A stretch of 44,452 nucleotides of DNA from Candidatus Krumholzibacteriota bacterium (GTDB lineage Bacteria; Krumholzibacteriota; Krumholzibacteriia; Krumholzibacteriales; Krumholzibacteriaceae): the NCBI GenBank assembly GCA_030609325.1, contig JAUWCL010000028.1, positions 1 to 44,452 of the forward strand. Direction: 5' to 3'. The first letter of the stretch is position 1; each line of letters begins with the position of its first letter. Made by a program: the position numbers and the translations under genes. The notes under the pieces are model-generated. The model saw nothing but the letters and a program-made list of their open reading frames with translations, was not told the DNA's origin and ran no database searches. Shown piece after piece: positions 1-44,452 of this stretch.

Positions 1-4
1 AGAG

Positions 5-36
5 GGGCCCGGTGACAAGCCGGGCCCTGTATTTTT
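5..36 (+). terminator. Intrinsic terminator at left edge, plus-strand polarity
   Basis: An 8-bp perfect GC stem (GGGCCCGG at 5-12, CCGGGCCC at 20-27) with a 7-base loop is followed on the plus strand by TGTATTTTT, a U-run four bases after the stem. On the minus strand the stem is not followed by a T-run. It therefore best fits the end of a plus-strand gene beyond the left edge that converges on leuS. It could also act weakly in both directions. Confidence 0.6.
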
Positions 37-53
37 CCATTTCAGGAATGGCG

Positions 54-69
54 CATAATATATATTATG
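54..69. repeat. 16-bp perfect AT-rich palindrome
   Basis: CATAATATATATTATG is its own reverse complement and lies between the end of leuS and the plus-strand terminator. It could be a protein-binding site or simply a cruciform-prone sequence in a convergent intergenic space. No function is claimed. Confidence 0.5.
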
Positions 70-125
70 TTAACCACCTGATCCCTGTAATTCCCTTCAT
101 CAATAATTTTCTGTTTCCATTGTTG

Positions 126-2630
126 TTATACGACTATGTTGACGAGTCGCCCGGGGACGACGATTACCTTGCGTAAATCCTTATCCGCAACGAGTTCCTT
201 TATCTTGTCGTCCGCCAGCGCTAGTTTCTCGAGTTCTTCCTTCGACGCGTTTTTTGCGGCATCGATACGCGAGCGTACTTTGCCGTTCACCTGGACGACC
301 AGCGTGTAGGTGTCGGCCTTAAGCCATTCCGGATCCGCATCAGGCAGCCTCTGAAGAAATATCGATCCTTCATTTCCGATGCGCTCCCAGATCTCCTCGC
401 ACATGTGCGGCGACATCGGCGCCAGGAGCAACAGGATCGTACGTAAAGAATATCTGAACAGATTCAGCGCTCTGGCTTCGCCTGAGGAAAATTCTTCGTC
501 CTTCTCCATATACAGGTACATCTCGTTGACCAATTCCATCAGAGCACTTATCGCAGTGTTAAAATGAAACGAGCCGCCCAGGATGTCTCTTTTGACTCTA
601 TCCGTCGACTGCTGGGTCTTTCTGTACAGCGATTTCTGTATATCCGTGAACGTTTCGGGGTCGAATACGCCCGGATCTCCGTCAGATTCTAGTATCTCCC
701 TGTGGTTAGCGTAGAGTCTCCAGACCCTGTTGATGAATCTCGATGCGCCCTCGACGGCGCGGTCGTTCCACTCGGCGTCCTTTTCCGGCGGACCTATGAA
801 GAGCGTGTATATCCTCACAGTGTCGGCGCCGTATTTCTCGATCAGAGGTTTCGGATCTACTGTATTTCCAGCGCTTTTCGACATCTTTGCGCCGTTCCTC
901 GTAATCATTCCCTGCGTGAAAAGACTGCCGAAAGGCTCGTCGAAGGACATTAACTTCCTGTCATACAAGAACTTGACTATAAACCGGGAATAGAGCAGGT
1001 GCAGAATCGCGTGTTCTACCCCCCCTATATACTGATCTACAGGAAGCCATTTGTCGACGAGCTCCGAATCGAACGCCTTCTCGCCTTCATGCGGCGAGAG
1101 ATACCGCAGGAAGTACCAGCTCGAATCTACGAATGTGTCCATCGTATCGGTGTCCCTTTTCGCTTCTCCGCCGCAGACGGGACAGCACACGTTTACGAAA
1201 TCCTCCGATGCGGCCAGCGGCGACTTTCCATCGCCACTCGGCATAAATTCGATGTTATCGGGAAGCAGAACGGGCAGCTGGTCCTCAGGGACAGGCACTA
1301 TGCCGCATTTCCCGCAGTGTATCATCGGGATCGGCGCGCCCCAGTATCTCTGCCGTGAGATCAGCCAGTCCTTGAGCCTGTAATGAACTTTCCTATTTGC
1401 CAGCCCCTTCTCCGCGAGGAAATCGGTGATCTTTTCCATCGCCTCGCGGTTTCCCATGCCGTTGAACTGCTGCGAGTTGATCATCACGCCGTCACCGACG
1501 TATGCCTCGTTCATCTCGGCCGGTTCATCGCCTTCAGGAAGTATGACCTGGACCACTGGCATCTCTACGGGAGATTCCTGCACGAACTCGAAGTCCCTCT
1601 GGTCGTGAGCCGGAACGCCCATGACGACTCCCGTTCCGTAATCCATCAGGACGTAGCTTGCCAGGAAGACGGGGATCTTCCAGCCGGTGGCGGGATTGAC
1701 CGCGTAGCATCCTGTGAAGAAGCCCTCCTTCGTGAACACGGTCTTCTCGCGTTCCTGAAATCGGAGCTCTCTGGAATGGGCCACGAAAGCCTCACCCTCC
1801 TCCTTCTTCCCGCCTCTTTTGAGCATCCCGTCAGCGAGGGGATGATCGGCGGCGATCACGATGAACGTCGCTCCGTATATCGTATCAACGCGCGTCGTGA
1901 AGCAGTCGAGGTCCTCATCTCTTCCCTCCAGTGGAAAGGCGACCTCTACACCTTCCGAGCGGCCTATCCAGTTCTTCTGCATCACTCGAACGCGCTCCGG
2001 CCATTTGTCGAGCTTAGACAGATCTTCGAGGAGCCTGTCCGCGTATTTCGTTATCCTGAAGAACCACTGCCTGAGATCTTTTTGCTCGACCGTGCTGTCG
2101 CACCGCTCGCACTCTCCCCCTACGACCTGCTCATTGGCAAGAACGGTCTTGCAAGAGGGACACCAGTTGACCGAGGCCTCGGCCTGGTAGGCAAGCCCCG
2201 CCTCGAACAGTTCGCGAAACAGCCACTGCGTCCACTTGTAGTAATCGGGCTTGCAGGAGGCGACCTCTCTTGACCAGTCGTATATCACTCCCCACTGGTA
2301 GAACTGCTTCTTCATGTAGGCGATATTGTCCACGGTCCACTGCTCGGGCCTGATATTGTTCTTGATAGCGGCGTTCTCGGCCGGCAATCCAAACGAGTCC
2401 CAGCCCATAGGCGCCAGAACGTTCTTGCCTTCCATCATCTTGTATCTCGCCAGGGCGTCCCCGATGATATAGTTTCTCCCGTGCCCCACGTGCAGGTATC
2501 CCGAAGGGTACGGGAACATCATGAGGCAATAATACTTGTCTTTAGTGTCGACCGAATCGCAGCGGAACAGATCGCCCCAGCGCTCCTGCCACTTGCTCTC
2601 AGTTTCCCTGAAGGGGAAGAAATCCTCCAT
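126..2630 (-). CDS. leuS: Leucine-tRNA ligase
   Basis: Charges tRNA-Leu with leucine in the cytoplasm. The 834-residue protein is a full-length bacterial LeuRS. The class I HIGH-type signature is in [15 protein letters not shown] (about residues 40-54) and the KMSKS loop is in [12 protein letters not shown] (about residues 577-588). Between them lie a zinc-ribbon-like Cys set (CPSC and CERC, about 157-178) and the CP1 editing insertion. The C-terminal part carries the tRNA-binding anticodon domain and ends in the usual VNGKVRSRI region. The ATG shares one base with the upstream stop (TAATG), so translation is probably coupled to the TusA-like gene. It is the last gene of the run that starts at the sensor kinase. 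Confidence 0.98.
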
Positions 2631-2875
2631 TATGCGTCTTCTCCGAATTCAGTCAGGTCCACGACTACATGTATGTCGTCTCCGGCGCGATCTATCTCCA
2701 CGTCCGCATCCATGCCGGCAAAGTATGTCACGAGTTCGTCAGCCGCATCCTCGCCGGAGACGATTACCCTCAGGCGTCCGCCCCTGAACTCATCCAGCCT
2801 CTTCTTGACGAGCAGCAGCGGCCCCGGCGGGTTCAGCCCCCTGGCGATTATCCTCTTCTCTTCGCTGCCTGCCAT
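2630..2875 (-). CDS. TusA/SirA-like small protein lacking the catalytic Cys
   Basis: An 81-residue protein with the size and pattern of the TusA (SirA, YeeD) sulfur-carrier fold: an N-terminal [17 protein letters not shown] segment, then the beta-alpha-beta-beta body ending DDIHVVVDL. In known TusA proteins the first motif is GLxCPxP and its cysteine carries the persulfide. Here that position is proline (residue 16, codon 2828-2830), so sulfur transfer by the usual chemistry seems impossible. The Pro-x-Pro part and the following Lys pair remain. The ATG is preceded by GGGAGG about nine bases upstream, and the stop overlaps the leuS start by one base. Family assignment comes from the motif only; the role is unknown. 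Confidence 0.7.
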
Positions 2876-2958
2876 AGCAATCAGCCTCCCTCCCCCTCAC
2901 GGGAGATGATGTGACTTCATCATCATATATCAGAAGATAGGGATACGGGCATCCTGTC

Positions 2959-3300
2959 TCAAGCCGATTCGAGCATAGACTTGAGTTTTTCCTCTATAGC
3001 TTCCTTCGTGAGCGAACCAACGGCGCTGTCCACGATCTCGCCACCGTTGAAGAAAAGAAGCATGGGAATGCTCCTTACCGAATACCGGTTGGCCGTCTGA
3101 TTGCTTTCGTTTACGTCGACCTTGAAGAACGAAACCTTTCCGTCGTAATCGGATGCTACATCGTGCAGTATTTCGTCCAGTTTTTTGCATGGAACGCACC
3201 ACGTTGCCCAGAAATCGACTACAGCCGGCTTTCCGGATTCCAGGACGACATCGACGAATTCCTGGTCAGAGACCTTTTTCACCTTTGTATCGGTGCTCAT
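2959..3300 (-). CDS. trxA: Thioredoxin
   Basis: A cytoplasmic thiol-disulfide reductant of 113 residues, close to the usual length. The active site is WCVPC (within FWATWCVPCKK, Cys 35 and 38) where the classic form is WCGPC. The cis-proline region SIPMLLFFNGGE and the C-terminal helix are intact. I prefer the ATG at 3300 because GGGGGTGA lies just upstream. An in-frame GTG at 3309 would add only three residues. It sits between holA and the TusA-like gene in the same direction, with an 83-base gap after its stop that contains a short hairpin without a U-run. Confidence 0.93.
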   Translation of the reverse strand: MSTDTKVKKVSDQEFVDVVLESGKPAVVDFWATWCVPCKKLDEILHDVASDYDGKVSFFKVDVNESNQTANRYSVRSIPMLLFFNGGEIVDSAVGSLTKEAIEEKLKSMLESA

Positions 3301-3328
3301 GAGCTTCACCCCCGCATTATCAGATTCC

Positions 3329-4363
3329 TTATGCCGCGCCTGCCCTTCCCGCTTCCCGGTCGATCAGCCTGCCGTTCATCGAGTGAAGTATAGCGCTGTC
3401 GAGGAGGAGTTCCTCTGGAAACGCCGTACTCTTCATGAGAATCTCGGTTGTCCTCAGGTTCTCCAGCCAGTTCATTACCTCGCGAGTCTTCAGCCTGCCG
3501 GCCTCAGCCTTTAGCTTATCGTATCTGTAACCTCCTCCACCCTGTCCCGCCTTGATACGCAGCAGGGCCAGAAAGTGGTGTATCAACTGGTAGACTACAA
3601 CAGAGGGCCTTTCCGCACCAGAAGTAATGATGCCGGACAAGATCATCAGCACGGAGGCCGGATCGCCCTTTCCGATACTGTCAAGCATGTCGAAGACGCT
3701 CCTCATCCTGTAGCTGCCAATCACGGACGCCACATCCTTCACGGTTACGCGCCCACCCTCGAAAGCCACGCCGAGCTTGTCCAGCTCGTTGCTGAGATTG
3801 TAGAGGTTCGTTCCAGCGCTCGAGAGCAGGCTGCTGACAGCCCTGTCGTCCATCTCGAAGTTGAGTCGTTTCGCCCTCGTGGAGACCCACTTTCTCACCC
3901 CGCTGTCGTTAAGGCGGTCGAACTGGATCACCCTGCCCCTGGCCTTGACCGTCTTCTCCAACGCGGCGAAATCCCTTGGTGGCCTGATCCTCCTCCCCTT
4001 GTCGTCGTGAGTGGCGAAGAGGAGGATGACTATCGTCGAATCGACGGGTTCGCTGCAGTATTCGACAAGCTGCTTCCACCTGCCCTTCAACCGCTCCAGC
4101 TCACGGATGATCATGACCCTCCGGTCCGAGAGAAACGGGAAGGAACGGGCCGTAGAGACAAAGGTCTTCATATCGATCTCGGAACCGTGGTTGACGCTGA
4201 GGTTGAAACTCCTCATGTCCTTCTGGACGAACCTGACGGCCAGACGCGTCGCCATCTCCTCCATCACAAGGTACTCCTCGCCCATGAGAAGATATACCGG
4301 CAGCGCCTCTCCCGAGTCGATCTCCGCGAATGTTTTCCTGTAGTAGTCGAGTCCGGCTCTCAT
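3329..4363 (-). CDS. holA: DNA polymerase III subunit delta
   Basis: A clamp-loader subunit that opens the beta sliding clamp. The 344 residues match the family length. The N-terminal part resembles a degenerate AAA+ domain (ALPVYLLMGEEYLVMEE, about residues 19-35), and the helical collar domain contains the typical LSNELDKL helix (about residues 197-204) and a C-terminal region rich in Leu and Ile. It has no functional Walker A, as expected for delta. It begins three bases after the lptE stop; the lptE-holA pair is a widely conserved neighbourhood that usually also includes leuS, which is present here three genes downstream. Confidence 0.92.
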   Translation of the reverse strand: MRAGLDYYRKTFAEIDSGEALPVYLLMGEEYLVMEEMATRLAVRFVQKDMRSFNLSVNHGSEIDMKTFVSTARSFPFLSDRRVMIIRELERLKGRWKQLVEYCSEPVDSTIVILLFATHDDKGRRIRPPRDFAALEKTVKARGRVIQFDRLNDSGVRKWVSTRAKRLNFEMDDRAVSSLLSSAGTNLYNLSNELDKLGVAFEGGRVTVKDVASVIGSYRMRSVFDMLDSIGKGDPASVLMILSGIITSGAERPSVVVYQLIHHFLALLRIKAGQGGGGYRYDKLKAEAGRLKTREVMNWLENLRTTEILMKSTAFPEELLLDSAILHSMNGRLIDREAGRAGAA

Positions 4364-4366
4364 GGC

Positions 4367-4882
4367 CTACCAGTCCTGAACGGTTGCGGCGATTATGCCC
4401 TCGACGAGATCCTGGTAGACCTCTTCGAGAGCTTTCTCGTAGTTCTGGTCTCCGGTCGTTTCCAGATAGTAATCACCGTGCGCCCTTATCACCTTGTTCT
4501 CGTAGATGTACTCGTTCTGTGAGGGGCTGAATAGCGACACCTGTATCTCAATCAGCAGACGGTACTGATCGGCCTGTATCTGTGTCTCGGTATGTTCGAA
4601 CGTGAACGGCGTATTCCTGAATTTCATGACCGCGCCTTCGAGGGTCGCGTCTGCCTCTGTCTCGTCGACGACCTTCAGCGTGTTGTCCTTCACGATCCCG
4701 AGTATTATCTGGTCAGTGATCTCGATCTCCACGTCGGGCTCGGAAGTCTTGTTCGATAAATACGGCACCGAGATCCTGGCAATGTCGCCGGCCGTTCTGC
4801 TCGTCGTCCTGTAATACGAGCATGACGAGGCGATAAAAACTCCCGCCAGCGCGATGGTCATTGCTAGAGCCCTGCTATTCAT
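4367..4882 (-). CDS. lptE: LptE-like LPS assembly lipoprotein
   Basis: Outer-membrane lipoprotein predicted to partner LptD in placing lipopolysaccharide at the cell surface. A 171-residue protein with a short signal peptide and lipobox IASSC directly followed by SYY. The body has the LptE-type pattern: ISVPYLSNKTSEPDVE, then a DATLEGAVMKF strand, then a YRLLIEIQVSLF strand, and a conserved C-terminal helix with LVEGIIA. I chose the ATG at 4882: GGTGG lies eight bases upstream, it overlaps the regulator stop by eight bases, and it gives a compact signal peptide. An upstream ATG at 4897 is possible. Family call from pattern and from the neighbouring holA. Confidence 0.8.
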   Translation of the reverse strand: MNSRALAMTIALAGVFIASSCSYYRTTSRTAGDIARISVPYLSNKTSEPDVEIEITDQIILGIVKDNTLKVVDETEADATLEGAVMKFRNTPFTFEHTETQIQADQYRLLIEIQVSLFSPSQNEYIYENKVIRAHGDYYLETTGDQNYEKALEEVYQDLVEGIIAATVQDW

Positions 4883-6296
4883 CCTCGTTTCCACCATGTC
4901 CCATATCGAAGTTTTTCAGCCTGTATCTGAGCTTGTCGCGTTTCAGGCGCAGGAGCCTCGCGGCCCTGCTCTGATTCCCGCCGACTTCCTTCATCGCCTT
5001 GGATATCAATTCCATCTCCGTATCCCTGACCAATTCCTCGAATTCTATGCCGTCACCGGGGAACGGCCTCCCGAGCGCGACTTCAAGCTGCTGCACTACA
5101 GATTTCCGGGTGGCGTCAGAACCGCCGCTGCGTATGCTCTCGGGCAGATGCGCCGGTCTCAGGACGTAATCGTCCTCGAGGAGAACTATCCTCTCGACTA
5201 TGTTCTTTAACTCGCGGATGTTTCCCGGCCACGGATAGGAAAGGATCATCTCGAACGTCTCGTCTTCCACCTCGCCGAAGTTCTTGTTGAACTGCTTGTT
5301 GAACTTGTTGAGAAAATGCTTGAGCAGAACGAATATGTCCTCCTTGCGCTCACGCAGCGGTGGGATGAAGATCGGAATCACCTTGAGCCTGTAATAGAGA
5401 TCCTCGCGGAATGTCTTCTCCCGGACTGCCGTCTCGAGATCCTTGTTTGTCGCGGATATGATCCTGACGCTGACCTTTATATCTTTGGTCCCCCCTACCC
5501 TCCTGAATGTCATACGTTCGAGCACCCTCAGAAGCTTCACCTGAATAGTGAGGCTCATCTCCCCGATCTCGTCGAGGAACAGGGTGCCCTTGTGGGCTAG
5601 TTCGAGCAGCCCTACCTTCTGGGCCTTCGCATCGGTAAAGGCTCCCTTCTCGTGCCCGAAGAGCTCGCTCTCAAGAAGCTCCTCGGGCAGAGAGGCACAG
5701 TTGATCTCGAGAAAAGCCTTGTCATGCCGGGGGCTGTAGCGGTGGATCATGTTGGCGATTATTTCCTTGCCCGTCCCGCTCTCGCCCTGGATGAGGATCG
5801 TCGTGGTCTCGCTCTGCGCTACCGTCTGCACTACGCCGTAGATCTCCTTCATCCGGGCGCTCTCCCCGGGGACGTATCCGTCCATGTCGATCTTGAGCCT
5901 GCGCCTGAGCTGGAAGAGTTCCCTGTTCAGCTTCTGTGACTCCAGTCCCTTCTCGACTGTCAGGAGCAGCTGCTCGAGGTTCACCGGTTTGCTGACAAAA
6001 TCGAAGGCGCCCTTCTTTATGGCGGATACCGCGGTCTCTATGTCACCAAAGGCAGTCAGCATTATGACGCTGACCTCGGGGACCTCTTCCTTCACCCGCT
6101 GAAGGACCTCGATTCCGTTGATATCGGGAAGTTTCAGGTCGAGCAGGATCAGGTCGGGCAGCTCGCTTCTCGTCAGCTCTAGCGCCTCTTCACCGGTGGC
6201 GGCTGTAAGGGCCTCATACCCCTCGTCCCTCAGCGTCTTTTCAAGAAACAGACGTATGGTGTCTTCGTCATCTACCAGAAGCACTACCGGTTTCAA
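4875..6296 (-). CDS. Sigma-54 activating response regulator, NtrC type
   Basis: Phosphorylation-controlled activator of sigma-54 RNA polymerase, 473 residues. Receiver domain about 1-120 with phosphoacceptor Asp53 (in LLDLKLPD) and Lys103. Central AAA+ domain about 143-375 with Walker A GESGTGKE (171-178), the sigma-54 contact loop GAFTDA (218-223) and Walker B LFLDEIGEM. C-terminal Fis-type helix-turn-helix (about 430-465, GGNQSRAARLLRLKRDKLRYRL). The start is TTG with GGGAGG five bases upstream, and it overlaps the kinase gene by 29 bases, so the two are translated together and surely form a pair. Targets are not stated by the sequence, but two sigma-54-like promoters lie within 13 kb (see 9318-9333 and 19055-19070). 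Confidence 0.95.
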   Translation of the reverse strand: MKPVVLLVDDEDTIRLFLEKTLRDEGYEALTAATGEEALELTRSELPDLILLDLKLPDINGIEVLQRVKEEVPEVSVIMLTAFGDIETAVSAIKKGAFDFVSKPVNLEQLLLTVEKGLESQKLNRELFQLRRRLKIDMDGYVPGESARMKEIYGVVQTVAQSETTTILIQGESGTGKEIIANMIHRYSPRHDKAFLEINCASLPEELLESELFGHEKGAFTDAKAQKVGLLELAHKGTLFLDEIGEMSLTIQVKLLRVLERMTFRRVGGTKDIKVSVRIISATNKDLETAVREKTFREDLYYRLKVIPIFIPPLRERKEDIFVLLKHFLNKFNKQFNKNFGEVEDETFEMILSYPWPGNIRELKNIVERIVLLEDDYVLRPAHLPESIRSGGSDATRKSVVQQLEVALGRPFPGDGIEFEELVRDTEMELISKAMKEVGGNQSRAARLLRLKRDKLRYRLKNFDMGHGGNEDE

Positions 6297-8352
6297 CTTT
6301 TCCTCCCTGTACTGGACGCGTCACAGGCAGATAGACGCGGAATATCGTACCATCACCGGGCTCCGAAATCACCTTTATACACCCCTGATGGTGCTGAATT
6401 ATACTGTGAGTCACGAAAAGCCCCAATCCCGTCCCTCCCTTCTTCCTCGAGAAAAACGGCAGGAATATTTTCTGTTTGTCCCTCCCGTCTATCCCCGGTC
6501 CGTCGTCCGCAACATCTATTATGAAGAGATCCTTCCCTCGCTGCCTCCGCACCTCGGGATCGCTGTCGTCGAACGGGTTCACCTTTACGCTGACCTTCCC
6601 CCCCTCATCGACCGCCTCTGCCGCGTTCTTGATCAGATTGATCAGCACCTGAGTGATCTGGTCGGGATCGACCACGACCTTCGAGATGTCGGGTGCGATA
6701 CTGCTGCTGAACTTTACCTTCCTGGACTCTATGACATCGCTGACAGACTTGTACGATTTCTCGACGATCATGGCCAGGTCGGATTCCTGATACAGGAGAT
6801 CCCGCGGCTTGGCAACCTTGAAGAGATCCGTGATTATCCTGTTGAGCCTCGCCACCTCGCCGAGTATATGCGAGATGTTCTCCTTTTGCTCCTCGTTCAG
6901 TTCGGAGCTCCGGTCGAGATACTGGATACCAGCTGCTATACCTGTAAGGGGGTTTCTGATCTCGTGGGCGATTGCCGAAGTGAAGCGTCCGAGAACGGCA
7001 AGGTTGTCCAGGTGCCTGATCGCCTCTTCCATCCTCTTTATCTCGCTTAGATCGGAGAAGAGGACGATTGCTCCCTGTGTCTCGTTGTCGTCACCTATGA
7101 GCCTGGACACATTCATCCTGACCGGCATGCAGGAATCCTCCGGATGCATGAGGTAAGCCTCGTGAAACGCTATCGGATCCTTAGTACCCAGCGCCATGAA
7201 GACCGGTGAGCCGTTGCGTCCCTTTCCCGAATCGTCATCGCTGATAAGCTCGTCGATATGCCTGGAGAGTATCTCCTGCTCGTCGAGCCCGCTCATCTCT
7301 CTCGCGCTCCTGTTGGCGAACGTTACGTTCCCTTCCATATCGGCCACGATCAGCCCGTGCATCATCCCCTCGAAGACCTTTTCCCGGAATCTCTCCTCCT
7401 GGCGCAGCTCCTGGTAGAGCATCCAGTTCTCCATGTTCGAGCCGACGAGGGATCCGACCGTCTCTACTGTGACCTGGTCTATGTTAGTCAGTGAGGTGGC
7501 CCTGTATCCGTCCGTAACGATAAGCGCGCCGAGAAGCGGCAGGTCGGGGCATGACAGGCATTCGGTGCGGGTCAGGAGGGACGTCAGCTCGCCGGAGGCC
7601 TTGTCGAAGTTCCCCGTCTGTCTGAGGATACAGGAATCGTTCTCGCAGCATTTCCAGTCGCCTGAGGATTTCATCAGAGGCACGCAGATATATGACTCCA
7701 TCGTACTGCCCGGGAAGAGCATTTCCCCCTCGACGTCTATCAGGGGGTGCATCCTGACATCCTTGATGAGAAAGGCTTTCCCTGTGGCCAGGGAGTTCCT
7801 GACAACCCCGTCCAGATCCTCAAGCCCGAAGTTCACGACGCGGCGTACGAGCTTGGTGACCCTCTCGATCGTCACAATAGCCTGGAAACACTGCTTCTTT
7901 CTGCGGAGTATTATGAATGCCGCTTCCTTGTAGCCCACGCCATGCACCAGATAATCGAAGACAGAATCGACCAGCTTTTTCTCGTCCAGTGAGCTTATGA
8001 TGCTCCGTCCGATCTCCTTAAGGCTGAGCAACTGGATATTCTTTTCCACGAGCTTGAAGAGGGTCCTCTCGAGGTCGGTCAGGAGGGTGATTATCATCCT
8101 GTAGAAGACGTCGTCGCCCGTGTCCCCGATATTCTCGTCGAGAAAGAGCCCTTCGCTTTTGAGATTCGACAGCCGCTTCTGGATGTTCTCTATCCGCTTT
8201 CCGCGCAATCGCCTCCGCCTCCAGCCGACGAGAGCGACCACGGCGAGCCCCGCCGGGATGAGAAACCAGGCGGACGGGGGCCACAGTACGGCAGATACGA
8301 GAAAAACCGTATATATAATGGCCATCAAGAGATAATCGTGCATCCAACGCAT
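6268..8352 (-). CDS. Sensor histidine kinase with GAF and PAS domains
   Basis: Membrane sensor kinase of 694 residues. Two hydrophobic segments at the N-terminus (about residues 8-45) with a very short loop are followed by a basic stretch and a coiled region. A GAF domain spans about 115-310 and carries a cluster of five cysteines (CC-x4-C and CLSC). A PAS domain (about 325-440) precedes the dimerisation domain with the H-box HEIRNPL, the N-box NLIKNAAEAV and the G-boxes DDGPGI and GGTGLGL. The ATG at 8352 is preceded by GGTGA, which favours it over an in-frame GTG at 8361. It has its own sigma-70-like promoter and overlaps its regulator. Architecture recalls the PrsK kinases of PEP-CTERM polysaccharide loci but with only two membrane segments; the ligand is unknown. 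Confidence 0.94.
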   Translation of the reverse strand: MRWMHDYLLMAIIYTVFLVSAVLWPPSAWFLIPAGLAVVALVGWRRRRLRGKRIENIQKRLSNLKSEGLFLDENIGDTGDDVFYRMIITLLTDLERTLFKLVEKNIQLLSLKEIGRSIISSLDEKKLVDSVFDYLVHGVGYKEAAFIILRRKKQCFQAIVTIERVTKLVRRVVNFGLEDLDGVVRNSLATGKAFLIKDVRMHPLIDVEGEMLFPGSTMESYICVPLMKSSGDWKCCENDSCILRQTGNFDKASGELTSLLTRTECLSCPDLPLLGALIVTDGYRATSLTNIDQVTVETVGSLVGSNMENWMLYQELRQEERFREKVFEGMMHGLIVADMEGNVTFANRSAREMSGLDEQEILSRHIDELISDDDSGKGRNGSPVFMALGTKDPIAFHEAYLMHPEDSCMPVRMNVSRLIGDDNETQGAIVLFSDLSEIKRMEEAIRHLDNLAVLGRFTSAIAHEIRNPLTGIAAGIQYLDRSSELNEEQKENISHILGEVARLNRIITDLFKVAKPRDLLYQESDLAMIVEKSYKSVSDVIESRKVKFSSSIAPDISKVVVDPDQITQVLINLIKNAAEAVDEGGKVSVKVNPFDDSDPEVRRQRGKDLFIIDVADDGPGIDGRDKQKIFLPFFSRKKGGTGLGLFVTHSIIQHHQGCIKVISEPGDGTIFRVYLPVTRPVQGGKVETGSASGR

Positions 8353-8370
8353 ATAAGTCACCAGTGATAG

Positions 8371-8399
8371 ATTTTAAAGGCGAATTTGAGTGTAGTCAA
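8371..8399 (-). promoter_or_regulatory. Sigma-70-type promoter for the kinase-regulator operon
   Basis: On the minus strand TTGACT (8394-8399) and TAAAAT (8371-8376) are separated by exactly 17 bases. Start of transcription would be about seven bases further on, leaving a leader of fewer than 20 bases before the kinase ATG. It would drive the kinase, regulator, lptE, holA, trxA, TusA-like and leuS run. Confidence 0.65.
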
Positions 8400-8438
8400 G
8401 TAATTGCGACGGACGTGCGGATCACGGTGAATGACCCC

Positions 8439-9254
8439 TCAGCAGGCGCCTTTCCCCGATATGACGACGTAGACCGTCTTGAAAAGGATATTGATCTCCT
8501 GGGGTAGGGAGAGTTGAGAGATATACTTGAGATCGTAGTAGAGCTTCCCCTTCATCTTCTCCACCGTATCGGCATAGCCGTCCTCGACCTGTGCGAGTCC
8601 GGTGATCCCGGGCTTGACCTTCAGTCTCAGCGGGAATTCGGGCACTTCCTGGCGGACCTGGTTGATGAAGAAGGACCTCTCGGGTCTCGGCCCGACGATG
8701 CTCATGTCGCCCCTGATGACATTGATGAACTGCGGGATCTCGTCGATCCGCGTGCGGCGGAGCAGGTAACCGATCTTCGTTATCCTCGAATCGCCCTTGC
8801 TGGAAAGTTCCGGTCCCGTCTTTTCCGCGTCGATACGCATTGTCCTGAGCTTGTATATGTTGAACGGCTTGCCGTTGTGGATCTTCTTCCGCCTGTCGTT
8901 GTCCCTTCTCCGGTCGGGTCCGTCGTATCCATCCGAGATGTATCTCCGGCGGTCGCTCTTTCTCCTGTTCAGCCCTATCCTCTCCTGCTGGAAGAAGACC
9001 GATCCGGAGGACTCAAGCCTTATGAGAACAGCAACCACCATGATGACCGGCGAAAGGAGCATAAGCGCCGCTCCGGCGAAAATGACGTCGAAAATCCTCT
9101 TGATCCTCTCGGACGCCGAGGACATCCCCGTATCATCTCTGCCGACGATGCCGGCCAGGTATCCGATGTCGCTGACAAAAGGATCCAGAGCGATCCTTGC
9201 CATCGGAATCGACATGTCGAGATTGCTCACAGCTGTTCTGTTGAATACTACCAA
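8439..9254 (-). CDS. Polyprenyl-phosphate sugar-1-phosphate transferase
   Basis: Initiates repeat-unit synthesis by moving a sugar phosphate from a UDP-sugar to the lipid carrier at the inner membrane. The 271 residues show the conserved core: KRIFDVIFAGAALMLLSPV membrane helix (about 52-70), then RLESSGSVFFQQERIGLN, KLRTMR, the DE-P region RIDEIPQFINVIRGDMSI and GPRPERSFF, ending with GITGLAQV. It lacks the four-helix N-terminus of WcaJ-type enzymes. A basic insertion of about 31 residues splits the core after IGLN. The start is uncertain: TTG at 9254, or ATG at 9215. It is the last gene of the polysaccharide cluster and has a sigma-54-like promoter upstream. Confidence 0.92.
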   Translation of the reverse strand: MVVFNRTAVSNLDMSIPMARIALDPFVSDIGYLAGIVGRDDTGMSSASERIKRIFDVIFAGAALMLLSPVIMVVAVLIRLESSGSVFFQQERIGLNRRKSDRRRYISDGYDGPDRRRDNDRRKKIHNGKPFNIYKLRTMRIDAEKTGPELSSKGDSRITKIGYLLRRTRIDEIPQFINVIRGDMSIVGPRPERSFFINQVRQEVPEFPLRLKVKPGITGLAQVEDGYADTVEKMKGKLYYDLKYISQLSLPQEINILFKTVYVVISGKGAC

Positions 9255-9317
9255 CTCGGACCGTTCGCACCTTTACGGTTTGGATATACCTTCCCCAGAT
9301 CGACTAATCGGAAAGAT

Positions 9318-9333
9318 TGCAAATTCCGTACCC
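9318..9333 (-). promoter_or_regulatory. Sigma-54 (RpoN) type promoter before the sugar transferase
   Basis: Minus strand GGGTACGGAATTTGCA. Compared with the RpoN consensus TGGCACGnnnnTTGCA it differs at two of twelve specified positions and keeps the invariant GG and GC with ten bases between them. It lies in a 281-base intergenic space between the FN3 lipoprotein stop (9536) and the sugar transferase. Predicted start is near 9306, leaving a leader of about 50 to 90 bases. The rest of the space shows no other gene that I can support. Confidence 0.65.
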
Positions 9334-9535
9334 TTTCATCGCCTGAGCCACTTTGCGTGGAATACGGTTTATATTCCACTCGTAATCTGTTGCAGTACAA
9401 GCAGAAAGCGAATGTTACGCCTTTGCACAAGTAATGTCCGGCAAACTGCGCGCCTCAAAACATAGGTAAAAACACCCATATTAATTAAGTGAGGTGGGAA
9501 ATTTTACGCAATTAATACCGCTTATCCTGGCCAGA

Positions 9536-11080
9536 TCACGGGGTTGCTGTCGTTACCTCGTTGCTGCGCGAGCTCCGTCCACCCAGATCGTAAACCAGAG
9601 CCCTATAATAGTACGAATTCGCGCCGGTGTCAAGCCCCATATCGTCAAACCACGTTATTTCCCTGTCGATTATGGCAGTCACGAGCTGAGAGGATTCGGT
9701 GACCCCGGGCGATGTTGCCCTGTATATCCGGTATTCCGAGAAATCGGAGTCAGGGTTTATCGTCCATTCGAGTGTGAGCCTGTCTGAACCGATTGCTGAA
9801 GGGTCGCTAAGCGTGACCGGTATCGGGATGGCATCGTATGTCGATGCGGCTATCTCGTTGCTCCCCGACGCCTCCCCGAGGTCGTTCACGACGTATATCC
9901 TGTAGTAGTACCTCACACCCTGGTCGAGATCGGAATTGGGATATGTAGTCTGACTCCGGAAATCGAGGCCCTGGACAAAGAGGGCCGGATCATCGGTGAC
10001 CCCGGCCTGCGTATCACGGTATATCCTGTAGGCCACGAAGTTCTCCTCGTCCGATTCTTCCCATCTGATCGTGATCATATTGGTCGTCGAGTCTATAGAT
10101 CCGATAAGCTGCACCGCATCCGGTGGGTCGGTAAAGGAGATCCTGCCGGTCAACTCGAGTGGAACGGCCTGGTTCCCGACGCGGTCGGTGAAGATTCCTG
10201 CCACGACGAGATCCGTTCCCCGGAACAGGGACGGGAAGATGTAGTCCGCCTCGTAACTACCGTCTCCAGCGACCGGGTCTCCCCCCCTTCCGTCGTCGAA
10301 GAGATCGATCGGCCCTGCGGACAGGCCCTCGATATCGACCGATGCCGATCCGCCGGTCTCGTCCCCCTCCACCCAGATTGCGAGATGGACTGTCGATCCG
10401 GGACTGTAGATGTGCGGTTCGGGAGTGATCGTGATATCCTCTATGCCGGAGTACGTATCGAGCTCTATCGACGCGCTGACCGCCGGTGACAACGCTCCCG
10501 TCTGGTCCTGAAACGAAACATATACCGTCTTCACGCCGTCACCCTCCGTCAGCACCCATCCCCTCGAAGTCGAAAAGCCTTCCCATACTGTCGATCCGAA
10601 ATCGGGGATATCCGAGATCCGCATCACGGCCGTCGAGGCCGGGGCGGTCAGGGCTAGTTCGACGACCCTCGTCCCCGTATATTCCAGGCCTCCGTTGATC
10701 AGCAGCGAATATACCGAGGGTGTAGCGGGAACAGGTTCCGACCTTGCGCTCTCCACGCCCGATGAACCGATGGAAGAGACCGAATAGAGGTACTGAATCC
10801 CGTTGGAAACCGCCTCGTCGACATGGAAGGTATCGACCGTCTCGGCGATTCTTACCCACGCCTCGCCCAGGGTGGCGGACCTGTACAGCCTGTACGCTGC
10901 CGCCTCCTCTACGGATGTCCAGGAAAGCGCTATCTGCCCGTCGCCCGTGACGGTTCTGATGCTGGAAGGCGCCTGCAGATCCTCATCCTCGATGACCAGG
11001 GGTACCTCCTCGATATCCTCGAGGCAGGACGGCAACATGACAGCCGCAATAATCAGCATATAGAACATCATTTTCGTCAT
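9536..11080 (-). CDS. FN3-repeat lipoprotein
   Basis: A 514-residue protein with a lipoprotein signal (lipobox LPSC, Cys at about residue 19), so it is probably anchored in the outer or inner membrane. Three fibronectin type III-like domains can be traced: about 35-122, 330-425 and 428-514. The last two are clear repeats of each other (AYRIYRDTQAGVT against EYRIYRATSPGVT, and YYYRIYVVNDLGEASGSNE against YYYRALVYDLGGRSSRSNE). The middle, about 125-325, is beta-rich and includes a segment with FDDGRGGDPVAGDGSYEAD. No enzymatic motif is seen. GGAGG sits eight bases before the ATG. Position inside the polysaccharide operon suggests a surface or periplasmic structural role. Confidence 0.75.
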   Translation of the reverse strand: MTKMMFYMLIIAAVMLPSCLEDIEEVPLVIEDEDLQAPSSIRTVTGDGQIALSWTSVEEAAAYRLYRSATLGEAWVRIAETVDTFHVDEAVSNGIQYLYSVSSIGSSGVESARSEPVPATPSVYSLLINGGLEYTGTRVVELALTAPASTAVMRISDIPDFGSTVWEGFSTSRGWVLTEGDGVKTVYVSFQDQTGALSPAVSASIELDTYSGIEDITITPEPHIYSPGSTVHLAIWVEGDETGGSASVDIEGLSAGPIDLFDDGRGGDPVAGDGSYEADYIFPSLFRGTDLVVAGIFTDRVGNQAVPLELTGRISFTDPPDAVQLIGSIDSTTNMITIRWEESDEENFVAYRIYRDTQAGVTDDPALFVQGLDFRSQTTYPNSDLDQGVRYYYRIYVVNDLGEASGSNEIAASTYDAIPIPVTLSDPSAIGSDRLTLEWTINPDSDFSEYRIYRATSPGVTESSQLVTAIIDREITWFDDMGLDTGANSYYYRALVYDLGGRSSRSNEVTTATP

Positions 11081-11098
11081 CAGGTTTTCCTCCGCTTA

Positions 11099-12211
11099 TC
11101 AGAATCTGTACACCAGAGAGGCGTGCGTCGGGCCGACGCTGAATGACAGGTCGGACGGCGGAGCGTCCTCGCGCCCCGGTATAAATGTATCTATCACGCC
11201 CGCGGCCCATATCCCGGAAAGGATTCCGTAGGAGATATTCCTCCATCTGCGCGTCTTGTCCACATCGGCCCAGTACTCTGCCGACTTTTCAAGGAAATAC
11301 TTCTTTTCCTCTACGGTCTCGGCCCCGTCGTAATATTCCAGGTTTATTTCGTAGGCGTTTACCGCCTCTTCGTACATGTTCAGGTAATCCAGCGCAACGA
11401 GAACGCCCGCCGTCGAGGCGAGCGAGTAGAACAGGCTCCTTGATCTCTTGCCCTGGTAGAACTGGCCCCGGCCGGGCCGGAACAATGACAGAAGGACGGC
11501 CTTCGCCGTGCTCGACCCAGACCCGCTGATCTCCACGACCGAGCCGCCGGCAGTGATCCGGGCCTTCGGAGGATTCCCGACGATCCACGGGTCGATCAGC
11601 TGAAAGGCGTACATGTAAGCCATGTATCCTAGACAGCGCTGGCTGTACTTGTTCTGGACGTTGAGGTCTCGCGAAGCTGTGTGAGCGTCGATCCTGATCC
11701 GCTGCCTGTCCTCGACGTTGTCCGCGGCCTCCAGCTGCGCCATCAGGATGTTGTGCCTGTTCTCTATGTGCTGATATTCATTATATTCCCTCAGCGTTAC
11801 CATTCCCGCTACCGCGAGGGAGATCAGATCGCTCCAACCTGCTTCCTTCCTTCCTGCGTGTATCGAGCCCCACCCGGGCAGGATATTCCTCGCAAACGTT
11901 CCGAGACGGTTGCCCCTGACGCAGGGAACGCCGTTCCCGTCCAGCGACAGGTACCCTCGCCTGACCTCGAACCCGCGTCCCCTGACCGTCATGTCGTAAG
12001 CGAGCCCGGGCTCCAGATTACAGAGAGTCATGGGTACCGTACCGCTCAGGATCATTCCTCTTCGCAGCTCTACCAGAAGGTCGCTGGAATCGCCGGAGAA
12101 GTGTATGCAGAGTGAACCCCGCACTCCGGGCGAGCCCTGGGCATATGCATGCCCGTATATCGCAGCAAAGGCAACAGCTGCCGTAATGAATATCATCTTT
12201 GATCTCTTCAT
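11099..12211 (-). CDS. Exported protein with duplicated DUF5683-like module
   Basis: A 370-residue protein with a Sec signal peptide (cleavage likely after AYAQ). A short PEGA-like beta segment follows (about 30-95), then two similar modules at about 104-212 and 236-345. Each begins with a Pro-Gly-x-Gly turn and a small basic stretch (LPGWGSIHAGRKEAG and FRPGRGQFYQGKRSR), followed by a hydrophobic helix, a charged coiled region of about 50 residues, and a second hydrophobic helix ending near IDPWI or IDTFI. This resembles DUF5683-type membrane modules. The C-terminus SLVYRF ends in Phe like many outer-membrane proteins. Function unknown. It lies between the BY-kinase and the FN3 lipoprotein in the polysaccharide operon. 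Confidence 0.75.
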   Translation of the reverse strand: MKRSKMIFITAAVAFAAIYGHAYAQGSPGVRGSLCIHFSGDSSDLLVELRRGMILSGTVPMTLCNLEPGLAYDMTVRGRGFEVRRGYLSLDGNGVPCVRGNRLGTFARNILPGWGSIHAGRKEAGWSDLISLAVAGMVTLREYNEYQHIENRHNILMAQLEAADNVEDRQRIRIDAHTASRDLNVQNKYSQRCLGYMAYMYAFQLIDPWIVGNPPKARITAGGSVVEISGSGSSTAKAVLLSLFRPGRGQFYQGKRSRSLFYSLASTAGVLVALDYLNMYEEAVNAYEINLEYYDGAETVEEKKYFLEKSAEYWADVDKTRRWRNISYGILSGIWAAGVIDTFIPGREDAPPSDLSFSVGPTHASLVYRF

Positions 12212-12251
12212 TGAATCCTCTGCTCATGCAGGGACGGATAGATCCGGCCCT

Positions 12252-12953
12252 CTACCTCTCGTCATCCTCCGTATATCCGTAATACCTGTAGTCATAGTAG
12301 TAGGGCAATACTTCGGACATGTTGTTCACAACGACGCCGAGGAGATTTGCGTTCGCGTCGAGGAGTATGTTCCTGGCCCTTATTGACACATTCCTGGGCG
12401 TTCTGCCAGCCAGCAGAACCAGAACGACCCCGTCTATCACGCTCGAGATCAGCATTGGATCGCTCACCGGGATTATCGGAGCGCTGTCCACTATCACTAT
12501 ATCGTAGTAGAACTTTATCTTCTCGAAGATCTCGGTCATGATATCACCCTCGAAAAGATGCGCCGGCGACTTGACCCGCCTTCCGGCCGGGATGATCTTG
12601 AGATTCTCTATGGGAGTATCCTTGATCGCCTCCAGGGGATCGATCTCTCCGTTCAGGCATTCGAACAGCCCCGGTTCCTTCGGCACGTCGAAGATCTCGT
12701 GGAGCTTCGGCTTTCTCAGGTCGGCGTCGACCACAAGGGATTTCCTGCCCCTGAACCTCGCCACGGTAAGCGCCAGATACGAGGCTACAGTGCTCTTGCC
12801 TTCCCCCCTGTCTGCGCTCGTGATGAGGAAACTCCTCTTCGGACTCCGTCCGTCGACATGCCTTATGTTCGAATAGAGACGCCTCATCTCGGTAGCGATG
12901 GGGCTCTCCTGGTCGAAGATCTCGTAGATAGTCTGCCTCTGGTCCTTGTCCAA
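12252..12953 (-). CDS. CpsD/Wzc-type bacterial tyrosine kinase (BY-kinase)
   Basis: Cytoplasmic P-loop tyrosine autokinase that controls polysaccharide polymerisation with the Wzz-like partner. The 233 residues carry Walker A TSADRGEGKST (45-55), Walker A-prime SLVVDADLR (72-80) and Walker B DIVIVDSAP (151-159). An N-terminal ExxR-type segment (TEMRRLYSNI, 21-30) matches the oligomerisation motif. The C-terminus is a tyrosine cluster with seven Tyr (YYYDYRYYGY) before an acidic end, the usual autophosphorylation tail. It is a separate gene from the Wzz-like protein, as in Firmicutes CpsC/CpsD. The start is TTG, three bases after the wzz stop, with GGAAGG six bases upstream. Confidence 0.93.
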   Translation of the reverse strand: MDKDQRQTIYEIFDQESPIATEMRRLYSNIRHVDGRSPKRSFLITSADRGEGKSTVASYLALTVARFRGRKSLVVDADLRKPKLHEIFDVPKEPGLFECLNGEIDPLEAIKDTPIENLKIIPAGRRVKSPAHLFEGDIMTEIFEKIKFYYDIVIVDSAPIIPVSDPMLISSVIDGVVLVLLAGRTPRNVSIRARNILLDANANLLGVVVNNMSEVLPYYYDYRYYGYTEDDER

Positions 12954-12956
12954 ATC

Positions 12957-14630
12957 CTACCTTCCCAGCAGGTCCTCGGTGAGTTCCACCCCGATGCTCG
13001 ATTCCTGCAGTGCTTTCGCGTAGATGAACATCGCCCCCGAGACCATCGTGATGAAGAGCAGCATGCCGATCGTCCAGATCAGGAATATCCTGCCCCGCTT
13101 CTTTCTCTCCCACTCGAAGTGGGAAACAGTCTTCGGTATGGTACCCAGGACCGGGAGCTTCAGTACCCGCTGAACCTCATCGACCGTCCTGAACGAATCG
13201 TCCATATATTCCGTCACGAGTATCGATCCGAGCCCGCAGATCATACCAAACATCGCCGCCATGACGATGACCTTCAGCCTGTCGGGCTTGACCGGTGTGA
13301 TCGGCCTTTCCGCCTTCTCTATCACGCTTATGCGTACACCGAGATTGGTGCTCTGTATCGCCTCGTTGATCTGAGCTGTAGTCTTTGACTCGAGGAACGC
13401 GTCATATATTGCCTGGTTCGTCCCGACCTCGTGAGCGAGCTTGCTCTCCTCGCGTTCGAGCTGAGGCCGCCTTCTTATATTATCCCTGTACTGTTCGACG
13501 AATCCTCCGAGCCTTCTCTCGATCGACCGGATGAAGTTCGTCTGCTTGCGCTGAAAGAAGTACTCGGTGATCAGGGGTTTCACATCGTTGGAGAACTCGC
13601 TGTATTCGTTGTGCACGATCTCCGAAACACGGGCCCGGAGTTCCTCCCAGATTGCTTCGTACTGGGTCAGGTCACTGACCGCAGTCTCGTTGCCCGACAG
13701 TTCCTGAAGTATTTTCCCCTCGGTATCTGCCAGGATCTGCCGTTCGATATTCGTCAGCGCCTCGTCTGTCGCGACACGGTCTGTCGACGGGATCATCCCG
13801 AATACCGATGTCAGCCTCTCCCTGACGCGCTTCAGCCCCATCTCGTTCCTGCCGACCTGTGCACCGAGCGATTTGATCCTCGCCTCCGCGGCATGAACGT
13901 TGCCGGCGTTGATCGGGTTGGTTCCGGCGCTCGTGGTGGCGAGCTCCCGCCTCACCCGGTCGATTTCCCGCTCCGCATCCTCGAGCTTCTCCTTGTATAT
14001 GGCGAGCTGCTCGTCGCTGAACGCGCCTGCCTGCCTCAGCCCCTGGAGCCTTGCCTGCCTGGTGACCTCGATATACTTGTCGCTTATTTTGGCTGCGAGG
14101 ACGTGGGCCGTACCTGGATTCGAATCAAGAACGCTGATACTGTAGAATCCGGGCAGGTTTGTTCTGACGTTTATCTTGTTGCGAAGTGTCATCACGAGGC
14201 TCCTGATCGCCAGCTCCTTCTCGGAGATACCCTCGTTGTCCCCGTTTCGCGAAGCCGATGCACTGAGCTCGTATGCCCTTAGCAGTCCGAGGTCCATGAT
14301 GACTGTCTCGAGGAACTCGCGGCTCATGACCCTCGTCTCGATCATCGCCTGGAACCTTCTGCTCTGATCCTGCCTCCGGTTCTCTACCGGGGTGATGTAC
14401 CTGCTCATAGTTCCGGCGAGGATGTTCTGCTCCTCGGCAGAGACCAGCGTGGAAGATTCATAAACGGGCGTGAGCTGCCTCACTCCGATAATGGCGATGA
14501 CGAGCGAGAGCACCAGCGGCACGATCATGTAGAATTTCTTCCTCCAGAATATCTTCCAGTAGGTATGCAGGTCTATCTTCTGCTCTTCGTCGTCGGGTAC
14601 GTATTTACGGACATTCTCCACTTTGTTCAC
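12957..14630 (-). CDS. Wzz-type polysaccharide co-polymerase / chain-length determinant
   Basis: An inner-membrane protein of 557 residues thought to set chain length and to link the BY-kinase with the exporter. Membrane segments are at about 33-52, near 450-467 (VIVMAAMFGMICGLGSILV) and near 517-542 (FLIWTIGMLLFITMVSGAMF). The long periplasmic part between the first two is coiled-coil rich (QLAIYKEKLEDAEREIDRV), and a GNVR-like stretch (ERPITPVKPDRLK) precedes the second. The third membrane segment and the region before it (EVQRVLKLPVLGTIPK) resemble the Wzz subfamily of PEP-CTERM/XrtA loci. It starts with GTG directly after the stop of the exporter gene. Confidence 0.9.
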   Translation of the reverse strand: MNKVENVRKYVPDDEEQKIDLHTYWKIFWRKKFYMIVPLVLSLVIAIIGVRQLTPVYESSTLVSAEEQNILAGTMSRYITPVENRRQDQSRRFQAMIETRVMSREFLETVIMDLGLLRAYELSASASRNGDNEGISEKELAIRSLVMTLRNKINVRTNLPGFYSISVLDSNPGTAHVLAAKISDKYIEVTRQARLQGLRQAGAFSDEQLAIYKEKLEDAEREIDRVRRELATTSAGTNPINAGNVHAAEARIKSLGAQVGRNEMGLKRVRERLTSVFGMIPSTDRVATDEALTNIERQILADTEGKILQELSGNETAVSDLTQYEAIWEELRARVSEIVHNEYSEFSNDVKPLITEYFFQRKQTNFIRSIERRLGGFVEQYRDNIRRRPQLEREESKLAHEVGTNQAIYDAFLESKTTAQINEAIQSTNLGVRISVIEKAERPITPVKPDRLKVIVMAAMFGMICGLGSILVTEYMDDSFRTVDEVQRVLKLPVLGTIPKTVSHFEWERKKRGRIFLIWTIGMLLFITMVSGAMFIYAKALQESSIGVELTEDLLGR

Positions 14631-15608
14631 CTATTGCAGTATCGCGTATACGGCTGCGTATGCCGTGACCGCGGCAAGCCAGAAACGCGGATCCCTGAAG
14701 ACCGACAGGCCCGAGGCTTCGGGCGGGACGTGGACCGTGTCGTCGGGTAGTATCAGCGGGTTGTGCCTGATGTCTCCCGTTTCGAGATATCGCCTGAAAT
14801 CGAAAGTCAGTGTGAGCTGCGCACCGTCGGGCATCGTCCTTATTACGTTGACCTTTTTCAGGTCGGCGTTTCCGGCCGCCCCTCCGGCGGCGAGGATGGC
14901 GTCCACCAGTGTCTTCTCGCCGGAAAGCACATACGGCCCTGGCGCAGCGACGGCGCCTACGACTCTGACCGAACCTGTGCCGGCATGTATCGCAGTGCTT
15001 TCGGATACGATGACAGCGTCGCCCGGCTCCAGGACGGGCAGATCGTCGAAGTTGCCCGACTCGATCGCCGCCTGCAGATCGACAATAAAGGTCCTCTGTC
15101 CCTCTCCTCCGGCGCGGATGATCCTGACTGTTTCGAGCGCCGCGGTCGATGTCGCTCCTCCGGCCTCCCTGATCGCCTCCCAGACGTTCGGGTTCTGTCC
15201 GAATCCGTATTTTCCCGGGACCTCGACCTCACCGTGAACGTAGATCATCCTCCTCGATTCCTCGCCGAGGAGATTGATCGATATCACCTGGACACTCGGG
15301 TAGATATCCCTCATAGATCTCAACAGGACATTTTCCGCCTCGTCGACAGACATTCCGCCGATCATGATCTCACCGATGATCGGAAGGGAGACGCGACCCG
15401 CCTCGTCTATGACCAGCCTTCTGTCGAGTTCGGAACGCTGGGGAACGGTCAGTTCAATCCTGTCCCCCGGCCTGAGCCTGATCGCCTGTGCGCCCAGTCC
15501 GGCAGGCAGCGAGAGCGCCGCTGCGACCAGCCAGATCGCGACCAGCATCAATCCTGTTTTCATATAGCCTTTCATCCTGCCTCTCATACCGGCCTTCAAG
15601 GTAGCCAC
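14631..15608 (-). CDS. Wza-like polysaccharide export protein (SLBB)
   Basis: Outer-membrane or periplasmic export channel subunit, 325 residues. Signal peptide with cleavage likely after GLGAQA; no lipobox is visible, unlike E. coli Wza. A poly-export domain (about 40-115, IRLRPGDRIELTVPQ) precedes two SLBB repeats (IYVHGEVEVPGKYGF and VRVVGAVAAPGPYVLS, about 130-210 and 217-290). A hydrophobic C-terminal segment (FWLAAVTAYAAVYAIL) may be a membrane helix. Start is uncertain: GTG at 15608, or ATG codons at 15587 (GAAGG upstream), 15575 or 15563. It directly precedes the Wzz-like gene. Confidence 0.92.
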   Translation of the reverse strand: MATLKAGMRGRMKGYMKTGLMLVAIWLVAAALSLPAGLGAQAIRLRPGDRIELTVPQRSELDRRLVIDEAGRVSLPIIGEIMIGGMSVDEAENVLLRSMRDIYPSVQVISINLLGEESRRMIYVHGEVEVPGKYGFGQNPNVWEAIREAGGATSTAALETVRIIRAGGEGQRTFIVDLQAAIESGNFDDLPVLEPGDAVIVSESTAIHAGTGSVRVVGAVAAPGPYVLSGEKTLVDAILAAGGAAGNADLKKVNVIRTMPDGAQLTLTFDFRRYLETGDIRHNPLILPDDTVHVPPEASGLSVFRDPRFWLAAVTAYAAVYAILQ

Positions 15609-15644
15609 AGTCCTTTCCGCGTGTAAAGGGAAAAGGGAATCCCG

Positions 15645-16586
15645 TCAGGGCGCTCCGGACTGCCTGTACCATTCGACCGTCCTCTTCAGTCCTTCCCCGA
15701 AAGCTTTCTCGACGGAGTAGCCGAGCAGCTCCTCCGCCATCGAGATATCAGCATGTGAATGTTTGACGTCGCCCGGCCTCGGATCCGCGTATACCGGATC
15801 GATCGATACGCCGATCAGCTCGCAGAGCATACCGTACAGCTCGTTCAGCGTGAATCTTCCACCGCAAGCAACATTGACGACCTGGCCAGCGGCCTTTTCA
15901 CTCTGCGCGGCCATGATATTGGCCTTGACTATATTGCCCACATAAGTGAAATCCCTGCTCTGCTCTCCGTCTCCGAAAATCGTGGGACTCTTCCCATCGA
16001 GAAGATGGGAGATGAAGATCGGAATCACCGCCGCATACTGGGACGCAGGATCCTGTCTCGGGCCGAACACGTTGAAATAGCGTATGCTTATCGTCGGCAA
16101 CCCGTATACCTTTGAATATACCGAGCAGTAATGCTCACCGACGAGCTTGCTCACGGCGTACGGGGAAAGCGGGGCCGGCAGCATGTCCTCTCTTTTGGGC
16201 AGGGCTTCGCTGTCTCCGTAGGCGGAAGAGGATGCCGCATAGACAACGCACTTTACGCTCGCGTGCCTCGACTCGTCCAGAACAGTGAGCGTGCCGCCGA
16301 CGTTGACCTCGTTGACGAGCAGCGGTTCGTCTATGCTCCTCGGAACCGATGCCAGTGCCGCCTGATGTAGGACGTAATCGACGCCGTCGAGCGCTATTCT
16401 TACTTCCGACGCGTTCCTGACATCGCCCTTCACAAATGTGACGTCCTGCCGGAAATGTTCGATGTTTCCCTCGTGGCCCGTAGACAGGTTGTCGAAAACG
16501 ACTACCTCCTCGCCCATTTCTACGAGTTCCTCCGCGATGTTGGAACCGATGAATCCGGCCCCTCCGGTTACGAGATATCTCGCCAT
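15645..16586 (-). CDS. NAD-dependent UDP-sugar 4-epimerase, WbpP/TviC-like
   Basis: Short-chain dehydrogenase/reductase of 313 residues. Rossmann motif TGGAGFIGSN (7-16), catalytic S-S-S with YAVSK (about 143-147, in APLSPYAVSKLVGEHY), and the substrate region RYFNVFGPRQDP. Sequence features fit UDP-GlcNAc or UDP-GlcNAcA 4-epimerases. Next to the UDP-sugar 6-dehydrogenase this suggests a supply of UDP-GalNAcA for the polysaccharide, as in the TviB/TviC and WbpO/WbpP pairs; the actual substrate cannot be read from the sequence. ATG with CGGAGG upstream. Confidence 0.9.
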   Translation of the reverse strand: MARYLVTGGAGFIGSNIAEELVEMGEEVVVFDNLSTGHEGNIEHFRQDVTFVKGDVRNASEVRIALDGVDYVLHQAALASVPRSIDEPLLVNEVNVGGTLTVLDESRHASVKCVVYAASSSAYGDSEALPKREDMLPAPLSPYAVSKLVGEHYCSVYSKVYGLPTISIRYFNVFGPRQDPASQYAAVIPIFISHLLDGKSPTIFGDGEQSRDFTYVGNIVKANIMAAQSEKAAGQVVNVACGGRFTLNELYGMLCELIGVSIDPVYADPRPGDVKHSHADISMAEELLGYSVEKAFGEGLKRTVEWYRQSGAP

Positions 16587-16608
16587 GTATCCTCCGTTTC
16601 AGCAGGTT

Positions 16609-17904
16609 CTAGAGGGTGACGATACTGTCGGAGTCGAAATTCCTCAAAACGTTTCTCGAATCGAAGATCATCGGGCAGTTTTCCACCAGCACGGAGTAAT
16701 CAACATCGGTATGACCGGTCACAACGATCGCGCAGTCCATTCCGGCCACGCTGCCCGCGTCATACTCGAGTAATTCGGCCGATCCGATCTTCTCCTCGAG
16801 TTCCTCGACGAACGGATCGTTCCAGTAAACATCCGCACCCATCCTGCTGAGCAGACGTATGATGTCGTAGGCGGGAGATTCCCTGGTATCGTCTATGTCC
16901 TTCTTGTATGAGACCCCCATTATGAGGATCTTCGAGCCGTTCAGGCATTTCTTTCGCTCGTTGAGAGCTTCTGAAACTCTCACCACGACGTACCCCGGCA
17001 TGTCGCCGTTGATCATTCCGGCCAGCTCGATGAATCTCGCTTCGAACCCGCTCTGCTTCGCCTTCCACGAGAGATAGAACGGATCGATCGGTATGCAGTG
17101 TCCGCCGAGCCCGGGACCGGGATAGAAGGGCATGAAACCAAACGGCTTGGTAGCCGCTGCATCTATGACTTCCCAGACATTGATGCCCATCCTGTTGCAC
17201 ATCATCGCGATCTCGTTCACTAGCCCGATGTTGACGCTCCTGAATGTGTTCTCCAGCAGTTTGACCGTCTCCGCGACTCTCGTCGAACTGACGGGAACTG
17301 GATTCATCCCCGCGGCGCTGTACAGCATGGCCGCCAGTTCGGTGCAGGCCGGCGTAACGCCCCCGACGACCTTCGGTATGTTCTTCGTCGTGTACTGCTT
17401 GTTTCCGGGATCGACTCTCTCGGGAGAGAATGCCAGGTAGAAATCCTTTCCCACCTTCAGACCGGTCTCCTCAAGGAGGGGAAGCAGCACTTCCTCCGTG
17501 GTGCCCGGATATGTCGTGCTCTCGAGTATGATCAGCTGGCCCTTGTGGATGTATTTCCGGATCTCCTTGAGCGCAGCCACGATATAGGAAATATCCGGGT
17601 CTTTCGTCTTTCGGAGCGGTGTGGGAACGGCGATATTAATCGTGTCCACATCAGACAGGACTGAAAAATCGTCAGTCGCGCGAAGGATACCGGATCCGAC
17701 CACCTCCGACAGCTCATCCCCGTCGACATCGCCGATATAGCTCCTGCCGGCGTTGAGCTGTTCCACCTTCCAGCTGTCTATATCGATTCCCACCGTCTCG
17801 AGGCCCGCCTTGGCAAATTCCACCGCAAGGGGCATCCCGACATATCCCAGTCCGATGATCGATTGAAGTGCCTTGTTTTTGGCCAGTTTCTCCCTGAGTT
17901 CCAA
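16609..17904 (-). CDS. Nucleotide-sugar 6-dehydrogenase, WbpA/UDP-GlcNAc type
   Basis: Oxidises UDP-GlcNAc (or UDP-Glc) to the uronic acid using two NAD. The 431 residues contain the N-terminal Rossmann motif GLGYVGMPLA (18-27), the central ESTTYPGTTEE segment, and the active-site loop GLGGHCIPIDPFYLSW with catalytic Cys270. The IDPFYLSW form is typical of the UDP-GlcNAc 6-dehydrogenase branch rather than UDP-glucose dehydrogenase. The start is TTG with AAAGGGGG upstream. It is the first gene of the polysaccharide operon and has a good promoter just upstream. Confidence 0.93.
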   Translation of the reverse strand: MELREKLAKNKALQSIIGLGYVGMPLAVEFAKAGLETVGIDIDSWKVEQLNAGRSYIGDVDGDELSEVVGSGILRATDDFSVLSDVDTINIAVPTPLRKTKDPDISYIVAALKEIRKYIHKGQLIILESTTYPGTTEEVLLPLLEETGLKVGKDFYLAFSPERVDPGNKQYTTKNIPKVVGGVTPACTELAAMLYSAAGMNPVPVSSTRVAETVKLLENTFRSVNIGLVNEIAMMCNRMGINVWEVIDAAATKPFGFMPFYPGPGLGGHCIPIDPFYLSWKAKQSGFEARFIELAGMINGDMPGYVVVRVSEALNERKKCLNGSKILIMGVSYKKDIDDTRESPAYDIIRLLSRMGADVYWNDPFVEELEEKIGSAELLEYDAGSVAGMDCAIVVTGHTDVDYSVLVENCPMIFDSRNVLRNFDSDSIVTL

Positions 17905-17936
17905 ATTCGTCCCCCTTTCAGGATTTCGGTTTCCAG

Positions 17937-17963
17937 ATTATAACAATTGTCCCCTGGCGTCAA
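17937..17963 (-). promoter_or_regulatory. Sigma-70-type promoter of the polysaccharide operon
   Basis: Minus strand TTGACG (17958-17963) and a perfect TATAAT (17937-17942) separated by 15 bases, with TG one base before the -10 box (extended -10). It lies between the diguanylate cyclase stop and the dehydrogenase start, giving a leader of about 25 bases. The short spacer is compensated by the extended -10. Confidence 0.6.
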
Positions 17964-17968
17964 AGGTT

Positions 17969-19018
17969 TCAGGCACGCCCGGCGAATTCTAGGCTGGAAT
18001 AGGTCCTGATGCTGTCTTTTCCATCTGATTTCGCCTTATACAGGGCAGTGTCCGCCCTGTCTATGATCTTCTCGATATTAATAGCGTCATCAGGGTATAC
18101 GGAGATCCCGATGCTGCAGGTGAGAAGCCCCGGCGTAATCCCGTCGAACATGTATCTCTTTACACCCTCGAGCACCCTCTGCCCGTACATGATCGCTCCC
18201 TCTCCCGAGGTGCCCGGAAGAAGGATCCCGAATTCGTCCCCCCCGTATTTCGCCACGATGTCTATCTCCCTGCTGCTTTCCTTCAGAACAGAGGCGATGT
18301 CCGTCAGTGCCCTGCTTCCCGACAGGTGTCCGTTCCTGTCGTTGTAGTCCTTCAGATTGTCCACGTCGAGCATGAGAAAGGAGAACATCGAGTTGAACCT
18401 CTTCGCTCTCTTGATCTCCACCTTCAGCGACCGGATGAGGAACCTGTAATTGTATACACCGGTCAGCCCGTCCGTGATCGATTCCATCTCGAGTTTACGG
18501 TAGAGAAGATAGTTCTCGAAAGCGATGGCCCCCTGGTTAGCCATTATCGTCATCAGGTGGATATCGTCCTCGCTGAAATGCTCCAGCTCCTGGTCCTGGA
18601 TCGCGAGGATCACACCGAGAAGGGAGTTATTGGCCATCAGCGGGGCGGAGATCACCATCGTGGACCTGTCGTCACTGTCGAGGCATTCCGCCGCGAGAGT
18701 CGACAGGTCTATGGCAAAAACGCCGTCGCCCGCCCTCGGCATGCTGACTTCCCGGTTCAGCCAGTTCAGGATCCCGTCCGATTCGGGCAGCTCCTCGACG
18801 CTGATCTTCCTTCCCCTGTCCTGTCTCTCCCCCGTGTACTTGACGATTCTGTGATCGTCCACATAGATCAGGTACACCTTCCTGGCCGGTAGCAGATCGA
18901 GTGCTACATTGAGGATCTTGTTGAATATGACCCTGTTATCCTTACCGAGACTGATCAGGCTGCTGATCTCGGTGAAAGCGCTGAAGAGGATATCCTTATC
19001 GTCGATCCTGCCGGGCAT
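17969..19018 (-). CDS. GAF-GGDEF diguanylate cyclase
   Basis: Predicted to make cyclic di-GMP. The 349 residues hold a GAF-like sensor domain (about 8-175) and a C-terminal GGDEF domain (about 180-340). The signature is intact (KYGGDEF, GGDEF at 259-263), and an inhibitory I-site RxxD (REID, 250-253) lies at the usual five-residue distance, so product feedback is likely. LDVDNLKDYNDRNGH matches the metal and base binding region. No membrane helix is seen, so it is cytoplasmic. Start ATG with GAAGGGAG upstream. It sits just ahead of the polysaccharide operon and has a sigma-54-like promoter, which suggests control of polymer synthesis. Confidence 0.94.
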   Translation of the reverse strand: MPGRIDDKDILFSAFTEISSLISLGKDNRVIFNKILNVALDLLPARKVYLIYVDDHRIVKYTGERQDRGRKISVEELPESDGILNWLNREVSMPRAGDGVFAIDLSTLAAECLDSDDRSTMVISAPLMANNSLLGVILAIQDQELEHFSEDDIHLMTIMANQGAIAFENYLLYRKLEMESITDGLTGVYNYRFLIRSLKVEIKRAKRFNSMFSFLMLDVDNLKDYNDRNGHLSGSRALTDIASVLKESSREIDIVAKYGGDEFGILLPGTSGEGAIMYGQRVLEGVKRYMFDGITPGLLTCSIGISVYPDDAINIEKIIDRADTALYKAKSDGKDSIRTYSSLEFAGRA

Positions 19019-19054
19019 GATTCTCCCTTCACGTCATCCAGACAGTCTTCCGAA

Positions 19055-19070
19055 AGCAAGAGATATGCCA
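19055..19070 (-). promoter_or_regulatory. Sigma-54 (RpoN) type promoter before the diguanylate cyclase
   Basis: Minus strand TGGCATATCTCTTGCT keeps all of TGGCA and TTGCT with GG and GC at the correct ten-base distance, and differs from TGGCACG only in its last two bases. Predicted start is near 19043, about 25 bases before the ATG. It lies in the 127-base gap after the small membrane protein gene. Confidence 0.65.
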
Positions 19071-19145
19071 CGCATCAGGGTGAAGAAATCGATTAACCCG
19101 TTCTGAAGATAAAGGTTCCGTCAGGCTGGCACTTTCACGCGCGGC

Positions 19146-19454
19146 TTATTCGCGCTGTTTCTTCGATGCATCTCTCAACTCTTTGATATTATTAATGATA
19201 AAGCGTATGAGCACGAGTATGAATCCCGCAATGAGAAGAGGAACGCCGAAACGCTTCAGCACGGTGCCGTCGGGGAACATGCCCTGGAAGAGCTGGAGGG
19301 ACACATAGAGCAGTATGCAAAGGAAGACGAGCAGGATGATTTTTACCACAAGAACCGATACCGCTGCGTAATAATATTCCCTCTCACGCCTGCGGGCCTC
19401 CCTGATCGGAGACCTGAAACGCCTTCTGTCAGTTTTCCTGGGAGTGAATATCAT
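19146..19454 (-). CDS. Small two-helix membrane protein
   Basis: A 102-residue protein, not assigned to a family. The N-terminus is strongly basic (KTDRRRFRSPIREARRRERE), followed by a YYY step and a hydrophobic segment (about 30-57), a short linker, a second hydrophobic segment (about 70-88) and a polar, charged tail. The topology predicted is both ends in the cytoplasm. It follows the 60-residue gene by 14 bases. Codon use looks like its neighbours, so I consider it real. Confidence 0.6.
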   Translation of the reverse strand: MIFTPRKTDRRRFRSPIREARRREREYYYAAVSVLVVKIILLVFLCILLYVSLQLFQGMFPDGTVLKRFGVPLLIAGFILVLIRFIINNIKELRDASKKQRE

Positions 19455-19468
19455 AGTGCTGCGCCTCC

Positions 19469-19651
19469 TCAGAGATCCTCGTAATCGGCGTCATCGATCT
19501 TCTGGTCGGTCAAGCTCTCGTACCTGTTATCCCGCTGCGCACCCTTTCCGCTTCCAGCCCCCAGGTTTCCGCCTGAGATCCACCGTACGAACCATTTGAT
19601 CAGGTACCACCCGATCACGATGAAGAGCACTGTTCTCAGCAGGGCCATCAC
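19469..19651 (-). CDS. Small single-helix membrane protein (DUF4834-like)
   Basis: A 60-residue protein with one N-terminal membrane helix (LLRTVLFIVIGWYLIKWFVRW) and a polar tail ending KIDDADYEDL. This arrangement is like the DUF4834 type of short membrane proteins. The tail resembles the acidic end of the DnaK of this same window ([13 protein letters not shown]), probably by chance. It lies 31 bases after the peptidase stop in the same direction. Confidence 0.55.
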   Translation of the reverse strand: MMALLRTVLFIVIGWYLIKWFVRWISGGNLGAGSGKGAQRDNRYESLTDQKIDDADYEDL

Positions 19652-19682
19652 GTCCTCGATTGCCTTTCGTATGCCTTCAGGG

Positions 19683-21374
19683 TCATCTTTCTACCGCGAA
19701 GCGGCCGCGGTGACCGGTCGAGCGGCCGTCCGCGCTGAAAACAACCATCCTGTACATGTATATACCCGAGGTCAGCTCCGTGATTCCGGGAAACAGATCG
19801 CCGCAGGAATGACAGCTCAGGCCCGTGGGTACAGGAGTTCCGTAACCCGCACCGAGCCTGGCCTTTCCGAGCATTTCCCCCTCGAGTGAGAATATCTCCA
19901 GTATGAGGTTTACTTTCTCGGTGGTGTTTATGCAGAACATCGCCTCCGAAAAGGGACGGTTGACCGGATTCGGACTGAAATGATGGTTCTCGACCGCGGT
20001 GCCCGTCCCCTCCATGACGAACAAGACAGACGCCCTGTTATCTGACGGATCGTCATCCATTCCATAGACCGTTATCTCCGCCGTGACGATGTTCTCGCCT
20101 CCGATACCGCTGCCGGTTCCGAGAGGTATGTCTGCATGTGAAAATCTCAAAGGATCCGCCGGAGTAAGCTCGCCCGAGTATATCCTTTTCCGGCCGGCGG
20201 CGTTCTCGAGCCAGACATCGAGACGGACTGCTGCCTCGTCAGGCGACGGCGTCCCGCCGGTGTTCCTGACCCTCGGCCGCACGGATATCTCCTCGCCGGC
20301 CTGGAACACGTTCTCATGCCGGATCGCGCCATTCACGAGCACAAGGAGATCTGCCTCGAGCATCGAGTTCTCCGCCGGCGCACCGACGAACGAAGCGATG
20401 AACCCGTTAATGATTGACGCTATTCTGCGCGTCTGATCAAAATCTACGTTCTCGATAAGATCATCCACCGTGTGGTAGTCAGGATATGTGATCGATCCTG
20501 TCGCTGCGAGCGGCTCGGCCAGGGTTATAGCGGGCAGCCTTCCCTCTTCCCGCTCCCAGAAAGACGCGTGATCCCAGTTCGACGGACCGGGTTTTATCAG
20601 GCTTATTTCGAGGGAAGGATCCGTTATCGAGGCATATTCGATGATCATGTCGGCGAGCCAGCCGGAACGGAAATCGCTCATGACGGAAGCGCCTGTGCCA
20701 TTGCCCGAGTACCCTATCATATCGGCATTGATCACCCCGAGATGACGGTCTGCGCAGTCCGCATCGCACAGTTTCACGTAATGGATACTTCCAAGTCTCC
20801 CGAGTTCCTCGGCGCTGAAGAGGACAAACTCCAGATCGAACGGAAGATCGAGCGGGGAGAGGACCCTGGCCGCCTCCATCACTGCGGCTACTCCCGTGGC
20901 GTTGTCGTCCGCTCCCGGGGCTTCGACGTGCACCCAGGCGCTGTCCCATTCTCCGGGATAGCTGCGGTGCGCTATGGCGTCAAAATGAGCCGTCAGAATG
21001 AGTACCCCGGACGACTGTCCACTTGCTTCCACCCTGCAGATTATGTTTTCAGCGGTGAATGTCGAGTCGTGATCGTCTAAACTCCAGGTGATCTCAAAGC
21101 TCTGACGCGTGGCGGCGACACCAGTATATCTCTCCAGCCTTGCGGACAGCGAATCTGCCAGCAATCCGAGCTCGCTCTCCCTGAATACGTATCTGCTGCG
21201 CGGCTGCGATGTGGAAGGATCGAGCGATAGGTACCTGACCATCGCCTCGAGGGAATCCCTGTCCGCCATCGCATCGGCCGGGACGCTCCCGTCCGATGCA
21301 GCGCGGCTCGCCTCCATGACCGGAAAGAGCGCCAGAAATCCGGCTATGACCCATAGTATACTCCGCAGCTTCAA
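19683..21374 (-). CDS. Secreted M28-family zinc aminopeptidase with C-terminal sorting-type domain
   Basis: An exported metallopeptidase of 563 residues. A signal peptide (about 1-25) is followed by the M28 domain with its metal ligands in order: His130 (LTAHFD), Asp157 (ADDNATG), Glu pair 189-190 (FSAEELG), Asp218 (INADMIG), and a late His in YHTVDD. A CARDB or Ig-like linker follows (about 345-460). The end (about 470-563, FSPNPVNRPF to TSGIYMYRM) resembles the T9SS/FlgD-like C-terminal domains of FCB-group bacteria, with an extra CHSC pair. Start is TTG with AAAGGA seven bases upstream. Confidence 0.88.
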   Translation of the reverse strand: MKLRSILWVIAGFLALFPVMEASRAASDGSVPADAMADRDSLEAMVRYLSLDPSTSQPRSRYVFRESELGLLADSLSARLERYTGVAATRQSFEITWSLDDHDSTFTAENIICRVEASGQSSGVLILTAHFDAIAHRSYPGEWDSAWVHVEAPGADDNATGVAAVMEAARVLSPLDLPFDLEFVLFSAEELGRLGSIHYVKLCDADCADRHLGVINADMIGYSGNGTGASVMSDFRSGWLADMIIEYASITDPSLEISLIKPGPSNWDHASFWEREEGRLPAITLAEPLAATGSITYPDYHTVDDLIENVDFDQTRRIASIINGFIASFVGAPAENSMLEADLLVLVNGAIRHENVFQAGEEISVRPRVRNTGGTPSPDEAAVRLDVWLENAAGRKRIYSGELTPADPLRFSHADIPLGTGSGIGGENIVTAEITVYGMDDDPSDNRASVLFVMEGTGTAVENHHFSPNPVNRPFSEAMFCINTTEKVNLILEIFSLEGEMLGKARLGAGYGTPVPTGLSCHSCGDLFPGITELTSGIYMYRMVVFSADGRSTGHRGRFAVER

Positions 21375-21391
21375 TAGATTTTCCTTTCATG

Positions 21392-21433
21392 CGGTTTCGC
21401 CGTCCCGCGCTTCAAGGCAGGACGGCGAAACCG
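21392..21433 (-). repeat. 14-bp perfect inverted repeat between tRNA-Arg and the peptidase
   Basis: CGGTTTCGCCGTCC at 21392-21405 pairs perfectly with 21420-21433, with a 14-base loop. It lies six bases beyond the 3-prime end of tRNA-Arg and ends before the peptidase start. No U-run follows on either strand, so it is not a standard intrinsic terminator. It may stop an exonuclease or guide tRNA 3-prime processing. Confidence 0.7.
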
Positions 21434-21438
21434 TTAAA

Positions 21439-21512
21439 CACGCCCGAGAGGATTCGAACCTCCGACACCCAGCTCCGGAGGCTGGTGCTCTATCCAGCTG
21501 AGCTACGGGCGC
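21439..21512 (-). tRNA. tRNA-Arg (anticodon CCG)
   Basis: Reads as a standard cloverleaf of 74 bases: acceptor GCGCCCG, D-arm AGCTCAGCTGGATAGAGC, anticodon stem CCAGC with loop CTCCGGA (anticodon CCG, codon CGG), and T-arm GGAGG-TTCGAAT-CCTCT. The first acceptor pair is G-U. CCA is not encoded. Its 5-prime part overlaps the end of recN by 23 bases. Confidence 0.95.
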
Positions 21513-23193
21513 TTTTCCCAACGTCGAGGAGCTCCTCGGCGAGTCTCTCTCTGAGTTCTCCCCCACCTCCCAGCATCCTCGTTATCTCTTCCGTCCTCTG
21601 CTCACCGGTCAGAACAGAGGCGGTCGTCCTCGTCCTTCCCCCGCTGACGGTCTTTTTCACCGATATGTGCTGCACGGCTCCGGCTGCCACCTGCGGCAGG
21701 TGCGTGATGCATATCACCTGGTACCTCCCGGACAGGTCCGAGAGCTTTTCGGCCACGACCACTCCCATATCGGCCCCGAGGCCGGTGTCTATCTCGTCGA
21801 AGATAAGGGTAGGGATGCGTCTCTCGCGAACGAGGAGTTTCTTCAGCACGAGGGTGATCCTCGACAACTCACCTCCCGAAGCGACATCGGCAAGGGGATG
21901 AAGCTCCTCGCCCACGTTCGTCCTTATCATGAACTCCACTTCGTCCCTGCCCCCGTCAGATAAATCTAGCTCATCGCTTTCTTCCATGAAAGCTCTAATT
22001 TCCCGCGTTCCCACGGCAGTGCTGAACAGGGCGCCCTTCATGCCGAGCTCGGCGAGTTCCGCGGTAACGTCAGCGTCGAGCCTTGCCGCGGCCTTTCTTC
22101 GTTCTTCGCTGAGCCTGTCCAGCACCGGTTCGAGAAGATCTTTCGCCCTCGCCGTCGCCGAACGCTCTTCCTCGATCCCGTCCGAGCCCTCGTCGAGTCC
22201 TCTCAAGACTTCCCTGATCCTGTCGCGTTCCGCTGCAAGACCGTCGGCATCGGTCCCGTACTTCCTCGCCACCCTCTGGATGGCAGCCAGCCTTTCCTGC
22301 AACGGTTCGAGCGATTCGCCGCCCCCCCCTTCATCACTGCGCCCCATATCGATCTCCCTCGCCGTCTCCTGAAGGATTATAATGGCAGATGCGATCTCCG
22401 CGGACACCTTCTTCCATCTCTCGTCGAGATCGGAGATGGAATCGATTGCCTTCTCCGCCTCCCGGGCCGTGTCGATAGCACCGCCTTCACCTGTCAGTAT
22501 TGCGGCGGCAGCTTCGAGGGCCGACCTGTAACGCCTGATGTTCTCCAGCATGTTTATCCGCTTCTCGAGCGCGCCGGCGATACCCGGCTCCAGCTTCAGA
22601 CCTTCGAGCTCCCTCAGCTGGAACCTGAGGAATTCCTCTTTCTGCCTGTTCTCCTCCTGCTCTACGCGCAGTTCCCTGAGCCTCTTCCACGCCCCCCCGA
22701 ACGACGCGCTCAATTCACGGCACTCTTCGAGAAGCTCATCGTAGCCGCCACTCATATCTAGAAAACGGACGTGCCTTGCTGAATCGAGCAGTTCCTGCTG
22801 GCCATGCTGGCCATGCAACTCTATAAGCGCTGAAGTCGCCACCCGGGCGTTGGCACCCGTCGACACGACGCCGTTTATCCTGATCCTGCTACGGCCCGTG
22901 ACGGAGAATTCCCTCTGAATCGACAGGTGATCGTCACCTTCGTCCATCCCGAACATCTTCCTTATCTCTGTGGAATAGCGCGGCACCCGGAAGATGCCCT
23001 CTATGAAGAGGCTCTCTGCGCCCTTACGGATCTGGGACCTTTTCGCTCTGCTGCCCGACATAAGTTCAACGGCGGCAAGTATGATCGATTTTCCAGCTCC
23101 TGTCGCGCCGGTGAGAACATTCAGCCCGTTCACTAACTCTATCACGGCGTCTTCGACAACCGCGAGGTTGCGGATTTTAAGTTCCTCGAGCAT
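21490..23193 (-). CDS. recN: DNA repair protein RecN
   Basis: SMC-like ATPase that helps double-strand break repair, cytoplasmic and DNA-associated. At 567 residues it is the expected length. Walker A GATGAGKS (29-36), a long coiled-coil middle (about 150-370), the signature SGGELSRITL, and Walker B LIFDEIDTGLG near the C-terminus. The TAG stop is formed by bases of the D-arm of tRNA-Arg, so the last eight residues (SARSSAG and stop) are encoded by the tRNA gene. Final gene of the folD-xseA-xseB-ispA-dxs-nadK-recN series. Confidence 0.97.
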   Translation of the reverse strand: MLEELKIRNLAVVEDAVIELVNGLNVLTGATGAGKSIILAAVELMSGSRAKRSQIRKGAESLFIEGIFRVPRYSTEIRKMFGMDEGDDHLSIQREFSVTGRSRIRINGVVSTGANARVATSALIELHGQHGQQELLDSARHVRFLDMSGGYDELLEECRELSASFGGAWKRLRELRVEQEENRQKEEFLRFQLRELEGLKLEPGIAGALEKRINMLENIRRYRSALEAAAAILTGEGGAIDTAREAEKAIDSISDLDERWKKVSAEIASAIIILQETAREIDMGRSDEGGGGESLEPLQERLAAIQRVARKYGTDADGLAAERDRIREVLRGLDEGSDGIEEERSATARAKDLLEPVLDRLSEERRKAAARLDADVTAELAELGMKGALFSTAVGTREIRAFMEESDELDLSDGGRDEVEFMIRTNVGEELHPLADVASGGELSRITLVLKKLLVRERRIPTLIFDEIDTGLGADMGVVVAEKLSDLSGRYQVICITHLPQVAAGAVQHISVKKTVSGGRTRTTASVLTGEQRTEEITRMLGGGGELRERLAEELLDVGKSARSSAG

Positions 23194-23208
23194 TCAGCTT
23201 TACTCCCG

Positions 23209-24063
23209 TCATCTCTTCCTCAGCACACCGCCCCATTTCAGCTTTCTTCTCAGCAGATCGTAGAAATCATATTCATCCGTGACAATTATCTTCGTGACTT
23301 TCCCGCTTCGTCCGATCCTGATCCTGTCGCCCTCGCTTATCCCGCAGGCCTCCTGCCCGTCGATCGTCATCATGGAATCTCCTCCCTCGACCAGCTCGAC
23401 AGTCAGCGTTTCTTCGCTGCTTATTACGACTGGCCTGACCGAAAGGGAATGCGGGCATAGAGGGGTCAGGATGAACGACTCGAGGGTCACCGGGTTGATT
23501 ATCGGTCCACCTGCCGCGAGCGAGTAGGCCGTCGAACCTGTCGGCGTAGAGACGATCAGCCCGTCGGCGAGATATTCACCAAGAAGGGTATTCCCTATCG
23601 ACATTCGCAGGTGAAGTACCCGTGAGACGCCGACACCGTGGATCACTATATCGTTCAGGGCCGTATAAACGTCGCCGTTATCGTCGTCCTCCCTGACGCT
23701 CTCGAGACGCATCCTCTCCTGGATCACGCATTTCCCCGAGAAGAGGTCCGACACTGCTCGTTCGGGATCGTCCTCGGTCAGGAATCCGAGGCTCCGGATC
23801 TTGATCCCGAGCACGGGAATCTCGTCGTCCTCAACCATCCTTGCAGCTCTGAGAAAGGTTCCGTCTCCTCCGAGGGAAGCCACCGCGTCGCATCCTGAAA
23901 GGGAATCCACCGTCTCTATCTTTCCTCCATCCAGCAGGCGCGCCGTATCCTCGAGGGCGACGACCCTGACCTCTTCAGGCACCAGGGCGACGACCCTGGA
24001 CATCACGTCAATGATCTCTTTCTTTTTCACGTTGGATACGATACCAAAGGTCGCGATCTTCAT
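23209..24063 (-). CDS. nadK: NAD kinase
   Basis: Phosphorylates NAD to NADP. A 284-residue protein with GGDGTF (65-70), the NDIVIH segment, and TPTGSTAYSLAAGGPI, all diagnostic of the family. The ATG overlaps the TGA of dxs by four bases (ATGA), so the genes are coupled. It is followed by recN after 15 bases, the usual neighbour. Confidence 0.97.
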   Translation of the reverse strand: MKIATFGIVSNVKKKEIIDVMSRVVALVPEEVRVVALEDTARLLDGGKIETVDSLSGCDAVASLGGDGTFLRAARMVEDDEIPVLGIKIRSLGFLTEDDPERAVSDLFSGKCVIQERMRLESVREDDDNGDVYTALNDIVIHGVGVSRVLHLRMSIGNTLLGEYLADGLIVSTPTGSTAYSLAAGGPIINPVTLESFILTPLCPHSLSVRPVVISSEETLTVELVEGGDSMMTIDGQEACGISEGDRIRIGRSGKVTKIIVTDEYDFYDLLRRKLKWGGVLRKR

Positions 24064-25973
24064 CTCGATTCTCCGTCCGTCGCCCCATAGGATCGGGAGG
24101 CCGAAGAAAGCACTGCCTCTGCGATCCTCCCGGCTGTCAGCCCCTGCTCGTCTAGAAGCTCTTCCCTCCCGCCATGAGACACAAAAAGGTCTTTTATGCC
24201 TATCCTTATTACCGGCACAAAGATTCCGGCTTCGGCCAGATGCCTCGCCACGGCATCTCCGAATCCGCCCGCCACGGTGTTTTCCTCTATGACGAATACG
24301 GGCCTTCCTCCAGACGCGGCCTCTTCTATCAGGTCAGCGTCGAGCGGCTTGGCAAATCTGGCGTCGATAACTGAGGCCCTGATCCCTTTCGAGACAAGTA
24401 TCCACGCCGCCTCTACGGCAGGTCCGGTCATCGTACCGATCGCTATCAGGACCACGTCCTCACCCTCTGCCATCATCCTGCCCTTTCCTATCTCGAGAGG
24501 CTCTTTACACGAGCTCATGTCGACACCCTCGACGCTTCCCCGCGGAAACCTGATCGCGGAGGGACCCGAATCGATCGCCTGCGCCGACAGCAGCATCCTC
24601 ACCATCTCGCATTCGTCGGACGGCGCCATCATGATCATATCCGGGATCATGCCCATGTAGCTCAGATCGAACGTCCCGTGATGCGTCGGGCCGTCCTCTC
24701 CGACGATGCCCGCCCTGTCCAGTATGAATCGGACCGGCAGTTTCTGAAGCGCGACATCGTGCATCACCTGGTCGAAGCCTCTCTGGAGAAAAGTCGAATA
24801 GATCGCCACAAAAGGCCTCATCCCGTCACGAGCCAGACCTGCCGCGAATGTGACCGCGTGCTGCTCGCTGATACCGACATCGAAGAACCTTTCTGGAAAC
24901 TCCTCGGCGAAGCATGTCAGTCCCGTCCCCTCTTTCATCCCGGCAGTAATGGCCACTATCCTGCCGTCTTCCTGCGCCATCCGCGTCAGGGCCTTGCCAA
25001 AGACCTTGCTGTATTTCTTGCTCCCCTTTTTGCTCCTCGAGTCTCCCGTGGTCTTGTAGAAACTCCCCACACCGTGATATTTCTCCGCGTCATTTTCGGC
25101 GAAGGAGTATCCCTTCCCCTTCTTCGTCACGACATGGACCATAACAGGGCCCGGCAGCTGTTGCAGCCTGGAGAAGGTCTCGATCAGCTGGGGAATATCG
25201 TGCCCGTCGAACGGCCCCAGGTACCTGAATCCGAGCTCCTCGAACAGTATCGTCGGGACTACGAGATTCTTGATGCTCTCCTTGATCCTGCTCGCGAGCT
25301 TTCTCGCCGTGCTTCCGTGGGCCGGTATCTTTCCGAGCAGTTCCCACACATCAGCCTCGAGCTGAATGCAGAGCTTCTTCGTGGTTATCTTGCTGAGATA
25401 TTTCGCCAGGGCCCCGACGTTCTTTGAAATCGACATCTCATTGTCGTTCAGGATGACTAAGAATCTGTTCTTCTTCAGGTGCCCGGCATGGTTGATCCCC
25501 TCGAGGGACATCCCTCCTGATATCGCGCCGTCACCCACGACACCTATGACGAAATTGTCGTCCCCCCGCAGGTCCCTCGCGGCCGCCAGGCCAAGTGCCG
25601 CAGATATGGCCGTGCTGGCGTGCCCCGTTCCGAATACGTCGTGCTTGCTCTCGGAGATCTTGGGGAAGCCGCTGATTCCACCCTTCGTCCGCAGATCGCC
25701 GAACGCTTCCCGTCTACCGGTGATGATCTTGTGCGTGTAGCTCTGGTGACCGACATCCCAGACGATCCTGTCGCGGGGGGAATCGAAGACATAGTGCAGC
25801 GCGAGGGTGAGCTCCACACTGCCAAGGCTCGACGCGAGATGCCCCCCTCTCCTTGAGAGGACCTCTATGATGTAGTTTCTGATCTCCCCGGCAAGTGACG
25901 GCAGCTCGTCGATCTGGAGCTTCTTCAGGTCGACGGGCGAATCGATCCGGGATAGTAACTTACCGCCGCTCAA
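24060..25973 (-). CDS. dxs: 1-deoxy-D-xylulose-5-phosphate synthase
   Basis: First enzyme of the MEP isoprenoid pathway, joining pyruvate and glyceraldehyde 3-phosphate with thiamine diphosphate. The 637 residues show the ThDP motif GDGAISGGMSLEGINHAG (about 147-164), the DRAGIVGEDGPTHHG segment (about 407-421) and the C-terminal transketolase domain. Start is TTG with AGGTGG just upstream. It lies after the PAP2-like gene and ispA, which uses its product, so the series links precursor supply and chain elongation. The tlyA gene often found before nadK is absent. Confidence 0.97.
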   Translation of the reverse strand: MSGGKLLSRIDSPVDLKKLQIDELPSLAGEIRNYIIEVLSRRGGHLASSLGSVELTLALHYVFDSPRDRIVWDVGHQSYTHKIITGRREAFGDLRTKGGISGFPKISESKHDVFGTGHASTAISAALGLAAARDLRGDDNFVIGVVGDGAISGGMSLEGINHAGHLKKNRFLVILNDNEMSISKNVGALAKYLSKITTKKLCIQLEADVWELLGKIPAHGSTARKLASRIKESIKNLVVPTILFEELGFRYLGPFDGHDIPQLIETFSRLQQLPGPVMVHVVTKKGKGYSFAENDAEKYHGVGSFYKTTGDSRSKKGSKKYSKVFGKALTRMAQEDGRIVAITAGMKEGTGLTCFAEEFPERFFDVGISEQHAVTFAAGLARDGMRPFVAIYSTFLQRGFDQVMHDVALQKLPVRFILDRAGIVGEDGPTHHGTFDLSYMGMIPDMIMMAPSDECEMVRMLLSAQAIDSGPSAIRFPRGSVEGVDMSSCKEPLEIGKGRMMAEGEDVVLIAIGTMTGPAVEAAWILVSKGIRASVIDARFAKPLDADLIEEAASGGRPVFVIEENTVAGGFGDAVARHLAEAGIFVPVIRIGIKDLFVSHGGREELLDEQGLTAGRIAEAVLSSASRSYGATDGESR

Positions 25974-25991
25974 TCTCCACCTGCCTCTTTC

Positions 25992-26429
25992 CTATAACAG
26001 TAAATACGTGAGCGCCGCGCCCAGAATCACACCACCGAGCACGTCCAGAGGCCTGTACTGCAACACCCTCTTTATCCGGTTCGAAACAAACTCACTGTAT
26101 CCATCGATACTCGACATGATCCGGTTCAGCACGTCGACCTGTTTCTCCTTCGCTCTCTTGACCCTCATCGTATCGTGAAGGATCACGATGCTGTAGGTTG
26201 CGACCACCGAGTAGAGCAGGGATGAATAACCGTACTTTATCCCGATGATGGTCGATAGTGACGCGAAAACCGCAGCGTGTACGTTGGGCATGCCGTCGGG
26301 CTTTAAAAGCCCGCCGGGAATGAACTTCTTTTCCATCACGGAATATATGACGAGCTTCAGCAATTGGCAGACAAGACCGGCCGTTGTCGGAAGCAGGAAT
26401 ATATCCCTGTAGAGTATCTGCCTTATCAT
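25992..26429 (-). CDS. Divergent PAP2-family membrane protein (DUF212)
   Basis: A 145-residue membrane protein like the YuiD/DUF212 group distantly related to PAP2 phosphatases. Motifs GGLLKPDGMPNVHAAVFASL (about 39-58) and HDTMRVKRA (about 85-93) match the conserved family parts; two or three further hydrophobic helices surround them. The family may act on polyprenyl or lipid phosphates, which would fit between ispA and dxs, but no activity can be read here. It starts one base before the ispA stop boundary in the same direction. Confidence 0.85.
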   Translation of the reverse strand: MIRQILYRDIFLLPTTAGLVCQLLKLVIYSVMEKKFIPGGLLKPDGMPNVHAAVFASLSTIIGIKYGYSSLLYSVVATYSIVILHDTMRVKRAKEKQVDVLNRIMSSIDGYSEFVSNRIKRVLQYRPLDVLGGVILGAALTYLLL

Positions 26430-26430
26430 T

Positions 26431-27306
26431 TCAGGATGTCCGATCTACAACCATGCGGATAAGGAATTCGAGATAACCATCATCGCCAAGAGATGTTACC
26501 TTCTCTACTGCTCCTTCGATCAATCGGGCCGCGGTCACGCGGGAGGACTCCACGCCATAACTGGACGGCCAGGTGATTTTCCCCCTTTTGATATCCTTCC
26601 GCAAGCCTTTTCCGACCTTCTCCTCGCTCCCTTCCAGGTCGAGCATGTCGTCTGCGATCTGAAAGGCGAGTCCCGTCTCGCGCCCCGCTTCTCCGATAAG
26701 TTCTATCTCTTCCATTCCGGCAGAGGCCAGCGCCGCTCCGATCTTCAGGGAGACCGATATCAGCTCCGCGGTCTTCCTCGTATGTATAAACTCCACGAGC
26801 CCAGGTTCGGGATCGTGTCCCTCTCCCTCTATGTCGGCGGACTGCCCTCCCACGAGAAGCCTGGATCCCGCGGCCGAGGCCAGCATCCAGACTGACAGGG
26901 TCACATCTGCCGGTTTCGCCCCACTGCACGCAGAGAGTGTCTCGAACGCAAGAGCCTGCAGCGCGTCGCCCGTGAGAATCGCCGTGGCCTCCCCGAACTG
27001 CACATGGCACGAAGGCCTGCCGCGTCTCGTATCATCATCGTCCAGCGCGGGAAGATCGTCATGAACAAGCGTGTAGGCGTGCAGGAACTCGATTGCGGCC
27101 GCCGCTGCCAGCGAGTCGCCGGGATGAGGTTCTCCGAACATCCTGTGCGCCTGGAGACAGAGTATCCCTCTGAATCTCTTGCCGCCCCCGAGTGAAGAAT
27201 ATCTCATCGCCTCGTGCAGCGCAGCCGGACGCTCGTTTCCATCGGGCAGTATCTCGTCCATCTTTTTCTCGATGGACGATCTGTCGCTCGTTATCCTTTC
27301 GATCAT
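26431..27306 (-). CDS. ispA: Polyprenyl (farnesyl or geranylgeranyl) diphosphate synthase
   Basis: Condenses isopentenyl diphosphate onto allylic diphosphates. From the ATG at 27306 the protein has 291 residues. First aspartate-rich motif DDLPALDDDDTRRGR (83-97) and second FQIADDMLD. The DDx4D first motif is the bacterial short-chain form, so the product is likely C15 or C20. The open frame extends upstream to 27375 into xseB, but that segment is non-conserved; GGGTGAG lies about ten bases before 27306. It follows the xseB stop by seven bases. Confidence 0.94.
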   Translation of the reverse strand: MIERITSDRSSIEKKMDEILPDGNERPAALHEAMRYSSLGGGKRFRGILCLQAHRMFGEPHPGDSLAAAAAIEFLHAYTLVHDDLPALDDDDTRRGRPSCHVQFGEATAILTGDALQALAFETLSACSGAKPADVTLSVWMLASAAGSRLLVGGQSADIEGEGHDPEPGLVEFIHTRKTAELISVSLKIGAALASAGMEEIELIGEAGRETGLAFQIADDMLDLEGSEEKVGKGLRKDIKRGKITWPSSYGVESSRVTAARLIEGAVEKVTSLGDDGYLEFLIRMVVDRTS

Positions 27307-27313
27307 GGGATCG

Positions 27314-27526
27314 CTACTCACCCGCGATTTCCTCCTCGAGCTTTCCGGAAAGGTCCCTGATCCTCCTGTCCGCATCGTCGAGGATCTTCCTGCATCGCTT
27401 TCCGATCTTCATGCCCTCTTCGTACAGCCTGATACTCTCCTCCAGTGGCACCTTCTCCTCCTCGAGCCTGCGGACTATCTCTTCGAGCCGCTTCATTGCG
27501 TCTTCGAACGTAACCTTCTGCGCCAT
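27314..27526 (-). CDS. xseB: Exodeoxyribonuclease VII small subunit
   Basis: Small coiled partner of XseA. A 70-residue protein starting MAQKVTFEDAMKRLEEIV, the conserved family beginning, then LEEEKVPLEESIRLYEEG. I chose the ATG at 27526 because AAAGGA lies six bases upstream and the start matches the family. The open frame upstream (to 27559) would add 11 residues. It overlaps the xseA end by 34 bases. Confidence 0.95.
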   Translation of the reverse strand: MAQKVTFEDAMKRLEEIVRRLEEEKVPLEESIRLYEEGMKIGKRCRKILDDADRRIRDLSGKLEEEIAGE

Positions 27527-28971
27527 CGAGCGTCCTTTCTCTTGCTCTCCACCACACATCCCGCGTCCCCATCGTAGAAGTTGACGGAGATCCTTCCCCC
27601 CTCTTCGAGTTCATCCACACTGCCTATTATCGTACTGCCGTCCTCCGCAGTACAGTATGTATATCCCCTGCCGAGGACCTCTCTCGGGCCGAGGCTCTTC
27701 AGTGCCCTGAGCTTTCCATAGAGTTCAGACCGTACAGACGACGAATTGCCTTCGGTCATCATCCGCGCCGTATTCACGAGCTTTTCGAGTCGCTCTCTCC
27801 TTGCCTCCACGCCTCCCGCCGGTGACAGCCCGGCGAGCCTTTCCGACAGCCCGGCGACGGAGCCTTCCGTGCCGCGCATCGCTCCTATGATCAGCGACCG
27901 CAGCCTGTCGCCCAGATCGACCACTCTCGATCTGCCCGATTCGGCAACGGCGCTGCGCCATTCGCCGAGCCTCTCGAACCTGTCTCCGAGCTCGAGCCTC
28001 GACCGGTCAAGCGCATGTTCGATTGCGGGGAAGGCGGAAGACCGCAATATGAATTCGACACGCTCGAGTCTCTGCCTCGCATAGGCCGAGCATAGGGACT
28101 CGATCTTCTCGACGAGCACGCCGGCGACCCTTCTGACGTCCGCCGAATCGGGCGACGCCACCTCTGCCGCGGCCGTGGGCGTCGCTGCTCTGACATCGGA
28201 TACATAGTCGCAAACGGTCGTGTCGATCTCGTGGCCTATGCCCGTCACCACGGGAAACCTGCAGCCCGCCACAGCCCTTGCCACCGCTTCGGTGTTGAAT
28301 GTCCAGAGATCCTCGGCGCTTCCTCCCCCTCTCGCGAGGATGACGACATCGATCCCCTCCATCTCATCCAGGAGTCCGAATGCCTCGACTATCGAACTGC
28401 CGGCCTCTTCGCCCTGCACTGCTGCGGGGAGCAGGACCGTCTCGGCCAGCGGCCACCGGCGACCGAGAGTCCTGCGGATATCCTTTATCGCCGCTCCCCC
28501 GGGTGAAGTAATAACAGCGATCCTCTCAGGATATATCGGCAGATCCTTCTTGATCCCGGGATCGGTCAGCCCCTCCTCCATCAGCCTGGCGAGGAGTCTC
28601 CGCTTGCTCAGCTCGAGTTCTCCCTCTCCGGCCCTTCTAAGGCTTACAGCTATCAGCTGCGTTCTGCCACCCCCGCCGTAATGGGATATCCGTCCCGAGG
28701 CTACTGCCGTCGTCCCGTTCTCCGGGGCAAAATCCACGTTCCCCGTATTCCGGCTGAATATGACTACGCCGAGCCTGCTCGTCTCGTCACGCAGGGTTAG
28801 ATAGAAATGTCCCGAAGAATGCGCGGTGAAATTCGTAATCTCGCCCATGACTCTTACATGCGGGAATTCCGATTCGAGGCTCTGTCTGATCGCGTCGGAA
28901 AGCTCTGATACGGTGAAAATATCGTCGGCCTCTTCCACGGGGAGATGTTTATCGCGGCTCTCCATCATCAT
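27493..28971 (-). CDS. xseA: Exodeoxyribonuclease VII large subunit
   Basis: Catalytic subunit that degrades single-stranded DNA. The 492 residues begin with an OB fold (FPHVRVMGEITNFTAHSSGH, about 36-55) and continue with the central catalytic domain (RIAVITSPGGAAIKDI, VILARGGGSAEDLWTFN, GHEIDTTVCDYVSD), then a helical region and the closing FYDGDAG strand. Three ATG codons in a row (28971, 28968, 28965) follow GGGAG; the exact one cannot be chosen. It overlaps the folD end by about 23 bases. Confidence 0.96.
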   Translation of the reverse strand: MMMESRDKHLPVEEADDIFTVSELSDAIRQSLESEFPHVRVMGEITNFTAHSSGHFYLTLRDETSRLGVVIFSRNTGNVDFAPENGTTAVASGRISHYGGGGRTQLIAVSLRRAGEGELELSKRRLLARLMEEGLTDPGIKKDLPIYPERIAVITSPGGAAIKDIRRTLGRRWPLAETVLLPAAVQGEEAGSSIVEAFGLLDEMEGIDVVILARGGGSAEDLWTFNTEAVARAVAGCRFPVVTGIGHEIDTTVCDYVSDVRAATPTAAAEVASPDSADVRRVAGVLVEKIESLCSAYARQRLERVEFILRSSAFPAIEHALDRSRLELGDRFERLGEWRSAVAESGRSRVVDLGDRLRSLIIGAMRGTEGSVAGLSERLAGLSPAGGVEARRERLEKLVNTARMMTEGNSSSVRSELYGKLRALKSLGPREVLGRGYTYCTAEDGSTIIGSVDELEEGGRISVNFYDGDAGCVVESKRKDARWRRRLRSKTQ

Positions 28972-29866
28972 CGGCTCCCAGCGCCATTCGTGCCGCCTGG
29001 TACGTGTTCTTCATCAACATCGCCACTGTCATCGGCCCGACGCCTTTCGGTACTGGAGTGATCTTGGAAGCTTTCGGCATTACCGACTCGAAATCCACGT
29101 CTCCTAAGAGCCTGTACCCCTTTTTTGCCGATGCATCCTCGACCCTGTTGATCCCCACGTCGATGACGGCGACGCCGTCTTTTACCATGTCCCCCGTAAT
29201 CATTCCCGGGTTTCCGACGGCCGCAATAAGGATATCCGCCGTACGAGTTATCGACCTTATGTCGACTGTCCTCGAGTGGCAGACCGTGACCGTCGCGTTC
29301 CCGCCCGGCGCCTTCATAGAGAGAAGAAGCGCCATCGGCTTTCCGACCAGAATGCTCCTGCCCACTATGACCGCATGCTTCCCGTCCGTCTCGATCCCGT
29401 AATGATCCATCATCACTGTGATACCGAGAGGAGTGCAGGGAACGAGCCGCGGCCTGTCGGCTGCGATCTTTCCTATGTTGAAAGGATGGAGGCCGTCTAC
29501 GTCCTTGTCCGGTGAAATCCTTTCTATCACTTTCTGCTGGTCCACATGACCGGGCAGTGGCATCTGCACAAGTATCCCGTCGATATCCGGATCTTCGTTC
29601 AGCCGGTCGAGACGTCCGAGCAGATCGCTTTCAGGCGTGGACGCAGGAAGTTCAACAAGCTCGGAATCGATCCCGCACTTCCTGGCCGTCTTCACCTTCA
29701 TCCCGACATATACCTGCGAAGCGGGATCCTCGCCCACTATTATAACAGTCAGCCTGGGAGACCTGTGCTTCCTGGTGAAAGCGGTGATCTCGGATGCCAG
29801 ATGTTCGATCACACTTTCTGCGACCGGCTTGCCGAGCATGAGCTTCTCGCCGGGTTTGATGCTCAA
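28949..29866 (-). CDS. folD: Bifunctional methylenetetrahydrofolate dehydrogenase/cyclohydrolase
   Basis: Interconverts one-carbon folates. The 305 residues contain VGMKVKTARKCGI with the catalytic Lys, VQMPLPGHVDQQKV, PCTPLGI, IVGRSILVGKPMALLL and TPVPKGVGPMTVAML. The last motif has Lys where most family members have Gly (PGGVGPMT). The start appears to be TTG at 29866 with GAAGGAG seven bases upstream, overlapping the YmdB stop by four bases (TTGA). An ATG nine codons later has no comparable site and would remove conserved N-terminal residues. Confidence 0.96.
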   Translation of the reverse strand: MSIKPGEKLMLGKPVAESVIEHLASEITAFTRKHRSPRLTVIIVGEDPASQVYVGMKVKTARKCGIDSELVELPASTPESDLLGRLDRLNEDPDIDGILVQMPLPGHVDQQKVIERISPDKDVDGLHPFNIGKIAADRPRLVPCTPLGITVMMDHYGIETDGKHAVIVGRSILVGKPMALLLSMKAPGGNATVTVCHSRTVDIRSITRTADILIAAVGNPGMITGDMVKDGVAVIDVGINRVEDASAKKGYRLLGDVDFESVMPKASKITPVPKGVGPMTVAMLMKNTYQAARMALGADDDGEPR

Positions 29867-30657
29867 TTGATGTCTCCTTCGGCTACCGGTTCGTGGATCC
29901 GCTCGACGTTCCTAGCCTTTCCGGTCGACTCGTCGATGTCCACGAGCATCCCCTGGATTACCGGCGTATCGCCGCCGACATGAAAGCGCACGTTTACACC
30001 CTTGAGGAATCGCTCGATGACCTGCTCAGGCTTCACCCCGATGACGGAGTTGAACGGCCCGGCCATGCCCACGTCGGACTGATAGGCGGTTCCCCCCGGA
30101 AAGATCCTCTCATCGGCGGTAGGAACATGTGTATGACTGCCGGCGATGGCGCTCACCCGGCCATCGAGGTAGAATCCCAGCGCGAGCTTCTCACTCGTCG
30201 CTTCTGCGTGGAAATCGACTATTCTGATCCTTACTCCGGGATCGAGCTCCGACAGCACCCGTTCGGCAGCTCTGAACGGACAGTCTATGTCGGGCATGTA
30301 AGTACGTCCCTGGAGGTTGATCACACAGACCTTCACTTCCCCCGCGTCGTAGACTCGCCAGCCCCTGCCCGGGACCCCGGGAGGATAGTTGGCGGGCCTG
30401 AGCATATCGGTACGCTCGTCGAGGAGGGATATCCCTTCCCGCTTGTCCCAGATATGATTTCCGCTCGTCATCACATCGACGCCGCTCGCCTTGATCTCCT
30501 CGACCACCTTGCGTGTCACGCCGAACATCCCCGCCCCGTTCTCGACGTTTGCGGTGCAGAAATCCACACCGAGCTTTTTCTTCAGACCGGGAAGTCCGTT
30601 TTTAAGCGCGAGCCTGCCTGTCTTCGACAGGACATCACCGATTACGAGTATTCTCAT
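29863..30657 (-). CDS. YmdB-family metallophosphoesterase
   Basis: A 264-residue dinuclear metal phosphoesterase. Family motifs in order: IGDVLSKTGRLAL (6-18), NVENGAGMFGVT (about 39-50), SGNHIWDKRE (about 65-74), DFHAEATSEK (about 147-156) and GSHTHVPTADERI (about 173-185). The family acts as a phosphodiesterase on cyclic nucleotides and influences RNase Y activity in Firmicutes; here too it directly follows the RNase Y gene, with only seven bases between. TTGA overlap with folD. Confidence 0.93.
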   Translation of the reverse strand: MRILVIGDVLSKTGRLALKNGLPGLKKKLGVDFCTANVENGAGMFGVTRKVVEEIKASGVDVMTSGNHIWDKREGISLLDERTDMLRPANYPPGVPGRGWRVYDAGEVKVCVINLQGRTYMPDIDCPFRAAERVLSELDPGVRIRIVDFHAEATSEKLALGFYLDGRVSAIAGSHTHVPTADERIFPGGTAYQSDVGMAGPFNSVIGVKPEQVIERFLKGVNVRFHVGGDTPVIQGMLVDIDESTGKARNVERIHEPVAEGDIN

Positions 30658-30664
30658 GTCGTCA

Positions 30665-32233
30665 CTATCTCGCGTACTCTACCGCCCGGGTCTCCCTTAT
30701 GACTACGACCTTTATCTGTCCTGGGTACTCCATGTCGGCCTCGATCTTGCGGGAGATGTCTCCGGCGAGTTTCGCCGCCTGCGCATCATCGACCCTCTTG
30801 TGACTGACGAGTATCCTGATCTCGCGTCCGGCCTGAATCGCGTACGATTTTTCGACTCCGTCGAATGCATCGGCAATCTTCTCGAGCTTCTCGAGACGCC
30901 TGATGTAGTTCTCCAGCGTTTCCCGCCTCGCGCCCGGCCTCGCCCCCGAGATCGCGTCGGCGGCCGAGATTATGTGTGCGATCAGCGATTCTGCCTCTAC
31001 ATCCTCGTGGTGAGCCGCAATGGCGTTCACGATCACGTCGTTCTCACCGTACCTTCGCGCGAATTCCGCTCCGATCTCCGCATGGGGCCCATCGATCTCG
31101 TGATCGGCGGCCTTGCCGATGTCGTGGAGCAATCCGGCGCGCTTGGCCAGCACCGGATCGATACCCAGTTCGCTCGCCAGAAGGCCGGCCACGAAAGCCA
31201 CTTCCTTCGAGTGCTGCAGGACGTTCTGTCCATACGACGACCTGTAACGGAGCCTTCCCAGCAGCCTGACGATCTCGGTGTGGACGCCGTGCATGTTGAG
31301 ATCCAGGATGGTCTGCTCTCCAATCTCCATTATCTCCTCTTCGAGTACTTTTCTCGTCTTCTCCACGAGCTCTTCGATACGACCGGGATGGATCCGGCCG
31401 TCCTTGACGAGTTTGTCGAGGGCCAGCCGCGCCACCTCGCGGCGTATCGGATCGAATCCGGAGAGGATGACCGCTTCGGGAGTGTCGTCGATGATCACGT
31501 CGATGCCGGTGGCGTTCTCGAAGGCCCTGATATTCCTGCCCTCGCGGCCGATTATCCTTCCCTTCATCTCGTCGTTGGGAAGATCTACCACCGATACAGT
31601 AGATTCGACGACGTGGTCGGCGGCGCACCTCTCGATTGCCAGTGTGATGATCTTCCTGCTGATCTTTGAAGCGTTCCTCTCGGCCTCGTCCTTGATCTCC
31701 TTGATCTGTTTGGCCGCCGCGGTGCGGGCCTCGTTCTCCAGATTGGTGATAAGGAGCTTCATCGCCGCTTCCGTACTCATCCCGGCGATCTTCTCGAGCT
31801 TCTCGTTCTGCCTGTGGAGTATCTCGTCGAGATGTGCGTTCTTCTCCGATATCGCCTGGAGCTTCTTTTCCAGCGTCTTCCTCTTGTCGATCATCTCCAA
31901 CTCGCGCTTCTCGAGGAAATCGACCTTCCGGTTGATGTTGTGCTCCTTATCCTCTATGCGCCTCTCCACCTTCTTCAGTTCGACTCTCGCCTCGGCAGTG
32001 TCCTTCTCGAACTTCTGCTTTGCCTTGTACCACTCGTCCTTAGACTCGAGGACCGACGCCTTTTTCCTGGTCTCAGCCTCGCGCTGAGCCTCCGCGATTA
32101 TGTTCTCCGCGAGTTTCTGGGTATGCTTCAACTGGCTCTGAGTCACCTTTCTGCTTATCAGCCAACCCAGAAAAAAACCGAGAAAAAGAACTAAGATCCC
32201 CGCCGAGATATAAAAGAAGATCGAATCCATCAT
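30665..32233 (-). CDS. rny: Ribonuclease Y
   Basis: Membrane-anchored endoribonuclease that starts mRNA decay. The 522 residues show one N-terminal membrane helix (about 5-25), a long coiled coil (about 30-200), a KH domain ([20 protein letters not shown]) and an HD domain ([19 protein letters not shown]), the full family architecture. The start is one of two ATG codons (32233, 32230); GGCGG and, further up, GGAGGTGA precede them. Located after the candidate 6S RNA. Confidence 0.97.
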
Positions 32234-32389
32234 CTTCCGCCTCGAATCCGGCGGTTCACCTCCATTGATCTTTTAACGCCACAAACCACTGCAAATGCAT
32301 AAAATATGGGCCATAATAATTTCTTTATCGCTGGATAACTGTCTACGGAAGGAACTGCAATAAAAAATTCCCCACTCGTTGCCGTACGC
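32234..32389 (-). other. Leader region between 6S RNA candidate and rny
   Basis: This 156-base stretch completes a gene-free gap of 392 bases between zapA and rny. It contains an A/T-rich segment, a strong SD-like GGAGGTGA about 30 bases before the rny start that is not at a usable distance, and a weak CTCG-CGAG hairpin next to the 6S end followed only after eight bases by a T-run on the minus strand. I see no open frame or clear promoter. Confidence 0.5.
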
Positions 32390-32580
32390 GAGAGATCTTT
32401 TTAAGCCCTGCCTCGAAAGGTGGAAATCCTCACGTCCCTTTCAGCCCTCCCGCCACAGGCGGGCACGGCATCCCAGGCCGGATATCGGAAATCCGGGCTC
32501 AAAGTGTTGGCAAAAAACGATCTTCGCCTGCACGAACACAGCAGGGAATTTCTAAAAGCGTTATGCTTTGTTCTCTCTCT
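32390..32580 (-). ncRNA. ssrS: Candidate 6S RNA
   Basis: About 190 bases on the minus strand. The sequence CCCTGCTGTGTTCGTGCAGG (plus 32534-32545 region) resembles the conserved 5-prime bubble of known 6S RNAs (CCTG..GTGTTNG), and TTTGAGCCCGG follows later. A closing stem GAAATTC (32546-32552) with GGATTTC (32423-32429) and an outer GAGAGA with TCTCTC set the ends near 32580 and 32390, giving the normal length. The place, directly after zapA, is the classic site for ssrS, which binds and blocks housekeeping RNA polymerase. Similarity is by eye; a covariance search would decide. Confidence 0.6.
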
Positions 32581-32625
32581 CAAATCCCCGCTCCATGGGT
32601 ATCACACTATCCCCGGGGCGGAGGA

Positions 32626-32925
32626 TCATCGTCCTACACTGATCTTGTCCTCCAGCATCTCGCCCAGTTTTGCGGCCTGATCGGCGAGCACACCTTTCGC
32701 TTTCTCCCTCTCGTCTCTTTCCTGGTGCAGCTCGTCGGCGATATTAAGCGCAGCTAATATGGCGATCCTGGACTGCGACATGATACCACTGGAATGGGCG
32801 ATCTCTCTCATCTTGCTGTCCACGTAACCTGCTATCTTGTGGATGTATTCGGGATCGCCCGCCCCTTTTATCTTATATTCCTGACCGAATATCTCAACCT
32901 TCTCGGTGCTGCTTTTTTCGGTCAT
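32626..32925 (-). CDS. zapA: Cell division protein ZapA
   Basis: A 99-residue FtsZ-associated protein that stabilises the division ring. It has the compact beta-beta-alpha start (KVEIFGQEYKIKG), the conserved YIHKIAGYVDSKMREIA helix and a long C-terminal coiled coil (LNIADELHQERDEREK). Length and order match the family. It is preceded by a coiled-coil protein that may be its ZapB-like partner and followed by the 6S RNA candidate. Confidence 0.93.
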   Translation of the reverse strand: MTEKSSTEKVEIFGQEYKIKGAGDPEYIHKIAGYVDSKMREIAHSSGIMSQSRIAILAALNIADELHQERDEREKAKGVLADQAAKLGEMLEDKISVGR

Positions 32926-32999
32926 CGTACTACCTCTCAGATCAATGCGGAACCATCCTCACAACCCCATCCCGTAAACCGCCCGCAATAGCGTGAAGC

Positions 33000-33284
33000 C
33001 TATATGTCGAGTTCTTCCAGCTTCGCGAGCATCTCCTCTATCTTGTTGTTTAACTCCTCTCTGGTCTTTTCGAGGTCATTTTCCTTATTTTTTTCTTTCT
33101 TAAGGTGTTTCAGCTCTTTCGTCAACCCCTCATTATCAATATAAAGCGAATCGAGTTCCTCTTTCAACTCATTATTGATGTCCTCGGCCTGCTTTTTCTC
33201 AGCCTGAAGCTGCTCTATGTACTTCGCAGCCTTTCTGATCTTCTTTTCCAGCAGGTCGAAATCAGCGAGACCAGCTGTCCCCAT
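33000..33284 (-). CDS. ZapB-like coiled-coil protein
   Basis: A 94-residue protein that is almost entirely predicted coiled coil, with heptad-like Leu, Ile and Lys/Glu spacing (LLEKKIRKAAKYIEQLQ, then NELKEELDSLYIDNEGL). No other domain. Its size, composition and place next to zapA suggest a ZapB-type division factor, which would link ZapA and the nucleoid. The sequence itself is too simple to prove this. It begins eight bases after the pheT stop. Confidence 0.65.
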   Translation of the reverse strand: MGTAGLADFDLLEKKIRKAAKYIEQLQAEKKQAEDINNELKEELDSLYIDNEGLTKELKHLKKEKNKENDLEKTREELNNKIEEMLAKLEELDI

Positions 33285-33292
33285 TTCGACTC

Positions 33293-35692
33293 CTACTCGG
33301 ACCTCAGCGTCACCTGTAACTCGTTCTGCAGGGACGCCAGCACCCTGTCAATAGTCCTGTCAACCGTTTCGTCGTCCAGAGTCCCCTCCAGTGACTTGAA
33401 GGTCATCCTGAAGGCATAGCTTCTCTTTCTTTCCCCCAGACGATCGCCTCGATAGTAATCGAAAAGTCTCACTGATTCAAGGTGTTTTGCTCTTTTCTTT
33501 ACAACGTTTCTAACGTCAGAAAATGTAACCCTTTCCGGCGCCAGGACCGAGAGGTCCCTCTTCACGGCGGGATACTGACTGATCCTGCTGTAGCTCTTCC
33601 GACCGCTTCGTCCTGGAGGAAAGGCATCAATCAGCAGATCGAAAAAGTAGACGGGCGTGTCTATGTCGAACCTGGCCGCCACCCTCCCGGGGATCTTCCC
33701 GCATGTCCCGGCCGGGCTGTTCTTAAGGATCCACTCGAAGAGGAAGTCGGGCTCGTCGGCCTTTATTCTCTCCATGATCAGATCCTCCGGCGCCCCGAGC
33801 CATTCCAGCACGGATTCCGCTTCTCCCGTCATATCGAAGAAATCAAAGTCTCTCTGCTCACCGTGCCACGTCAGCGGAGCGCTCTTACGCGTGAACACGG
33901 TCGTGAGGTGAAGCTCTTCGTGAGGCAGCCCGCTCCCCTCTTCCCTCTGCAGGAATACCTTGGCGAGCTCGAAGATCCTGATACCCTCGCGCTCCACCGT
34001 GGCGTTGCGCTGGACCACCCTGAGCATCCCGGACAGCAGCGACGTCCTCATCGCCGACTGCGCAACCGTAAGGGGATTCGATATTTCTACCGGGCGGCTC
34101 CTCGGATCGCTCTCACCCCATTCGAATCTTCCCGGATCTCCCGGATCCATGAACGAAGTCGTTATCACCTCGGCGAATCCCCGCTCGGCGAGCCTGTCGC
34201 AGAGCTCCTCGTTCCTCCTGTCCACGATCGACACCTCGGAAAAGAGCGAGCTGCGCCGCTCCTCTTCCTTTCCAATATTCTCGTACCCGTAGAGCCGGGC
34301 GGCTTCCTCTATCAGGTCGACTTCCTCCACGATGTCGCGCCTGAACGTCGGGACCGTGACAGTGATGTCCTTGCCATCCTCTACCGATATCAGCTGAAGT
34401 CGCGAAAGCAGCTCGACGAGGTCATCCGCGGCGAGCCTCGTTCCCATGAGCCTGTTCGCCTGCTTCGTCCTCAACGTGATCTTGCGCGGCTCTACCAGCT
34501 CGCGGTCGGCGAGGTAGTCCGCGTGCAGATTCTCCGGCTTACCGGCTCCGATATCGGTAATAAGCCTGCATACCCTCATGAGGGCCTTGACCGTGATGCC
34601 CGGATCGCATTCCCTCTCGAAGCGATATGAGGCCTCCGTATCGAGCTTCAGTTCCCTGCTCGACCTGCGGACAGCCCTCGGGTCGAACCAGGCGCTCTCA
34701 ATGAGAACCCTTTTCGTGCTGTCGGTTATCTCCGAATCCCTGCCGCCCATCACGCCGGCTACCCCTACCGGAGTTTCGCCGTCCGTGATAAGCAGAACGT
34801 CCTGCCCGACCTCTCTCTCGATGTCGTCAAGGGTGTACATCGATTCCCCGGATCTGCCCCTGCGGACTAAGATCCCGTCCCTGCCGAGCATATCACGGTC
34901 GAAGGCGTGCAGAGGCTGGCCCATCTCGAGGATTACGAAGTTGGTCACGTCCACTATATTGTAGATCGGCTTCACTCCGGCGGATATCAGCAGGTCCTGC
35001 ATCCACTTCGGCGATGGGCCGATATTTATGTCGCTCACGAACGCGGCGCTGTACCTCGCACAGTCGCCGTCGTTTTCGGTCTCTACAGGAAATTTATATC
35101 CGGGCTCGAGGTCGAACAGCTCGGGCTCTCTCAGCTCACGCATGTATAGAGCCGCGATCTCCCGCGCTATGCCGAAATGTGAGAGTTGGTCGGGCCTGTT
35201 GGGGGTCACTTCCATGTCCATTATCACATCGCTCGAGCCCAGCCTGCCATCGAGGCTTGCTCCCGGTTCCAGGTCCATATCCAGCTCTATGATCCCGCCG
35301 GCGTCATCTCCGATGCCCAGCTCGGTCTCCGAGCAGATCATGCCCTCCGACACCTCTCCCCTGAGCTTAGTCTTCTTTATCTTGAATCCGCCCTTGAGCA
35401 CTGCCCCCTGGACGGCTACGGCAACGCTCATGCCGGCCCTGACGTTCGGCGCGCCGCATACGATGTTCAGCGATATGCCCGTCCCGACGTCGACCGTGCA
35501 GACACTGAGCTTGTCGGCATTGGGGTGCCTGCCGCACTCGAGAACGCGGCCGAACACGACACCCGTGTATTCCCCGCCGCTGACCTCCATCGATTCGACG
35601 TTGAGGCCGAACATGGTCAGGTCGTTGGCCAGGGTCGCCGGATCCTCGTCGATTTCGACGTACATCTTCAACCAGTTCAGGCTTACCTTCAC
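33293..35692 (-). CDS. pheT: Phenylalanine-tRNA ligase beta subunit
   Basis: Large subunit of the alpha2-beta2 PheRS. From the GTG at 35692 it has 799 residues, the usual size. N-terminal tRNA-binding EMAP-like domain (VVFGRVLECGRHPNADKLSV), B3/B4 editing domain, B5 domain, the catalytic-like core and a C-terminal anticodon-binding FDX-ACB domain (YSRISQYPAVKRDLSVL). The GTG overlaps the pheS TGA by four bases (GTGA). The open frame continues upstream to 35953 within pheS, but that part is a shadow of pheS. Confidence 0.97.
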   Translation of the reverse strand: MKVSLNWLKMYVEIDEDPATLANDLTMFGLNVESMEVSGGEYTGVVFGRVLECGRHPNADKLSVCTVDVGTGISLNIVCGAPNVRAGMSVAVAVQGAVLKGGFKIKKTKLRGEVSEGMICSETELGIGDDAGGIIELDMDLEPGASLDGRLGSSDVIMDMEVTPNRPDQLSHFGIAREIAALYMRELREPELFDLEPGYKFPVETENDGDCARYSAAFVSDINIGPSPKWMQDLLISAGVKPIYNIVDVTNFVILEMGQPLHAFDRDMLGRDGILVRRGRSGESMYTLDDIEREVGQDVLLITDGETPVGVAGVMGGRDSEITDSTKRVLIESAWFDPRAVRRSSRELKLDTEASYRFERECDPGITVKALMRVCRLITDIGAGKPENLHADYLADRELVEPRKITLRTKQANRLMGTRLAADDLVELLSRLQLISVEDGKDITVTVPTFRRDIVEEVDLIEEAARLYGYENIGKEEERRSSLFSEVSIVDRRNEELCDRLAERGFAEVITTSFMDPGDPGRFEWGESDPRSRPVEISNPLTVAQSAMRTSLLSGMLRVVQRNATVEREGIRIFELAKVFLQREEGSGLPHEELHLTTVFTRKSAPLTWHGEQRDFDFFDMTGEAESVLEWLGAPEDLIMERIKADEPDFLFEWILKNSPAGTCGKIPGRVAARFDIDTPVYFFDLLIDAFPPGRSGRKSYSRISQYPAVKRDLSVLAPERVTFSDVRNVVKKRAKHLESVRLFDYYRGDRLGERKRSYAFRMTFKSLEGTLDDETVDRTIDRVLASLQNELQVTLRSE

Positions 35693-36750
35693 TCCTGCAC
35701 CCCCACCCATGTCTCGTTCCAGAACTGCCCGAGAAATCTCATATCGTTCCCGAGGAAACGCCTGATATCGTCGATGCCGTACTTGAGCATCGCGATTCTC
35801 TCTATTCCCATGCCGAACGCGAAACCGGTAACCGCATCGGGATCGTACCCGGCAAACCTGAAGACGTTGGGATGGACCATGCCCGCGCCCATTATCTCGA
35901 TCCAGCCGGTCTTCTGGCAGATCGAACAGCCCTCGCCCTTGCAGCCGAAACATGTCATGTCAGCCTCGGCGCTAGGCTCGGTAAACGGGAAGAAGTGCGG
36001 CCTGAACCTCACCCTGGCATCCGGCCCGAAGAACTGGTTAACGAACCAGGTAATGTCGCTCCGCAGGTCGGCCAGCGAGACATTTTTATCGACGTAGAGC
36101 CCTTCGATCTGGAAAAACTCCGCCGCATGAGACGGATCGGGCGTTTCGTTCCTGTAGACCCTTCCCGGGGATATTATCCGGAGGGGCGGCTCGTTCTTCT
36201 CCATGAACCTCACCTGAACAGGAGAGGTCTGCGTTCTGAGCAGGATGTCCTTGTTTACGTAAAATGTGTCCTGCAGATCGCGCGACGGATGGTCGGCGGG
36301 AAAGTTCAGGGCTTCGAAATTGTAATAATCGAGCTCGACGTCGGGGCCCTCGGCTATCGAGTAGCCCATGCGGTAGAATATCTCCTTGATATCACGGATT
36401 GCCCTGTGGAGTATGTGCAGGCCACCCTCCCAGCTCCTCCTGCCCGGCAGGGTCGGGTCGCCGGGGTAGGGCTCCTCGTCCCCGCACGATCCAGACAACT
36501 CGGCGCATCTGCTGTCGAAAAGGACGCAGAGCTTCTCCTTCCACTCGTTTATCATGCCACCGACGACTGGCCTCTGGTCGGCGGGAAGTTTCCCGATCGA
36601 CCTCAGCGCAGACGTGAGCCTGCCTTTGCGCCCCAGCCAGACGATCCTCGCCCGCTCGAGCGTTTCGAGCTCGGAAGCCTCCGCAATGTCCCGCGACGCC
36701 TCTTCTCCGAGCCTGTCTATGGATTCTCTGTCGGGTATCTCTTCACTCAT
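35689..36750 (-). CDS. pheS: Phenylalanine-tRNA ligase alpha subunit
   Basis: Catalytic subunit of PheRS, 353 residues. N-terminal coiled coil (about 1-85), then class II motifs: motif 1 region HILHRAIRDIKEIFYRMGY, motif 2 RVYRNETPDPSHAAEFFQIEG, and motif 3 GFAFGMGIERIAMLKYG near the C-terminus. The ATG shares one base with the rplT stop (TGATG), with GGGAAG eight bases upstream. Order infC-rpmI-rplT-pheS-pheT is conserved in many bacteria. Confidence 0.97.
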   Translation of the reverse strand: MSEEIPDRESIDRLGEEASRDIAEASELETLERARIVWLGRKGRLTSALRSIGKLPADQRPVVGGMINEWKEKLCVLFDSRCAELSGSCGDEEPYPGDPTLPGRRSWEGGLHILHRAIRDIKEIFYRMGYSIAEGPDVELDYYNFEALNFPADHPSRDLQDTFYVNKDILLRTQTSPVQVRFMEKNEPPLRIISPGRVYRNETPDPSHAAEFFQIEGLYVDKNVSLADLRSDITWFVNQFFGPDARVRFRPHFFPFTEPSAEADMTCFGCKGEGCSICQKTGWIEIMGAGMVHPNVFRFAGYDPDAVTGFAFGMGIERIAMLKYGIDDIRRFLGNDMRFLGQFWNETWVGVQE

Positions 36751-37103
36751 CAAAGAGCTTCCCTGGCGATATCGGCCAGTCTCGCGAATCCTTCCGAGTC
36801 GTTGACCGCTATCTCGGAGAGCTGCTTCCGGTTAATCTCTATATCAGACTTCTTCAGTCCGTTGATGAACCGGCTGTAACTCATTCCGTTCATCCTGGCC
36901 GCGGCGTTGATGCGCGCGATCCAAAGCTTCCGAAAATCTCTCTTGCGGGTACGGCGGTCGCGATACGCGTACGACAAGGCTCTGTCGACCGCTTCGCGGG
37001 CGCTTCTGTATAGATTGCCACGCCCGCCCGTAAAGCCCTTGGCCTGTTTGAGTACCTTTTTCTTTCTCTTGTGCGAAGCTACACTATGCTTTGTCCTCGG
37101 CAT
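36750..37103 (-). CDS. rplT: 50S ribosomal protein L20
   Basis: Binds 23S rRNA early in large-subunit assembly and can repress its own operon in E. coli. A 117-residue, very basic protein beginning [20 protein letters not shown], with [20 protein letters not shown] in the middle; both are diagnostic. The gap to rpmI is 51 bases, with GGGAG upstream of the ATG. Confidence 0.98.
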
Positions 37104-37154
37104 TGTATTATGTCTCCCTATCTTTTCCTTATTCGATGTGGCGAGGGCGGAAGC

Positions 37155-37349
37155 CTATTTGCCCAGCATACGTCTGATTCTTCCGGCGTCAGCCTTGGCG
37201 GCGATAGTCGTCTTGCGAAGAGTTCTCTTACGCTTCGTGGACTTCTTTGTAAGAATATGGCTGGAATAAGCCCTCTGTCTCCTGATCTTGCCGGTGCCGG
37301 TCAGGCGAAATCTCTTTGCCGCCCCTCTGTTAGTCTTGATCTTTGGCAT
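37155..37349 (-). CDS. rpmI: 50S ribosomal protein L35
   Basis: A 64-residue basic ribosomal protein starting [20 protein letters not shown], the family beginning. The upstream in-frame ATG at 37361 lies in infC and would add four residues (MEKG) that the family does not have. The start overlaps the infC end by 20 bases. Confidence 0.97.
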
Positions 37350-37920
37350 CCCCTTCTCCACCCCCTTTTTTCGCTTTTCTATCCGACCGGGAACCCATGA
37401 TCATGGAGATCATCCTCCCCTGTCTTACCGGTTCCTTCTCCACGTGCGCCATATCGGAGAACTTTTCTTCTATCACCTTGAGCATCTTGTAACCGCGCTC
37501 GAGATGTTCCATCTCCCTGCCGCGGAAGACCACCGTGAACTTGACCTTGTCCCGTTGTTCGAGAAATTTCTCTGCGTTCTTCATCTTGAACTGGAGATCG
37601 TGCTCCTCGATCTTCGGCCTGAGCTTGATCTCCTTCAGATGCGTCACATGCTGTTTCTTCTTCGACTCACGAGCCTTCTTGCTCTGCTCGTATTTGAATT
37701 TCCCGAAATCCATGATCTTGCAGACCGGCGGCCTCACGTTGGGGGCGATCTCCACCAGATCGAGTCCCTTCTCCTCTGCTATGGTCCTGGCCTTGTCGGT
37801 GGCCATGACGCCGAGCTGCTCGCCTTCCTCGTCGATGACCCTGATCTCGGGTATGCGGATCATATGATTGACCCTGGTGCGCGGCTCCCGCCTGTCGCTT
37901 CTTCTGAAATTACCTCTGAT
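37330..37920 (-). CDS. infC: Translation initiation factor IF-3, AUC start
   Basis: Binds the 30S subunit and rejects wrong start codons. From the ATC at 37920 the protein has 196 residues. The segment [16 protein letters not shown], which matches the NRIN-EIRAQEVRL start of E. coli IF3, begins before the first ATG (37863), so a start there would cut a conserved part. ATC is the only plausible start: it is six bases after a strong SD, and an in-frame TGA lies two codons upstream. The rest is normal (GVDLVEI-like [15 protein letters not shown], then [15 protein letters not shown], then FRGREM). Non-AUG starts for infC are known to serve autoregulation by IF3. C-terminal tail is Lys/Gly-rich. 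Confidence 0.95.
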
Positions 37921-37926
37921 ACTTCA

Positions 37927-37932
37927 CCTCCC
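37927..37932 (-). promoter_or_regulatory. Shine-Dalgarno site that sets the infC AUC start
   Basis: GGGAGG on the minus strand (within GGGAGGTG), six bases before the ATC at 37918-37920. No ATG, GTG or TTG is found at a suitable distance in any frame that continues into IF3. Confidence 0.85.
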
Positions 37933-37945
37933 GCGTTCGGAATAC

Positions 37946-37975
37946 AAAAAGGGCGAGTAGTAGTTTCACCCGCCC
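37946..37975 (-). terminator. Hairpin with U-run between thrS and infC (terminator or attenuator)
   Basis: GGGCGGGT (37968-37975) pairs with ACTCGCCC (37951-37958) in an 8-bp stem with one G-U pair and a 9-base loop, followed by TTTTT (37946-37950). It ends about 26 bases before the infC start. It could end thrS transcripts or attenuate the infC-rpmI-rplT operon. A weak promoter-like pair (TTAATT at 38011-38016 and TCTAAT at 37988-37993, 17 bases apart) lies just upstream. Confidence 0.65.
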
Positions 37976-38077
37976 GGCGTAATCGGAATTAGACGAAACC
38001 CTACTGGTACAATTAAATGACCGTAAGGTGAGGGGCTCTCGCTCCCTGCTTCGATCAAAATCTGATTTTCAGTAATA

Positions 38078-40018
38078 TTATGCTTTCCCTTCTATCTCGT
38101 CAACCAGTTCCTCGATGATTTCATCGAGTTTTCTGGCCCCGAGGCGTCCTTTCTTCTTCGACCTGATATCGAGGGTCCCCTCACCCATCTCCTTCTTCCC
38201 GGCGACGGCCATGTACGGAACCTTCTTGACCTCTGCGTCCCTTATCCGGTAGCCGAGCTTCTCGTCGCGCAGGTCGGCCTCGGCTCTGATTCCCGCCGCG
38301 ATGAGCCTCTCGACACTCTCCCTGGCATAGTCCGTCTGGTCGGGGGAAACCGGTATGACGACGACCTGCACCGGAGCGAGCCAGAGAGGAAATGCCCCTG
38401 CGTAATGCTCGGTAAGGGTGCCGACGAACCTCTCTATAGAGCCCAGAAGTGCCCTGTGGATCATGTAGACGTATTCCTTGTTCCCCTCGCTGGTCACATA
38501 CTTTACATCGAACCGGCGGGGAAGGTTGAAATCGAACTGGATCGTGGTGGCCTGCCAGCTCCTCCCGATCGCGTCGATCAGTTTCAGGTCTATCTTCGGG
38601 CCGTAGAACACCGCCTCTCCGGGCGTCTTCTCGAAGGGGATGTCCCTCTTCTCTATGGCCTTCAGCAGGGCGGCCTCGGCCATCCGCCATTCCTGCTCCG
38701 AGCCGGCGTACTTCTCCATGCTCTCCGGGTCGTGGGCGCTGAGCTCCACCTTGTAGTCGTGGAACCCGAATGTGGTCAGTATCTCGTGTGCGAGATCGAA
38801 GCACTTGTCTATCTCATCGTCGAGCTGCTCCGGGGTGCAGAAGATGTGTGCGTCGTCCTGCGTGAAGCCGCGCACCCTGAGCAGGCCGTGAAGGGTTCCC
38901 GAACGCTCGTTCCTGTAGACGGTCCCGAGCTCGGCATACCTGATCGGAAGATCCCTGTAACTGTGGATCTTGCTCTTGTATATCAGGATGTGGTACGGGC
39001 AGTTCATCGGTTTGAGTACGAATTCCTGATCCCCCTCGCCGCCTATGATGAACATGTTGTCCCTGTAATAGTCCAGGTGGCCCGATGTCTTCCAGAGTTT
39101 GCTGTCGGCGATGTGCGGGGTCATTATCACACCGTAGCCGTTGCGCCTGTGCAGGTCCTTCCAGTAGTTCTCTATCGTCTCTCGGAGGATATATCCCTTC
39201 GGGTACCAGAAGACGAGGCCGCCTCCCGCCTCCTCCTTTATATCGAAGAGCTCGAGCTGGGGCCCGAGCTTGCGGTGGTCGCGTTTCTTCGCCTCTTCGC
39301 GGCGATCGAGCTCGGTCTTGAGATCATCCGCGCTGAAGAAGGAAGTACCGTAGATCCTCTGCAGCATCTCCCTCTTCTCGTCACCTCGCCAGTAGGCGCC
39401 GGCGAGCGAGGTCAGCTTGTAGTTCTTCAGAAACTTCACGTCCGGAACGTGAGGACCAATGCAGAGGTCTGTGAATTCCCCCAGCCTGTAGATCGACACC
39501 TCGTCGTCCTCGAGATCGTTTATCATCTCGACTTTGAACGGCTGATCAAGCTTCTCGAAGAGAGCAATCGCCTCGTCTCTCGAAAGGACCTCACGCTCGA
39601 ACTTCAGGCCTCCTGCCTCGAGGAGTTCCTTCATCTTTTTTTCGATCCGCTCGAGATCTTCGGGAGTCAGCCTCCGATCGAGCAGGATGTCGTAATAGAA
39701 GCCGTCCCTGATCGACGGGCCGATGGCGAACTTCACACCGGCGAAGAGCTTCTGCAAGGCCAGCGCCATCAGGTGTGAGAAGCTGTGCCTGAGCTCGTCG
39801 AGCGAACCCTCCGATCCTGCCAGGATGACCTCGAAGTCGCCACCCTCCTCGACCGTCTGCTGGAGGTCGTAGGTGCGGCCGCCGATGCGTGCCGCTATCG
39901 CCTTTTTCCTTACCGACTGGGGCAGTCCCGAGACTATCTCCATGATCGGGGTGCCGTCGGCGATTTCCTGCTTCGATCCGTCCGGATAAGTGATCTCAAT
40001 CATGTCCAGATTATCCAT
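38078..40018 (-). CDS. thrS: Threonine-tRNA ligase
   Basis: Charges tRNA-Thr. From the ATG at 40018 the protein has 646 residues. TGS domain at the N-terminus (IEITYPDGSKQEIADG), editing domain with the HSFSHL and DLCIGPHVP metal motifs, class II catalytic core (MNCPYHI with the zinc Cys, YRNERSGTLHGLLRVRGFTQDD) and C-terminal anticodon-binding domain. A start at 40003 (MIEITYPDG) fits other ThrRS proteins equally well. The open frame to 40096 runs through tRNA-Val and is not real. The gene begins about 33 bases after tRNA-Val; no T-box or other leader fits in that space. Confidence 0.97.
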   Translation of the reverse strand: MDNLDMIEITYPDGSKQEIADGTPIMEIVSGLPQSVRKKAIAARIGGRTYDLQQTVEEGGDFEVILAGSEGSLDELRHSFSHLMALALQKLFAGVKFAIGPSIRDGFYYDILLDRRLTPEDLERIEKKMKELLEAGGLKFEREVLSRDEAIALFEKLDQPFKVEMINDLEDDEVSIYRLGEFTDLCIGPHVPDVKFLKNYKLTSLAGAYWRGDEKREMLQRIYGTSFFSADDLKTELDRREEAKKRDHRKLGPQLELFDIKEEAGGGLVFWYPKGYILRETIENYWKDLHRRNGYGVIMTPHIADSKLWKTSGHLDYYRDNMFIIGGEGDQEFVLKPMNCPYHILIYKSKIHSYRDLPIRYAELGTVYRNERSGTLHGLLRVRGFTQDDAHIFCTPEQLDDEIDKCFDLAHEILTTFGFHDYKVELSAHDPESMEKYAGSEQEWRMAEAALLKAIEKRDIPFEKTPGEAVFYGPKIDLKLIDAIGRSWQATTIQFDFNLPRRFDVKYVTSEGNKEYVYMIHRALLGSIERFVGTLTEHYAGAFPLWLAPVQVVVIPVSPDQTDYARESVERLIAAGIRAEADLRDEKLGYRIRDAEVKKVPYMAVAGKKEMGEGTLDIRSKKKGRLGARKLDEIIEELVDEIEGKA

Positions 40019-40051
40019 CCTGAAGGGAAAGCCGAGTTTGCTGCAGTTGAA

Positions 40052-40128
40052 TGGTGGGCGATACTGGAATTGAACCAGTGACCTCTTGCATGTCAAGCAA
40101 GCACTCTAACCATCTGAGCTAATCGCCC
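40052..40128 (-). tRNA. tRNA-Val (anticodon GAC)
   Basis: Cloverleaf: acceptor GGGCGAT paired with ATCGCCC, anticodon stem CTTGC with loop TTGACAT (anticodon GAC, codon GTC), T-arm ACTGG-TTCAATT-CCAGT. Encoded CCA at 40052-40054 after discriminator A. It has its own strong promoter and is followed by thrS. Confidence 0.96.
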
Positions 40129-40149
40129 ACACTGCAATCTTCAGGCAGT

Positions 40150-40178
40150 AGTATAGTAACCGATATTCGGTATTGCAA
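40150..40178 (-). promoter_or_regulatory. Sigma-70-type promoter for tRNA-Val and thrS, with internal inverted repeat
   Basis: TTGCAA (40173-40178) and TATACT (40150-40155) separated by exactly 17 bases; start expected about 15 bases before tRNA-Val. The spacer contains the inverted repeat ACCGA-ATA-TCGGT (40159-40171), which could be an operator or chance. Confidence 0.65.
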
Positions 40179-40194
40179 CCGCATTTTCAAGAGG

Positions 40195-42123
<1,929 letters not shown>

Positions 42124-42298
42124 TCACTCCTTCAAATGGGTATTTCATTTGTTACTAACCATTTACACAATACATCAATTTCCGTGCCATAACCGGTCAG
42201 GCTGGTACATTATTAACTTATTGAAATCATAGAAGTTAGAACGGTTTTTACAGGAAGGCCGTTTCCGCTCTAAAAACGATGGCAGTCCGGCCTGTCAA

Positions 42299-42327
42299 GC
42301 CTGCCATAATGACATGTCATGTCAGGC
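42299..42327 (-). repeat. Nested inverted repeat upstream of dnaK
   Basis: GCCTGACA (42320-42327) and TGGCAGGC (42299-42306) pair at seven of eight positions around a perfect 12-bp palindrome ATGACATGTCAT (42309-42320). There is no U-run, so it is not a simple terminator for the 103-residue gene. It may be an operator in the dnaK promoter region. Confidence 0.5.
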
Positions 42328-42338
42328 CGCCACGTGAA

Positions 42339-42650
42339 TTATTCCGCGGTGTCATCAGGGTCTTCTGCAAAACGACAGTATATGTCGCCGCTCTCCATCC
42401 TCAGGAGAAACTCGTAGCATATCTCGTAATTACGCTTCGCGAGGTCACCGTAGTCGTAGTATATGCATCTCCCGCGCTTGTAGCAGCGGTTTCTCTCGCG
42501 GCACATCTCCAGGTGCTGGGCAAGCCATGATGTGAGGTATTCCTCATCGCCCACCTCCCAGCGTCTTCTGCCGCTTTCCAGATCGTGATCGTGATGATAC
42601 GGCAGTAGCTGCTTCCTGAGATCTTTTACGAGTTTTTTCAGTTCCTTCAT
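42339..42650 (-). CDS. Small Cys-rich protein of unknown function
   Basis: A 103-residue soluble protein that I do not recognise. The N-terminus is basic (KELKKLVKDLRKQ), then a His-rich stretch (PYHHDHD, 17-23), then five cysteines: 50, 56 and 62 at exact six-residue spacing (C-x5-C-x5-C), 78 and 92. The C-terminus is acidic. His46 and the first three Cys lie in HLEMCRERNRCYKRGRC, a possible metal site. No signal or membrane segment. It lies between the nucleotidyltransferase and dnaK in the same direction, with spacers of 200 bases or more on each side. Confidence 0.65.
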   Translation of the reverse strand: MKELKKLVKDLRKQLLPYHHDHDLESGRRRWEVGDEEYLTSWLAQHLEMCRERNRCYKRGRCIYYDYGDLAKRNYEICYEFLLRMESGDIYCRFAEDPDDTAE

Positions 42651-42719
42651 GATCCTGTTCGGCCCATCTTTCCATCAGCCCGAAAAGCCTCATTCACTTT
42701 AAACGATTATCTCATTGAC

Positions 42720-42743
42720 AATATAGGTGTTTCTCCCTATATT
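42720..42743. repeat. 8-bp AT-rich inverted repeat in a 205-base gap
   Basis: AATATAGG (42720-42727) pairs with CCTATATT (42736-42743), loop of eight, and is followed on the plus strand by TTTT. There is no plus-strand gene to end here, so a role as a transcription terminator is doubtful. The rest of the 205-base gap (42651-42855) holds GC-rich complementary runs but no recognised RNA. Confidence 0.4.
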
Positions 42744-42855
42744 TTTGTCAGCCGGGGAGGGTTCCCGTGATTACCCTTTGCCCCTAACGGTTTTACTCGG
42801 CCGGACTCAGGTCGAGCAATACCCCTGACACCAGGTTGCGGGAGCCCGTCCCTTT

Positions 42856-44223
42856 TCATATCCTCTTCCAGTCCCTTATCAGCTCTTCCAGCTTCTCCCT
42901 GCTGTTGTATTCCGGATGGTCCAGCACCGCCTCGAGCAGCCCGTCGAGTATCACACCGACCTCCGGTCCGGACTCCATCCCGGCGATCTCCATCACATCG
43001 GTGCCGGTAACAGCGAGGTCACTCCTCTTGAAGGCAGTTTCCTCGAGCATCACTTTGTCGATGCGCCCCCTCGAGTACTCGACCTCTTTATCGATCCCCC
43101 CGTCGCCCCGCGAATCCCCGTCGGCTTTTCTTATCTCGAAGAGATCGTCGAGGTTTTCAGGTCCCACCCTCGCTATGAACCTTCTCACCGCCGAGTCAGA
43201 CCACTCTTCGGTGATCATGAACATGTGGTTAACTATCAGATGCTTCGCGCCGATCACGAACGAGACGGGGAATACGAGTCTCGTGAGAATCTCCCCGGCG
43301 AGTCTCGCGCTCTCTTCCTCGTGCCCGTAGAATACTGTTCGCCCGTCGAGCGCCATCTTCATCTTCGGCTTGCCGAGATCGTGGAGAAGTGCGCACCACC
43401 GGATCAGGAGCTCCTTCTCTGCGATGTCGCAGCTCTTGACGCTGTGGTGGAAGACGTCGTCGGGGTGGAATTCGTTCTGCTCGATGCCCCAGGCAACGTC
43501 GAGCTCGGGGATAACGAGGGGCAGGATACCTGTCTCGTGCATGAATATGTAGCCGTCGCCCGGCCTGTCGGCGAGGAGCATCATCTTGTTCAGCTCGTCC
43601 CTTACTCGCTCCATCGAGACCGTTGCGAGAAGATCCCTGTCTCTTTCCATCAGCGCTCTCGTCCCTCTCTCCACCTCCAGACCGAACCTCGCCATGAACT
43701 GTACGCCCCTCAGTATCCTCAGGGGATCCTCAACGAACGAGGTATCCCTGTTTACCCTCAGTATCCTCTTCTCGAGATCTTCGGCTCCGCCGAGAGGATC
43801 GACCAGCTCAAAATCCCTCAGGCTGAGGGCCATCGAGTTGACGGTGAAGTCCCTGCGCTCCAGGTCGGAGTCCACTGGAAGGTCGGGATCGGATACGACC
43901 TTGAAGTCCCTGTGTCCTGGGCCGGTAGAAATCTCCGATCTCGGAATGGCGATATCGACGGTAAGGTCCTCGGGGGTCCTGAACTTTATCACGCCGAACG
44001 ACTTTCCGACCAGATCGGCCCTGCCGATCTTCTCGAGCAGTGCGAGAAGGGCATCTTTGTCGATGCCCGATACGATATAGTCAAAATCGAGCGTCTCGTG
44101 CGCCCTGTCGAGAAACAGGTCGCGCACGACGCCTCCCACAAGGTATAGCTCGCACCTGTCGAGGATCTCTTCCTCCCAGTGAAAAAGCTCCCTGTCTAGT
44201 GTTATTCCACGTTTCCCGCTCAT
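42856..44223 (-). CDS. CCA tRNA nucleotidyltransferase or poly(A) polymerase, class II
   Basis: A 455-residue class II nucleotidyltransferase with a C-terminal HD domain. LVGGVVRDLFL (28-38) is followed by the catalytic DxD (Asp46 and Asp48 in LDFDY), then RRDFTVNSMAL and the helix EDPLRILRGVQFMARF. HD motif LLHDLGKPKMKM follows at about 250. Class II CCA-adding enzymes and bacterial poly(A) polymerases cannot be separated by these motifs; both are possible. The start ATG 44223 avoids an upstream frame that runs into tRNA-Leu. It begins about 43 bases after tRNA-Leu, which does not encode CCA. Confidence 0.9.
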   Translation of the reverse strand: MSGKRGITLDRELFHWEEEILDRCELYLVGGVVRDLFLDRAHETLDFDYIVSGIDKDALLALLEKIGRADLVGKSFGVIKFRTPEDLTVDIAIPRSEISTGPGHRDFKVVSDPDLPVDSDLERRDFTVNSMALSLRDFELVDPLGGAEDLEKRILRVNRDTSFVEDPLRILRGVQFMARFGLEVERGTRALMERDRDLLATVSMERVRDELNKMMLLADRPGDGYIFMHETGILPLVIPELDVAWGIEQNEFHPDDVFHHSVKSCDIAEKELLIRWCALLHDLGKPKMKMALDGRTVFYGHEEESARLAGEILTRLVFPVSFVIGAKHLIVNHMFMITEEWSDSAVRRFIARVGPENLDDLFEIRKADGDSRGDGGIDKEVEYSRGRIDKVMLEETAFKRSDLAVTGTDVMEIAGMESGPEVGVILDGLLEAVLDHPEYNSREKLEELIRDWKRI

Positions 44224-44266
44224 ATTGAACTGTCCCGCGTGCTGTCGCCGGCTGGTCGAAACCGAA

Positions 44267-44351
44267 TGCCGGGGGCGGGACTCGAACCCGCACGAAGCCA
44301 CGCTCCAGCGGATTTTAAGTCCGCTGCGTCTACCAGTTCCGCCACCCCGGC
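44267..44351 (-). tRNA. tRNA-Leu (anticodon UAA)
   Basis: An 85-base type II tRNA: acceptor GCCGGGG paired with CCCCGGC, D-arm GGCGGAACTGGTAGACGC, anticodon stem GCGGA with loop CTTAAAA (anticodon TAA, codon TTA), a variable arm TGGAGCGTGGCTTCGTG and T-arm GCGGG-TTCGAGT-CCCGC. Discriminator A at 44267. CCA is not encoded. Confidence 0.96.
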
Positions 44352-44369
44352 AATTCCATTGTCAACGAT

Positions 44370-44398
44370 AAGATAGCACAATCGCCGAATTGCGGGAA
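44370..44398 (-). promoter_or_regulatory. Possible promoter for tRNA-Leu
   Basis: An extended -10 (TGC before TATCTT, 44370-44375) sits about 19 bases before the tRNA. The -35 at 17 bases distance is poor (TTCCCG). Likely but weak by sequence. Confidence 0.35.
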
Positions 44399-44452
44399 AA
44401 GGAATTGTGAGGAATGGAATGGTTCTTGTGTCTAATCAGTATCGTCTGAATA

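Follow-up and report, generated by a model that had tools for sequence, protein, structure and literature searches.

Conserved predicted sigma-54 promoters and a candidate tandem enhancer at an exopolysaccharide locus of Candidatus Krumholzibacteriota

Genes and predicted control elements of the locus

The window, by which we mean the whole stretch of 44,452 nucleotides that was analysed, belongs to a metagenome-assembled genome (MAG) of Ca. Krumholzibacteriota (2.63 Mb, 95% complete); those relatives of the locus that carry names are Candidatus Krumholzibacteriota MAGs. Two units of polysaccharide genes lie on its reverse strand, and each is faced by a predicted sigma-54 promoter, here called P1 and P2. 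In the direction of transcription the features are as follows:

19055–19070, reverse strand: second predicted sigma-54 promoter, P1 (TGGCATATCTCTTGCT), 36 nt ahead of the start codon of the GAF-GGDEF gene
17969–19018, reverse strand: GAF-GGDEF diguanylate cyclase gene, with which the assembly unit begins
9536–17904, reverse strand: remainder of the assembly unit, genes named below
9495–9510, reverse strand: distal palindrome (TGCGTAAAATTTCCCA), centre at about −195 from the predicted start, 32 bp from the proximal palindrome
9463–9478, reverse strand: proximal palindrome (TGGGTGTTTTTACCTA), centre at about −163 from the predicted start
9318–9333, reverse strand: predicted sigma-54 promoter P2 (GGGTACGGAATTTGCA; −24 GG, −12 GC), from sequence and family conservation
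8439–9254, reverse strand: polyprenyl-phosphate sugar-1-phosphate transferase gene (PF02397, Bac_transf), first gene of the P2 unit
6268–8361, reverse strand: sensor histidine kinase gene with PAS domain, 3′ of the sugar transferase
4875–6296, reverse strand: NtrC-type response regulator gene (REC, Sigma54_activat, Fis HTH), the product of which presumably activates P2
4367–4897, reverse strand: LptE-like gene, after the regulator gene and perhaps transcribed with it
3329–4363, reverse strand: holA-like gene (DNA polymerase III delta), after the LptE-like gene and perhaps on the same transcript

The part of the assembly unit between 9536 and 17904 encodes a UDP-sugar dehydrogenase, an epimerase, a Wza-like export protein, a Wzz-like chain-length protein, a tyrosine autokinase, a DUF5683 protein and an fn3 protein (gene 9536–11080). 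The start codon of the sugar transferase gene is TTG, and some relatives have ATG at the same position. The order transferase–kinase–regulator–LptE–holA–leuS is kept in the family and in the sister family, to the limits of the contigs; the extents of both operons are predicted ones. The first-pass annotation, made from the letters of the DNA, had placed a sigma-54 activator gene two genes downstream, and an NtrC-type activator gene does lie two genes 3′ of the transferase, within one run of genes. It had also named the presence of rpoN as a check on the promoter; the genome contains this gene in a single copy (PF04552, E 6.7e-64), along with some 21 strong genes for sigma-54 activators.

The P2 promoter core and the paired palindromes

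P2 faces the sugar transferase gene (8439–9254) from within the 281 nt that separate this gene from the fn3-protein gene (9536–11080). Of the 12 positions that TGGCACGNNNNTTGCW specifies it matches 10, with 10 nt between the GG and the GC, and its transcript start is predicted near 9307. The earlier description of a near-consensus sigma-54 site is thus borne out, by sequence and by conservation, in its GG/GC spacing, its intergenic place and its direction. With score weights derived by hand from the published consensus ahead of any look at the family, only two sites on either strand of the window reach the score of P2 or above, namely P2 itself and P1, which scores better; Markov-shuffled copies of the window average 0.1 such sites.

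Across three congeneric genomes the P2 16-mer is 94% identical, compared with 43% for the preceding 100 nt and 56% for the following 50 nt. A −24/−12 element is present at the equivalent place in each of the 18 family loci whose upstream sequence is long enough (2.5 expected from shuffles), and lies 73–99 nt 5′ of the start where the match extends to the start codon. Three sister-family loci (L229–L231) also have an equivalent of P2, and good −24/−12 matches occur 5′ of the transferase homologue in loci from elsewhere in the class (other families; L232, L234, L236, L238, L239) and in most of the examined loci of Zixibacteria and related groups (L078–L098), positioned there relative to the protein match rather than the start codon. 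We consider P2 very probably to be a functional sigma-54 (RpoN) promoter of the sugar transferase gene. A second sigma-54-like match (AGGCGCGCAGTTTGCC), starting 122 nt 5′ of P2, was rejected, as it is absent in another of the genomes compared (G002).

Further upstream lie two 16-bp palindromes in tandem, each of the form TGsG-N8-CsCA, in which the N8 is mostly A/T; the proximal one is identical across three congeners. When loci are aligned on the −24 element, the pair is present in 18 of 18 family loci and 3 of 3 sister-family loci. Its scores in these 21 loci (26.6–31.6, against 21.1, sd 1.4, in shuffles) are descriptive, because the pattern was defined on the family itself, and searches of the source genome and of the family genomes provide the fairer test. 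In the source genome, the copy at P2 is the only AT-cored tandem match. Matches occur in 12 family genomes, in each of them at P2, and three more lie elsewhere in total; the reversed control gave matches in two family genomes. One genome (G006) has a second palindrome pair, although no sigma-54 site with a score of at least 18 was found between this pair and the next gene.

The spacing within the pair is 31–32 bp from centre to centre, equal to three helical turns. In 19 of the 21 loci the proximal palindrome begins either 145–147 or 154–157 bp 5′ of the P2 16-mer; these two classes lie roughly one helical turn apart, which is what would be needed by an activator that loops to the polymerase on one face of the helix. 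The tandem palindromes are very probably the enhancer of P2. Between the palindromes and P2 there is also a perfect 8-bp inverted repeat (GTGGAATA-N7-TATTCCAC, 9357–9379), which is unique in the genome; it was considered as a conserved enhancer and rejected, being degenerate in both congeners.

P1, the downstream regulator and a proposed circuit

P1 is found in all 17 of the family loci, against 0.38 expected, with its first base 52–66 nt 5′ of the start of the protein match. The first-pass annotation had held that commitment to polymer synthesis, and not assembly, is the step under RpoN control. A conserved P1 before the assembly genes speaks against this, and corrects the view of RpoN control as limited to the committing enzyme: both the start of the polymer and its assembly appear to be under RpoN. 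An enhancer shared between the two promoters was rejected, since no TGsG-N8-CsCA pair was found at the family P1 loci; palindromic words do occur above chance near P1, and likely reflect the coding sequence of the gene upstream. As P1 lacks the palindrome pair, its activator is probably a different one.

The kinase encoded 3′ of the transferase (6268–8361) has a cysteine cluster, C238-x5-C244-x23-C268-x2-C271, in its N-terminal sensor part. All 17 homologues have cysteines 244, 268 and 271, and 15 have cysteine at position 238, which suggests a metal or redox sensor. The regulator (4875–6296) carries REC, an AAA+ sigma-54 interaction domain and a Fis HTH, the last highly conserved as NQSxAxxLLxLxRDKLRYRxK. 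The textbook loop for contact with sigma-54 is GAFTGA; in all 19 homologues of the regulator this loop is instead GAFTDA, with GAFT retained.

This regulator, encoded in the P2 unit, is probably the activator of P2, although its altered loop counts against this; that it binds the palindrome pair and activates its own operon is the most economical reading. It could instead be that P2 is a true sigma-54 promoter driven by another activator, with the downstream regulator acting elsewhere. The number of strong activator genes in the genome (21) speaks for this, as does the lack of the pair at P1, which makes it probable that the cluster has one or more further activators; moreover, in more distant members of the class (f6) the regulator gene adjoins the transferase gene, but a clear P2 or a recognisable enhancer was not found there. 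We nonetheless consider another activator unlikely, given that, wherever the contig of a family or sister-family locus is long enough, the regulator gene and the pair stand together within one run of genes, and that the pair is essentially restricted to P2.

Alternatively, most of the transferase mRNA might come from a sigma-70 promoter or from transcription that runs on out of the assembly genes, leaving P2 a minor role. Nothing resembling a terminator was found between the assembly unit and the P2 unit, so read-through into the transferase gene is possible, and there is one strong sigma-70-like match (TTGACA-17-TATTAT, 9633–9605). This match, however, lies within the fn3 coding sequence, and two congeners keep the sequence with TACTAT in place of TATTAT. 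Sigma-70-like matches between 9000 and 20000 occur only in chance number (5 found, 5.8 expected), and none among them is a convincing promoter before the assembly genes, so that the sigma-70 promoter previously assigned to those genes did not hold up. P2 and the palindromes, in addition, are evidently maintained by strong selection, and we regard a minor role for P2 as less probable still. Finally, a chance −24/−12 match at P2 is most improbable: a bare consensus match is weak evidence, because the genome has no more one-mismatch matches to TGGCACNNNNNTTGC than to the reversed control (107 against 154, for which lack of enrichment the scan was rejected as proof of an RpoN regulon), but the occurrence of the element in every family locus, its identity relative to the flanks and the near-fixed palindrome spacing refute chance in practice.

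With the downstream regulator taken as the activator of P2, a circuit can be outlined. The two promoter cores, the palindrome pair, the gene order, rpoN and the conservation of these elements are read directly from the DNA; from them we infer the identity of the binding activator, its phosphorylation, looping and feedback. P2 would drive the sugar transferase, the sensor kinase and the NtrC-type response regulator. The phosphorylated regulator would bind the tandem palindromes (9510–9495 and 9478–9463), loop over some 165–195 bp to RNA polymerase–RpoN at P2, and open this promoter, such that the P2 operon would raise its own activator in a self-amplifying positive feedback. P1 would drive the diguanylate cyclase together with the assembly and export genes. 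More tentatively, and with rather less than even confidence, the kinase with its cysteine cluster and the regulator, the sole tandem enhancer of which would lie in its own operon, may form a dedicated switch with one target, making the start of the polymer self-amplifying and separate from a P1 switch with another activator.

Comparison with known systems and wider sigma-54 sites

In its working, the present locus comes closest to syp of Vibrio fischeri, a polysaccharide locus whose sigma-54 promoters are switched on by the NtrC-type response regulator SypG via upstream enhancers (PMC10162802; also Ray et al. 2013, as cited in PMC4517449). An NtrC-type regulator, sigma-54 promoters and upstream enhancer sites, here predicted ones, are common to both, whereas the phylum and the genes differ, and in the present locus the kinase and regulator genes come after the initiating transferase. 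The SypG site (TTCTCANNNTGMDWN; PMC10162802) also differs from the tandem TGsG-N8-CsCA pair, and the exact words TTCTCA and TGAGAA were not found on reading through the P2 intergenic sequence.

In gene order the closest parallel is Aquincola, in which prsK is directly 3′ of the sugar transferase gene epsB2 and prsR is in the same locus (PMC9850573); here, too, the kinase gene follows that of the transferase. PEP-CTERM genes controlled by PrsK/PrsR have a sigma-54 promoter with an upstream box, and an NtrC-type regulator with a tandem kinase (Haft 2006, PMC1569441). The box, a 17-nt motif that ends in TTTACA and averages 63 nt 5′ of the sigma-54 motif, was described in 2006 for Proteobacteria only (PMC1569441). 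Both its sequence and its distance differ from those at P2, and no TTTACA was seen, by reading, at such a distance on the promoter strand of the P2 intergenic sequence. The chain-length, tyrosine-kinase and export proteins of the window resemble XrtA versions, below cut-off. The window regulator reaches 388.2 of the 502.6 bits required by the PrsR model (TIGR02915), and the PrsK model (TIGR02916) is not among the best 25 matches of the window kinase. The window kinase and regulator were accordingly rejected as PrsK/PrsR by these cut-offs, PrsK being present elsewhere in the genome. The Aquincola exopolysaccharide genes are reported as seemingly outside RpoN1 regulation (PMC9850573).

PrsK itself is encoded on contig C9 of the source genome (G000). 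There, a perfect sigma-54 site (L271:3305–3320) lies 53 nt 5′ of a PEP-CTERM protein gene, with a TTTACA upstream of the site as in the PrsR box, and 3′ of the PEP-CTERM gene are an exosortase/EpsI-type gene and PrsK (TIGR02916, 303.5 bits, cut-off 300).

In Burkholderia cenocepacia, BerB and RpoN control berA and thereby the Bep exopolysaccharide (PMC5552954). This system shares sigma-54, an activator gene near an exopolysaccharide cluster and a link to c-di-GMP, given that a GGDEF gene heads the assembly unit here. BerB, however, works via a second regulator, whereas the promoters predicted here stand directly on the polysaccharide genes.

Sigma-54 has been proposed to govern the exterior of the bacterial cell (Francke 2011, PMC3162934). 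The placing of exopolysaccharide and lipopolysaccharide genes behind sigma-54 promoters, as set out there, is a pattern shared by the present locus; the article makes a general comparative statement and, in the portion consulted, does not describe this operon or enhancer. Sigma-54 control of exopolysaccharide genes is already known from syp, Francke 2011 and PrsK/PrsR. What the present locus adds is a well-supported further case with its own presumed enhancer motif. A literature search for Krumholzibacteriota with sigma-54 or exopolysaccharide found no relevant report. The proposed circuit, with its promoter cores and predicted enhancer, concerns a phylum known here from metagenome assemblies alone; it suggests that beyond Proteobacteria, too, exopolysaccharide genes are themselves under sigma-54, and its precise 16-bp motif is open to testing in vitro.

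Most of the other TGGCAY-N5-TTGC sites examined are intergenic, and they face the genes of PilM, of a PilB-type ATPase and of a sensor kinase, as well as a lipid A acyltransferase gene that precedes rpoN, in agreement with the proposal on the bacterial exterior (PMC3162934). The acyltransferase gene has its own TGGCACATTAATTGCT site (L249:6739–6754, G000 contig C39), with rpoN downstream, and because of this position rpoN may itself be under sigma-54. Finally, sites resembling TGGCA-N6-TTTGCT lie about 260–345 nt 5′ of the sugar-transferase match in most of the examined loci from Zixibacteria and others (L078–L086, L098), a hint that sigma-54 control of the sugar transferase extends to a neighbouring phylum.
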